A stretch of DNA of 34,544 nt, from the NCBI GenBank assembly GCA_021463195.1, contig JAJTXZ010000052.1:1-34544 (forward strand), given 5' to 3'. Position 1 is the first letter of the stretch; every line of letters begins with the position of its first letter. The notes below the pieces were generated by a model. It did not search any database and had not been told where the DNA came from. It saw only the letters and a list, made by a program, of their open reading frames with translations. Shown here piece by piece: positions 1-34,544 of this stretch. Both the position numbers and the translations under genes were made by a program. The stretch is from Anaerolineae bacterium. GTDB lineage: Bacteria; Chloroflexota; Anaerolineae; UBA4142; SHND01.

Positions 1-1
1 G

Positions 2-703
2 CCCATCGCCGCGCCCGCCGCTGACGAACAGCTCGTTCCGCTCTCGCCCATGCGTCGCGCAATCGCCGAACACATGGTCCGCAGCAAAGCGCTCGCGCCG
101 CATGTGACGTCAGTGCACGAAGCCGACATGTCGCGCGTGCTCGCGCATTTCGCAAAACACAAATCCGATTTTGAGCGTCAAGGCGTCAAACTCACCTACA
201 CGCCCTATTTGATTCAAGCGGTCGTGCAGGGCTTGCGCCAAGTCCCCTTGGTCAACGCGCAGTTTACCGAACAAGGTATCGTGATGAAACACGCGCTGAA
301 TATCGGGCTTGCGGTGGCGATTGACGAGGGCTTGATTGTGCCGGTCATCCAACATGCCGACGACAAAAGTCTGCTCGGCTTGGCGCGCGCCGTGAACGAT
401 TTAGCCGCGCGCGCCCGCGCGAAAAAATTGCAGCCCGACGAAATCGTCGGCGGCACCTTTACTATCTCGAATTACGGCATCTTTGGTTCGCTCTTTGGCA
501 CGCCCATCATTTCGCAGCCTCAATCCGCCATTCTCGGCATCGGCGCGATTCAAAAACGCGTCGTCGTCATTGATGATGCGATTGCGATTCGGCCAATGGT
601 GTATCTCTCCCTATCCTTTGACCATCGCCTGCTCGACGGCGCGCTCGGCGATACCTTTATGCACGCGGTTACGCGTTATCTGGAAAATTATCCGCAGGCG
701 TGA
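2..703 (+). CDS. 2-oxoacid dehydrogenase E2 (acyltransferase), 3' part only
   Basis: The reading frame is open from base 2 and enters the window already inside the gene, so the lipoyl and E1/E3-binding parts lie upstream. What is visible is the CoA-dependent acyltransferase core: an Ala/Pro linker, then LSPMRRAIAEHMVRSK, the usual start of the catalytic domain, GGTFTISNYGIFGSLFGTP in the middle and SFDHRLLDGALG near the end, which carries the catalytic His and Asp of the HxxxDG motif. It would transfer the acyl group from lipoamide to CoA in a pyruvate, 2-oxoglutarate or branched-chain complex; the substrate cannot be told from this part. A second complete E2 is encoded at 21832-23115. The ATG at 50 is internal, not a start. 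A terminator follows directly. Confidence 0.9.
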   Translation, partial: PIAAPAADEQLVPLSPMRRAIAEHMVRSKALAPHVTSVHEADMSRVLAHFAKHKSDFERQGVKLTYTPYLIQAVVQGLRQVPLVNAQFTEQGIVMKHALNIGLAVAIDEGLIVPVIQHADDKSLLGLARAVNDLAARARAKKLQPDEIVGGTFTISNYGIFGSLFGTPIISQPQSAILGIGAIQKRVVVIDDAIAIRPMVYLSLSFDHRLLDGALGDTFMHAVTRYLENYPQA

Positions 704-739
704 ATGTGGCGGGACTGTCTTCGCCGCATTTATTTTTTT
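703..739 (+). terminator. Rho-independent terminator after the E2 gene
   Basis: A 9-bp stem, AATGTGGCG (703-711) with CGCCGCATT (722-730) including one G-T pair, a 10-nt loop, then TATTTTTTT at 731-739. It begins on the last base of the E2 stop codon and isolates E2 from the following nuoE. Confidence 0.8.
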
Positions 740-751
740 GCGAAATTGCTT

Positions 752-757
752 TAGAAT
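752..757 (+). promoter_or_regulatory. Putative -10 box (TAGAAT) of nuoE, near-leaderless
   Basis: TAGAAT lies directly after the T-run of the preceding terminator and ends 8 nt before the ATG at 766. No convincing -35 box is seen. Transcription would begin at about 763-765, so the mRNA would have almost no leader, which fits the lack of a standard Shine-Dalgarno sequence before this ATG. Confidence 0.45.
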
Positions 758-765
758 AGCGGGCA

Positions 766-1650
766 ATGGGTCTCCTCAAACGATTACGGCTGACTCCCGA
801 ATTAAAAGCGGAATTAGAGCGTCTGCGCGACGATGTTCACGCCGACCCGAACAAACTGCCCATCCTCTTTTGGCTGCGCGCGTACACCATTCTCGCGCTC
901 GAACGCGATACCGTCGCGGTGCGTTGGGCAAAACTCGCCGGTTTCGTTTCGCGCACCGCGCGCGAATTTGGTATCAACGGTCTCGATCACGCGCCGGGGC
1001 GCGCGCTGCTCACCGCGTACCAAATCTTTCAAGCGGTTCCGCTTGACGGCGGCGCGGCGGTGGCAGACGCGGCGCAGCTGCGCACGCTCGATCTCGGGCG
1101 CGATTATCAAATCGAACTGCGGCCCGCGTATCAAAAAGATTTGGCGCGCGCGCATGATTGGGTCGTCGCGACGTGGACCGAATTAAGCGAAACAAAAGAC
1201 GGGGGGACGTTAGCGGGCGTGCTGGCGCGTTGGGCGCCAGTCGGACAAAGCGGCTTGCTGCCCGCGCTGATTGAAGCGCAAGAATTGGAAGGATGGCTCT
1301 CGCGCGAAACGCTGGTCGCCATCGCGCAAAGTTTGCAAGTGCCATTGAGCCAAATATACGGCGTCACCGATTTCTACGCGCACTTGTACACACAGCCCGT
1401 CGGCAAAACCTTTATCCGCGTCTGCGATGATGTGCCGTGCTATCTCGCGGGCAGTTCGGATTTATTGCATCGGCTCAAAAATATGTTGTGGGTGCGCGAC
1501 GGCGAGACCACCGAAGACGGCGCCTACACGCTCGAACATGTACCGTGTCTCGGACACTGCGCGGACGCGCCCGTCGCCATGTTTGGGCGCATGCTGCATA
1601 CACAGCTCACTCCGGAAAAAATCGCGGCGCTGCTAAATAGCAAACCCTAG
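766..1650 (+). CDS. nuoE: NuoE-like thioredoxin-fold [2Fe-2S] subunit with N-terminal extension
   Basis: The second half (about residues 145-294) is a NuoE/24-kDa-type ferredoxin: a helical part with SQIYGVTDFYAHL, then CDDVPC (Cx4C) and CLGHC (Cx3C), the four [2Fe-2S] ligands. In complex I and related diaphorases this subunit pairs with NuoF and takes electrons from NADH. At 294 aa it is well above the usual 150-180 aa: the first about 140 residues are an extra alpha-rich region that I do not recognise. The gene is followed 3 nt after its stop by NuoF, so the two are co-translated. The start is the ATG at 766, just after a terminator and a -10-like box. It could serve complex I or another NADH-linked enzyme; no nuoG or membrane subunits adjoin it. 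Confidence 0.85.
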   Translation: MGLLKRLRLTPELKAELERLRDDVHADPNKLPILFWLRAYTILALERDTVAVRWAKLAGFVSRTAREFGINGLDHAPGRALLTAYQIFQAVPLDGGAAVADAAQLRTLDLGRDYQIELRPAYQKDLARAHDWVVATWTELSETKDGGTLAGVLARWAPVGQSGLLPALIEAQELEGWLSRETLVAIAQSLQVPLSQIYGVTDFYAHLYTQPVGKTFIRVCDDVPCYLAGSSDLLHRLKNMLWVRDGETTEDGAYTLEHVPCLGHCADAPVAMFGRMLHTQLTPEKIAALLNSKP

Positions 1651-1653
1651 CGC

Positions 1654-2952
1654 ATGGAACTCAAGCTTATCACCGCCAATCTTGGAAAAATTAATCCGTC
1701 AAGCATTGACGATTATCTCGCGCACGGCGGTTATCGCGCGCTGCAACGCGTATGCGACGCGACCGAAACCGTGTCGTTCACGCATGACCTCAAAGCGGCA
1801 GGATTGGTCGGACGCGGCGGCGCGGCATTTTCCACCGGCTTGAAACGCGAAATGGCAATCCGCGCGGAACCGACGCATCCGTACCCCGCGCCGGAATGGA
1901 TTCCCGAACGCTATCGTTATTCTTCGTCGTTCGTCGTCTGCAATGCCGATGAATCGGAACCCGGCACCTTCAAAGACCGCCTTTTGTTAGAGGGCGACCC
2001 GTTTTGTATCATCGAAGCGATGACGATTACGGCGTTTCTCGCATGCGCGACGGTCGGTTTTATTTATTTGCGCGGCGAATATCCGCTGGCATACGAACGT
2101 TTAACGCACGCGCTGCGCGTCGCGCGCGAACGCGGTTATTTGGGCAAACGCATCTTGCGCGATGATTTTGCCTTTGACATTGAAATTCGACGTGGCGCGG
2201 GCGCTTATATCTGCGGCGAAGAGACGGCGTTATTTGAATCCATCGAAGGCAAACGCGGCGAACCGCGCGCCAAGCCGCCGTTCCCAACTGACAAGGGTCT
2301 GTTTCAACGTCCAACCATTATTAACAATGTCGAAACGTTCGCCAATATTCCGTTCATCACATTGGAAGGCGCGCAAGCGTATCGCCGCTATGGCACGAAA
2401 CAATCGCCGGGCACGCGCATCGTGTGCGTGAGCGGCGCCGCGCAAAAACCGGGCGCGTATGAAATCGAAATGGGTACGCCGCTGCGTTACGTCATTGAAG
2501 AGCTCGCGGGCGGACTGAAACCGGAGCGCACGCTGCAAGCTATCCTCATCGGCGGCGCGGCGGGCGTCTTTTTGAAACCCGACGAGATTGACGTGCCGCT
2601 CGCGTTTGAAAGTCTCGACGCCATCGGCGCGACCTTTGGTTCGGGCGCCATCGTCGTCTTGGACGACACCGCCAAAATGTGGGGCGTGCTATTGCGCCTC
2701 GCGCGTTTCTTTCGCAACGAGTCTTGCGGCAAATGTTTGCCCTGCCAAATCGGCACCCAGCGTCAGCTTGAGATTTTGGAGCGCATGACACAAGGCCGCA
2801 GCCGCAAATTGGAGCAAACCGATATTTCGCCGGAAGAACTGCGCTTGCTGCGCGACACCGGCGCGGTCATGCGCGACGCCTCGCTATGCGGCCTCGGCCA
2901 AACCGCGTCCAACGCGATTCTAAGCGCGTTCGATAAAAAATTAATCCTGTGA
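1654..2952 (+). CDS. nuoF: NuoF-like NADH-binding flavoprotein subunit
   Basis: A 432-aa NuoF/51-kDa homologue of full family length. Visible in order: an N-terminal segment (INPSSIDDYLAHGGYRAL), the NADH/FMN glycine-rich loop GLVGRGGAAFSTGLKRE, the FMN-site stretch CNADESEPGTFKDR, the SLBB-like part, and at the C-terminus ESCGKCLPCQIGT plus SLCGLGQTA, the four Cys ligands of the N3 [4Fe-4S] cluster. It oxidises NADH and passes electrons through FMN to Fe-S clusters. The flavin loop reads GAAFSTG where the family normally has GAGFPTG, a modest departure. It follows the NuoE-like gene by 3 nt and is closed by a strong terminator, so this pair is a self-contained transcription unit, distinct from the second NuoE/NuoF pair at 3189-5395. 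Confidence 0.9.
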   Translation: MELKLITANLGKINPSSIDDYLAHGGYRALQRVCDATETVSFTHDLKAAGLVGRGGAAFSTGLKREMAIRAEPTHPYPAPEWIPERYRYSSSFVVCNADESEPGTFKDRLLLEGDPFCIIEAMTITAFLACATVGFIYLRGEYPLAYERLTHALRVARERGYLGKRILRDDFAFDIEIRRGAGAYICGEETALFESIEGKRGEPRAKPPFPTDKGLFQRPTIINNVETFANIPFITLEGAQAYRRYGTKQSPGTRIVCVSGAAQKPGAYEIEMGTPLRYVIEELAGGLKPERTLQAILIGGAAGVFLKPDEIDVPLAFESLDAIGATFGSGAIVVLDDTAKMWGVLLRLARFFRNESCGKCLPCQIGTQRQLEILERMTQGRSRKLEQTDISPEELRLLRDTGAVMRDASLCGLGQTASNAILSAFDKKLIL

Positions 2953-2966
2953 AAAACAACGCCGTC

Positions 2967-3002
2967 AAAACAAGAGCCGCATTTATGCGGCTCTTGTTTT
3001 TT
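2967..3002 (+). terminator. Rho-independent terminator after nuoF
   Basis: A perfect 11-bp stem, CAAGAGCCGCA (2971-2981) and TGCGGCTCTTG (2986-2996), with loop TTTA. It is flanked by AAAA and followed by TTTTTT, so it can pair further and could act on both strands. It starts 14 nt after the nuoF stop. Confidence 0.92.
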
Positions 3003-3188
3003 CTGTCCAAATTGTCCTGACCGGTTTACGACCTTGCCCGCACCTCGCCTTGTTATCTTGCGTAAAGAGGCGGTACGTCACTTGCTTTGTATGACATTCC
3101 ACTCTAGACGCGCCGCGCGCGTTGCGGCATAGTAAAGACGCGGCAAATAACGCGCCGCGCCGACCACGCGCGGATTGGAGAATTGAAT
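3003..3188 (+). other. Intergenic leader of the formate dehydrogenase operon
   Basis: About 190 nt between the nuoF terminator and the next gene. I see no clear TTGACA/TATAAT pair; TATGACAT near 3090 and TAGTAA near 3131 are weak -10 candidates. GGAG at 3177-3180 is the ribosome site for the ATG at 3189. The promoter of the formate dehydrogenase unit must lie here, but I cannot place it. Confidence 0.4.
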
Positions 3189-3740
3189 ATGCTGCGACAC
3201 CCCAAAAAGAAACACCGCCAATATTTGTATCAAGGCGACCCGTTGGCTGCGCCGCCGCCGCCCGAGCTCGAAACGATTTTGGAACGGCATCGCGGGCGCG
3301 ACGACGCGTTGATTACAGTCCTCGAAGAAATTCAAAATCATTATGGTTATTTACCGCAACGTCAACTGCAATATACCGCGCGCGAATTGGGTTTGCCCCT
3401 GAGTCGCGTGTACGGCGTCGCCACTTTTTACAATCTGTTTCATTTCACCGCGCCCGGACGCTATATGGTGCGCGTATGTCGCGGCACGGCATGCCACGTC
3501 AACGGTTCGCGACAAATTATTCACGCGCTCAAAGACAAGCTCGCGATCAACGAAGACGAAAGCACGCCCGACGGACTTTTTTCGCTGCAAACCGTCGCGT
3601 GCATGGGCGCATGTTCGCTCGCGCCAGTCTTGGTCGTCAATGACAATACCTACGGACGCATGTCGCCCGAAAGCGCGGTGGACGAGATGGAAAAACTAAA
3701 ACGGGAAAACGCCATTCTCGACGCGGAGGTGCGCGCATGA
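3189..3740 (+). CDS. nuoE: NuoE-like [2Fe-2S] subunit of NAD-linked formate dehydrogenase
   Basis: A 183-aa NuoE/HoxE-type thioredoxin-fold ferredoxin of ordinary length. It has the helical part with SRVYGVATFYNLFHF, then CRGTAC (Cx4C) and CMGAC (Cx3C), the [2Fe-2S] ligands. I choose the ATG at 3189 over the in-frame TTG at 3183, because GGAG at 3177-3180 sits 8 nt before the ATG and only 2 nt before the TTG. Its stop overlaps the start of the NuoF-like gene (ATGA), which itself overlaps the FdhA gene, so the three products should be made together as one complex. The overall order NuoE-NuoF-FdhA matches soluble NAD(P)-dependent formate dehydrogenases and HylABC-type electron-bifurcating complexes. 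Confidence 0.88.
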   Translation: MLRHPKKKHRQYLYQGDPLAAPPPPELETILERHRGRDDALITVLEEIQNHYGYLPQRQLQYTARELGLPLSRVYGVATFYNLFHFTAPGRYMVRVCRGTACHVNGSRQIIHALKDKLAINEDESTPDGLFSLQTVACMGACSLAPVLVVNDNTYGRMSPESAVDEMEKLKRENAILDAEVRA

Positions 3741-5395
3741 GCAGCATCATTCGAGTCGGCGCTTCGACGTGCGGACTCGCCGCGGGCGCGGACCAAGTCA
3801 TCACCGCGATTTCGCGTCAAATCGAACGTCGTCAATTAAATGCGCAAATTCAGCGCACAGGTTGTCTCGGCGCTTGTCATCGCGAGCCGTTGGTCGAGGT
3901 TCTGGTGGATGGCGTTTCGGTATTGTACGGACCGATTACGCCCGAGCGCGTGCCGCTCGTTTTGGACCAACATTTCGGCACGGGCGAGCGCGGTTTTCAA
4001 AGCGATTGGATTGTGAGTCGTCGTCGCGACAAGAGCGATTATCCCTTTCTCGCGCGTCAGGTCAAAGTGACCACGCAGTTATGCGGCATCATCAATCCGC
4101 ATTCGCTTGACGATTATTTGGCGAACGGCGGCTATCAAGCTCTGCGGCAAGCGCTAAAATATACGCCCGAAGAAATTATTCAACTCATCAAAGCGTCCAA
4201 CCTGCGCGGCCGCGGTGGCGCAGGTTTCCCAACCGGCATGAAATGGGAAATCACGCGCCGCGCGCAAGGCGCGCCCAAATACATTATCTGCAACGCGGAT
4301 GAAGGCGACCCAGGCGCGTTCATGGACCGCACAATGATTGAGGGCGACCCGCATCGGCTGCTCGAAGGCATGTTGATTGGCGCATACGCGATGGGCGCCA
4401 CCAAAGGTTATTTGTACGTGCGCGCGGAATATCCGCTCGCGGTCAAGATGCTGCGCGAAGCGATTGCCGCGGCGACCGCGTACGGCGTCGTCGGAAAAAA
4501 TATTTTGGGCAGCGGAATGAATTTTGAATTTTTCATCAAAGAAGGCGCGGGCGCGTTTGTATGCGGCGAAGAGACCGCGCTCATGCACTCGATTGAAGGA
4601 TATCGCGGCATGCCGACGATGCGTCCGCCGTATCCGAGCGAACATGGGTTGTGGGGTTTGCCGACCAATATCAACAATGTCGAAACCTTTGCGAGCGTGC
4701 CGAGTATTATTTTGAATGGGCCCACTTGGTTCGCTTCGATTGGCACCGCCCAAAGCGGCGGCACGAAAACTTTTGCGCTGACCGGCGCAATCAAAAAATC
4801 GGGCTTGGTCGAAGCGCCGATTGGCATGCCGCTGCGCGAATTGATTTTCGAGATTGGCGGCGGCGCGAAAAGCGGACGCGAATTCAAAGCGGTGCAGCTC
4901 GGCGGGCCGTCAGGCGGCTGCTTGCCGGCGGCATTGCTCGACACGCGGATTGATTATCAAGACCTCAAAGCGACTGGCGCCATCATGGGTTCGGGCGGCA
5001 TGGTCACAGTGGACGATACAACGTGCATGGTGGATTTCGCGCGTTACTTTCTCGCCTTTACGCAAGACGAATCGTGCGGCAAATGCGTGCCGTGCCGCGT
5101 CGGCACGCGCAAACTTTTGAATCTGCTCACGAAAATCACGCGCGGGCGCGCGACCGAACGCGATGTCGAACACATGGAATCATTGTGCGAAACCGTGCGC
5201 CTCGGCTCATTGTGCGGTCTCGGACAGACCGCGCCGAATCCGATTCTCACGACCTTGAAATATTTCAAGGATGAATATATGGCGCACGTCCTCGATCATC
5301 ACTGTCCCGCTGGCGTGTGCGCGATGGATGGCGGCGAACCCTTTGAGCTATTGGCAAGCGCGAAAATTTCAACGCGCGCGGAGGAGCTGGCATGA
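3737..5395 (+). CDS. nuoF: NuoF-like diaphorase subunit with N-terminal ferredoxin domain
   Basis: A 552-aa flavoprotein with an extra N-terminal thioredoxin-like ferredoxin domain (about residues 1-110, with TCGLAAGA and GCLGAC), as in HydB/HoxF/FdsB-type subunits. The NuoF core follows: INPHSLDDYLANGGYQAL, NLRGRGGAGFPTGMKWE for NADH/FMN binding, CNADEGDPGAFMDR, then ESCGKCVPCRVGT and SLCGLGQTAPNP, the [4Fe-4S] ligands. The C-terminal tail carries two more Cys in HHCPAGVC, where bifurcating relatives have a 2x[4Fe-4S] ferredoxin domain; here that domain is not complete. Role: NAD(P)H/FMN site of the formate dehydrogenase complex. It overlaps both neighbours by 4 nt (ATGA). Confidence 0.88.
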   Translation: MSSIIRVGASTCGLAAGADQVITAISRQIERRQLNAQIQRTGCLGACHREPLVEVLVDGVSVLYGPITPERVPLVLDQHFGTGERGFQSDWIVSRRRDKSDYPFLARQVKVTTQLCGIINPHSLDDYLANGGYQALRQALKYTPEEIIQLIKASNLRGRGGAGFPTGMKWEITRRAQGAPKYIICNADEGDPGAFMDRTMIEGDPHRLLEGMLIGAYAMGATKGYLYVRAEYPLAVKMLREAIAAATAYGVVGKNILGSGMNFEFFIKEGAGAFVCGEETALMHSIEGYRGMPTMRPPYPSEHGLWGLPTNINNVETFASVPSIILNGPTWFASIGTAQSGGTKTFALTGAIKKSGLVEAPIGMPLRELIFEIGGGAKSGREFKAVQLGGPSGGCLPAALLDTRIDYQDLKATGAIMGSGGMVTVDDTTCMVDFARYFLAFTQDESCGKCVPCRVGTRKLLNLLTKITRGRATERDVEHMESLCETVRLGSLCGLGQTAPNPILTTLKYFKDEYMAHVLDHHCPAGVCAMDGGEPFELLASAKISTRAEELA

Positions 5396-8328
5396 TTACG
5401 CTTACCATTGACGGGAACCGCATCACAACCTCGCCCGACACGACGGTATTGACAGCGGCGCTCGCGCATGGAATTGAAATTCCGCGGCTATGTCATCATC
5501 CCGATTTATCGGTCTCGGGCGGTTGTCGTTTGTGCCTGGTCCAAGTGCAAGGACGCGCGAATCCCGCGCCGTCGTGCGGCTTGTTGTGCGAAGAGAATAT
5601 GGCCGTGCAAACATCCACCGACTTGATTGAAAAGATGCGGCGCGATGTGATGGATTTGTTTGTGTCCGACCATCCGATGCGCTGCGCGATTTGCGACAAG
5701 AATGGCGCGTGCGATTTTCAAAAATACGCGTATCAATACGGCATCGCCGAAACGACGCACGATTTTGAAATTAGCAAACCGCTGTATCAGGACGACAATC
5801 CCTTTTTCATTCGCGACCATGAAATGTGCATTCTCTGCGGCAAGTGTGTCCGCGTATGCGATGAAGTCGTCGGCGCGAACGCGATTGATTTCGCCGGGCG
5901 CAGTTTTGGCGCGCGCATTGCCACGCCATTTGATTTGGCATTGTCCGAATCGGCGTGCGTGTTTTGCGGTTCGTGCGTGCAAGTATGTCCCACCGCCGCA
6001 TTGCTGCCCGCCTCGCGCATTGGCAAAGGGCGCGAATGGGAATTGCAGCGCACGCGCACAGTGTGCGGCTATTGCGGCGTCGGCTGTCAAATTGAATACG
6101 CGACCCGGCGCGGTCAAATTTTATACGGGCAAGGATTTCGCGACGCGCCGGCAAACGGCGAATATTTGTGTGTCAAGGGACGTTTCGGTTGGGATTTCGC
6201 CGCGTCGCCCGAACGTTTGACGCATCCGTTGGTGAACAAAGAACTCGCCGCCGCGCTGCATTTACCTATTGACGAAAACGCGACGTTGAACGACCCGGTC
6301 TTGCAAACACGCGAAGGAAAAAATTTCGTCGCCGTTACGTGGGAGACCGCGCTCGACCTCGCCGCGCAAAGACTCGCGGACACGCTCCGCGAGACCGGCG
6401 CGGATTCCATCGCGGGATTGGCGAGCGCGCGCTGCACGAACGAAGAAAATTATCTCTTTCAAAAATTCATGCGCGCCAGCATCGGCACCAATAATATAGA
6501 CCACTGCGCGCGCTTGTGCCACGCCAGCAGCGTCACCGGCCTGGGCATGGCATTCGGCAGCGGCGCCATGACCAATCCAATTCGCGATATTCGTCACGCC
6601 GACTGCGTGTTCATCACCGGCTCGAACACGGCGGAATCGCATCCCGTCATCAGTTACGAAGTCGTACGCGCGGTAAAAAACGGCGCGCACTTGCTCATCA
6701 TTGACCCGCGCCGCGTGCCGTTGGTGGACCACGCGACGTTGTGGCTGCAACCCACGCCCGGCACAGATAGTTATGTCTTTCTCGCGATGGCGCATGTGAT
6801 TTTGCGCGAAAGTTGGCACGACGCGGAATTTATTCAAACGCGCACGGAAGGATTCGACGCGTTCGCGGAAGCGGTAAAACAATTCACGCCCGAAATCGCG
6901 GAACTGCAAAGCGGCGTGCCTGCGGAAAAAATCGAGCAAGCCGCGCGGATGTACGCGTTGGGCGAACGCAAATTCGGCGCCTCCGCGTTCTGTCCGCCGA
7001 ATGCCGCGTCGGAACCGCGCGGTCATTCATCCATTCTTTACGCGATGGGCATTACGCAACGCACGAACGGCACCGAGCTTGTCTTGACGCTGGCGAATCT
7101 GGCAATGCTCACCGGACAAATCGGCAAACCCTCGACGGGCATCAACCCGCTGCGCGGACAATCGAATGTGCAGGGCGCGTGCGATATGGGCGCGCTGCCC
7201 GACGTTTTGCCCGGTTATCAAAAAGTGTCAAACGCGGAAGCGCGCCAACGCGTCGAGAACGAATGGGGCGGCGCGGTTTCGCCCAAGCCGGGGCTGACGG
7301 TTGTCGAGATGATGCAGGCGGCGTTCGACAAAAAAATTCGCGCCATGTACATCATGGGTGAAAATCCAATGTTGTCCGACCCTGATGTGACGCACGTCGA
7401 ACACGCGCTCAAGGCGCTCGATACGCTCATCGTTCAAGACATTTTTCTCACCGAGACCGCGCAATACGCGCATCTCATTTTGCCCGCCGCGGCGTGGCTG
7501 GAAAAAGATGGCACGTTCACCAACACCGAGCGCCGCGTGCAACTGCTTGCGCCCGTTCTAGCCGCGCCGGGCAGCGCGAAAACGGATTGGGAGATTGTAT
7601 GCGAATTGGGCAAACGTTTGGACGCGCAAAGGTCGGACAATGAGAAAGTCGAGTCAAGCCGCGCGCCGCGCTGGCGCTTTGACGGAACCGAACAAATCAT
7701 GCTCGAGCTCGCGCGCGTGACGCCGATTTATCACGGCGCGCGACATCCCCGTTTGCGCGGAAACGGTTTGGCGTGGCCCATTCCCGACGAAAATCATCCC
7801 GGGACGCCTGTGCTGCACACGGAAAAATTTTCGCGCGGTCTCGGCAAATTTCACGCGCTGATGCCGCAGCTGCCGTACGAACAAACTGACGCCGAATATC
7901 CGCTCATTCTCACGACGGGCCGCATCTTGTACCAATATCACACCGGCGGCATGACGCGGCGCAGCGAAGGATTGGCGTGGCGCGAACCGCGCGGTTTTGC
8001 GGAAATTAATCCGACGGATGCGGCGCGCATTGGTTTACGCGACGGCGGCTGGGTAATTATCAAATCGCGGCGCGGGCAAGTGCGGACCCAAGCGCGCATC
8101 GGCGAACGCGTTCCGCCGGGCGTCGTTTTTTATTCGTTCCATTGGAAAGAAGGTCCGGCGAATGTTTTGACGCACGCGGAAAAATTGGACCCGTACGCGA
8201 AAATCCCCGAATTCAAAGTGAGCGCGGTGCGTCTCGAAAATCCGGCGGCGGAACATGACGCGAAAAAGAGCGCCAAACCAAAACGCTCCGAACCCACCGA
8301 CGAAATCATGGCGCAGCCAGCGGAATAA
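5392..8328 (+). CDS. fdhA: Formate dehydrogenase alpha subunit, NuoG-like N-terminus, Cys type
   Basis: A 978-aa molybdopterin oxidoreductase. Domains in order: [2Fe-2S] ferredoxin (C34, C45, C48, C62); His-Cys3 [4Fe-4S] site in DHPMRCAICDKNGACDFQ; two [4Fe-4S] motifs, CILCGKCVRVC and CVFCGSCVQVCPTAAL; the Mo/W-bis-PGD [4Fe-4S] site CGYCGVGC; then the catalytic domain to a C-terminal dinucleotide-binding domain. In NNIDHCARLCHASS, C376-H377 occupies the place of the Sec-His pair of E. coli FdhF, so this is a cysteine formate dehydrogenase. There is no Tat signal, so it is cytoplasmic. With the two overlapping upstream genes it would oxidise formate with NAD(P), or reduce CO2 in reverse. Other DMSO-reductase-family substrates are possible but less likely given the neighbours. 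A Lys/Ala/Pro-rich tail of about 30 residues ends the protein. Confidence 0.9.
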   Translation: MITLTIDGNRITTSPDTTVLTAALAHGIEIPRLCHHPDLSVSGGCRLCLVQVQGRANPAPSCGLLCEENMAVQTSTDLIEKMRRDVMDLFVSDHPMRCAICDKNGACDFQKYAYQYGIAETTHDFEISKPLYQDDNPFFIRDHEMCILCGKCVRVCDEVVGANAIDFAGRSFGARIATPFDLALSESACVFCGSCVQVCPTAALLPASRIGKGREWELQRTRTVCGYCGVGCQIEYATRRGQILYGQGFRDAPANGEYLCVKGRFGWDFAASPERLTHPLVNKELAAALHLPIDENATLNDPVLQTREGKNFVAVTWETALDLAAQRLADTLRETGADSIAGLASARCTNEENYLFQKFMRASIGTNNIDHCARLCHASSVTGLGMAFGSGAMTNPIRDIRHADCVFITGSNTAESHPVISYEVVRAVKNGAHLLIIDPRRVPLVDHATLWLQPTPGTDSYVFLAMAHVILRESWHDAEFIQTRTEGFDAFAEAVKQFTPEIAELQSGVPAEKIEQAARMYALGERKFGASAFCPPNAASEPRGHSSILYAMGITQRTNGTELVLTLANLAMLTGQIGKPSTGINPLRGQSNVQGACDMGALPDVLPGYQKVSNAEARQRVENEWGGAVSPKPGLTVVEMMQAAFDKKIRAMYIMGENPMLSDPDVTHVEHALKALDTLIVQDIFLTETAQYAHLILPAAAWLEKDGTFTNTERRVQLLAPVLAAPGSAKTDWEIVCELGKRLDAQRSDNEKVESSRAPRWRFDGTEQIMLELARVTPIYHGARHPRLRGNGLAWPIPDENHPGTPVLHTEKFSRGLGKFHALMPQLPYEQTDAEYPLILTTGRILYQYHTGGMTRRSEGLAWREPRGFAEINPTDAARIGLRDGGWVIIKSRRGQVRTQARIGERVPPGVVFYSFHWKEGPANVLTHAEKLDPYAKIPEFKVSAVRLENPAAEHDAKKSAKPKRSEPTDEIMAQPAE

Positions 8329-8411
8329 ATCGAAAAAACTTGTGCGCAAGAAGGTCGCGCGCCGAATTTTAAATTTCGCGCGACGCGCTAAATAACATGC
8401 TCGAAAAAATC

Positions 8412-8442
8412 CGCGCCCGAATAATTCGGGCGCGAATCTTTT
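8412..8442 (+). terminator. Terminator after fdhA
   Basis: A perfect 10-bp stem, CGCGCCCGAA (8412-8421) and TTCGGGCGCG (8425-8434), loop TAA, then AATCTTTTC. It lies 84 nt past the fdhA stop and closes the first formate dehydrogenase operon. Confidence 0.75.
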
Positions 8443-8472
8443 CAATACGACAATTATCGCAAACTAACCTAG

Positions 8473-8500
8473 AAACGTCCGCAGGGACGTTTTGGGTTTT
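8473..8500 (+). terminator. Second terminator-like hairpin
   Basis: An 8-bp stem, AAACGTCC (8473-8480) and GGACGTTT (8485-8492), loop GCAG, then TGGGTTTT. The U-tract is interrupted, so it is weaker than the hairpin at 8412, and may be a backup terminator. Confidence 0.5.
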
Positions 8501-8530
8501 CGTCGGCGCGAATTCGATTCGCCCGCGCTA

Positions 8531-8560
8531 TTCGACGCCCGCGCGCTTTTTTGCTACAAT
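8531..8560 (+). promoter_or_regulatory. Putative promoter of the second redox block
   Basis: An extended -10 box, TGC-TACAAT, ends at 8560. TTCGAC at 8531-8536 is a poor -35 candidate 18 nt before it. The ATG of the ferredoxin subunit follows at 8597, giving a leader of about 30 nt with AAGGCGG as ribosome site. Confidence 0.5.
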
Positions 8561-8596
8561 GATTCCATAATTTGCCGTAATAAGGCGGAATCATCC

Positions 8597-9304
8597 ATGA
8601 GCGATGTTACTTTGACCATTGACGGACAGCTGACCATTGTCCCGCAAGGCGCTACCATCTTGCAAGCCGCGCGACGCTTGGACAAACAAATTCCGACCGT
8701 GTGCTATCATCCGCATTTCACCCCCCCCTCGCTCTGCCGTGTCTGCGTCGTCGAAGTGGAAAACGCGCGCGTTCTCGCGCCGGCATGTTCTCGTATCGTC
8801 GAGAACGGTATGCGCGTGCAAACCGATTCTGCGCGCGTCCAACGCGCGCGCAAAGGGTTGTTAGAAATGCTCGATTCGGCGGTGGATTTGAGCGACGCGC
8901 CCGAGATTCAAGCATACGCCAACGCGTATGGCGCGGAACCCGCGCGCTATGGCGCGCAAATCAAACGCCGCGCGTTTCCGCTGTTCGACGACAATCCTTT
9001 TTATATTCGCGACTATACCAAGTGCATCATGTGTTGGCGCTGCGTGCAAGCATGCGGCGAAGATGCGCAGTATACGTTTGCTATTCATCGCGCTGGACGC
9101 GGTTTCGACGCGCATATCGCGACGTTTGAAAATGTTCCGCTTCCCGAATCCACTTGCGTCTATTGCGGCAACTGCGTGCAAGCATGTCCCAGCGGCGCGC
9201 TCAAACCGCGGCGCGAGTATTGGCTCGAGCATGGTTTGGACTTGAAAGAATTGGCACGCGTCAGTCAACTGGAACGGCGTGAAAAAAGCGGCGACGCCAA
9301 ATAA
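8597..9304 (+). CDS. Short ferredoxin-type Fe-S subunit, [2Fe-2S] plus two [4Fe-4S]
   Basis: A 235-aa relative of the N-terminus of NuoG/FdhA. It holds a [2Fe-2S] domain (C in IPTVCYHP, then CRVC and APACS) and, after about 80 residues, CIMCWRCVQAC and CVYCGNCVQACPSGAL, two [4Fe-4S] sites. The His-Cys3 cluster found between these in the 978-aa FdhA is absent. It should be an electron-transfer partner, most simply of the second catalytic subunit at 10407, which has no such N-terminal domains: together they equal the single chain at 5392. I place the start at 8597, where AAGGCGG precedes the ATG; the frame stays open upstream to 8492. A run of eight C at 8721-8728 lies inside the [2Fe-2S] domain. 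Confidence 0.8.
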   Translation: MSDVTLTIDGQLTIVPQGATILQAARRLDKQIPTVCYHPHFTPPSLCRVCVVEVENARVLAPACSRIVENGMRVQTDSARVQRARKGLLEMLDSAVDLSDAPEIQAYANAYGAEPARYGAQIKRRAFPLFDDNPFYIRDYTKCIMCWRCVQACGEDAQYTFAIHRAGRGFDAHIATFENVPLPESTCVYCGNCVQACPSGALKPRREYWLEHGLDLKELARVSQLERREKSGDAK

Positions 9305-9367
9305 AACGCGGCTTGCAAAATACGCCGCCGCGCCGCGCGTTTACTATTTCCGATAGGATTCAACGAG

Positions 9368-10249
9368 ATGAACTCAAAACAGCTGGCAATGCTTTTGGCT
9401 GCGGCAATTCTTTTGGTCTTGCTCGGCGCCGGATTTTATTATTTTGTGTATCGCGCGGCGCAGACGCCCACGACGCAAGAAATTCAAGCGTTCGACGCGG
9501 CGCGTTTGCAATATCACGCCAACACGCTGCGCGGGCACGCGAATGAACTCAAGAACGCGATGGGGCGCACCAGCGACCCTGCCGTGCGCCGACACACCGA
9601 ACACATTATCAATCTATTGGTCGGCAGCGCCAGTCCCGATTACGGCGACCTTGACCGCGACGGCGTGGTCGAAGATCCTGGCGACGGCGCCGGCATGTTC
9701 GCTTATCTCGCCGCGCTGCGCGCGCAGGCAGCCGACGCGCGCGAAACGGTGGCAGTCGAAAAAATTGACCGCGTGAATAATCTCTTGACGCAGATTTTGG
9801 CGCAGAGCAAAATTATCATCACCGCCCAAGACATGGACAATGTGCAGCCGCAAATTGATTTCATTCAAGGCGCCGCACAGCAAGTCGCGCGCGGCGCCAC
9901 CGACAGCGTACCGGAAATCGCGCAGCTTTTGCACGCCAGTTCCACGCAGCCCGGCGTGAATCCCGAGTTGCCGCAGGCAGGCACAACTACGGTGGACATG
10001 AGCCAATTTGTGTTTAACCCCGCGCAACTCAAAGTAAAACCTGGCACAACCGTTGTCTTTATCAACAAGGACAATGCCAAACACACCGTCACGGCAGACG
10101 ACCGTTCTTGGAATTCGCTGGATATTGCCCCCGGCAAAACATTTTCTTTTACCTTTCAACAAGCTGGCACAATCCAATATCACTGCGAATATCACGGCGA
10201 TGTGAACGGCATAGATATGGCGGGCGATATTATTGTGGCGGAGGAATGA
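9368..10249 (+). CDS. Membrane-anchored cupredoxin (blue-copper protein)
   Basis: A 293-aa protein. Residues about 5-28 are a hydrophobic anchor or signal (AMLLAAAILLVLLGAGFYYF) with no lipobox Cys. A middle region is mostly helical and holds an acidic loop, DLDRDGVVEDPGDG, resembling an EF-hand-like calcium loop. The last about 90 residues form a plastocyanin-type domain: DMSQFVFNPAQLKVKPGTTV, then His in AKHTV, Cys and His in YHCEYHG, and Met in IDMAG, a complete type-1 copper ligand set. It should carry electrons outside the cytoplasmic membrane. AGGA at 9355-9358 stands 9 nt before the ATG. It sits between two subunits of an apparently cytoplasmic formate dehydrogenase, an odd place for an extracytoplasmic copper protein. 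Confidence 0.85.
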   Translation: MNSKQLAMLLAAAILLVLLGAGFYYFVYRAAQTPTTQEIQAFDAARLQYHANTLRGHANELKNAMGRTSDPAVRRHTEHIINLLVGSASPDYGDLDRDGVVEDPGDGAGMFAYLAALRAQAADARETVAVEKIDRVNNLLTQILAQSKIIITAQDMDNVQPQIDFIQGAAQQVARGATDSVPEIAQLLHASSTQPGVNPELPQAGTTTVDMSQFVFNPAQLKVKPGTTVVFINKDNAKHTVTADDRSWNSLDIAPGKTFSFTFQQAGTIQYHCEYHGDVNGIDMAGDIIVAEE

Positions 10250-10406
10250 TTTTATATTTTTGAATTAGCCGCCGCCGCGATAAAAAAAACGCCAAGCATC
10301 GGCGTGAGAACGCACGCGGAATGCGCGAATGGGTTTAGCCAAACAAATCACAACCGCCGAAACAAAAACACAATCATGTTATATCCGAGTTGCGCGGGAG
10401 AGCCGC
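10250..10406 (+). other. Intergenic gap before the second fdhA
   Basis: 157 nt. It holds an A-tract at 10281-10288 and a small hairpin, ACGCC with GGCGT, near 10289-10307. I see no clear promoter. The frame of the next gene stays open back to 10329, but GGGAG at 10396-10400 supports the ATG at 10407. Confidence 0.4.
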
Positions 10407-12557
<2,151 letters not shown>

Positions 12558-12697
12558 CGAGTATATACGCGCGCCCCGAGACCTCTGTGAACAGCCCGCG
12601 GCTCGCAAGTCGCAAGCGATCACTGCGAACAAAGACGGGTGTGCCAAGCACGCTTGCCGCGCCGCAACCTCGCGACGCGCATTGACACCTTGAACCC

Positions 12698-13240
12698 ATG
12701 GAAAATTATTCGCTTGAAACGCTGCCCGAACCCGACCCAAAGCAGCGCCGCATCACGCGCCTATTGTTGTTGATTTGGCTCGTTCTCGGCTTGATGGTGA
12801 TTGGCATCTTGTGCTATATCGGCGCCACCGCATTTCGCCCCCCCCCCTCAACGCCGCTTTATGTCGGCGATGTAGATGAATATCCGCTCGGCTCGATTAA
12901 TCTGGAATTTATCAACGCCGATTTTTTTGACGCCGCCGCAAATAAATCACAGGCGACGCTGCCCTTGCAAGTCGTACGCGATACGACTGGCGCTTGGACT
13001 GTATATTTCGCGCGCAGCCCCAATCCGACGGAAGCGATTCGGATTCCGCAGCAGTGTGTGGTCGAATGGGACGAGTCGCTCGGACAATTCCTCGAATTGT
13101 GCGGCGGATCGCGTTGGGCGCGCGATGGCAGCTATATCGCCGGGCCCGCGCCGCGCGGTCTCGATTCATTTCCCGCGCGCATCGAAAACAATCAGTTGTA
13201 TATTGAACCTAAATTGACGCCGGGCGCGCCGCGCCCCTAA
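12698..13240 (+). CDS. Membrane-anchored Rieske-like protein lacking most cluster ligands
   Basis: A 180-aa protein with one membrane segment (about residues 22-46) and an outward C-terminal domain. Residues 135-156, CGGSRWARDG followed by GPAPRGLD, match the second half of a Rieske fold (HGSxxxxDG...GPAPRxL). In a Rieske centre the ligands are CxH and CPxHGS. Here C120 is kept, but the first His position is V122, the second Cys position is E133 and the second His position is G136. The protein therefore should not bind a normal [2Fe-2S] cluster; C120 and C135 could form a disulfide. It lies 140 nt after the second fdhA, on the same strand. A run of ten C at 12838-12847 follows the membrane segment. 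Assignment to the fold is inference from the conserved tail motif. Confidence 0.6.
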   Translation: MENYSLETLPEPDPKQRRITRLLLLIWLVLGLMVIGILCYIGATAFRPPPSTPLYVGDVDEYPLGSINLEFINADFFDAAANKSQATLPLQVVRDTTGAWTVYFARSPNPTEAIRIPQQCVVEWDESLGQFLELCGGSRWARDGSYIAGPAPRGLDSFPARIENNQLYIEPKLTPGAPRP

Positions 13241-13277
13241 AGCAACACGCGCCGAATGTTCGCGCGCGGCTCGCTTG

Positions 13278-13286
13278 TGCTATAAT
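13278..13286 (+). promoter_or_regulatory. Extended -10 promoter, apparently leaderless
   Basis: TGCTATAAT, a perfect extended -10 element. Transcription would begin at about 13292-13294, on or next to the GTG start at 13294. No Shine-Dalgarno sequence fits between. The -35 region (TGTTCG near 13257) is poor. Confidence 0.65.
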
Positions 13287-13293
13287 TTTGCGC

Positions 13294-13908
13294 GTGACCA
13301 TCGCCACCGCGTTTGACCTTGCCGCGCTTGCGCGCCATTACGAGCTTGCGCCGGCGCTCGCGTTAGGTTTGGGCGCGGGCCTCTATTTTGAATATTATCG
13401 GCGCGCGCAGCCCGCGCCGACGCGTTTCATCACCGGTTTGAATCGCGCGCTCGAGAGCTCGCTCGCGGCGCGTCACGCGCAATATATTCACGCGCCGCGC
13501 GACGCGGCGCGCGCGGCGCTGCGCGAAAACGCGCTGTGGTTTAATCTGGACCGTCAACCCGCCACCGCGCTGCTGGGACTGGAAATGTTGGCGGAAGAAT
13601 TGGTCTATTATGATACACAATCGGACTGGCGTGTTTGTTTGCGCGCAATGGCCGGCGCGATTGACGACCATGAGGCGCTATATCGAGGCGTCTATATTTT
13701 ATTTTTGCAAGAAATCGCGCGGCTGCTGGATATCCAACCGCTGATAATCGAATTACAAGAAATCGCGGCAGAGTGGACGCAATTCGCCGCGTATTTAAAT
13801 GCTTGCGCCGTATCGGAAAGCGTTCCCGATTTTGAAAAAGCGGGACGGCTCGCGCGGCGCTTGGCTTTTCGCGAAGAACACTTTTGGGGAAAGGCGTTGG
13901 ATTTATGA
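13294..13908 (+). CDS. Uncharacterised protein, possibly BtrH/DUF4872-like
   Basis: A 204-aa, mostly helical soluble protein. The N-terminal part, ATAFDLAALARHYELAP followed by ALALGLGAGLYFEYY, resembles the 'GLGGGLGFxY' segment of BtrH-type (butirosin biosynthesis H, DUF4872-linked) proteins, and the helical C-terminal half would fit DUF4872, but the N-terminal Cys of that family is not seen. I treat this as a weak suggestion only. The frame is also open to a TTG at 13288, but that codon lies between the -10 box and the expected transcription start, so GTG 13294 is the better start. It is followed 59 nt later by a permease gene. Confidence 0.55.
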   Translation: MTIATAFDLAALARHYELAPALALGLGAGLYFEYYRRAQPAPTRFITGLNRALESSLAARHAQYIHAPRDAARAALRENALWFNLDRQPATALLGLEMLAEELVYYDTQSDWRVCLRAMAGAIDDHEALYRGVYILFLQEIARLLDIQPLIIELQEIAAEWTQFAAYLNACAVSESVPDFEKAGRLARRLAFREEHFWGKALDL

Positions 13909-13938
13909 TTACGGATTAAGCGCGCCGCGCGAATTTAT

Positions 13939-13966
13939 AATCCGCAAGCTGCAATCCGCAAGCTGC
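13939..13966 (+). repeat. 14-bp tandem duplication before the permease gene
   Basis: AATCCGCAAGCTGC occurs twice, head to tail, at 13939-13952 and 13953-13966. The second copy ends 1 nt before the ATG at 13968, so it takes the place of a ribosome-binding site. Confidence 0.85.
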
Positions 13967-13967
13967 T

Positions 13968-15194
13968 ATGCCGCGTTCCACCTGGCTCAATCTGCTCATC
14001 ATCTTGCTCGTCATTATTGCCGCATCCTATGTCGCGCAAGTATTATTCGGTTTCCTCAGCGGCTTTTCCGACATTATCCTCATTCTCGTCCTCGCGTGGC
14101 TCGTCGCATACGCGCTCGGCCCGCTCGTCGAAATAATTAACGCCCGTTCGCTGCCTCAAGCAATCGTCCAGTTGGGCGCGCGTCTGGGCGGCGAACGCTT
14201 TGGCAAACAACTGGCAAACTTTCGCGTTCAGCGCGCGCTCGCCGTCGCGTTGGTGTATCTCAGCTTGGTCGTGGTGGTCATTATCATGGTCGCGTCCCTG
14301 CTACCCGCCATTGTCACGCAAGTAAACGCGGTGGCGCCGCAGCTCGGACGGCTCGATGTCGCGCAGCTCGCATTGAGCAGTTTGCTCGAATCCACGTTGA
14401 GTAAATTCAATATCGGCTTGAACGTGCAGGACTTGATTAACAATGCGCTTGCGAATTTAGAAGCGCTCGCCACGCCGATTTTGCGGAACACGGTTTCGAT
14501 TTTGACTAGCGTGCTTTCGCTCTTGGGCAACGCGCTGCTCGTTATTTTGCTCTCGTTCTTTTTGGCGCTCGATGGGCCGCGTTTCAGCAAAATGCTTTTT
14601 GATATTCTGCCACAGCGTTTGCATCAAGAAACGCGAATGTTTTTCTTGACCACCGACCGCGCGTTCGGCGGTTTTTTGCGTTCGCAGATTTTGCAAGCGC
14701 TAATCATCGGTATCGGAACGGGTCTCATTCTTGCCGCGTTCGGCGTGCAAGCCGCGTTGGTCGCAGGCGTTTTTGCCGGACTATTTATGCTCATTCCTTT
14801 GGTAGGTCCGGCGCTCTGCATGTTGCCCCCATTGTTGGCGACCGTTCTCTCGGCGCCCGACAAAGTAGTATGGGTGATGATTCCAATCATCGTGCTGCAA
14901 GTGGCGATTGTCAACGTGTTGATGCCGCGCATTATGGGCAACGCGCTGGGGTTGCATCCGCTCGTCATTATCGTGTCGCTGTTGGTGGGGGTCAAACTCG
15001 CGGGTTTTTGGGGCGCCTTTTTTGCCATGCCTTTGGCGGGGATCATTTCAGCATTCGGCGCGTTTATCATTCGGCGGCGCCAACGTCTTGCCGAATGGAC
15101 GTCGGCGATTGTGCAACAAGATACCGATGAACCCAACGCGCTATCCGAGATTGAACTGGGCGCGGACGCGTCGCGCAATAAAAATGACGCGTAG
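13968..15194 (+). CDS. AI-2E family transporter (PerM-type permease)
   Basis: A 408-aa polytopic membrane protein with the typical family layout: paired N-terminal membrane segments (LLIILLVIIAASYVAQVLFG, then an ILILVLAWLVAYALGPLVE segment), a third hydrophobic segment near residue 95, a long extracytoplasmic part, and a C-terminal bundle holding FFLTTDRAFGGFLRSQILQA and PLVGPALCMLPPLLATV, which are characteristic of PF01594. Members have been linked to autoinducer-2 export, Na+/H+ antiport and general efflux, so the substrate is unknown. The ATG at 13968 follows a tandem repeat and lacks a clear ribosome site. Its 3' end faces that of the HD-GYP gene, 11 nt away, with no terminator between them. 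Confidence 0.85.
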   Translation: MPRSTWLNLLIILLVIIAASYVAQVLFGFLSGFSDIILILVLAWLVAYALGPLVEIINARSLPQAIVQLGARLGGERFGKQLANFRVQRALAVALVYLSLVVVVIIMVASLLPAIVTQVNAVAPQLGRLDVAQLALSSLLESTLSKFNIGLNVQDLINNALANLEALATPILRNTVSILTSVLSLLGNALLVILLSFFLALDGPRFSKMLFDILPQRLHQETRMFFLTTDRAFGGFLRSQILQALIIGIGTGLILAAFGVQAALVAGVFAGLFMLIPLVGPALCMLPPLLATVLSAPDKVVWVMIPIIVLQVAIVNVLMPRIMGNALGLHPLVIIVSLLVGVKLAGFWGAFFAMPLAGIISAFGAFIIRRRQRLAEWTSAIVQQDTDEPNALSEIELGADASRNKNDA

Positions 15195-15205
15195 CATTGA
15201 GAGCA

Positions 15206-18200
15206 TTAGAGTAAATCCGCATAATCGTGAAATAAATTCAAGAACGCGTCCGCCACACGCGGGTCAAATTGCGTGCCGCTGCAAGCGCGAATTTCTTGGA
15301 GCGCTTGTTCGTGCGTCATGGCTTGACGATACGGGCGCGTCGAAGTCATGGCATCATACGTATCCGCCACCGCGAAAATACGCGCGCCCAACGGAATGTC
15401 CTCGCCGCGCAATCCTTCCGGATAACCGCTGCCATCCCATCGTTCTTGATGATGCAGCACCACCGGCAACGCCTCGCGCAAAAAAGGAATGGCTTTGAGC
15501 ATGTCGTACCCGAGCTGCGGATGCCGATTCATCAATTCACGTTCGGCTTTGGTCAAAGGTCCGGCTTTGCGCAAAATATTGTCCGACACGCCAATTTTGC
15601 CCACATCGTGCAACAGCGCGCCGCGCTCCAAATTGGTCAATTCCGCCACCGACAATTTCAATTCGGCGCCAATCGCCAAAGCCAATTTGGTGACGCGCTG
15701 CGAATGTCCTTCCGTTTCGCGGTCGCGCGTATCCAACGCCGCTGAAAGCGCCAACAGCGTCGCCTGATACGATTCTTCCAGACTGCCGAGCGTATACGCG
15801 AGCGAAGCCGCCTGTTCGACCGTTTGTTCGTGCAAACGCAAACGTTGCAGCGACTGCGCGGACAAATTCGCGATCGTCGTCGTCAATCGCAATTTATCTT
15901 GACTTGGCGCGCCGCGCTCTGCAAAGCCGACAAAAAGCGTCCCCAACATTCCGGAAGGCGTTCGCAGCGGCACGACAATGCCGCCAAACATGCCCGCGAA
16001 AACTTCCGGCAGCTGCGCGCGCGCGTCGTCGGAAACATCCGCGACCAAAAACGGTTCGCCCGTATCGAGCGCAATCCACGACAAACCACCCTGCTTGCGA
16101 AAATGTTCCGTGCCGCGATGCGGCATATTGCGCGTCGCCACCACGCTCAATTTCGAACCATCATGCGCCAAGATTTGCAGCGAGCCACCCGCGCCTTGCA
16201 ACATATTAACCGTATCATTCAAAATCAATTCGTACAAACGCGTTTCAGTGGTCGCCGTTCGCAGTTTATCGGAGAATTCAAACATCGCGCTGATTTCGGC
16301 AAGGCGGCGCGCCGTTTCATCCAAAAGGCGCGCCCGCTCAATGCCCGCCGCAACCTGCCCCGCCAACGTTGTGAGCAAACGCAAATCATTGCTGTCAAAA
16401 CGTCCCGGCTCAGAATGCGCCACGGCGATAACGCCCACCACGCGTTCGCCAATCATCATCGGCGCGCTCAAACACGCGTGAAATGATTCCGCGAAAGAGC
16501 TAAAGCGCAAATCACGCGCGAGGTCTTGGATCAATAACGGGTTGCCCTCGCGCACCACCCAACGCGCGACCGCGCGGCTCCATGAACCATCCGGCGTTTG
16601 CTCGTACGGCAATGCCGGTTCCAAAATCGGCTCAGATTCATCCGCGCGCGCAAAATACATTCGCACTTTGTCACTCTGAAATAATTCGCGAATTTCCAAC
16701 GTTACGCGCGTCAGCACGCGGTCTAATGAAACTTCGGAATTGGCTGCCGCAATCACATCATTCAACAAAACAAGTTCATCCAAACGCCGCGCCGCCGCTT
16801 GCGAATGACGCGCTTTTTCTAACGCCATCGCCGTTTGGGTCGCGACGAGATACAAAAAATGCGATTGCTCTTCGGAAAATTGACGCGGCGCGCGGCTATA
16901 GACGCCGAGCAAACCAATCACGCGCGTTTCCGCGAGCATTGGCGCGCACACGCCTGAAATCACTTGATGCCGCATCAAATAATCGGCGGCATGAAAGCGC
17001 GTTTCATTCGCGAAATTTTCGATAATGACCGGCAGCTGCGTGCGCAGCACATACCCCGCGTGCAAGTGCAGGTCGTTAGCGGTATGCGTTCGCCCGATCA
17101 CGCCGCGCCGCCAGCCGCGCCCATTCGCCAACAAGAACGCGCCTTCAGCCGTCGGCAGCAAAACTTCATAATACTCGCCGGCGAGCAAACTCGTGAGCGC
17201 ATCCAACGTCCGTTCCAATACTTCGTCCGGCGCCACCGCGCTCAAAAAACGCTGCGCCAATTCGCGCAGCGCGCTCTGCTCTTGAAAGCGGCGCTGCGAT
17301 TCGGCGAACAAACGCGCGTTTTCGATCGCCTGCGCGGCTTGGTCTGCCAAGCCCTGCAAAAATTCGCGGTCCGCGACTTGGATATTGGTCTCCGACGAAC
17401 CCAAGACAATCAAACCCATGCCGCGCCGCTTGACGCGCAACGGCAAAAGCATGACCGCTTGAATTTGCGCGATCGCCGCGATTTCGAGCGCGCCGGGACT
17501 CAGGTTCGCGCGAGCAAAATCTTGAATCACCACCAAACGTCCCTGCTCAAATACGCGTTTCACGTCAGGATTGAGCGATAAATGACCGAGCCGCAGCGCT
17601 TCGACCAATTCCGTCGGTACCCCAAATTGGGTCACCAAACGCATCTCTTCTTCCGCTTCCAACAAATAAAATAATCCATAGTTGGTATGCGAAATATTGA
17701 GAAAAACAGCCAAAAAACGCCGCGCCAACTGTTCGGCATCCACCCATTCGTTGACCGTCGAAGTGACCGCGCTGAACGCGCCCATTTGGTCCATCCGCCG
17801 CCGCGATTCCAGCACGGCCTGCTCGCGTTCCAACGTCGTGGCAAGCAGCGCCGCCAACGCCGCGACAAGTGAAATATCTTGGGGTGAAAATTCAAACGCG
17901 GCGCGATGCGTTTCCACGCACAACGCGCCGCGCCTTATCCCGTGCTGCGATAATGGCGCAAGCACAATGCGCGTGAGCGCGGCGGGCAGCGCAAATTCGG
18001 GCGTCGCGACAAGCAACAATTCCAGCTGCGCGCGCGATAGAGACAGCGCCTCGGAATCGGCGCTCAATGTGCGCGCGAGCAGCGCAACATAATCCGCCAA
18101 AGCGGCGGCGGCATTTTCGGAGGGGGGGGAAACGATCAGCTGCGAATTGTCCAAATCCTGCGTGAGCGCCAAACGCGCTACAGGCATCAAAACTTGTAAT

Positions 18201-18358
18201 TCTACGCGGAGGTCTGCCAAGATTTCGCTCGGCGGCAACTCGCGCGTAAGCAGCTGCGCGACGCGCCGAAATAGCATTGCCTCGCGCGCCGCGCGTGCTT
18301 CAGGCGCGGCATCCGGTTCGCGAATCACGCGCTCGCCTAGAGAGTCTTGAGGAACCAT
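15206..18358 (-). CDS. Multi-GAF HD-GYP protein (putative c-di-GMP phosphodiesterase)
   Basis: About 1050 aa, soluble, with no membrane segment. Five GAF-like sensory domains run in series (roughly residues 20-180, 195-350, 365-530, 535-690 and 700-860), each ending in a helix of the type EREQAVLESRRR or ENARLFAESQRR, followed by an HD-GYP domain in the last about 170 residues. The HD-GYP domain has LLHDVGKIG, a following HH in VLHHQERWDGSGYPEGL and the GYP signature, so metal and catalytic residues look intact and it may hydrolyse cyclic di-GMP. I chose ATG 18358; the frame is open to a TTG at 18433 and neither has a well-spaced ribosome site. A run of eight G at 18122-18129 lies in the first GAF domain. 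It is downstream of fumC on the same strand. Confidence 0.85.
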   Translation of the reverse strand: MVPQDSLGERVIREPDAAPEARAAREAMLFRRVAQLLTRELPPSEILADLRVELQVLMPVARLALTQDLDNSQLIVSPPSENAAAALADYVALLARTLSADSEALSLSRAQLELLLVATPEFALPAALTRIVLAPLSQHGIRRGALCVETHRAAFEFSPQDISLVAALAALLATTLEREQAVLESRRRMDQMGAFSAVTSTVNEWVDAEQLARRFLAVFLNISHTNYGLFYLLEAEEEMRLVTQFGVPTELVEALRLGHLSLNPDVKRVFEQGRLVVIQDFARANLSPGALEIAAIAQIQAVMLLPLRVKRRGMGLIVLGSSETNIQVADREFLQGLADQAAQAIENARLFAESQRRFQEQSALRELAQRFLSAVAPDEVLERTLDALTSLLAGEYYEVLLPTAEGAFLLANGRGWRRGVIGRTHTANDLHLHAGYVLRTQLPVIIENFANETRFHAADYLMRHQVISGVCAPMLAETRVIGLLGVYSRAPRQFSEEQSHFLYLVATQTAMALEKARHSQAAARRLDELVLLNDVIAAANSEVSLDRVLTRVTLEIRELFQSDKVRMYFARADESEPILEPALPYEQTPDGSWSRAVARWVVREGNPLLIQDLARDLRFSSFAESFHACLSAPMMIGERVVGVIAVAHSEPGRFDSNDLRLLTTLAGQVAAGIERARLLDETARRLAEISAMFEFSDKLRTATTETRLYELILNDTVNMLQGAGGSLQILAHDGSKLSVVATRNMPHRGTEHFRKQGGLSWIALDTGEPFLVADVSDDARAQLPEVFAGMFGGIVVPLRTPSGMLGTLFVGFAERGAPSQDKLRLTTTIANLSAQSLQRLRLHEQTVEQAASLAYTLGSLEESYQATLLALSAALDTRDRETEGHSQRVTKLALAIGAELKLSVAELTNLERGALLHDVGKIGVSDNILRKAGPLTKAERELMNRHPQLGYDMLKAIPFLREALPVVLHHQERWDGSGYPEGLRGEDIPLGARIFAVADTYDAMTSTRPYRQAMTHEQALQEIRACSGTQFDPRVADAFLNLFHDYADLL

Positions 18359-18458
18359 CGCCTTATTACATGCGTCAAAAAGAATACAATCGCTGCCGTT
18401 ATGTTGACGAAACACAACGACAGCTTTAATCAAGGTCTAGCGTCACGGCGCCCAGCGT

Positions 18459-19910
18459 CTAACCGCCGCCGCTACCGCCATGCACGCCGCCTTCCGTCAA
18501 GGAACGTAAATCGCCCAACACGGCATCAATTTCTGACAACGTCACTGGGCGGTCATGGTCAAGATGTTTTAATGTGCCTTGCGCGATTTTCTCCGCCGCG
18601 ACCGCGCGCAAAGCGAGATTGCGCGCGGTGGCTTCTTTTGCCAACGCCGCGCCCGCGTTGTAACCGATGACCGGATTGAGCGCCGTCACGATAATCACAT
18701 TTTTGGCAAGCCAACCTTCCGCTTTTTCGCGATTCGCTTGGACGCCCATCACGCATTTGGCGGTAAAAGCATTGACCGCATTAGTCAAAATATCCATCGC
18801 TTCGAACAAATCGTACGCGATGACGGGCATCATGACATTCAGTTCCAGTTGGCCTGCCGCCGCCGCCAACTGCACCGTCAGATTATTGCCCATGACGTGA
18901 TAGCACACCATGTTTAACATTTCCGCCAACACCGGATTTACTTTGCCGGGCATAATTGACGAACCGGGCTGCACCGCCGGCAAACGTAATTCATCCAAGC
19001 CCGTCGTGGGCCCCGAGGCGAGCAGGCGAAAATCATTCGCGATGCGCGTCAACGTCACTGCCAACGTATTGAGCGCGGCGGAAAAATCAGCGGCATCCGC
19101 GTTGCTCTGCATGGACTCGAACAGATTGCCGGACGAACGCGTATTAAAATGCGTCAACTCGTTGAGCCGTTTAATCATGCGCGCGTGATATTCGGGATGC
19201 GCGTTCAAACCTGTGCCGGCGGCAGTGCCGCCAATGCCCAAACGGCGCACCCGTTCGGCGGCAGTCGCAATCCGTTCGCGATCATTCGTCACCGCTTGCG
19301 CGTAGCCGCCAAATTCTTGACCCATCCGCACCGGCACCGCGTCCTGCAAATGCGTGCGCCCCGATTTTACAATATCGTCAAATTCCACCGCTTTTTGGTT
19401 CAATGCTTTTGCCAAATCATCCACCGCCGCGAGCAGCGCGTCAAGATGAAATAATACGCCCAGCCGAATCGCCGTTGGAATCGTATCATTGGTGCTTTGC
19501 GCCATATTCACATGGTCGTTCGGATTCACCGGTTTATTTTTATCGGTGAGCGCAAAACCCAAAATTTGGTTCGCGCGATTCGCAATCACTTCATTCACGT
19601 TCATATTGTGCGAAGTGCCGGCGCCTGCTTGAAACGGATTGAGTTCAAAATGCTGCGCTAGTTTATCGTCCATTACTTCTTGCGCGGCTTGGACAATCGC
19701 GTTGGCGAGTGTGGCATCGAGCAAACCCAAGTCGCGATTCACTTCGGCAGCGGCGCGTTTGATGAGCGCCATGCTCCAAATAAACGCGCGCTGTTGTTTC
19801 AATGTGCTGATGGGAAAATTTTGCAGCGCGCGCTGTGTCTGCGCGCCCCATAATGCCTCTGCCGGCACTTGCAATTCGCCCATCGAATCTTTTTCGATAC
19901 GGTGTGACAT
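18459..19910 (-). CDS. fumC: Class II fumarate hydratase
   Basis: A 483-aa member of the fumarase/aspartase superfamily. It has GTSHNMNVNEVIANRA, the SGRTHLQDAVPVRMGQE segment and the superfamily signature GSSIMPGKVNPV, whose Ser is the catalytic base. It interconverts fumarate and L-malate in the TCA cycle; aspartase is the main alternative, but the residues visible read as fumarase. The ATG at 19910 gives the usual N-terminus (HRIEKDSMGELQVP); the frame extends upstream to 20267 only by running across the TPR gene in another frame, which I reject. The protein ends in a Gly-rich tail (GGSGGG). The start lacks a standard ribosome site and lies 8 nt from a stem-loop in the leader. Confidence 0.88.
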   Translation of the reverse strand: MSHRIEKDSMGELQVPAEALWGAQTQRALQNFPISTLKQQRAFIWSMALIKRAAAEVNRDLGLLDATLANAIVQAAQEVMDDKLAQHFELNPFQAGAGTSHNMNVNEVIANRANQILGFALTDKNKPVNPNDHVNMAQSTNDTIPTAIRLGVLFHLDALLAAVDDLAKALNQKAVEFDDIVKSGRTHLQDAVPVRMGQEFGGYAQAVTNDRERIATAAERVRRLGIGGTAAGTGLNAHPEYHARMIKRLNELTHFNTRSSGNLFESMQSNADAADFSAALNTLAVTLTRIANDFRLLASGPTTGLDELRLPAVQPGSSIMPGKVNPVLAEMLNMVCYHVMGNNLTVQLAAAAGQLELNVMMPVIAYDLFEAMDILTNAVNAFTAKCVMGVQANREKAEGWLAKNVIIVTALNPVIGYNAGAALAKEATARNLALRAVAAEKIAQGTLKHLDHDRPVTLSEIDAVLGDLRSLTEGGVHGGSGGG

Positions 19911-19918
19911 GATTTCAA

Positions 19919-19965
19919 GACTCGCTCGGCGCACCCTGCGGTTGCAGGGTTGTGTCAAGCGAGTC
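19919..19965 (-). promoter_or_regulatory. Nested stem-loop in the fumC leader
   Basis: An outer 8-bp pairing, GACTCGCT (19919-19926) with AGCGAGTC (19958-19965), encloses a 7-bp hairpin, ACCCTGC (19933-19939) and GCAGGGT (19944-19950). In the mRNA it ends just before the fumC ATG and could hide or present the start region. No known riboswitch class is recognised. Confidence 0.5.
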
Positions 19966-20028
19966 GCTTTAGAATGAGATAAAGTACGCCAGCGCCAAGC
20001 GGCGCCGGCGCGATCGTCCTGCGCGAAC

Positions 20029-20400
20029 TTAATGGCTGCCCAAATCCGCAACACTTTTAATGTTGGGAATGCGCGCTTGCGCCTGTTCCTTGAGCATCTG
20101 ATTGTTGCTGACCGCAAGCACTTGGGCGAGCGCGGCATCGGCTTGCGCGCGCTGGCCTTGCGAAGCGTACAACACGCCGAGATAATAATGCGCGAAGGCC
20201 TGTTTGGGGTCGAGCGCAATCGCTTGCTCGAATGCTTGGATCGCATCCGGCCAACGATGCGCCACATAATACGCCGCGCCGAGTTCTAAATAATTCGCGG
20301 CAGTCGCCTGCGTCTTGGTCTCGGCGCTGTATTTTTCAATCGCTTGTTCCGGCGTTAGCACACTGGCGGAAAGGGTGGATGATTTGGATTTAGATGACAT
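20029..20400 (-). CDS. Small TPR protein
   Basis: A 123-aa soluble protein made of about two tetratricopeptide repeats: ANYLELGAAYYVAHRWPDAI and AFAHYYLGVLYASQGQRAQA, each with the Trp/Leu-Gly-Tyr-Ala-Pro spacing of the TPR consensus, followed by a third helical pair. Such proteins mediate protein contacts; no partner is indicated. Ribosome site GGAG lies 8 nt before the ATG at 20400. It lies between mrp and fumC, and has its own likely promoter at 20436-20465. Confidence 0.8.
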   Translation of the reverse strand: MSSKSKSSTLSASVLTPEQAIEKYSAETKTQATAANYLELGAAYYVAHRWPDAIQAFEQAIALDPKQAFAHYYLGVLYASQGQRAQADAALAQVLAVSNNQMLKEQAQARIPNIKSVADLGSH

Positions 20401-20435
20401 GAGCGCTGCTCCAAAGAATCGGTTGCCGAAATTTT

Positions 20436-20465
20436 ACTATAATTTCCGCGCATCAAACGCCTCAA
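20436..20465 (-). promoter_or_regulatory. Putative promoter of the TPR gene
   Basis: On the minus strand, TTGAGG (20460-20465), 18 nt, TATAGT (20436-20441). The -35 box overlaps the stop codon of the Mrp gene and the loop of the inverted repeat at 20451-20477. Confidence 0.5.
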
Positions 20466-20477
20466 TCGCGTTTGATG
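20451..20477 (-). repeat. Perfect inverted repeat across the Mrp stop codon
   Basis: CATCAAACGC (20451-20460) and GCGTTTGATG (20468-20477), 10 bp, with a 7-nt loop that carries the TGA of the Mrp gene. No U-tract follows, so it is not a standard terminator; it may stabilise the mrp 3' end or act as an operator for the TPR promoter. Confidence 0.7.
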
Positions 20478-21559
20478 GTGGGAATTGAACCTGCCGCAAT
20501 CAAATCCGCCGGCGCGCCTTGCGCGTTCAACACGCTGACTTTGGCGGCGACTTGCTGCGCGACATGTTTGAACGCCTGCCCCAATGCGGAATCGGGTTCG
20601 GTAATGGAAACGGGCAGACCGGTATCGCCGCCCAAACGAATCTTGGGGTCAAGCGGAATCTCGCCGAGAAACGGCACGCCCATCTTCTCTGCCATGCGCC
20701 GCGCGCCGCCGTGCGCGAAAATATCGGTGCGCTCGCCGCAATGCGGACACGCAAAGTAACTCATGTTTTCGATGACGCCCAGCGCCGGCACTTCGAGTTT
20801 GCGAAACATGGTCACGCCGCGCACAACATCCGCGAGCGCGACATCTTGAGGAGTCGCCACAATCACCGCGCCCGTCAGCGGCAGCGTTTGCGCGAGCGTC
20901 AACTGCGCGTCGCCTGTGCCGGGCGGCAAATCAATCACCATGTAGTCAAGCGGACCCCATTCCACATCAGTCAAAAATTGACGAATCGCGGAATGCAGCA
21001 TTGGGCCGCGCCAAATCATCGCTTGTTCGGGCGACACCAAAAAACCCATGCTCATTAATTTCAAACCAAACGCTTCGAGCGGAATAATTTTTTCATTCTG
21101 CGCGAGCGGTTTTTGATTTTCCAAACCGAGCATAATGGGAATATTCGGTCCATAGATGTCCGCGTCAAGCAAGCCAACGCGCGCGCCCGCCTGCGCCAAC
21201 GCGATCGCGAGATTTACGGCGGTGGTCGTCTTGCCCACGCCGCCTTTGCCCGACGCCACCGCAATCGTCGCGCGCACATCCAACTGCAAGCGTCCGCTAA
21301 TGCGCGCATCCGTCGGCACATTCGCGTCCCATTTGATTTTAACGGTATTGACGCCAACGATTTTTTTCACGGCGGCGGTGGCTTCGGCGTCAATCTGTCC
21401 GCGCAGCGGACACGCGGGCGTCGTCAGCACAATGGTAAATGTAACATTGTCGTCTTGCACCGCGACATCGCGAATCATTTTGAGTGTCACCAAATCACGA
21501 TGGAGTTCGGGTTCAATCACGGTGGAAAGAGCGTTCAAAACTTGTTGTTCAGTAATCAT
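20462..21559 (-). CDS. mrp: Mrp/NBP35-type iron-sulfur carrier ATPase
   Basis: A 365-aa P-loop protein. Residues about 1-85 are a DUF59/MIP18 domain (VLNALSTVIEPELHRDLVTL and TTPACPLRGQI). The ATPase follows, with the deviant Walker A GKGGVGKTTTAVNLA, DADIYGPNIPIMLG, and YMVIDLPPGTGDAQLT as the switch region. FACPHCGERTDIF gives the CxxC pair that bridges a [4Fe-4S] cluster between two subunits. It delivers clusters to apo-proteins, a need that fits the many Fe-S enzymes encoded here. AAAGGA lies 6 nt before the ATG. A promoter with TATAAT sits about 95 nt upstream. Confidence 0.92.
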   Translation of the reverse strand: MITEQQVLNALSTVIEPELHRDLVTLKMIRDVAVQDDNVTFTIVLTTPACPLRGQIDAEATAAVKKIVGVNTVKIKWDANVPTDARISGRLQLDVRATIAVASGKGGVGKTTTAVNLAIALAQAGARVGLLDADIYGPNIPIMLGLENQKPLAQNEKIIPLEAFGLKLMSMGFLVSPEQAMIWRGPMLHSAIRQFLTDVEWGPLDYMVIDLPPGTGDAQLTLAQTLPLTGAVIVATPQDVALADVVRGVTMFRKLEVPALGVIENMSYFACPHCGERTDIFAHGGARRMAEKMGVPFLGEIPLDPKIRLGGDTGLPVSITEPDSALGQAFKHVAQQVAAKVSVLNAQGAPADLIAAGSIPTIKRD

Positions 21560-21654
21560 TGCGGATCCTTTAAGAAAATTATTTTCGCGTTTTTTTCGAA
21601 ACGAACTTTGAGGATGAATCGTAATTTGACTTGGTTTCGACAGTCCGCTAAACG

Positions 21655-21682
21655 ATTATAACCGAAAACGCGGGTTCGTCCA
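21655..21682 (-). promoter_or_regulatory. Putative promoter of mrp
   Basis: On the minus strand, TGGACG (21677-21682), 16 nt, TATAAT (21655-21660), leaving a leader of about 90 nt before the mrp start. Confidence 0.5.
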
Positions 21683-21795
21683 TTCAAAAAAATTAGAACG
21701 GCATTCGGGATGCGGCTCGATAAGCATTAAAGGCGAGATGACGAATAGCGGCGAACATGTCGTGATTATACGCCAAAACTTTGGCGCGTCTATGC

Positions 21796-21833
21796 AAAAA
21801 CGCGGCGGCGATTTTCATCGCCGCCGCGTTTTT
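21796..21833. terminator. Bidirectional terminator at the end of the E2 gene
   Basis: A perfect 16-bp stem, 21796-21811 with 21818-21833 (AAAAACGCGGCGGCGA and its complement), loop TTTTCA. It has A-tracts on one side and T-tracts on the other, so it can act on both strands. The right arm overlaps the E2 stop codon at 21832-21834. It ends the pdhABC transcript. Confidence 0.9.
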
Positions 21834-23115
21834 ATTCGAGTAACAGATTCACCGGATTTTCGAGCAACTTTTTCAATGCCTGCAAAAACTGCGCGCCGAG
21901 CGCGCCGTCTACGATGCGATGGTCGGCGGAGAGCGTTACACGCATCACTTGACCAACTTGAATCGCATCGTTGAGCGCCACCGGCGCTTTTTTCACCGCG
22001 CCGACCGCGAGAATGCACGATTCCGGCGGATTAATGATGGCGGAAAATTCGTCAATGCCAAACATTCCGAGATTGCTGATGGTAAACGTGCCGGGACCCA
22101 AGTCTTCGGGTTTCATTTTGTTATTGCGCGCGCGCGCCGCGAGTTCTTTGGTTTCGACCGCGATCTGTTTCAACGATTTTTGGTCGGCGTTGTGTAAAAC
22201 GGGCGTGAGCAATCCATCCTCCACCGAAACCGCGACCCCAACACTGACTCGGTCGTTGTATGCAATGCGGTCGCCTTTGAAATACGCGTTCACGTTCGGA
22301 AATTTTTGTAACGTGCGCGCCGCCGCCGCGATGATCAAATCATTTACCGAAAGCTTTTCCGCGTCGCTCGCCGCCAGCGCGTTCAACTGTTCGCGCAGTT
22401 TCATCGCCTCGCCCATGTTAATTTCCATAGTGAGGTAATAATGCGGAATGCTCGATTTCGATTCTTGCAAACGCCGCGCGATAGTCTGACGCATTTTGCT
22501 CAACGGCTGTTCGCCGCGCGCAATGGGCGTGACAGGCGCGACGGACGCGACAACCGGCGCGGGTTCCGACGCGGGCGTTGGCGCCGCGACAACCGTTGGC
22601 GCGGGCGCCGCAATGGGGGCGCGCGCTTGTTTCGCCGCAAGCGCTTGCTGCACATCGCGTTCGATGATGCGCCCATCGGGACCGGTGCCTTGCAGCGTGG
22701 CAAGGTCAAGCCCTTGCGCTTTTGCCATGTTGCGCGCGAGGGGCGAAACTTTGAGGCGCCCGCCGACTTGTTTGGACGCAGCCGGCGCGGGCGTCTCTGA
22801 CGCGGACAATGCGGTATCCGCTTTTACGGGCGCGGCTTCCACAGTCGGCGGCGGCGCGTCCGCGTCAAGCGTTTCGCCGGGCGCGGTCACAATCGCAATC
22901 GGCGCGTTTACGGGAACGGTGATGCCGGGTTCGACTAGAATTTTCGCGAATACCCCGTCCACCGGCGCGGCTAAATCCACCGTCGCTTTTTCCGTTTCGA
23001 TTTCGCCAATCGTTTCGCCGCGCGTCACCGTATCGCCAACCTTTTTCAGCCAGCGCGCGACTTGGCCTTCGGTCATATCAAAGCCCATCGAGGGCATCGT
23101 GACGTTTGTGGACAT
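21832..23115 (-). CDS. pdhC: Dihydrolipoamide acyltransferase, E2 of pyruvate dehydrogenase-type complex
   Basis: A complete 427-aa E2. One lipoyl domain (residues 1-80) has the lipoylated K43 in EIETEKATVDLAAP. An Ala/Pro linker follows, then an E1/E3-binding domain (VSPLARNMAKAQGLDLATLQ, about residues 124-160), a second linker, and the acyltransferase core from about 200, with KMRQTIARRLQESKSSIPHY, GTFTISNLGMFGIDEFSAII and the catalytic SADHRIVDGALG. It transfers acetyl (or another acyl) groups to CoA. It is the third gene of pdhA-pdhB-pdhC. The gap from pdhB is filled entirely by a purine/pyrimidine repeat, and no ribosome site is seen before this ATG. The E3 partner may be lpdA at 30048. 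Confidence 0.93.
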   Translation of the reverse strand: MSTNVTMPSMGFDMTEGQVARWLKKVGDTVTRGETIGEIETEKATVDLAAPVDGVFAKILVEPGITVPVNAPIAIVTAPGETLDADAPPPTVEAAPVKADTALSASETPAPAASKQVGGRLKVSPLARNMAKAQGLDLATLQGTGPDGRIIERDVQQALAAKQARAPIAAPAPTVVAAPTPASEPAPVVASVAPVTPIARGEQPLSKMRQTIARRLQESKSSIPHYYLTMEINMGEAMKLREQLNALAASDAEKLSVNDLIIAAAARTLQKFPNVNAYFKGDRIAYNDRVSVGVAVSVEDGLLTPVLHNADQKSLKQIAVETKELAARARNNKMKPEDLGPGTFTISNLGMFGIDEFSAIINPPESCILAVGAVKKAPVALNDAIQVGQVMRVTLSADHRIVDGALGAQFLQALKKLLENPVNLLLE

Positions 23116-23178
23116 TCGAGATTGGAGATTAGAGATTAGGGATTGGAGAATCAGTCTCCAACCTCTAGTCTCGAACCT
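23116..23178. repeat. Heptad GAGATTR repeat with complementary arm, between pdhB and pdhC
   Basis: On the plus strand a purine arm of 7-nt units (GAGATTG, GAGATTA, GAGATTA, GGGATTG) is followed by a pyrimidine arm of the type GTCTCCAACCTCTAGTC. The arms can pair as an imperfect hairpin. It fills the whole gap between the pdhB stop and the pdhC start. A close relative lies at 29985-30049. Confidence 0.8.
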
Positions 23179-24159
23179 CTACGCCAACATTTCCTTTATT
23201 TTTGCAAACACCTTTGCTTCATCAGGAAACGCCATTTTTTCCAAATTCGGCGCGTAGGGCAGCGGCACTTCGGCTTGGGTCATCCGTTCGACCGGCGCGT
23301 CCAGATAATCAAACGCGTCGTGCGCGATGCGCGCGGCGATTTCGCCGCTGACGCCGAACGTCATCCAATCTTCGGTCAACACTAACGCGCGATGCGTCTT
23401 GCGCACAGAATTCATTATCGTAGCCCAGTCCAGCGGGCGCAGCGAACGCACATCCACCACTTCGACCTCGATCCCTTGCTGCGCCAAATCTTTTGCCGCA
23501 TTCAACGCCACATGCGTCATGCGCGAATAGGTGACGATAGTTAAATCTTTGCCCTGCCGTTTCACATCCGCCACCCCGAACGGCACGCGAAATTCGCCTT
23601 TGGGTAACTCGCCCTTTTCGCCATATAACCGCGTATGTTCGATAAAAATCACCGGATTCTGCGAATACATCGCGGTGGTGAGCAAACCTTTGGCGTCGTA
23701 CGCCGTCGAAGGCATCACCACAATCAAACCCGGAACATACGCGAACCACGCTTCGAACGATTGTGAATGCGTTGCCGCGAGTTGGCCCCAGCCGGCGGTG
23801 GTGCGAATCACTACCGGCGCGCGCATCGTGCCGCCAAACATCGAATGGATTTTCGCGGTGTTATTGACAATTTGATCAATCGCCACAAGCGCGAAATTAA
23901 TCGTCATGATTTCGGCAATTGGTTTCATGCCGCCCATCGCCGCGCCCGTTGCGACGCCGATGATACCCATTTCCGCAATCGGCGTATCAATGACGCGGTG
24001 CGCGCCAAATTCATCATACAAACCGCGCGTCACGGCGTAGGTGCCGCCCCACACGCCCACCTCTTCGCCCATGATGACAGCGGTTTCGTCGCGTCGCAAC
24101 GCTTCGCGCATGGCTTCTTTGAGCGCATCGCGATACGTCATTTGAATCAAGTCTGTCAT
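23179..24159 (-). CDS. pdhB: Pyruvate dehydrogenase-type E1 beta subunit
   Basis: A 326-aa transketolase-like beta subunit with the expected landmarks: YRDALKEAMREALRRDETAV, MGEEVGVWGGTYAVTRGLYDEFG, RVIDTPIAEMGIIGVATGAA, NNTAKIHSMFGGTMRAPVVI, and the C-terminal RSLRPLDWATIMNSVRKTHR followed by LVLTEDW. It forms the thiamine-diphosphate site with E1 alpha. The true start is ATG 24159: the frame is open further upstream to 24267, but only within pdhA. It begins 4 nt after the pdhA stop, with GGAGG in the pdhA end acting as ribosome site, so it is translationally coupled. Full family length. Confidence 0.93.
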   Translation of the reverse strand: MTDLIQMTYRDALKEAMREALRRDETAVIMGEEVGVWGGTYAVTRGLYDEFGAHRVIDTPIAEMGIIGVATGAAMGGMKPIAEIMTINFALVAIDQIVNNTAKIHSMFGGTMRAPVVIRTTAGWGQLAATHSQSFEAWFAYVPGLIVVMPSTAYDAKGLLTTAMYSQNPVIFIEHTRLYGEKGELPKGEFRVPFGVADVKRQGKDLTIVTYSRMTHVALNAAKDLAQQGIEVEVVDVRSLRPLDWATIMNSVRKTHRALVLTEDWMTFGVSGEIAARIAHDAFDYLDAPVERMTQAEVPLPYAPNLEKMAFPDEAKVFAKIKEMLA

Positions 24160-24163
24160 CCTC

Positions 24164-25177
24164 TCATTCCTCCACCAAAATATCGGTATACAATTCGCGC
24201 GCGTCGGGAAACGGGCTGTCTTCGGCGAATTGCACGGCTTGCGCGACTTGGGCGTCCACGCGCGCAAACAGTTGTTTGATTTCGTCTTCGGTCGTCCACG
24301 CGCGTTCGAGCAGTTTGGTTTCCCAGCGATTGAGCGGGTCGTTCGGACGGCGTTGTTCCACTTCTTCTTTGCTGCGATAACGCTGCGGGTCGCCCATCGA
24401 ATGTCCGCGAAAACGGTACGTCATCGCTTCGACGAGTTGCGGGCCCTCGCCGCGCCGCGCGCGGTCGGCAAACTCAAAGATGGTGTTGTAAACGAGTTCG
24501 ATATCATTGCCGTCAATTTGCGTCGCGGGCATGTGATACGCCGTCGCTTTTTCATAAATATTCGCGACCGCGGACGCGCGCTCCACTGCGGTGCCCATGC
24601 CATATTGATTATTTTCCACCAAAAAAACCGCGGGCAATTTCCACAGCGCCGCCATGTTCAACGCTTCGTGAAACATGCCGATATTGGTCGCGCCTTCGCC
24701 CATCACGCAAAACGCGATGCGATCGCGTTTGAGATATTGATGCGAAAACGCCATGCCCGCCGCGAGCGGAATGTGTCCGCCGACAATCGCGTAACCGCCC
24801 CACATGTGATGCTCGACGCTCGCAAAGTGCATTGAACCGCCTTTGCCTTTGACCAGACCGGTCGCTTTGCCATACAGCTCTGCCATCGAAGGTTTGGGGT
24901 CTACGCCGCGCGCGAGGACCCAACCGTGATCGCGATAATGCGTAAAAATATCGTCGTCGGGCTGCATCGCCGCCACCGCGCCGACGGCGATGGATTCTTC
25001 GCCGATATATAAATGTAAAAAGCCGCCGATTTTTTTCTGCGTATACGCGTATTCCGCCGCTTCTTCAAAGCGTCGAATCAACATCATTTGTTCCAACCAA
25101 TGCAAACCCATTTCACGTGTAATCGGCGGCGCGGCGCGGCTTGTCACGGACACCGCCGGATTTGTGGATGTAACCAT
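24164..25177 (-). CDS. pdhA: Pyruvate dehydrogenase-type E1 alpha subunit
   Basis: A 337-aa E1 alpha. It has the thiamine-diphosphate motif GEGATNIGMFHEALNMAALW ending in ENNQYGMGT, the VKGKGGSMHFASVEHHMWGG segment, and the phosphorylation-loop-like YRFRGHSMGDPQRYR. With PdhB it decarboxylates a 2-oxoacid and transfers the acyl group to E2 lipoamide; pyruvate or acetoin is the likeliest substrate. AGGAG lies ahead of the ATG at 25177. First gene of the pdhA-pdhB-pdhC operon. A leader of about 260 nt is possible, since the only promoter-like element upstream is near 25445. Confidence 0.93.
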   Translation of the reverse strand: MVTSTNPAVSVTSRAAPPITREMGLHWLEQMMLIRRFEEAAEYAYTQKKIGGFLHLYIGEESIAVGAVAAMQPDDDIFTHYRDHGWVLARGVDPKPSMAELYGKATGLVKGKGGSMHFASVEHHMWGGYAIVGGHIPLAAGMAFSHQYLKRDRIAFCVMGEGATNIGMFHEALNMAALWKLPAVFLVENNQYGMGTAVERASAVANIYEKATAYHMPATQIDGNDIELVYNTIFEFADRARRGEGPQLVEAMTYRFRGHSMGDPQRYRSKEEVEQRRPNDPLNRWETKLLERAWTTEDEIKQLFARVDAQVAQAVQFAEDSPFPDARELYTDILVEE

Positions 25178-25484
25178 TCCCTCTCTCCTGGTAAAAATGC
25201 TCGCTGTGATTCACGCGCGCGGCAAACCCTCGCCGTTTTGACGCGCGCCATTTTCAAATTTTACGCGCGCGTGCGGCACAAAGAAAGCGTCGTATGCGCC
25301 AAGACCACCGGACCTGTGGCACAGCCGACGCTTGACAACAGCTCAAGGCGCGCGGCAAACGCGAAACGCGTTTGTTCAAGACAGCCGATACAACAAAGAA
25401 ACACCTGACCGCGTCAAACGTTGCGCGGTTCAGACAACATTTCGATTGTACCACAAATCGGCGCGACGTAAAATTGGAAATCCG
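25178..25484 (-). promoter_or_regulatory. Upstream region of pdhA with extended -10 box and hairpin
   Basis: A non-coding stretch of 307 nt between speE and pdhA. On the minus strand TGGTACAAT (25445-25453) is an extended -10 element without a good -35 box. Inside the resulting long leader is a perfect 8-bp hairpin, CAAACGCG (25356-25363) and CGCGTTTG (25367-25374), loop AAA, within a weaker CTTGA/TCAAG pairing. It has no U-tract on the minus strand, so it is not a plain terminator. Nothing else is recognised. Confidence 0.45.
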
Positions 25485-26303
25485 TTAAAGAATTTTCGCG
25501 CGTACGCCCGCCGGCAGAAAAAACCACGCGTGATTCGCGCGCGAATACGCGCGCGTCGGCGGCGAAAATGGATTGCGCGCGATTTTAGGATCGAGCGATT
25601 TCGACGCGACCGTGAATGTCCACCAGTTGCCGGGATACATCGCGAGCGGCATCGTCACCAACTCGATATATTTGAACAAACCGCGCAGCGCGCGCAGCAC
25701 GCCCTTCACCGTGTCCGCGTGAAAATGCAGCGATTCGGTTTGCGCGGACAAGAAACCGTCGGGCGCAAGATGCTCCGCGCAAAGTTTGTAAAACGGACGC
25801 TCGAACAACGGCTTGGCGGGACCAATCGGGTCGGTCAAATCGAGAATAATCGCGTCCCAAATTTTGCCGCTCTCTCGCAAAAATTTCTCGCCGTCTTGAA
25901 ACCGAATTTGCGCGCGTTTGTCCTTGTATCCCACCGCAAGTTTCGGAAAATATTCCTTTGCTACCGCGACGACTTGTTGGTCGAGTTCGCACTGCACCGC
26001 GTTTTCGATAGAAGGATATTTCATCACCTCGCGCATCGTGCCGCCGTCGCCGCCGCCGATAATCAACACGTTGCGCGGCTGCGGATGCGCTTGCAAAATC
26101 GGATGCACCAAGAGCTCGTGATAAAAATGTTCTTCGCGCGTCGTGAGTTGCACAATATCGTCGAGCGCGAGAACGCGTCCGTGAAAAGGCGAATCGAACA
26201 CGAGGATTTTTTGGTATTTGCTGCGCCCGCGATACAAAACGCGCGTCACTGGATAACGCGCGTTGATGGGGGAAGTGGGTTCGTTTTCGGTAAAGAATTT
26301 CAT
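25485..26303 (-). CDS. speE: Spermidine (polyamine) synthase
   Basis: A 272-aa aminopropyltransferase. It shows QKILVFDSPFHGRVLALDD, EEHFYHELLVHPILQAHP, the nucleotide-binding VLIIGGGDGGTMREVMKYPS, and ILDLTDPIGPAKPLFERPFY with the catalytic Asp region. It transfers an aminopropyl group from decarboxylated S-adenosylmethionine to putrescine in the cytoplasm. The ATG at 26303 (MKFFTENEP) is the normal family start; the frame also opens at TTG 26321. No clear ribosome site is seen. No speD or speA lies nearby. Confidence 0.9.
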   Translation of the reverse strand: MKFFTENEPTSPINARYPVTRVLYRGRSKYQKILVFDSPFHGRVLALDDIVQLTTREEHFYHELLVHPILQAHPQPRNVLIIGGGDGGTMREVMKYPSIENAVQCELDQQVVAVAKEYFPKLAVGYKDKRAQIRFQDGEKFLRESGKIWDAIILDLTDPIGPAKPLFERPFYKLCAEHLAPDGFLSAQTESLHFHADTVKGVLRALRGLFKYIELVTMPLAMYPGNWWTFTVASKSLDPKIARNPFSPPTRAYSRANHAWFFLPAGVRAKIL

Positions 26304-26319
26304 TTGACACAACCACACC

Positions 26320-26350
26320 AAAACGACGAGATGGTTTTACACCTCGTCGT
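26320..26350 (-). terminator. Possible terminator after the small helical gene
   Basis: On the minus strand an 8-bp stem, ACGACGAG and CTCGTCGT (plus 26343-26350 and 26323-26330), loop 12 nt, followed by only TTT. It lies between the end of the gene at 26372 and the start of speE. Weak U-tract, so it may instead be leader structure of speE. Confidence 0.5.
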
Positions 26351-26371
26351 CCTTTACTTCCAATTCTTCTT

Positions 26372-26695
26372 TCATGTTGCAGACGCTAATTTTTCCATTG
26401 CATTTCGCGCGTTCTCTACACGCTCCAGCACGTTCAACCAAAAAAACCAGTCATTATAAGCTTCGTGCGCTTGCGCGGTGTTCATCGCGCCAAGTTTTTT
26501 CTCAAAGGCATTAAAGGTCATTCCGTATTTTTTTTCTAGGCGACGAACATTCGCGGACGCTTCGCGCTGCGCTTGCGTTAATTCTTTGGCGCGCGTCTTG
26601 GCAGCCATTCGCAGCGCAACGCGCAGCAAACGGTCCTGCTCTCCTTCAACGAGTTGTTCAATCGCTTTCGGCACGCGCACTTGAATCGTGTTCAT
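26372..26695 (-). CDS. Small helical protein of unknown function
   Basis: A 107-aa protein. It opens with a short beta-like stretch (MNTIQVRVPKAIEQLV) and continues as two long charged helices (ALRMAAKTRAKELTQAQREA and ASANVRRLEKKYGMTFNAFE), then a Trp-containing helix (YNDWFFWLNVLERVENARN). This shape, an N-terminal strand then helices, is like small antitoxins of the PIN-type toxin families, but no toxin gene lies next to it. I give no function. GAGG lies 6 nt before ATG 26695; the frame also opens at 26722. A promoter-like pair stands upstream at 26728-26753. Confidence 0.6.
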   Translation of the reverse strand: MNTIQVRVPKAIEQLVEGEQDRLLRVALRMAAKTRAKELTQAQREASANVRRLEKKYGMTFNAFEKKLGAMNTAQAHEAYNDWFFWLNVLERVENARNAMEKLASAT

Positions 26696-26727
26696 ATTAT
26701 TCCTCGTTCTCTCCGCCAACACGCAAA

Positions 26728-26753
26728 ATTATAACATACCGTCACGATGTCAA
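26728..26753 (-). promoter_or_regulatory. Putative promoter of the small helical gene
   Basis: On the minus strand a perfect TTGACA (26748-26753) and a perfect extended -10, TGT-TATAAT (26728-26733), but only 14 nt apart. TAATTT two bases on would give 16 nt. The -35 box overlaps the end of the upstream gene at 26742. Confidence 0.55.
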
Positions 26754-27044
26754 TGATTGAGAACTCGCAATCACGGGTCCTGCGCTACGCTGTTGTTCGG
26801 CTTTGAGAAATGGCGCGAGATTTTTGGCGAACCACGTCGGTCCGAAAACGGACGCGCCATTCTGCGCGTCCGCGCCCGTTTCCCAAAGCAGCACAACAAT
26901 CGCGTGGTCATCGCCTGCCTTGATGAAATACAAATCGCGGAATCCTTGCAAACTTTGCAGCAGCGGCAGTCCTTCATTTTGGACCGCGTCGCGAAATTCG
27001 TCCACAGGTTTGTTGAGATAGAGATGATTGACGACAGCGAACAT
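26742..27044 (-). CDS. Small ABM-like (dimeric alpha/beta barrel) protein
   Basis: A 100-aa soluble protein. MFAVVNHLYLNKPVDEFRDA, GLPLLQSLQGFRDLYFIKAG and DDHAIVVLLWET alternate strand and helix as in the ferredoxin-like fold of antibiotic-biosynthesis-monooxygenase (ABM) proteins. The family includes monooxygenases and haem-degrading enzymes, but no catalytic residues can be assigned. The start is ATG 27044, with AAGGA 8 nt before it; the frame is open further to 27182, but only through a large inverted repeat. It is the first gene after that repeat, downstream of the FAD oxidoreductase. Confidence 0.7.
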   Translation of the reverse strand: MFAVVNHLYLNKPVDEFRDAVQNEGLPLLQSLQGFRDLYFIKAGDDHAIVVLLWETGADAQNGASVFGPTWFAKNLAPFLKAEQQRSAGPVIASSQSLTS

Positions 27045-27058
27045 TTGATTTGTCCTTG

Positions 27059-27130
27059 GTAGAGGCGAAGCATTGACAGACGCGCTTGGGAAGCGAGTCG
27101 CGGACGCGAATGTCAATGCTTCGCCCCTAC
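27059..27130. repeat. 20-bp inverted repeat (REP/MITE-like) at the oxidoreductase 3' end
   Basis: GTAGAGGCGAAGCATTGACA (27059-27078) pairs with 27111-27130 with one mismatch (a G-U pair in RNA), around a 32-nt GC-rich centre. The right arm holds the TAG stop of the oxidoreductase at 27127-27129. It looks like a mobile intergenic palindrome rather than a terminator; there is no U-tract. Confidence 0.85.
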
Positions 27131-28521
27131 GCGTTATCGCCCCACCCGCCGCTTTTTGCATCGGCGTCAATGAGCCGCGCAATGTCCTGTCCCAAGCGCA
27201 CAGAATAATTTGTGCCCCTGTCTTCGGGATAAATTTGCGTGGTGTTGCCGAGATAGAAATTTTTGATGGGCGTATGCAGCGGCGGAATTTTTTTGGAATA
27301 GCGCAATGGAAAAACGGGCTGCGCGGCGGCTTCTTTGAAGTGCCAAAATTCTTCCACCCAATCGGGCGTGAAATTGGGATTCAGTTTTTTCAGGTGCGGC
27401 ACATACGCATTGAACAATTCTTCGCGCGTCATTTGAAAATACGGACTCGACGCGTCGAGATAGTTCGAGACGTACATGATGCGCTTGTTGTTGTACACTT
27501 CGGGGGGAATGAAATTCGTTTGCTCAATCGTCGCCACAAACGGCATTGAACGGTCGGCAATGTTGAGCCAATACCACGGCGTCATTTGCTGTTTGAGTTT
27601 CAAAATAATCAGCACCGCGCCCATGTATTTCGCCTCGTTCATTTTGGCGACGTAATCGTTCGGCAACTCATGGACAAATTTCAAGGTAGCAAACGATGGC
27701 GCGCTGGAATAGACGCGGTCAAACGGAATGTAGCCGCGTTCGTTCGGTTGGATATTCGCGCGTTGTAATGCCCCGCGCGTATTTTCATCCTCCGCGAGTT
27801 CGATGCCCGCCGCGACATTATTTTCGACGACGACGCGTTTCACTGTCGCGCCTTTCAAGATAATTCCGCCTTTTTGTTCAATCGCTTTTTCGAGCGCGTC
27901 AATCAAAACTTGAAACGAACCTCTTGGGTAACCCAATTCTTCTGTATTCAAACCGCGCCGCGAACCGATGCGTAAAACAATTTTGAACCAGTGCCACACC
28001 ATCGGCACCTCATCCGCGCGCGCGCCGAACTTGCCGCGAAACATCGGTCCCCACACTTTATCCCACACGTTGTCGCCTGTATATTTTTTCCACCAATCAT
28101 GCGCGGTGATGCTTTCGTATTTGTATAGATTTTTTTTGTCGCGCTGCAAATACGTGAGATACCCCGTCGCCGCGCCGAGACGAACTCTATCAAGTAATGG
28201 AATCGTGCCGAGTTTCATTAAATCCGTCGGCGAGACCATGCTCCAAATTTTGCCTTGCTCGAACCAACCCGTTTTGGATGGAATCCACTGCACGCGCTCG
28301 CCGAGTCCGAGTTCTTGCATCAGCGCGATGACGTGCGTGTCTGAAGTGAACCAATGATGGTAGCCGCGTTCAAGCGGCACGCCCGACTCGACTTGGAACG
28401 TACTCGCCAGTCCGCCCAATTCCGTCATGCGTTCAAAGATGACAGTTTTGTATCCGAGTTTTCCCAATTCATACGCGGCAGTCATTCCCGCAAAGCCGCC
28501 GCCGATGATGCCGACAATCAT
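27127..28521 (-). CDS. FAD-dependent oxidoreductase (amine oxidase / protoporphyrinogen oxidase-like)
   Basis: A 464-aa flavoprotein. The N-terminal dinucleotide fold is clear: IGIIGGGFAGMTAAYELGK-type glycine motif, VIFERMTELGGLASTF with the ELGGLAST second FAD motif, and a C-terminal FAD contact region around YLGNTTQIYPEDRGTNYSV. It belongs to the PF01593 (NAD(P)/FAD-binding amine oxidase) superfamily; members include phytoene desaturase, protoporphyrinogen oxidase and sugar-nucleotide enzymes, so the substrate is open. It begins 5 nt after the stop of the nucleotidyltransferase gene without a good ribosome site, suggesting coupling. A diverged copy of its first 18 codons lies 860 nt upstream at 29307-29381. 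Confidence 0.85.
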   Translation of the reverse strand: MIVGIIGGGFAGMTAAYELGKLGYKTVIFERMTELGGLASTFQVESGVPLERGYHHWFTSDTHVIALMQELGLGERVQWIPSKTGWFEQGKIWSMVSPTDLMKLGTIPLLDRVRLGAATGYLTYLQRDKKNLYKYESITAHDWWKKYTGDNVWDKVWGPMFRGKFGARADEVPMVWHWFKIVLRIGSRRGLNTEELGYPRGSFQVLIDALEKAIEQKGGIILKGATVKRVVVENNVAAGIELAEDENTRGALQRANIQPNERGYIPFDRVYSSAPSFATLKFVHELPNDYVAKMNEAKYMGAVLIILKLKQQMTPWYWLNIADRSMPFVATIEQTNFIPPEVYNNKRIMYVSNYLDASSPYFQMTREELFNAYVPHLKKLNPNFTPDWVEEFWHFKEAAAQPVFPLRYSKKIPPLHTPIKNFYLGNTTQIYPEDRGTNYSVRLGQDIARLIDADAKSGGWGDNA

Positions 28522-28526
28522 TCGCG

Positions 28527-29078
28527 CTACTGTACCTTTTTCACTTTCTCAAACTCTTTTTCCAAACCCAATCGCGTTACCCACTGATTGAGATAGTCTT
28601 GGTCAAGCGTGTCTTGCTGAATCTCCCATACTCCGCGCGCATCGTTCAAATGTTTGTCAGTCTGCGCTTCCTGATACCAGAGCAATTTAGAGATAATCGT
28701 ATCTTCGGGCGTCGGCATGAATACACGCTCACCAAAAACATTTTGCTCACGGCGCCGTCGGAATCGTTCTTGGTCGAACGGGTTGCGTTTGACAATCCAA
28801 AAATCAATTTTCACGCCAGAGTTTGGGTCAATGATGTTGAACATTGATTGACTCGCGACGGCTTGGCGAATCATATCCGCATCAGCATAAAAATCGCGCG
28901 GAAACGCATCCGCAAATCGTTCAGCATCGGACGAGCGAATCTCTATAACAAAATCAATGTCGTGCGTCGTTCGCGGGATTCCAAAAAAATTCACGGCGAA
29001 CGACCCCGTGACCATGTACGGTATATCAACTTGATCGAGGATTTTGATCGTGCGCTGAAATAATTCTTGCTGATCCAT
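28527..29078 (-). CDS. Nucleotidyltransferase-fold protein (AbiEii/MNT-like)
   Basis: A 183-aa protein of the DNA polymerase beta-like nucleotidyltransferase fold: GS at residues 25-26 (MVTGSFAVNFFGIPRTTHDI), D40 and D42 in HDIDFVIE, and a third acid, D92, in VKIDFWIVK, so the metal-binding triad is present. The second half is helical (TIISKLLWYQEAQTDKHLND). Related proteins act in toxin-antitoxin pairs and abortive infection. It overlaps the small gene upstream by 53 nt and ends 5 nt before the FAD oxidoreductase. Together with the small gene it forms a two-gene module that appears inserted here. The ATG at 29078 is the only good start. Confidence 0.75.
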   Translation of the reverse strand: MDQQELFQRTIKILDQVDIPYMVTGSFAVNFFGIPRTTHDIDFVIEIRSSDAERFADAFPRDFYADADMIRQAVASQSMFNIIDPNSGVKIDFWIVKRNPFDQERFRRRREQNVFGERVFMPTPEDTIISKLLWYQEAQTDKHLNDARGVWEIQQDTLDQDYLNQWVTRLGLEKEFEKVKKVQ

Positions 29079-29304
29079 TCGCGATCATAATCCGCCGCGC
29101 AAGTTCTTGATTCACTTGCGCGGCAGAGTAATTTGGAAACTGCGCGCGAATCCCATCACGCGTCAATTGACACGCTGTGCGCCACATTTCAAACGCAAGC
29201 ATCAAACGTTGTTCGCCTGACAACCGCTTTAGGATTTCGACGCGCTTTTGAAAACTCCGGGCGTCTGCGTAATCTTGTCCTGCGATTTCAAGTGCATCCA
29301 TCAT
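29026..29304 (-). CDS. Small partner of the nucleotidyltransferase
   Basis: A 92-aa helical protein. FQKRVEILKRLSGEQRLMLA, FEMWRTACQLTRDGIRAQFP and YSAAQVNQELARRI resemble the small proteins (pattern 'K..iLr.ls.eqRl..AfE...l.R.GIr...P..s..ev..el..R') often encoded next to nucleotidyltransferase genes in cyanobacteria and Chloroflexota. Its last 53 nt overlap the nucleotidyltransferase gene. Starts at ATG 29304 or 29301 are both possible; neither has a good ribosome site, but a 24-codon ORF ends 2 nt before, so coupling is plausible. Its role as antitoxin or regulator is inference. Confidence 0.65.
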   Translation of the reverse strand: MMDALEIAGQDYADARSFQKRVEILKRLSGEQRLMLAFEMWRTACQLTRDGIRAQFPNYSAAQVNQELARRIMIANGSARIISAHDQNPRSS

Positions 29305-29306
29305 TT

Positions 29307-29381
29307 TCAAGTCTTGAAGCCAACTCGCTCATACGCGGCAGTCATTCCCGCAAACCCGCCGCCGATGATGCCAATGTTCAT
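29307..29381 (-). pseudogene. Truncated 5' copy of the FAD oxidoreductase gene
   Basis: A 24-codon reading frame, starting ATG at 29381 and ending TGA at 29307-29309, encodes an MNIGIIGGGFAG start like the oxidoreductase, continuing MTAAYE and then RVGFKT. A stretch of 44 nt (29329-29372) matches the oxidoreductase gene start (28469-28512) with a single mismatch. The match breaks off at the dinucleotide-fold helix, so it cannot be functional as an enzyme. It may be a scar of insertion or duplication. Confidence 0.8.
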
Positions 29382-29403
29382 TGCAAAAAAAGTAGGCAGG
29401 AAA

Positions 29404-29449
29404 ACAGGTAGACAAGTAACGTTGCTTGTCTACCTGTCTACCTTTTTAT
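29404..29449. terminator. 34-bp palindrome, terminator-like
   Basis: ACAGGTAGACAAGTAAC (29404-29420) and 29421-29437 are reverse complements with one mismatch. The plus strand continues CTACCTTTTT; on the minus strand T-rich sequence follows (TTTTCC, then a T7 run). It lies just past the carbonic anhydrase stop (minus strand) and probably ends that operon. The surrounding sequence repeats the words GTAGACAG and GTAGGCAG. Confidence 0.65.
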
Positions 29450-29453
29450 CCGT

Positions 29454-29978
29454 CTACTTGTAAATCCCTCTCCAATAATTTTTCGCGCGTTCGATGTACG
29501 TTTGCGCGCCATCGGTGATGCGTTTGATTTCTTGCTCCGTCACCTCGCGCACCACTTTGCCCGGCACGCCCATCACAAGCGAACGCGGCGGAATTTCTTT
29601 GCCTTCGGGAACGAGCGCGCCTGCGGCGATAATCGAGTATTCGCCAATCTTGGCGCCGTTCAAAATAATCGCGCCGATGCCAAGCATCACATTGTCCGCA
29701 ATCGTCGCGCCGTGAACCACTGCGCGGTGTCCAATGACAACGCGTTTGCCAATCGTCGTCGGCAGATTCGCGTCGCAATGAATCACGACGCCGTCCTGAA
29801 CATTCGTCCCCTCGCCTATCACAATTTTGTCCGCGTCGCCGCGAATCACCGCGCCGTACCAAACGGACGCATGTTGATAAATCGTCACATCGCCCACAAT
29901 CGTCGCGGTTTCGGCAACGAATACGGTGGGATGAATGCGCGTGGGAGAAGGAGTGGAAGTTTTGTCGCGTGTGTGCAT
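29454..29978 (-). CDS. Gamma-carbonic anhydrase family protein
   Basis: A 174-aa left-handed beta-helix protein with hexapeptide repeats (ATIVGDVTIYQHASVWYGAV, then IGEGTNVQDGVVIHCD, IGKRVVIGHRAVVHGATI). His in IHCD, IGHRA and VVHGA match the three zinc/metal ligands of the gamma class. Family members (YrdA/PaaY/CaiE) hydrate CO2 or act as related hydrolases; activity is not certain from sequence. A link to formate/CO2 metabolism would fit. I place the start at ATG 29978, since the frame further upstream (to 30038) runs into an intergenic repeat. No ribosome site is seen. It is the last gene of the operon that begins with the response regulator. Confidence 0.85.
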   Translation of the reverse strand: MHTRDKTSTPSPTRIHPTVFVAETATIVGDVTIYQHASVWYGAVIRGDADKIVIGEGTNVQDGVVIHCDANLPTTIGKRVVIGHRAVVHGATIADNVMLGIGAIILNGAKIGEYSIIAAGALVPEGKEIPPRSLVMGVPGKVVREVTEQEIKRITDGAQTYIERAKNYWRGIYK

Positions 29979-29984
29979 GGGCGG

Positions 29985-30049
29985 AAAGAGACTGGAGACT
30001 GGAGACTGAGTCTCTAATCTCCAATCTCTAGTCTCCAATCTCCAATCTC
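29985..30049. repeat. Heptad GAGACTG/GAGATTG repeat between lpdA and the carbonic anhydrase gene
   Basis: On the plus strand a purine arm of GAGACTG units is followed by a pyrimidine arm of TCTCCAA-like units. It starts next to the carbonic anhydrase start codon and ends within the lpdA stop codon (TGA at 30048-30050). It belongs to the same family as 23116-23178. Confidence 0.8.
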
Positions 30050-31439
30050 AAATATGCAGCGCCATCCCCATCGTCGCCAGCGCGGCTTCTTTGACGACTT
30101 CGGTGAGCGTGGGATGCGCGTGAATCGAGTGCGCGATTTCGAGCGGCGTCATTTCATTTTGAATCGCGAGCGAAAATTCGCCAGAGAGGTCGGTGACTTC
30201 GGGACCGAGCATGTGAACGCCGAGAATCTCGCCAAATTTTTTATCGGCGTAAATACGCACGAATCCTTCGTAATCGTCCATGCCGAGCGCTTTGCCGTTC
30301 GCGATGAATGGAAATTCGCCGACGGAATAATCGGCGCCCGCCTCTTTTAATTGCGCTTCGGTTTTGCCGAACGACGCGACTTGGGGATGCGAGTACGTGC
30401 AGCGCGGCACCGCGTCGTAATTGATGGCGCGCACCTCTTTACCCGCCGCGTGTTCCACCGCGAGTTCGCCTTGCGCGAACGCAACGTGCGCGAGCGCGAG
30501 TTTCATCGTCACGTCGCCAATCGCGTAAATGTTTGGTACGTTCGTTTGCATGAAATCGTTGGTGTCAATCGCGCCGCGCGTCGTTTTCACGCCGAGCGCT
30601 TCGAGTCCGATATTTTCGCTGTTGGGCGAAACGCCAATCGCGACGAGAACTTTTTCGGCGGGGATTTGTTCGACGCCTTGCGCGGTTTTTACGTGCAAAA
30701 CAATTTTGCCGTCCGCTTTTTCGGCGCGCTCTACCAGCGCGTTCGTTTTGAATTTGATGCCCTGCTTTTGAAAACTCTTTTCAATCGTGACGCTGATTTT
30801 TTCATCCTCTTTGGGGAGAATGTGCGGCAGCGCTTCGAGAATCGTCACGTCCGCGCCATACGCGCGATAAATCGTCGCGAACTCGCAGCCAATCGCGCTC
30901 GCGCCGACAATGACGATGGGATTCGGCACCGTTTTCAAATCCAGCGCTTCACGCGAGGTAATCACGTTCACGCCGTCGAGTTCGAGTCCGGGAATCGTCC
31001 GCGCGCGCGCGCCGGTCGCGATGATGATATTTTTCCCTGAAAGTTTCTGTCCGCCGCCCTTGAGTTCGACTTGCTTGTTCGCGTTGATTGTGGCGGTGTC
31101 CATGAACACATCAATTTTGTTTTTCTTCATCAAGAAACCAACGCCCTTGACAAGACGCTGCGACACTTGGCGGCTGCGCGTGTGCGCGACGCCATAATCG
31201 AGCGTGTAAGAACCGTTGAAATTGATGCCCCACGTTTTCGCGTCGGCGAGATGGCGCGCGACTTGGGCGTTTGCCAAAAGCGACTTGCTCGGGACGCAGC
31301 CCCAGTTCAAACAAACGCCGCCGAGCGCTTCGCGCTCGACCAGCGCGGTCTTCATTCCAAGTTGCGCGGCGCGAATTGCGGCGACATAGCCGCCCGGTCC
31401 GCCGCCGATAATTACGATGTCGTATTGTGTGTCTGCCAT
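30048..31439 (-). CDS. lpdA: Dihydrolipoyl dehydrogenase (E3)
   Basis: A 463-aa class I disulfide oxidoreductase. It has the FAD motif VIIGGGPGGYVAAIRAAQLG, the redox pair C43/C48 in GGVCLNWGCVPSKSL, a NAD fold (VIVGASAIGCEFATIYRAYG), the second FAD motif VPNIYAIGDVTMKLALAHVA, and the C-terminal catalytic HAHPTLTE. It reoxidises lipoamide with NAD+, serving the 2-oxoacid dehydrogenases encoded here. AAGGA lies 8 nt before the ATG. It is 23 nt after the MNT-HEPN gene and likely in one transcript with it and the response regulator, although the rest of the complex (pdhABC) is in another operon. Confidence 0.95.
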   Translation of the reverse strand: MADTQYDIVIIGGGPGGYVAAIRAAQLGMKTALVEREALGGVCLNWGCVPSKSLLANAQVARHLADAKTWGINFNGSYTLDYGVAHTRSRQVSQRLVKGVGFLMKKNKIDVFMDTATINANKQVELKGGGQKLSGKNIIIATGARARTIPGLELDGVNVITSREALDLKTVPNPIVIVGASAIGCEFATIYRAYGADVTILEALPHILPKEDEKISVTIEKSFQKQGIKFKTNALVERAEKADGKIVLHVKTAQGVEQIPAEKVLVAIGVSPNSENIGLEALGVKTTRGAIDTNDFMQTNVPNIYAIGDVTMKLALAHVAFAQGELAVEHAAGKEVRAINYDAVPRCTYSHPQVASFGKTEAQLKEAGADYSVGEFPFIANGKALGMDDYEGFVRIYADKKFGEILGVHMLGPEVTDLSGEFSLAIQNEMTPLEIAHSIHAHPTLTEVVKEAALATMGMALHI

Positions 31440-31462
31440 TTTTATTTTCCTTAGCTCTGGAA

Positions 31463-32281
31463 TTAGTTGGCAATCGCGCCAACCTCTTTCAAATAACTAC
31501 GCATTCTTGCTACAAAGCGTTCGCAATCAGAAACAATTGCCTGTGCTTCATCATCAGAATAATCTTTGAGTTCATAGTCAGATTTTTCGCGTTCAGCACG
31601 CGCCCGTGTAAAAATATCTTTGTATTTTTCTTCAAGCCGTTTTGTACGTATGAAATAATAATTGAATGCAGATTCCACGCCTGAATGTTTCGCGCGCACC
31701 AAATCCATTGTCAAAAGAACCGCAGTCGTTAAGGTGAATACCGCATAATACGCACGGGATACCGCACCAGGGTACATTTTCGATTCCAGCAATTTGCGTG
31801 CTTCGGCAAGATAATCTTCCGCGCGTTCAAGCCGAAGTTGAATTTGGGCGCGATCTTCTTTTTTCATCTTATAACCTCGCCTGGCAGTGCGATGAACTAA
31901 TGCTTTCTCACGTCCAAGACGTCTCGGCGTTGGCGGGTAAAAATCAATTCCTTCGCTCATCACACTACGCAAAAAGGGTTCGTGGGCGCGCTTTTCAATT
32001 TGACTTTTCGGAATGACAAAAGGAGTAATTACCAGATTATTTTCATCCGCAACTTGATAGAGTAGTTTGTCCACTTGCTTTTCTAAGCGTTTGCCGCCAT
32101 TACGGGTGATTACCATCAGGTCAAAATCAGATTCACGCGATGCATCGCCCCTCGCGCGTGAACCAAATAGGATGAATTGTTCCACTTGCTGGGGATAATA
32201 GGCGCGTAATCTCTCCGCCATCGTTTTGAGGACGCGGCGGTCTTTTACCGAGAGTTTTATCGCTCGTTCGTCAAACATCAT
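31463..32281 (-). CDS. Fused MNT nucleotidyltransferase-HEPN protein
   Basis: A 272-aa protein that joins in frame two domains usually encoded by adjacent genes. Residues about 1-118 are a minimal nucleotidyltransferase: GSRARGDASRESDFDL carries G40-S41, D52 and D54; a third acid is not obvious. Residues about 139-272 are a HEPN domain of the UPF0332 kind (SRAYYAVF, AKHSGVESAFNYYF, KSDYELKDYSDDEA, SDCERFVARMRSYL). The RNase motif Rx4-6H has R176 but Thr (T183) where His is common, so nuclease activity is doubtful. A ribosome-like GAGG lies 7 nt before an internal ATG (31867), so the HEPN part could also be made alone (134 aa). It starts 4 nt after the response regulator stop. Confidence 0.8.
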   Translation of the reverse strand: MMFDERAIKLSVKDRRVLKTMAERLRAYYPQQVEQFILFGSRARGDASRESDFDLMVITRNGGKRLEKQVDKLLYQVADENNLVITPFVIPKSQIEKRAHEPFLRSVMSEGIDFYPPTPRRLGREKALVHRTARRGYKMKKEDRAQIQLRLERAEDYLAEARKLLESKMYPGAVSRAYYAVFTLTTAVLLTMDLVRAKHSGVESAFNYYFIRTKRLEEKYKDIFTRARAEREKSDYELKDYSDDEAQAIVSDCERFVARMRSYLKEVGAIAN

Positions 32282-32285
32282 TGCG

Positions 32286-32981
32286 TCACTCTGGCTTTTT
32301 AAACAAATACCCTACCCCATGCTCTGTCAAAATATATTTTGGGTGCGCGGGGTCTTGCTCTATTTTGTTTCGCAAATAATTTACGTACACGCGCAAATAT
32401 TCTGTTTCGCCGCCATATTCGGGACCCCACACTTTGCGTAACAAATCTTGATGCAGCATTACGCGCCCCGCGTTTTGTACCAACTGCGAGAGCAATTTCC
32501 ACTCCGTCGGACCGAGTTTTATTTCTTTGGCATTGATAATGACGCGGCGTTTTTGAAAATCCATCGTGAAATCGCCTGCGACGAATGGCTTTTGCGTCAT
32601 CACGTCATCACCCGGCGCGCCGCGCCGCAGCACCGCTTCCACGCGCGCGAGCAATTCGTGAACGCTGAACGGTTTGCGAATGTAATCGTCCGCGCCATAT
32701 TTCAAACCTTTCACCACGTCAACCTCTTGATCTTTGGCGGTGAGCAAAATGACGGGGACGACAGAATGCTCGCGGATTTTTTGCAGCGTCTCAAAGCCGT
32801 CCATCTGCGGCATCATCACATCGAGAATCACCAAATCGGCGCCTTCTTTATCGAGCATTTGCAGCGCGCTCGCGCCGTCCATCGCGGAAATAACTTTATA
32901 GTGCGCGGCTTCGAGATTGGAGCGCAACAATTTAAGCAGATGCGGTTCATCATCAACAATTAAAATTTTGGCGGGGCGCAT
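32286..32981 (-). CDS. OmpR/PhoB-family response regulator
   Basis: A 231-aa two-domain regulator. The receiver has IVDDEPHLL (acid pocket), the phospho-acceptor Asp in LVILDVMMPQMDG, the Thr/Lys switch in ILLTAK and DDYIRKPFSVHELL. A winged-helix DNA-binding domain follows (IKLGPTEWKLLSQLVQNAGR, then LRKVWGPEYGGETEYLRVYV, NYLRNKIEQDP). ATG 32981 has AGGA 9 nt before it; the frame is open to 33086. No histidine kinase lies in the window, so it is an orphan here. It heads the operon containing the MNT-HEPN gene and lpdA, with a promoter at 33075-33102. Confidence 0.9.
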   Translation of the reverse strand: MRPAKILIVDDEPHLLKLLRSNLEAAHYKVISAMDGASALQMLDKEGADLVILDVMMPQMDGFETLQKIREHSVVPVILLTAKDQEVDVVKGLKYGADDYIRKPFSVHELLARVEAVLRRGAPGDDVMTQKPFVAGDFTMDFQKRRVIINAKEIKLGPTEWKLLSQLVQNAGRVMLHQDLLRKVWGPEYGGETEYLRVYVNYLRNKIEQDPAHPKYILTEHGVGYLFKKPE

Positions 32982-33074
32982 AATTTTTATCCTATCGTTA
33001 GCGCCAAGCATTTCCATTTTTGACCGCGCGACGGACGCGCGGGTGGAATGAAATGCGTTGACACAACTAGCGCG

Positions 33075-33102
33075 ATTATAACGCAATAAAAAATCGCGTC
33101 AA
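33075..33102 (-). promoter_or_regulatory. Promoter of the response regulator operon
   Basis: On the minus strand TTGACG (33097-33102), 16 nt, TATAAT (33075-33080), a good sigma-70-type match. The transcript would start at about 33068, giving a leader of about 85 nt before ATG 32981. Confidence 0.75.
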
Positions 33103-33112
33103 AGCAAATTGC

Positions 33113-33158
33113 GCGGCAACGCGCGCAGACGCCAAGCTATTATCCTACGCGTTGCCGC
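33113..33158. repeat. 11-bp inverted repeat between divergent promoters
   Basis: GCGGCAACGCG (33113-33123) and CGCGTTGCCGC (33148-33158) are perfect complements around a 24-nt, more AT-rich centre. It stands exactly between the promoters for the regulator operon and nuoB, so it could be an operator or a cruciform that couples them. Confidence 0.75.
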
Positions 33159-33188
33159 ACGCGGTATAAAAATTTTATTCAACTTGTT

Positions 33189-33218
33189 TTGATACCATGC
33201 CATAACCTGTGGTATAAT
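33189..33218 (+). promoter_or_regulatory. Promoter of nuoB
   Basis: TTGATA (33189-33194), 18 nt, TATAAT (33213-33218), with TGG directly before the -10 as an extended element. The leader to ATG 33280 is about 55 nt. Confidence 0.8.
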
Positions 33219-33226
33219 TCACAAAC

Positions 33227-33242
33227 TGATTACGCCTAATCA
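33227..33242 (+). promoter_or_regulatory. TGATTA/TAATCA inverted repeat at the nuoB transcription start
   Basis: TGATTA (33227-33232), 4 nt, TAATCA (33237-33242), a perfect 6-bp dyad covering about +1 to +17. Its position fits a repressor operator, but no regulator is known for it. Confidence 0.45.
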
Positions 33243-33279
33243 TGACACAAGCACGTACCCCGCGCGGAGGAACAACTCG

Positions 33280-34544
33280 ATGAGTTTCGACAAGAGTGCG
33301 CCGCTTATGGCGCTCGACAGCGATGACGCTTGGTTGGATGAAGCGGTCCAGAAAAAAGTGTGGACGGGGCCGCTCGACCAAGCCATCAAGATGGTGGATT
33401 CACTTTACAACTGGGGGCGGCGCGGTTCCATCTGGCCCATGCAATTCGGTCTGGCATGCTGCGCGATTGAAATGATTGCGGCGGGCGGCGGACGCTTTGA
33501 CATTGCGCGCTTTGGTTCAGAACTGTTTCGACCTTCCCCGCGTCAAGCAGACTTGATGATTGTGGCGGGAACGGTGACAAAGAAAATGGTTCCCGCGATT
33601 GTGCGCCTTTACAATCAAATGGCGGAACCGAAATACGTAATGGCGATGGGCGCCTGCGCCAGCGCCGGTGGCCCCTTTAAAGAGGGCTATAACGTCGTTT
33701 CGGGCATTGATAAATTTCTCCCGGTTGATATTTATGTCCCCGGCTGTCCTCCTACGCCACAAGCTTTGCTGTACGGTTTTTTGATGCTCCACAAAAAAAT
33801 CAATGGGCAAAGCATTCGCAACGCGCCGTGGTATCAAGCCGAAGCGCACGAAGCGATTCCCGAACCGATTCTTGGGCCCGATATTTTTGACCCGCGCCGC
33901 GCGATTGAAATCAAGCAGCTTTTAACTGACGAAACTGAAATGCGCGCGCGCTATATTCAGCTCGCGGCACGCGCGGAATTGAAACACAAGAGCGAAGCCG
34001 CGCCCGCGAAACCCGCGCCCAAACCCGCGCCCAAGCCCGCGCCGAAACCGGTCGGACCGGCAGTTGCCACAACCGCAGCGGAAAAAAACTTGGAAGAGCT
34101 CAAAGCCGACGCGAATTTCGCGCAGCAATCGGAACAACATCACGCTCAAACGTTAGAGAGCAAAGCGCCGAAAGTTGAATTGCCGAGCGTCGAACTGCCA
34201 AAAGTTGATGCGCCGAAAGTTGAATTGCCGAGCGTTGAGTTACCAAAAGTTGATGCGCCGACATTAGCGCTACCTTCCGTTGAATTACCAAAAGTTGACG
34301 CGCCGAAAGTTGAACTGCCGAGCGTCGAGTTGCCAAAAGTTGATGCGCCGAAAGTTGAATTGCCGAGCGTTGAACTGCCAAAAGTTGATGCGTCGACATT
34401 AGCGCTACCTTCCGTTGAATTACCAAAAGTTGACGCGCCGAAAGTTGAATTGCCGAGCGTTGAACTGCCAAAAGTTGACGCGCCGACATTAGCGCTACCT
34501 TCCGTTGAATTACCAAAAGTTGACGCGCCGAAAGTTGAATTGCC
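33280..34544 (+). CDS. nuoB: NADH-quinone oxidoreductase subunit B with long repeat tail, 3' partial
   Basis: At least 421 residues, open at the window end. Residues about 25-185 are a NuoB/PSST subunit: [33 protein letters not shown] and [14 protein letters not shown] provide C60, C61, C126 and C156, all ligands of cluster N2, the last Fe-S centre before quinone. NuoB is normally 160-200 aa. Here a helical region (186-240), a KPAP-type linker (240-262) and, from residue 301, a 15-residue tandem repeat ([15 protein letters not shown] or ...APTLA) continue out of the window. GGAGG lies 9 nt before the ATG and a strong promoter precedes it. It begins a likely nuoB-C-D operon; no nuoA is upstream. 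Confidence 0.93.
34180..34539 (+). repeat. 45-bp tandem repeat, eight copies, in the nuoB tail
   Basis: Eight in-frame 45-bp units starting at 34180, 34225, 34270, 34315, 34360, 34405, 34450 and 34495; a ninth begins at 34540. Each codes [12 protein letters not shown](K/T)(V/L)(E/A), three pentapeptides. Units alternate between a TTG-CCG-AGC and a CTA-CCT-TCC opening, giving a higher-order 135-bp period in the first six. Confidence 0.95.

Follow-up and report, generated by a model that had tools for sequence, protein, structure and literature searches.

Genes and features of the locus

The window, i.e., the whole 34,544-nt stretch of DNA analysed here, carries a gene coding for a membrane-anchored Rieske-fold protein devoid of the ligands of the [2Fe-2S] cluster, which is a known fold in a new, ligand-less form. 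The gene, its segments and its neighbours are as follows:

9368–10249, + strand: membrane-anchored cupredoxin protein (Pfam, synteny)
10401–12557, + strand: FdhA2, a cytoplasmic-type formate dehydrogenase alpha subunit, not consistently adjacent (TIGR01591, synteny)
12698–13240, + strand: coding sequence of the ligand-less Rieske protein, 180 aa, with ATG as the start codon (ORF, orthologs, fold models, dN/dS)
12737–12832, + strand: membrane anchor helix, residues 14–45, with KQRRITR at its start and without the Tat motif RRx[FLM] (DSSP on models, motif count)
12995–13057, + strand: first former ligand loop, residues 100–120, ending in the disulfide-type C120 (alignments, composition)
13094–13105, + strand: second former ligand loop ELCG, residues 133–136, with C135 as the second disulfide-type cysteine (alignments, C120–C135 spacing)
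13142–13156, + strand: retained Pro loop GPAPR, residues 149–153 (invariant in the alignment)
13288–13908, + strand: shortened BtrH/DUF4872-like protein, downstream neighbour (PF16169, E 2e-10; synteny)
13968–15194, + strand: AI-2E/PerM-family membrane protein, conserved downstream neighbour (PF01594, E 3e-53; synteny)

The membrane anchor, the cupredoxin neighbour, and a second formate dehydrogenase catalytic subunit, all named in the initial annotation, are indeed present. The ligand-less protein is predicted to be bitopic: a single helix would lead from its short N-terminus in the cytoplasm to the Rieske-fold domain on the extracytoplasmic side.

Cluster ligands and the cysteine pair

Canonical Rieske proteins possess two boxes, C-x-H-L-G-C and C-P-C-H-G-S, each with two Cys and one His. 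The His and the leading Cys bind the cluster, while the two trailing Cys, one from each box, are joined in a disulfide. In alignments that took in canonical members from the genus itself and from its order and phylum, the former Cys and His ligands of the first loop correspond to S107 and N109, and those of the second loop to E133 and G136, the equivalent of G136 being Ala in two species. The first loop is ca. eight residues longer than in canonical Rieske proteins, and the assignment of S107 and N109 is therefore alignment-dependent. The composition of the protein proves the ligand loss without any alignment, as there is no His in the entire sequence and Cys is found only at positions 39 (within the helix), 120, and 135. 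Since C120 and C135 align with the cysteine pair that forms the disulfide in respiratory Rieske proteins, all four ligands are, judging from the sequence, lost and none is left. The initial annotation had counted three of the four as replaced, by V122, E133, and G136; the last two assignments stand, but V122 and the count do not, as is evident from the alignments and the lack of His. It had also taken CGGSRW...GPAPRGLD for a preserved Rieske hallmark, of which the second Cys, the glycine, and GPAPR are retained, but CGGSRW is not an intact hallmark, the canonical string being CPCHGS.

C120 and C135, 15 residues apart, are invariant across all the ligand-less copies, and the aligned canonical proteins likewise show no variation in the corresponding pair. 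In AioB of A. faecalis the ligands are C60, H62, C78, and H81, and the disulfide pair C65–C80 shows the same spacing of 15; in canonical Rieske proteins this pair braces the cluster loops (PMC3758308). C120 and C135 probably form a disulfide outside the cell. Their invariance would also suit a redox-active disulfide, the protein then being a thiol-disulfide sensor or exchanger. We regard this as decidedly unlikely, considering that the pair corresponds to a loop-bracing disulfide conserved in canonical proteins, that there is no CxxC motif, and that no Dsb-like neighbour was seen.

Rieske fold

A Pfam search of the 180-aa protein gave no match at E ≤ 1. A profile built from the orthologs matched solved Rieske proteins at E 5e-10, and the NCBIfam PetC models match residues 120–171 (E 4e-7); the Rieske relationship is far beyond chance. 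The comparison of a predicted structure with known Rieske domains, proposed in the initial annotation, placed Rieske folds at the top even when no canonical sequences were present in the alignment. The AlphaFold2 model based on six ligand-less sequences only had a pLDDT of 72, and its top structural matches were Rieske folds. The model based on 32 sequences including canonical Rieske proteins reached a pLDDT of 91 and matched Rieske domains up to Z 13.5 (9rk4), being biased toward the Rieske fold by the canonical relatives in its alignment. As the former model is free of that bias and still yields Rieske folds at the top, the fold assignment is secure.

Conservation, selection, and distribution

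Five intact orthologous copies, all ligand-less, were found in four species of one uncultured Chloroflexota genus. The orthologs, 62 to 67% identical, come from genomes G005, G004, and G001, the latter with copies on two contigs that probably represent two strains. Partial orthologs are present in two further species, as a C-terminus at a contig edge in G003 and an N-terminus preceding an N run in G002; the ligand scoring accordingly covers four species, with these two left out. A search for close homologues with intact ligand motifs at these positions found none, which excludes a sequencing or assembly error. A sequencing error or local frameshift is likewise ruled out by four species sharing the ligand-less form, in five copies that are all intact. 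The dN/dS ratio is 0.07 for the closest pair (dN 0.012, dS 0.168) and 0.08–0.26 for the other pairs with unsaturated dS, with comparable values for the neighbouring genes. The ligand-less family is under purifying selection, and the dN/dS values rule out a decaying pseudogene. The earlier idea that the fold has been reused without its cluster is thus borne out by the ligand-less form occurring in every readable member of the genus and by the selection acting on it.

In a scan of 84,980 prokaryote genomes/species, matches to the degenerate pattern C[GA]GxxWxxDGxxxxGPAPR were, chance matches aside, confined to this genus, the matched members being labelled as Chloroflexota or Anaerolineae MAGs. 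A relaxed pattern, run on the class (396 genomes), again picked out this genus, plus chance matches. Since a match in either scan depended on C-[GA]-G and GPAP-like residues at a fixed spacing, ligand-less forms with other motifs would have escaped. In profile searches of 400 genomes of the phylum, the readable loci retrieved were Rieske proteins with ligands, except for one Cys-to-Ser variant. As far as the scans reach, the ligand-less Rieske protein is restricted to one genus. A literature search that covered few subscription journals found no paper on a degenerate or clusterless Rieske protein.

In the phylogenetic tree, the ligand-less family and a divergent relative from G005 form one clade with a long stem, located within the Chloroflexota respiratory Rieske proteins (97/96); because of the long stem, the exact parent of the clade is unsure. 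The ligand-poor relative (locus L037, 5166–5681, + strand) has the sequence STHLGC...DPCGG, retaining one His and the disulfide pair. Its gene, found in one species only, abuts or overlaps a cation-efflux gene at the latter's end, and a multicopper oxidase is encoded upstream.

The Cys position of the second loop is occupied by an acidic residue in all the copies, E in the ligand-less family and D in the relative from G005. Another metal might be bound by carboxylates in the vicinity of the former cluster site (E133, D143), with the protein then serving in metal handling, and the proximity of the relative to the cation-efflux and multicopper oxidase genes points in the same direction. Nevertheless, such a role is very unlikely for a protein with no His and, if the disulfide forms, no free Cys, the more so as the relative is known from a single species.

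Export signal

A Tat-like RRx[FLM] motif precedes the membrane helix in 24 of 26 canonical Rieske relatives and in no member of the ligand-less family, the G001 copy lacking even the arginine pair. Canonical Rieske proteins receive their cluster before export and for this reason rely on the Tat system. The loss of the cluster and that of the Tat motif would thus fit together; with no cofactor to be inserted before export, the Tat signal would have been dropped and Sec export is likely. The family lends itself to a direct test of whether cofactor and Tat export go together in Rieske proteins.

Gene neighbourhood and formate dehydrogenase

The molybdoenzyme encoded next to the ligand-less protein matches TIGR01591 with E 7e-240, above the cut-off, while the arsenite oxidase model scores far weaker and below the cut-off. 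The N-terminal sequence of this FdhA2 has no export signal, and its gene is grouped with NuoE/NuoF/HoxU-like genes, which is a cytoplasmic NAD-type arrangement. FdhA2 and the ligand-less Rieske domain would be located on opposite sides of the membrane. In sister-family genomes FdhA2 is present at ca. 76% identity, and no ligand-less relative was found there.

Within the genus, fdhA2 lies directly upstream of the ligand-less Rieske gene in G000 (the genome of the window), G002, and G004, and in G002 its stop codon is directly followed by the start codon of the latter. At least five genes separate the two in G001, and in G005 fdhA2 occupies another locus; in these two genomes it is a short-chain dehydrogenase gene and a membrane protein gene that directly precede the ligand-less Rieske gene. 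Of the six species, only two (G000 and G002) have the cupredoxin gene in this position. The survey of conservation envisaged earlier has therefore given a split result, as the ligand-less form is conserved in the genus but its synteny with fdhA is not consistent.

That the ligand-less protein is a subunit by which the neighbouring formate dehydrogenase docks on the membrane would agree with the position of fdhA2 in G000, G002, and G004. It is nonetheless highly improbable, given a cytoplasmic NAD-type FdhA2, a sister family that has FdhA2 and lacks the ligand-less protein, and the intervening or relocated genes in G001 and G005. These observations, together with the variable placement of the cupredoxin gene, make the formate dehydrogenase assembly proposed in the initial annotation a weak idea, and the claim was not upheld. 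An obligate formate dehydrogenase subunit was rejected on account of the cytoplasmic NAD-type FdhA2 and the inconsistent linkage.

Downstream, the species examined have a common block coding for a BtrH/DUF4872-like protein, an AI-2E family protein, an HD-GYP sensor, and fumarase, with a BtrH/DUF4872-like homologue present in all six species of the genus. Since the whole block has been inherited within one genus, this synteny is weak functional evidence.

Two further features of the region concern the neighbouring genes themselves. Two NAD-type formate dehydrogenase sets lie side by side at 766–8328 and 8597–12557, one with a fused NuoG-FdhA (978 aa) and the other split into a HoxU-like protein and FdhA2, and two NuoE/NuoF-like pairs are encoded upstream in this region. 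Full-length sister-family homologues (354–398 aa) of the BtrH/DUF4872-like protein (13288–13908, + strand) keep a CGST(A) cysteine and an FPGHR-containing middle region, both missing from the protein encoded here, which may be a second one of the locus with a lost active site.

Relation to the bc operon

On another contig (C56), the genome of the window has a canonical Rieske gene with all the ligands and, after it, genes for cytochromes b and c; the ligand-less copy is hence not its only Rieske protein. The ligand-less gene does not adjoin cytochrome b and is situated outside this operon.

An accessory or assembly subunit of a bc-type quinol oxidase, with the cluster-free head docking at the Rieske-head site on cytochrome b/c to regulate or assemble the complex, would account for respiratory Rieske proteins being the closest folds and for the retained Pro loop. 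Moreover, an AI-2E family gene is located just after the bc operon in two sister-family genomes, and here a gene of that family lies beside the ligand-less Rieske gene. The ligand-less gene being outside the bc operon of its own genome speaks against such a subunit, and the AI-2E proteins of the two families are only ca. 40% identical, which leaves their orthology unsure; we consider it unlikely. A decoy function, in which the cluster-free head competes with a redox-active Rieske protein or holds its place on a quinol-oxidising (bc) complex in a docking or regulatory capacity, appears quite improbable.

In the sister family, an AI-2E family gene directly follows a glycosidase-like gene at four loci (L162, L163, L165, and L166), and at L162 and L163 both come after the cytochrome b/c genes of the Rieske operon, while the genome of the window has its Rieske operon on one contig and its AI-2E gene on another.

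Proposed role and comparison with known systems

The reading that we prefer, and hold to be probable, is that of a cluster-free, disulfide-braced extracytoplasmic Rieske domain, anchored in the membrane and acting as a non-redox structural, docking, or assembly module. The domain would have descended from a Chloroflexota respiratory Rieske protein and, with all four ligand positions and every histidine gone, could no longer bind [2Fe-2S] in the Rieske manner. The cysteine pair by which high-potential Rieske proteins brace their cluster loops is still there, probably as a disulfide, and the domain would carry no electrons. As the ligands have been lost but the fold is kept and maintained by selection, a structural or docking protein is most likely, presumably serving another membrane or extracytoplasmic protein, although sensing or regulation via the disulfide would give the same sequence pattern. 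The fold, the ligand loss, the conservation, the purifying selection, and the loss of the Tat motif are read from sequences and models, while the topology, the disulfide, Sec export, and the non-redox role are deduced from them. The family is a clear-cut natural example of selection preserving a respiratory Rieske fold whose ligands have all gone, with the Tat motif lost to match; it is also a warning that a Rieske-like sequence need not mean electron transfer.

With the respiratory Rieske proteins (QcrA/PetC of bc1 and b6f complexes) the ligand-less protein would have in common the single N-terminal anchor and the outward Rieske fold, and it shares with them the disulfide-type cysteine pair, the GPAPR Pro loop, and its placement in the tree. 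It differs from them in lacking the CxH...CxxH ligands, the Tat motif, and a cytochrome b operon, and in its longer first loop. NirD, the small subunit of NAD(P)H nitrite reductase (3c0d, 4aiv), was among the structural matches and has the same fold. NirD can lack the cluster. However, it is soluble, cytoplasmic, and encoded beside NirB, whereas the ligand-less protein is membrane-anchored (helix 14–45), is predicted to face outward, and has FdhA2 and the BtrH/DUF4872-like protein as neighbours. AioB, the Rieske subunit of arsenite oxidase, resembles it in the fold (Z ca. 11.8) and, in A. faecalis, in the spacing of the disulfide pair (PMC3758308), but retains C-x-H-x15-C-x2-H and the cluster, while the molybdoenzyme beside the ligand-less gene scores as a formate dehydrogenase. 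A parallel in principle, a redox fold kept for structure without its cluster, is the plant mFDX-like protein, a ferredoxin with one ligand lost that is a structural subunit of complex I (PMC10069907); it is mitochondrial, has a ferredoxin fold, and belongs to an unrelated family.

Other variant Rieske proteins

Two other groups of variant Rieske proteins were met. Those of family f29, from three genomes, are encoded at L079 (1480–1998, − strand; G303), L087 (1480–1986, − strand; G076), and L197 (1477–2034, − strand; G168). They have an intact CTHLGC and a second loop of the form ISPCH[DN]GHF, with one ligand Cys changed to Ser; no cytochrome b was seen in the short stretches read.

Family f40 comprises second Rieske proteins encoded in tandem beside a canonical copy at L179 (1897–2598, + strand; G647), L183 (1903–2610, + strand; G567), L184 (1903–2619, + strand; G611), and L185 (576–1289, − strand; G640), with cytochrome b adjoining in L185. 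The first loop contains CTH and the second CP[AML]CGS, the second His ligand being replaced by Cys and both disulfide cysteines lost. By its sequence, the f40 protein looks like a natural Rieske protein with three Cys and one His as ligands, and it resembles the engineered His64Cys variant of a Sulfolobus Rieske protein (PMC2946596).
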